Part shown: in pieces, positions 1 to 8,194 of the stretch
How positions within the stretch are numbered: the stretch's first letter is position 1
How the letters are laid out: every line of letters begins with the position of its first letter
Made by a program: the position numbers and the translations under genes
The notes under the pieces: model-generated
Databases searched by the model: none
What the model was told of the DNA's origin: nothing
What the model saw: the letters and a program-made list of their open reading frames with translations, nothing else
Assembly (NCBI GenBank): GCA_026985515.1
Contig: JALSQH010000039.1
Span: 1-8,194, forward strand
Origin: a bacterium
GTDB lineage: Bacteria; JALSQH01
Direction of reading: 5' to 3'
Length of the DNA: 8,194 nucleotides

Positions 1-490
1 TCTCACCACATACACACACATATCCCCTGATGCGGGCAGGATTTCCATAAACCAGCGCAAATGGTGGAACATCTCTCGTAACCACTGCCCCTGCCCCCAC
101 AAAGGCATACTCCCCAATAGTCACACCACAAACAATAGTTGCATTTGCTCCTATTGACGCGCCTCTCTTCACCCTTGTCTCTTTAAACTCGCTTTTTCTC
201 TCAATAAAACTTCTGGGATTAATCACATTTGTAAAAACCATTGAGGGTCCACAGAATACCTCATCCTCAATTATCACTCCCTCATACACCGAAACATTGT
301 TTTGAATCTTGACATTGTTACCTATTTCAACATTTCTTCCAACAAAAACATTCTGTCCCAGAACACAGTTTTTCCCTATTCTGGCTCCACTCATCACATG
401 GCAGAAATGCCAGATTTTTGTTCCCTCCCCTATTTCTGCACCCTCATCTATTACTGAAGTTGGATGAACAAAGAACTTTTTTTCACTCAC
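1..490 (-). CDS. WbpD/WlbB-like UDP-sugar N-acetyltransferase (hexapeptide repeat), 3' end outside window
   Basis: Left-handed beta-helix acyltransferase; 163 codons are present and the C-terminus is cut by the window edge. Repeated [IV]-G-x-x hexapeptide turns run from about residue 12 to 140. The signature stretches [14 protein letters not shown] (27-40), [15 protein letters not shown] (80-94), [14 protein letters not shown] (113-126) and [15 protein letters not shown] (149-163) match WbpD/WlbB enzymes, which acetylate the 3-amino group of UDP-GlcNAc3NA on the route to UDP-ManNAc3NAcA for O-antigen or capsule. The exact substrate is inferred. The family is about 190-200 residues long, so perhaps 30 are missing. 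The start chosen is GTG at 490-488, because AAGGG lies 8 nt upstream; another GTG lies 9 nt further up. The start overlaps the last codons of gmk by 8 nt, implying translational coupling. Its partner in surface polysaccharide synthesis may be the ligase-like gene at the head of the same unit. Confidence 0.88.
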
Positions 491-1112
491 TTTTCTCACC
501 CTTCGGTTTAATTTTTTCCAGATAATGCTCCGCCACCCTTTCCCTCTTTACCCTCTCTGCATCGATTATGCATTTAACCTTCTGAATGGCATTTTCAATT
601 TTATCATTCTCAACAATATAATCGTAGAAATTCATAAATTCCATTTCACTCTTTGCCAGCCTTATTCTCCTTTCTATTTCCTCGTCACTGTCTCTCCCTC
701 TGGCTTCAAGCCTTTTTCTCAGCTCCTCCAGAGAAGGGGGCACAATAAATATCAAAACTGAATCAGGGAAAACTGACTTTACATTTTTTCCACCCTGGAC
801 ATCAATTTCCAGAAGAAGATCAACACCCTCTTCTCTTGCTCTCTCCAATTCGCTCCAGGGAGTCCCGTAGAGATTTCCATACACTTCTGCCCATTCAACA
901 AAGAAATTCTCATCTATCAGCTCTCTGAATCTTTCCCTGCTAACAAAATAGTAATCAACCCCATCAATTTCACCCTTTTTCCGTTCCCTTGTAGTATAAG
1001 AGATTGAAAATCTTATATTTTCAACCTCCTTCACTATGGCTTTGCAGATGGTGGTTTTTCCCGTTCCTGATGGAGCCGATATTACAAAAACTATACCCTT
1101 TCTATTCAACAT
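483..1112 (-). CDS. gmk: Guanylate kinase
   Basis: Phosphorylates GMP (and dGMP) to GDP with ATP, an essential cytosolic step of purine nucleotide synthesis. The 209-residue length is typical. The P-loop is [10 protein letters not shown] at residues 12-21. The GMP-binding segment [19 protein letters not shown] follows at 38-56, with E73 and Y82 in the next conserved block ([13 protein letters not shown]). The strand IDVQGG at 103-108 is a standard gmk motif, and the Arg-rich lid lies around 133-150. ATG at 1112 sits inside the last codons of yicC (11-nt overlap), with a weak AGCAGG upstream, so translation probably depends on coupling to yicC. The yicC-gmk pairing is common across bacteria; the usual downstream partner rpoZ is replaced here by a sugar acetyltransferase. 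Confidence 0.97.
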
Positions 1113-1974
1113 TTTGAACCTGCTCTCTTACCTTTTCAATTTCACTCTTCAACTCCACCACACTGGAAACAATTTCTTTGCTGATGGATTTGGAAGCCAT
1201 TGTATTCGCCTCTCTCAAAAACTCCTGAGCGAGAAAATCAAGTTTTCTACCCACAGGTTCTCTACTTTTAAGAGCTTCAGAAAATTGTTCAATATGGCTC
1301 TTCAATCTAACAATCTCCTCCGATATATCAAGCCTCTCAAAGTAGTAAAACACTTCCTCTTCCAGCCTGTTCATATTTACACTATCCCCCAGATTACTTC
1401 TAACCTTCTCAAGCAGAGACTTTCTTATTTTCTCTTTTTCACCAAGAAATGTTGATTCGATTGAATTCACAATTTGAGAAATCTTTTTGATTCTCTTTTT
1501 GATATCCTTTTCTAAATTCCTTCCCTCCTTTTTTCTCATTTCCAGGAGATTTTTCAAAGAGATTTCTATTGCCATCAAAAATGCCTCCCTGTCATCCTCA
1601 AGCCACTCCTTTTCTTCCTGGAGGAAAAAATCCTTGAAATATAAAATATGATCAAGTGTAACGGGATCCTCAAGGTCAAGGGACTCTCTGATATCTGACA
1701 GGACTTCATAAATCGTTACAAGTCTCGATTCATCAACACTGATGCTCTCAACAATTTCTGGAAGAGGTTCAATTCTATAGTTAAATTCAACTCTGCCTCT
1801 TTTAATGTACTTCTTCACAATTTCCTGTACGAGGATCTCTGCACTGAAGAACTCCTTGGGAGCCTTAATTCTCACATCCAGAAACCTGCTGTTCAAACTT
1901 TTCACTTCAACCTCAAATCGCAATCTTGTTGACTTTGCCTCTCCTCTTCCAAAACCTGTCATACTCAGTAGCAT
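1102..1974 (-). CDS. yicC: YicC family endoribonuclease
   Basis: YicC-type protein of 290 residues, the usual family length. The N-terminus MLLSMTGFGRGEA and the segment VEVKSLNSRFLDVRIKAP (about 23-40) are the YicC N-domain hallmark. The C-terminal domain carries ERLDISEEIVRLKSHIEQF and then RKLDFLAQEFLREANTMASK, the conserved DUF1732-type end. E. coli YicC is reported to be an endoribonuclease involved in small-RNA turnover; activity here is by homology. The ATG at 1974 directly abuts the TAA of the upstream membrane-protein gene (TAAATG), and an AGGGAGGA Shine-Dalgarno lies about 11 nt upstream, inside that gene. The middle of the protein is charged and predicted helical or coiled coil. 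The downstream end overlaps gmk by 11 nt. Confidence 0.95.
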   Translation of the reverse strand: MLLSMTGFGRGEAKSTRLRFEVEVKSLNSRFLDVRIKAPKEFFSAEILVQEIVKKYIKRGRVEFNYRIEPLPEIVESISVDESRLVTIYEVLSDIRESLDLEDPVTLDHILYFKDFFLQEEKEWLEDDREAFLMAIEISLKNLLEMRKKEGRNLEKDIKKRIKKISQIVNSIESTFLGEKEKIRKSLLEKVRSNLGDSVNMNRLEEEVFYYFERLDISEEIVRLKSHIEQFSEALKSREPVGRKLDFLAQEFLREANTMASKSISKEIVSSVVELKSEIEKVREQVQNVE

Positions 1975-3156
1975 TTATACAGAATCCTCCCTCTCTTTAC
2001 TTTCAACTCCAAGAATCATTCCTGTTAAAAAATAGAGGAGCATTACGATCTCGGCATCAAAAAGATTACATTCAAAAAAACCCGCTGTCAAGATTCCAGA
2101 AATTGAAAAGGCCACCATACCAGCATACAGATCTTGCTCTTTCAAGTATCGGAGCAGGAACTTAAAAAGAGCGTAGAACCAGAATGAAAAGAAAGTAATA
2201 AATCCCAGCATGCCAGTTTCATACAGCACCTGAAGATAATCATTGTGAGCATGACATGTTGAAGCAAGTTTTCTGGCAACCGGATATCTGTTGATCATTT
2301 CCCTGAATGTTCCGGGGCCATTACCAGTTATGGGTCTATTTAAAAATTCTCTCCAGGCATACTTCCACAAAATTATTCTCGTGCCTTCCGAAGAAGATGG
2401 ATTAAAACCACTTTTCAGTCCTGCTAATGTGTGTTTCCACCTGTACCTGGCGGGGGTCAAGAGTATCATTAGAGCTAAAATGACACCAAAGATTGCTGTG
2501 ATAATTATTCCTTTATATCTGAATTTTAATATCAAAAAGAAGAGGAGTACCAGAAAGACTGCTATCTGGGCACTTCTCGTTCTGTTTAAAATCAATCCCA
2601 CCAGAATGAGAAATAAACCACTAATAAGGAGAAACCTCTCTAATTTCTCTAAGTATCTGAACCTTTCAACCAAATAAACTATAAGGGAAGAGAGAAGGAT
2701 AATTAACAGGCCTGAATAAGTCATGGGGTGACCGGAAAATCCAGCTGGTCTGAATCCACTCAACCACCCCCTTTTACCCAGGTTCACAATTGTTACAGGA
2801 ATTGTGGTAACGGCCACAACTGCTCCCGTTACCCAGAAGGCATAGTAAAAGTTCCTGATATTCATATCCACGCTCTTCCAGAGTGAGAAGGCAAGAGGTA
2901 TCCATATACTTCTCCACAGGTCACCAGACAGTCTCCTTGAAACAGGATGAAAAGGGGAAAGTAAAAAAGAGACCAATTCTGCTACAAAGTAAAGAACAAA
3001 AAAAATATAGATGAAGGGAAAATTGAAAGAACATTTCTTTTTCACAGTAAAGTAGAAGCACATTAAAATTGAGAATCCTGTAAAGATATTGATCAACCCC
3101 ACTCCGAAATTAAATGAAAAACCTGCCAGAAATGGAAAAAAACTCTGGATAGTCAT
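1975..3156 (-). CDS. O-antigen ligase / Wzy-like polytopic membrane protein
   Basis: A 393-residue inner-membrane protein with about ten or more hydrophobic segments and a large periplasmic loop at about 235-315, the architecture of the O-antigen ligase (WaaL)/Wzy_C family. Family-type motifs include NRTRSAQ (191-197) after a membrane helix, EGTRIILWKYAWREFLNRPITGNGPGTF (257-284, quoted in part: RPITGNGPGTF) and CHAHNDYLQVLYETG (301-315), which holds the conserved loop His and Asn. It either ligates a polysaccharide to lipid A-core or another acceptor, or polymerises repeat units; sequence alone cannot decide. It heads the minus-strand unit leading into yicC, gmk and the wbpD-like gene. The ATG at 3156 has no clear Shine-Dalgarno and lies only about a dozen nt from the inferred transcription start, so it may be near-leaderless or weakly translated. 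Confidence 0.85.
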   Translation of the reverse strand: MTIQSFFPFLAGFSFNFGVGLINIFTGFSILMCFYFTVKKKCSFNFPFIYIFFVLYFVAELVSFLLSPFHPVSRRLSGDLWRSIWIPLAFSLWKSVDMNIRNFYYAFWVTGAVVAVTTIPVTIVNLGKRGWLSGFRPAGFSGHPMTYSGLLIILLSSLIVYLVERFRYLEKLERFLLISGLFLILVGLILNRTRSAQIAVFLVLLFFLILKFRYKGIIITAIFGVILALMILLTPARYRWKHTLAGLKSGFNPSSSEGTRIILWKYAWREFLNRPITGNGPGTFREMINRYPVARKLASTCHAHNDYLQVLYETGMLGFITFFSFWFYALFKFLLRYLKEQDLYAGMVAFSISGILTAGFFECNLFDAEIVMLLYFLTGMILGVESKEREDSV

Positions 3157-3175
3157 TTCAAAATTTTTTCATTTT

Positions 3176-3203
3176 ATAATATTAAGCGAGACAATTTCTG
3201 CAA
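3176..3203 (-). promoter_or_regulatory. Probable sigma70-like promoter for the ligase-yicC-gmk unit
   Basis: Read on the minus strand: TTGCAG (3203-3198, 3/6 match to the -35 consensus), a 16-nt spacer, then TATTAT (3181-3176, 5/6 match to the -10 consensus). The inferred start is near 3169, about 12 nt before the ATG at 3156. The weak -35 would suit an activated promoter, and the CRP-like palindrome is centred about 60 nt upstream of this start. Inference from consensus matching only. Confidence 0.45.
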
Positions 3204-3220
3204 ATAAAAAATCCTTCAAA

Positions 3221-3236
3221 TGTGATATTTGTCACA
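3221..3236. promoter_or_regulatory. CRP/FNR-family operator (perfect CRP-type palindrome)
   Basis: TGTGA-TATTTG-TCACA is an exact match to the CRP core TGTGA-N6-TCACA, flanked by AAA and GATT as in the extended consensus. Its centre is 3228.5. It lies about -60 from the inferred minus-strand start (class I-like spacing) and about -41.5 from a possible weak plus-strand start near 3270 (class II-like spacing). The regulator itself is not in the window, and the specificity (CRP or another CRP/FNR relative) is inferred. Confidence 0.65.
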
Positions 3237-3254
3237 GATTTTAATCAGTTTTTC

Positions 3255-3263
3255 TGGTAATAT
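3255..3263 (+). promoter_or_regulatory. Possible extended -10 promoter under the CRP-like site
   Basis: TGG-TAATAT reads as an extended -10 (TGn followed by a 4/6 match to TATAAT). A start 7 nt downstream, at about 3270, would put the CRP-like site at -41.5 and begin the transcript at the GC-rich segment. An alternative weak pairing is TTAATC (3241-3246), a 17-nt spacer and TAAAAT (3264-3269). Either is weak alone; only the spacing to the palindrome makes it notable. Confidence 0.3.
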
Positions 3264-3270
3264 TAAAATC

Positions 3271-3331
3271 GAGGGGCAAAAGTTATCCCGCCGGGGGTCA
3301 TCGGGAGGGGGAGGTTATTTTCCCCCTCCTG
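3271..3331 (+). other. GC-rich structured segment with two competing hairpins
   Basis: An abrupt GC-rich stretch in an AT-rich intergenic region. Hairpin A pairs TCCCG (3286-3290) with CGGGA (3302-3306) across an 11-nt loop. Hairpin B pairs GGAGGGGGA (3304-3312) with TCCCCCTCC (3321-3329) across an 8-nt loop, extended by a G-T and a C-G pair to 3302 and 3331. The two share 3302-3306 and cannot form together. CCTCCT in the right arm (3325-3330) is also complementary to AGGAGG (3382-3387) in the Shine-Dalgarno of the next gene. No known riboswitch class is recognised. Function unknown: a leader RNA for a transcript from the CRP-linked start, a DNA-level structure, or chance are all possible. 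Confidence 0.4.
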
Positions 3332-3334
3332 TTC

Positions 3335-3363
3335 TTGACAAAACCTGCTTTTCATAATATATT
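3335..3363 (+). promoter_or_regulatory. Strong sigma70-like promoter of the phasin-ParA-acyltransferase operon
   Basis: TTGACA (3335-3340, perfect -35), a 17-nt spacer, then TATATT (3358-3363, 5/6 match to the -10). The expected start is near 3370, leaving a short leader of about 20 nt that contains AAGGAGG at 3381-3387. This is the best promoter in the window. Transcripts from it exclude the upstream GC-rich hairpins. Confidence 0.7.
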
Positions 3364-3392
3364 AAGAAAAAAGCAAATTCAAGGAGGTGGAA

Positions 3393-3761
3393 ATGGTGGA
3401 TGTGAAAGAACTTTTAAAGGAATTATCATCTCTTGGTGAAGAAAAACTCAACAAACTTCTTCAGGACGCTCTCTCTAATGAAAAAATTTCAAATGCCCTT
3501 ATGAAAGTTCTTCAAACAACACAGGTAGCAAAGGAAAAATTCAACAAAAATGTTCAGGTAGCCCTTGAGCTTGTTAATGTTGCCACCAAGGAAGATTACG
3601 AGGAATTGAAAGAGGAAATCAGAAAGCTGGCTCAAAAAGTTGAGGAACTTGAGAAGAAAATTGATAATCTTGCCAAAAGCACAAAGAAAACTGCCACCAA
3701 ATCAACATCCACAAAGAAAAGTACCAAATCCAGCAAGAGCACAAAATCAACGAAGAAATAA
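3393..3761 (+). CDS. PhaF/PhaI-like phasin with Lys-rich tail (granule-associated, putative)
   Basis: Small protein of 122 residues and the first gene of the plus-strand operon. Residues 1-60 are helical and amphipathic. Residues 61-93 (VNVATKEDYEELK, then heptad-like L/I/V spacing) resemble the C-terminal part of PhaF/PhaI granule-associated proteins, where a short 'V-(P/A)-(S/T)-(K/R)-x-D' turn precedes a leucine-zipper oligomerisation helix. Residues 95-122 are made only of Lys (11), Ser (8), Thr (8) and one Ala, like histone H1-type tails. In Pseudomonas PhaF the coiled coil oligomerises and a Lys/Ala-rich tail binds DNA to tether PHA granules to the nucleoid; that role is inferred here. 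ATG at 3393 is preferred, 5 nt after a strong AAGGAGG; an in-frame GTG at 3387 lies inside the Shine-Dalgarno. GTG at 3396 is also possible. The fit is by pattern, not by alignment; a generic coiled-coil DNA-binding protein is the alternative. Confidence 0.65.
   Translation: MVDVKELLKELSSLGEEKLNKLLQDALSNEKISNALMKVLQTTQVAKEKFNKNVQVALELVNVATKEDYEELKEEIRKLAQKVEELEKKIDNLAKSTKKTATKSTSTKKSTKSSKSTKSTKK
3675..3758 (+). repeat. Low-complexity Lys/Ser/Thr codon repeat (tail of the phasin-like gene)
   Basis: An A-rich stretch encoding 28 residues of imperfect STK/TKK/TKS units built from AAA/AAG, ACA/ACC and AGC/TCA codons. Synonymous codons are mixed, so protein composition rather than simple DNA slippage seems to maintain it. 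Such tracts can still vary in length between strains. Confidence 0.8.
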
Positions 3762-3763
3762 AA

Positions 3764-4732
3764 GTGACCGGAAAAATAGCCATAATTGGTGGCAACAACT
3801 TTACAGGTAATGCCCTGGGGAAGAGATTGTATGAAGAGGGGTATGACTTTATAGTTGTGGATATTGAGAGACCCCCTTCTCTTCCAAAGGAAGTTCCCTT
3901 TTATAAAGTTGATCTGACCCAAACAACGGCTGATGCAATTCTTGCCAATATTTTCAAAACAGAAGAGATAAAAACTGTAATACATATGGCCTTCCTCGAA
4001 AATCCCACCCATAATCTCAGTATGCAGCACGAACTGGAAGTTATTGGCACCCTTTATCTCACTCATGCCTGTGCAGAGGCTGGAATCGAAAAGATCATAA
4101 TGAAAAGCTCCACAATGGTTTACGGGGCTCACCCTGACAATCCCAACTTCCTCACAGAGGAGCATCCTGCACGTGGCACTCCATCCTATCCCTTTGTTCA
4201 GGATATGGTTGAAGCTGAAAAAATCATGATGAGGTTTAAAGAGAAACATCCTGAAGTTTCCGTGACCATATTGAGACTTGCAACTATCATTGGACCGGAA
4301 ATTGATTACTACATAACCAGAATTCTTTCACGCGCTGCTGTTCCAATTCTTATGGGATACGACCCTCTTTACCAGATTATCCATGAAGAAGATGCCGTTG
4401 AAGTATTTTTAGTTGCACTTCGATCAGATAAAGAGGGAATATTCAATGTTGCCGGGGAGGGTTTACTCCCCGTTACTTCAATTCTGAAGATACTTGGAAG
4501 GGTACCCATTCCCATATTTCATCCTGTCGCATATCCGCTGGTGGATTCTCTGTGGCTTGCTGGAATTTCACCGGTCCCGGGAGCGCATCTTGATTATATA
4601 AGGTACCTCTGGGTGGCTGATACTCAGAAGATTAAAGATGTGATGGGATTCTGGGGAGAGTATGATATTAAATCCACTCTTGAAAAATTCTTTGCAGGGT
4701 GGCGAGCAAGAAAAATGGGATTCACCTTATGA
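3764..4732 (+). CDS. Extended SDR, NAD-dependent epimerase/dehydratase-like protein, atypical active site
   Basis: A 322-residue protein with an N-terminal Rossmann fold. The beta1 glycine motif is IGGNNFTGNALG (8-19), in which the middle Gly of GxxGxxG is Asn. Acidic D33 at the end of beta2 (FIVVDIE) favours NAD(H). The strand VIHMAF (72-77) and KSSTMVYG (114-121) are normal extended-SDR blocks, with the Ser/Thr of the catalytic set present. The expected YxxxK is not: the region reads SYPFVQDMVEAEK (141-153), with Gln or Met where Lys should be, depending on alignment. Substrate unknown; related proteins may act on lipid-linked or polyketide-like substrates, but none is claimed here. The GTG start at 3764 follows the phasin-like stop by 2 nt with only a weak GAAGAAA ribosome-binding site. 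The stop overlaps the ParA start (ATGA), so the three proteins are probably co-translated. Confidence 0.82.
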   Translation: MTGKIAIIGGNNFTGNALGKRLYEEGYDFIVVDIERPPSLPKEVPFYKVDLTQTTADAILANIFKTEEIKTVIHMAFLENPTHNLSMQHELEVIGTLYLTHACAEAGIEKIIMKSSTMVYGAHPDNPNFLTEEHPARGTPSYPFVQDMVEAEKIMMRFKEKHPEVSVTILRLATIIGPEIDYYITRILSRAAVPILMGYDPLYQIIHEEDAVEVFLVALRSDKEGIFNVAGEGLLPVTSILKILGRVPIPIFHPVAYPLVDSLWLAGISPVPGAHLDYIRYLWVADTQKIKDVMGFWGEYDIKSTLEKFFAGWRARKMGFTL

Positions 4733-5493
4733 TAAAATTCGCACTTATTAATGAAAAAGGTGGAAGCGGAAAAACAACTCTTAATGTGAATCTTGCCTCA
4801 TATTTTGCACTCTTCAAAAACCAGAGGGTCCTTATTGTGGATATGGATCCCCAGGGACAATCAGGGAAATCCCTGGGAATTGATGTCAGAAACCTTGATG
4901 CCACCGTCTATGAGCTTCTCACAGGAGAAGCAAGGACAGGAGAAGTTATTCAGCAGACGAGAATAGAAAGTCTATTTATTATTCCTTCAAACAAATCCCT
5001 GGCCAATCTCCCATACAAAATAGTTGATGATCCGGATAGAGATGTTAAATTGAGAAAGGTTCTTTCAAGATTGAAAAATTTCGACATGGTCTTCATCGAT
5101 TCTCCACCTTCTCTTGGGGTTATCAGTTTCAATGTAATGACAGCTGCAAATAAGATTATTGTACCCGTCAGTCTTAACTATCTCTCCCTTGACGGAACAG
5201 CAGAAATAATGGATACAGTGGAGAGATTAAAAAAAGCCAACCATCTTAAAGATGTTGAGTTTTTTATGCTTATTCCCACAATGTATCGGAGAACAAGACT
5301 CGCATCTGAAATAATCTCAACTCTACAGAAACATTTTCCCCAGCTTGTATCCAGACACCATATTTCCCTCGATGTAAAAATTGACGAAGCTCAGAGTCAC
5401 GGGCTTACCATATGGGAATATGCTCCCAGAAGCCGGGGAGCAAATATGATAAAAGAAGTAGCAGAAGAAATATGGGAAAAGATAAAAAGTTAG
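4729..5493 (+). CDS. ParA/MinD-family ATPase, orphan (no adjacent ParB)
   Basis: A 254-residue ParA-type partitioning ATPase. Its deviant Walker A is EKGGSGKTT (9-17), with signature Lys10 and catalytic Lys15. The A' motif is VDMDPQGQSGKSLG (37-50) and Walker B is MVFIDSPPSLG (120-130). Arg and Lys residues in the C-terminal helices would suit nonspecific DNA binding. There is no N-terminal helix-turn-helix, so this is a small, chromosome-type or cargo-type ParA. Such ATPases form ATP dimers on the nucleoid and move cargo through an activator protein; a Lys-rich N- or C-terminal tail is typical of activators. No ParB or parS is present, and the genes around it are lipid/PHA-related, so cargo positioning (as by McdA or ParC) rather than DNA segregation is inferred. 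The ATG at 4729 overlaps the SDR stop by 4 nt and is preferred to an upstream GTG at 4699 inside the SDR gene. Confidence 0.9.
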   Translation: MIKFALINEKGGSGKTTLNVNLASYFALFKNQRVLIVDMDPQGQSGKSLGIDVRNLDATVYELLTGEARTGEVIQQTRIESLFIIPSNKSLANLPYKIVDDPDRDVKLRKVLSRLKNFDMVFIDSPPSLGVISFNVMTAANKIIVPVSLNYLSLDGTAEIMDTVERLKKANHLKDVEFFMLIPTMYRRTRLASEIISTLQKHFPQLVSRHHISLDVKIDEAQSHGLTIWEYAPRSRGANMIKEVAEEIWEKIKS

Positions 5494-6539
5494 AAGAGAA
5501 GCTGGAAGAAGAAATATCAAAACTTGAACAAAAAGCTGAGGAACTCCTGAAAAACAGGAAAAAAAATCTTCAGTTATTAGAAAAAAATCTTTCTGAACTT
5601 GAAAAGGTAATAACTGAAATTAAAAATTACCAGGAACTCCAAAAAGAGTTTCTTAGCAATCCCATTTATCGACAGGTTATTGAAGAGATAAAGTACTTTT
5701 TGAGGGAAATTTCCCCGGTTACCATCTTCAAAATCATGGCAGGACTTGGAAACAGCGGACAGGCTGAGGTGGATGAATTTGGAAAAGATGAAGAATTTGT
5801 TGAGAAGATCCAGCCCTTTATCGATTTCCTTTACGACAGATACTGGAGGGTGGAAGTCGAAGGGGTTGAAAACATCCCTTATGAAGGACCCGGGATTCTG
5901 GTTGCAAATCATGCCGGAGTGCTACCCTTTGATAGTTTCATGATAACTGAAGCAGTTAAAAGAAACCATCCCTTTGGAAGGATGCCGAGATTTTTGATTG
6001 AGGAATGGTTCCTCACAAGGCCTTTCATAGGAGTGGCTCTTCAGAGATATGGAATTGCAAGGGGAAGCCAGGATAATGCTCTCCGCCTTTTGAAAAAAGG
6101 TGAGCTAATAGGATTGTTTCCAGAAGGAATGAAGGGTATCTTCAAAATCTATTCCGACAGATACAAACTCCAGAGATTCGGAAGAGGTGGAGCCATCAGA
6201 GTGGCCATAAAAGGAAAGGCACCAATTATACCGGTGGCTGTCGTTGGTTCTGAAGAGATATATCCTGTAATTACTCACTGGGATTTTGTGGCAAGAATTC
6301 TTGGTCTACCCTTTTTCCCTGTTACACCCACTTTTCCATTTCTCGGACTCGCTGGACTGATTCCCCTTCCAAGCAAATGGATCATACGATTCGGTGAACC
6401 AATCCCCCTTAATGAATTGCCACCAGAAACTGTGGAAAATGAAATCATAATAAACACCCTTAATGAAGAGTTGAGAAGCACCATTCAGGAAATGCTGCTG
6501 GACATTTTAAAAAACAGAAGAACTATTTTTTTCGGGTAG
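5472..6539 (+). CDS. PlsC-like lysophospholipid/glycerolipid acyltransferase with N-terminal coiled coil
   Basis: A 355-residue protein. Residues 4-60 are a charged heptad-rich coiled coil, followed by a linker and a PlsC/LPLAT domain from about 125 to 345. Motif I reads ILVANHAGVLPFDSF (142-156): the catalytic His147 is followed by Asp154 after six residues (HX6D) rather than the usual HX4D. Motif III is LFPEGMKG (215-222), motif IV is APIIPVAVVGSEE (250-262), and GAIRVAIKGK (240-249) precedes it. A hydrophobic stretch at 274-300 may associate with membrane or a lipid surface. It would transfer acyl chains to a lipid hydroxyl, in phospholipid or neutral-lipid synthesis; the acceptor is unknown. 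ATG at 5472 is chosen, overlapping the ParA stop by 22 nt; an upstream in-frame ATG at 5412 would add 20 residues with no family-like content. The 3' end overlaps the convergent regulator gene by 17 bp. Confidence 0.85.
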   Translation: MGKDKKLEEKLEEEISKLEQKAEELLKNRKKNLQLLEKNLSELEKVITEIKNYQELQKEFLSNPIYRQVIEEIKYFLREISPVTIFKIMAGLGNSGQAEVDEFGKDEEFVEKIQPFIDFLYDRYWRVEVEGVENIPYEGPGILVANHAGVLPFDSFMITEAVKRNHPFGRMPRFLIEEWFLTRPFIGVALQRYGIARGSQDNALRLLKKGELIGLFPEGMKGIFKIYSDRYKLQRFGRGGAIRVAIKGKAPIIPVAVVGSEEIYPVITHWDFVARILGLPFFPVTPTFPFLGLAGLIPLPSKWIIRFGEPIPLNELPPETVENEIIINTLNEELRSTIQEMLLDILKNRRTIFFG

Positions 6540-7110
6540 TTTTCCTTTTACTGTTTTTTTCTCTTTCCTGCTGGAGCTTTTCCTCCAACTCTTTAATTTT
6601 TGCTTCCAGTTCCTCAACTTTTTTCTGAAGAGATTCAATTTTTTTAACCTGAGAGGGAGCGAGATATAGCCTTTCAAGGAATTCCCTTGTTCTCTGATCA
6701 ATTCTGTTCTGAAAATCCTCTATCATTTTCTGGGTAAGGACCATAAGATCCTTAATCTTAACAAGCCCCTCATCGGTCCCCTCTGCTATCCTGTCAGAAG
6801 TATCCTTTAAACTTTGAAGAGATGTCTGTGCAAGACGAGAGAAAAACTGAGATATGGCATCCTCGCCCCCAATTATGAGCTTCTTCAGAACACTTATGGG
6901 AAGCGTGGCTCTCCTCCTTTTACCCTCTTCGAAAAACACCTGTGAAAGTATCAGAGAGGTTATATCTTCCCCAGTTTTATTGTCAATAACTTTTACATCG
7001 TAACCTCTTTTTATCATGTTGGAAATATCTTCAAGAGTCACATATGAACTGTTCCATGTATCGTAAAACTTCCTGTTTGGGTACCTCTTGATCAATCTAA
7101 CTTCTTCCAT
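6523..7110 (-). CDS. phaR: PhaR-type polyhydroxyalkanoate synthesis regulator
   Basis: A 195-residue protein with the PHB/PHA accumulation regulator N-domain: VRLIKRYPNRKFYDT (4-18), SYVTLEDISNMIKRG (22-36) and VKVIDNKTGEDITSLILSQ (39-57) match the family signature closely. In proteobacteria this domain binds phasin-gene promoters and PHA polymer, derepressing phasin genes when polymer accumulates. Residues 150-185 form a strong coiled coil, and the end KNSKRKTTRKK (185-195) is very basic, which classical PhaR proteins do not usually need. Start ATG at 7110 follows a perfect AGGAGG 5 nt upstream. It is 9 nt downstream of the unknown 150-residue gene. Regulation of the nearby phasin-like operon is a natural inference, not shown. 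Its 3' end overlaps the acyltransferase gene tail-to-tail. Confidence 0.88.
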   Translation of the reverse strand: MEEVRLIKRYPNRKFYDTWNSSYVTLEDISNMIKRGYDVKVIDNKTGEDITSLILSQVFFEEGKRRRATLPISVLKKLIIGGEDAISQFFSRLAQTSLQSLKDTSDRIAEGTDEGLVKIKDLMVLTQKMIEDFQNRIDQRTREFLERLYLAPSQVKKIESLQKKVEELEAKIKELEEKLQQEREKNSKRKTTRKK

Positions 7111-7119
7111 CTAATCCTC

Positions 7120-7572
7120 CTACTCTATTTCTATTTTTTCCATTTCTGTAGGATTTTCCACTCCCTTAACTTTTTCCATCTCCTTCCTTATAAGTTCAAT
7201 TACTGATTCAATGGCGTTAAGATACTCTCTCTTTTCCTCCTCCTTTCCCCTCTCAATAATGATCTTCCTTTCAGCCTCAAGAACCCCGAGGATTGTTTCA
7301 TAAGCTTCCATCTTTGCCTTTACAAGCTCTGGCTCACTGTCAGGAGCCACTCTGGCAGCCCACAGATCAACACTTGCCTTTATCAAAAGAACAACCGTAT
7401 TAACAGCCTTTGCTCCCGGCAGATCCAGATTTTGCTCAACTATGAGGGAAACTATTTTAAGAAGGGAGCTGATTCCCTGAAGGGCGTGCCTGTGAGATTC
7501 TTTAAAATGAAATTTCGCTCTGTCAAACTCTTCATAAACCTCTGTTAAACTCAAAAGCTTCTTCTCATCCAT
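7120..7572 (-). CDS. Small all-helical protein of unknown function between arsA-like and phaR-like genes
   Basis: Not recognised. The 150 residues look entirely helical: an amphipathic N-terminal half with HFKESHRHALQGISSLLKIV (about 22-41), a mildly hydrophobic helix (about 40-75), and a charged Lys/Glu-rich C-terminal half (about 85-150) of coiled-coil character. There is no signal peptide, Cys cluster or enzymatic motif. Length and helical, amphipathic character are phasin-like (phasins are typically 110-200 residues), and its setting next to a PHA regulator makes a granule-surface role worth testing. ATG at 7572 has AGGAG 5 nt upstream, and the TAG of the preceding ATPase gene overlaps that Shine-Dalgarno, so expression is likely linked to it. 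Confidence 0.8.
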   Translation of the reverse strand: MDEKKLLSLTEVYEEFDRAKFHFKESHRHALQGISSLLKIVSLIVEQNLDLPGAKAVNTVVLLIKASVDLWAARVAPDSEPELVKAKMEAYETILGVLEAERKIIIERGKEEEKREYLNAIESVIELIRKEMEKVKGVENPTEMEKIEIE

Positions 7573-7580
7573 ATCAACTC

Positions 7581-8194
7581 CTATTTAAAAAAGAGCTTTA
7601 AATATCCATCCTCATATCTTGCTCTGACCAGATCCCTTATAGCAAGACTCCTGGGTAAAGTTATATTCCTCTGAAAATTCCTCAACTTAATGGCAACCTC
7701 TCCAGAGGGAAATGTCACTCTTATCCACATCAGGCAGGTGAATTTTCATAATAACAAACCCATCATCCTTGGAAACTTCAAAGGGCCTTTCTCTGAAAAA
7801 TAATTTTGATGGATCATCATTCCCAAAAATTGCCTCCCCAAGTCTTTTAAGAGCATCGTAATTAACAACCTCGTTCTGAAAGTAAGGTGCTATCAGAATT
7901 GGTAAAGGTGAAAAGGTTTCTTTTGCCTCCCTCAGGTACTCCTTCTGTCTTTCAACCCACTCCCTGAAATAACCGTTACCCGCCTCTTCTGGAAACACCT
8001 TGTTTATTATGAGAAGATCAACCTGCATTCCGAAAAGATGAAAGTAGCTTAAAGCCCTCTGCGATTCCTCCAGCACCATCTTTTCTGGATTAGCCACAAG
8101 TCTTATGGATGTCAAATCCTGATCGAGCAGAATTTCCCGGAGACTATCAACTTTTCGGTAAAGATCTTCAAGAGAACTGAAAATCTCCTCATCT
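7581..8194 (-). pseudogene. ArsA/GET3-like ATPase, C-terminal part, frameshifted in its HSP20-like domain; 5' end outside window
   Basis: The minus-strand frame is open from the window edge (8193) to TAA at 7687 and reads as the C-terminal region of an ArsA-family ATPase: SIRLVANPEKMVLEESQRAL, FGMQVDLLIINKVFPEE, LPILIAPYFQNEVV and KLFFRERPFEVSKDDG are characteristic. The Walker A and B regions lie outside the window. The terminal alpha-crystallin/HSP20-like domain starts (GFVIMKIHLPDVDKSDISLW) and then breaks. A +1 shift at about 7699-7706 continues as SGEVAIKLRNFQRNITLP and ends with YEDGYLKLFFK and TAG at 7581-7583. Restoring a second copy of TCTGGAGA would give ISLWRSGEV and put both halves in frame, so loss of one 8-bp tandem unit is a simple explanation. 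Sequencing error or phase variation are alternatives. Without the repair, the protein loses about 40 terminal residues; the ATPase core may still work. Family members handle tail-anchored proteins or metalloids, while bacterial HSP20-fused types are of unclear role. Confidence 0.8.

Follow-up and report, generated by a model that had tools for sequence, protein, structure and literature searches.

Known ParA systems employ one ATPase per cargo, with the gene of the adaptor located nearby (PMC10241942). PhaF of P. putida, PhaM of C. necator and PhaH of C. crescentus are granule proteins that link granules to the nucleoid, and a 2025 review regards the spacing factor of PHB granules as unknown and the expenditure of ATP as an open question (PMC13052382). 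MLDS of Rhodococcus lipid droplets, likened here by description, is a coat protein of a lipid inclusion that ties the droplets to DNA (PMC5504291). The locus described here differs from PhaF, PhaM and PhaH in that an ATPase gene is always present in the module. To our knowledge, the PhaF, PhaM and PhaH systems have no ParA, and we know of none in the MLDS system either. McdA/McdB of carboxysomes resembles the module in being an orphan ParA-family ATPase encoded beside a small cargo-associated protein, with a cargo other than DNA; however, the partner there is McdB, while here it is a phasin-like protein and the putative cargo is a storage inclusion. McdA structures match just the N-terminal part of the module ParA profile (E 4e-14), and no carboxysome genes were recorded among the window ORFs scanned, the window being the whole stretch of 8,194 nucleotides that was analysed.

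All ORFs named in the original prediction were found at the positions it gave or very nearly so (Table 1). The phasin-like protein, SDR, ParA and coiled-coil PlsC-type acyltransferase constitute one operon, opposite which are PhaR, a helical protein and the Get3/ArsA ATPase. The last of these starts at 7687, outside the range of 3393-7110 originally quoted; it displays an apparent frameshift near 7690 and continues past the contig end, the N-terminal half being located at the start of contig C40. In position, the helical protein corresponds to the small helical one next to ArsA in L087 and L090, and the sequence similarity between them is not significant.

Table 1. Predicted features of the locus and their profile matches
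Feature	Position	Strand	Match or remark
Phasin-related protein, 122 aa	3393..3761	+	TIGR01837 family match; C-terminal end KSTKKTATKSTSTKKSTKSSKSTKSTKK
Extended SDR/epimerase-like protein	3764..4732	+	PF01370 5e-26
ParA-family ATPase, orphan, 254 aa	4729..5493	+	PF13614 5e-45
PlsC-type acyltransferase	5475..6539, start approximate	+	PF01553 2e-16
PhaR-like protein (PHB_acc_N domain, coiled coil, basic tail)	6523..7110	-	PF07879 1.8e-26, above cut-off
Helical protein, 150 aa, no family assigned	7120..7572	-	ORF not listed in the original prediction
Get3/ArsA-type ATPase, C-terminal part with HSP20-like end	7591..8194	-	PF02374 9e-31

The window ParA carries both the deviant Walker A motif (KGGxxKTT, here KGGSGKTT) and the ParA family profile. 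The solved structures closest to it are those of Soj (1wcv/2bek), and the module ParA shares the fold family and Walker motifs with chromosomal Soj. It differs from Soj in the change of Q to E before KGG, in the replacement of the EAPS motif by DEAQS, and in the lack of an adjoining ParB, with which chromosomal Soj is associated. The module ParA clade is characterized by the motif DEAQSxGxTIWEY and a P-loop that usually reads EKGG[T/S]CKTT, Cys replacing the P-loop Gly in 58 of 70; the window P-loop is NEKGGSGKTTL and its clade motif is DEAQSHGLTIWEY. The original prediction, which described the ParA as an orphan and would have failed had it clustered with chromosomal Soj, held on both points, as no parB is present beside the gene and the tree places the module ParA in a clade apart from Soj sequences with ParB neighbours (support 100/99). 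Contig C55 carries the sole ParB found in the own genome, and contig C56 carries a separate Soj; together with the tree, these rule out the identity of the module ParA with chromosomal Soj. A chromosomal ParABS system was rejected on the same grounds and on the lack of parB in the window.

ParA orthologs with the same partners adjoining were observed in Myxococcota, in the phylum of G036 and in MAGs labelled Abyssobacteria and Poribacteria. Among 69 annotated ParA loci from several phyla, the majority of which belong to one phylum and hence are not independent, a phasin occurs in 55, PhaR in 56, an ArsA-type ATPase (Get3/ArsA or BagA/BagB, told from ParA with BagA/BagB/ArsA profiles) in 56 and the acyltransferase in 10. 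ParA is adjoined by phasin, PhaR or acyltransferase in 67 of the 69. The phasin gene lies immediately upstream of ParA in G041-G043 and is absent in some lineages (L094, L109, L125 and L130). The conservation of gene order on which the prediction had depended was borne out, and its recurrence in several phyla indicates that it is not due to chance. The genes do exist as a set, and they remain linked well beyond the window.

The phasin-like protein comprises four predicted helices followed by a low-confidence tail rich in Lys, Ser and Thr (model pLDDT 73). Its identity as a phasin is weak when judged from the window protein alone (TIGR01837 at 3e-4 and 21 bits, below the cut-off of 94.7), and is firmer at the family level, as 23 of 25 relatives match TIGR01837 PHA_granule_1, the best at 5.8e-17 and under the cut-off. 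A basic C-terminal tail like that of PhaF is shared by some module phasins (the window, L042, L093 and L110) but is not conserved across the module, being nearly absent in Myxococcaceae phasins and acidic in Anaeromyxobacter. The proposed nucleoid-binding Lys tail is thus confined to a few lineages and was rejected as a conserved nucleoid anchor.

With regard to the cargo, a putative granule-forming enzyme is encoded in the own genome, namely a class III PhaC-like synthase (TIGR01836 4e-73 over residues 11-359; its 246 bits fall short of the 365 cut-off), as the prediction required. PhaC-like synthases were also found in G001, G036 and G049. The module itself contains no synthase gene, and most of the genomes encode one at another site. 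Myxococcota with the ParA motif possess PhaC_N or WS/DGAT in 47 of 53 genomes, and those without it in 48 of 93; the association is weak by genus count (p 0.07). The exact-motif screen undercounts ParA, since 12 of 17 motif-negative Myxococcaceae tested have an ortholog, and therefore absence of the motif was not accepted as absence of the gene. WS/DGAT was discarded as an independent marker because it is near-universal in Myxococcaceae, and its presence provides no independent association.

PHA as the cargo throughout did not withstand this survey. Of the 53 Myxococcota genomes that bear the ParA motif, 19 have no PhaC_N match, and TIGR01836 clearly rescues only G049 (class III PhaC) among the PhaC_N-negative ones. 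As the module is present in genomes without PhaC, PHA is not its universal cargo and was rejected as an obligatory one. Fourteen Myxococcaceae with ParA have no PhaC match, and 13 of these have a WS/DGAT (TAG) synthase; in five Myxococcota with ParA (G073, G081, G112, G145 and G165), neither PhaC nor WS/DGAT is clearly present. The module is also carried by M. xanthus (L108), which forms TAG lipid bodies (PMC4048283). The original interpretation is supported in part: the gene set, the ParA apart from Soj and the presence of a PhaC-like synthase favour it, and it is weakened as regards the Lys tail and PHA as an obligatory cargo.

From gene context, homology and phylogeny, we infer that a dedicated ParA-family module may position hydrophobic storage inclusions, i.e. 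PHA granules where PhaC is present and neutral-lipid bodies where WS/DGAT is present, with ParA as the putative mover of the granules; we consider this reading as evenly balanced between right and wrong. Speaking against it are the absence of a synthase from the module, the five Myxococcota without clear PhaC or WS/DGAT, the weak association by genus, the undercount of ParA by the exact motif, the lineages that lack the phasin gene, the missing basic tail in Myxococcaceae and the lack of a PHB_acc match listed for PhaR. The linkage of ParA to phasin and PhaR genes in distant groups suggests an ATP-driven machine for granule spacing. A ParA-ATP dimer would bind the nucleoid, and a phasin coating the inclusion would serve as adaptor, PhaR taking that role where no phasin is encoded. 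Stimulation of ParA ATP hydrolysis by the adaptor would spread the inclusions along the nucleoid and share them at division, like carboxysomes with McdA/McdB. The acyltransferase and SDR would probably work on or at the surface lipids of the inclusion, while its hydrophobic proteins would probably be the substrates of the Get3/ArsA ATPases. The broader proposition of a new ATP-driven ParA system, found in several phyla but not in the organisms commonly used as PHA models, with PHA or triacylglycerol inclusions as cargo and phasin or PhaR as adaptor, is tentative and somewhat more doubtful than probable. The literature searched, which comprised few subscription journals and no preprints, contained no description of such a ParA system with a phasin, carbonosome, lipid droplet or Myxococcus. 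The module is a concrete candidate for the spacing factor of PHB granules; if the reading is true, it would provide a new cargo class for the ParA/MinD family and link storage metabolism, nucleoid and cell division. M. xanthus is genetically tractable, has well-described triacylglycerol lipid bodies and carries the module, which makes the question directly testable.

The module might instead serve membrane-lipid or hydrophobic-protein homeostasis, with ParA as organiser or regulator of a membrane-located complex of the acyltransferase/SDR/Get3 type and with an amphipathic chaperone as the phasin-like protein, which we regard as rather unlikely. The presence of acyltransferase and SDR within the operon in several phyla is in its favour, as are the frequency of ArsA-type ATPases given above and the occurrence of the module in genomes without detected PhaC, five of them also without WS/DGAT. 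The acyltransferase, with the motifs NHAGVLPFD (H-x6-D) and FPEG in the family alignment, resembles the phospholipid-making PlsC in its modelled fold (AlphaFold model matching TmPlsC 5kym, E 4e-8). Long helices are predicted for its first ~78 residues, and its ORF can be read from an ATG at 5412, within parA in a different frame. The SDR is possibly non-catalytic, as the aligned position of the YxxxK catalytic motif reads FVQDM. Two points speak against the homeostasis reading: the domains of phasin and PhaR are a signature of PHA inclusions, and Myxococcaceae retain phasin, ParA and PhaR in a module without acyltransferase and SDR.

PhaR could also be a DNA-binding partner of ParA, forming a partition-like or nucleoid-linked regulatory pair on DNA sites for which granules are merely a signal. 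Few neighbours of ParA are as constant as PhaR, which still adjoins it where the phasin is missing, and DNA binding is the annotated role of the PHB_acc_N domain; the window PhaR gene is the only one with this domain found in the own genome. It matches TIGR01848 at 3.6e-26 (91.7 bits, below the equivalog cut-off of 109.45), and PHB_acc (PF05233) is not among the matches listed. This pairing is improbable, since a chromosomal Soj and ParB exist separately and PhaR is not beside ParA in G036, L087, L090 and L107, all of which retain phasin or acyltransferase there. A merely historical neighbourhood, i.e. a stable cluster of unrelated genes with no joint function, draws on the predominance of one phylum among the loci but is very improbable, as the same partners recur in distant phyla with differing arrangement and strand order.

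In the literature searched, we found nothing that connects Get3d/BagA-BagB with ParA or phasins. As for likeness to these ATPases, the ArsA gene of L087 carries an ArsA_HSP20 end, and a BagB match of 8e-97 was obtained for the second Myxococcus ArsA.

Maximum-likelihood analysis of 59 sequences separates all 32 phasin-linked ParAs from 27 other ParAs on a branch with 100/99 support; 23 of those 27 adjoin a parB gene, and the chromosomal Soj of the window's genome falls on their side of the branch. The orphan ParA stands apart from chromosomal Soj. The clade is further distinguished at 19 alignment positions, including E in place of Q before KGG and DEAQS in place of the Soj EAPS motif. Cys replaces the P-loop Gly ahead of the catalytic Lys in most of the clade (58 of 70 members, EKGG[T/S]CKTT; L084-L162), and the ParA of the window keeps the usual Gly. 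This Cys is unusual for a ParA and perhaps renders the enzyme redox-sensitive or kinetically altered. The nearest solved structures are Soj proteins; McdA gives a partial match only. One record titled Comamonas sp. KCTC 72670 (L102) carries a Myxococcus-like contig whose ParA adjoins that of M. xanthus in the tree, and is likely mislabelled or contaminated.

ORF calls and domain assignments recovered every ORF previously proposed for the window, which is the entire contig C39 of a 2.36 Mb bin (97.6% complete).

Genes of the module in the window
Feature	Positions	Strand
Phasin-like protein	3393-3761	+
SDR	3764-4732	+
ParA	4729-5493	+
PlsC-type acyltransferase, helical N-terminus	end at 6539	+
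PhaR	6523-7110	-
150-aa protein, family not assigned	7120-7572	-
ArsA/Get3 ATPase, C-terminal half	crosses contig end	-

The start of contig C40 is probably the N-terminal half of the ArsA gene, few residues being missing at the junction as compared with the related locus L087. The HSP20-like C-terminus of ArsA lies out of frame at 7591-7690 (-), and the apparent frameshift near 7690 seems to be an assembly error or a genuine mutation.

The linkage extends well beyond the window, its partners recurring in several phyla in varying order and strand. Scanning 84,980 species genomes yielded 104 relatives; the 80 that were kept and named are mainly Myxococcota (Myxococcus including M. xanthus, Corallococcus, Archangium, Hyalangium, Anaeromyxobacter), together with MAGs labelled Deltaproteobacteria, Candidatus Abyssobacteria and Candidatus Poribacteria. 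Among 69 loci with a readable ParA, which are non-independent and mostly from one phylum, profile annotation placed phasin at 55, PhaR and ArsA-type ATPase at 56 each, acyltransferase at 10 and SDR at 9, with at least one of phasin, PhaR and acyltransferase at 67. Strong ParA orthologs in two distant genomes, G036 (phasin-SDR-ParA-acyltransferase) and G029 (PhaR, ParA, phasin, ArsA), share 44-46% identity with the window ParA over nearly full length and score above the ordinary Soj level. The sole same-family relative among the genomes searched, G001, has SDR-ParA-acyltransferase-PhaR. A small helical protein and ArsA accompany phasin-SDR-ParA-acyltransferase in L090 and, without phasin, SDR-ParA-acyltransferase in L087. 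L092 and L129 carry ParA-acyltransferase-SDR directly preceded by ORFs whose sequence resembles that of electron-transfer flavoprotein subunits (4227-5195 and 5461-7223, respectively), and L107 has three acyltransferase-family genes around SDR-ParA. The Myxococcota order is BagB-BagA (-), phasin-ParA (+), PhaR (-). No phasin gene was found between BagA and ParA in four BagB-BagA-ParA-PhaR loci (L094, L109, L125, L130), where PhaR might substitute for it. A DNA-pattern screen for the clade C-terminal motif DEAQSxGxTIWEY gave a single match per genome in 53 of 146 Myxococcota; within the G036 phylum 4 of 7 genomes had it, again once each.

The putative adaptor, predicted as a PhaF-like phasin with a Lys tail, is more firmly phasin-like at the family level, but its tail is not conserved. 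TIGR01837 (PHA granule-associated protein) matches 23 of 25 aligned members (best 5.8e-17) and TIGR02132 (PHA synthase subunit PhaR, Bacillus type) matches 11; the window protein by itself gives weak matches under the curated cut-offs and is therefore termed phasin-related. The core is common to members, while the tail is Lys-rich in the window, G036, L093 and L110, acidic in Anaeromyxobacter and nearly missing in Myxococcaceae, several of which bear a short basic C-terminus on ParA itself in its place. The regulator-type PhaR has PHB_acc_N, with no PHB_acc domain among its listed matches. One PHB_acc_N gene is present in 11 of 12 genomes tested; it lies inside the module in the window's genome, G001, G029, G061, G112 and G145, and on a different contig from ParA in the G036 phylum. 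A second copy in G049 adjoins PhaC.

A candidate granule-forming enzyme elsewhere in the genome is a class III PhaC-like protein on contig C104 (TIGR01836, 4e-73; 246 bits, under the cut-off of 365), also encoded in G001, G036 and G049. Among the 53 motif-bearing Myxococcota, PhaC_N is found in 34, WS/DGAT in 38 and either in 47; of the 93 genomes lacking the motif, 48 have one or the other (p 4e-6 counted by genome, 0.07 counted by genus). Shared descent and the exact-motif screen both bias these figures: a profile check of 17 motif-negative Myxococcaceae found a ParA ortholog in 12. Profile tests detected neither PhaC nor WS/DGAT in 5 of the 53. PHA is not a required cargo, as evident from 14 motif-bearing Myxococcaceae with no PhaC_N match; 13 of these have WS/DGAT, and hydrophobic inclusions of either kind, PHA or neutral lipid, are therefore possible cargo.

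ParA cargoes shown to date are chromosomes, divisomes, carboxysomes, flagella and chemoreceptor clusters; in these systems the gene for the adaptor lies close by (PMC10241942). For PHB granules the known factors are only the nucleoid-binding granule proteins PhaM, PhaF and PhaH, and a 2025 review poses the question of an ATP-driven system (PMC13052382); M. xanthus forms triacylglycerol bodies in development (PMC4048283). On these grounds a ParA system dedicated to hydrophobic storage inclusions is the favoured reading, at roughly an even chance. Its main rival is a role in membrane-lipid or hydrophobic-protein homeostasis; the gene context is compatible with both and does not discriminate between them.

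The SDR family keeps its fold in the window and relatives, and its YxxxK catalytic motif is variable and lost in several members; a non-enzymatic NAD(P)-binding scaffold is possible. FPEG is present in the acyltransferase, as is a conserved NHxGxLPFD in which six residues rather than four separate His and Asp; the predicted structure of the protein resembles PlsC. The G036 acyltransferase gives a weak diacylglycerol acyltransferase (DAGAT) match (4e-4), taken as a lead only.
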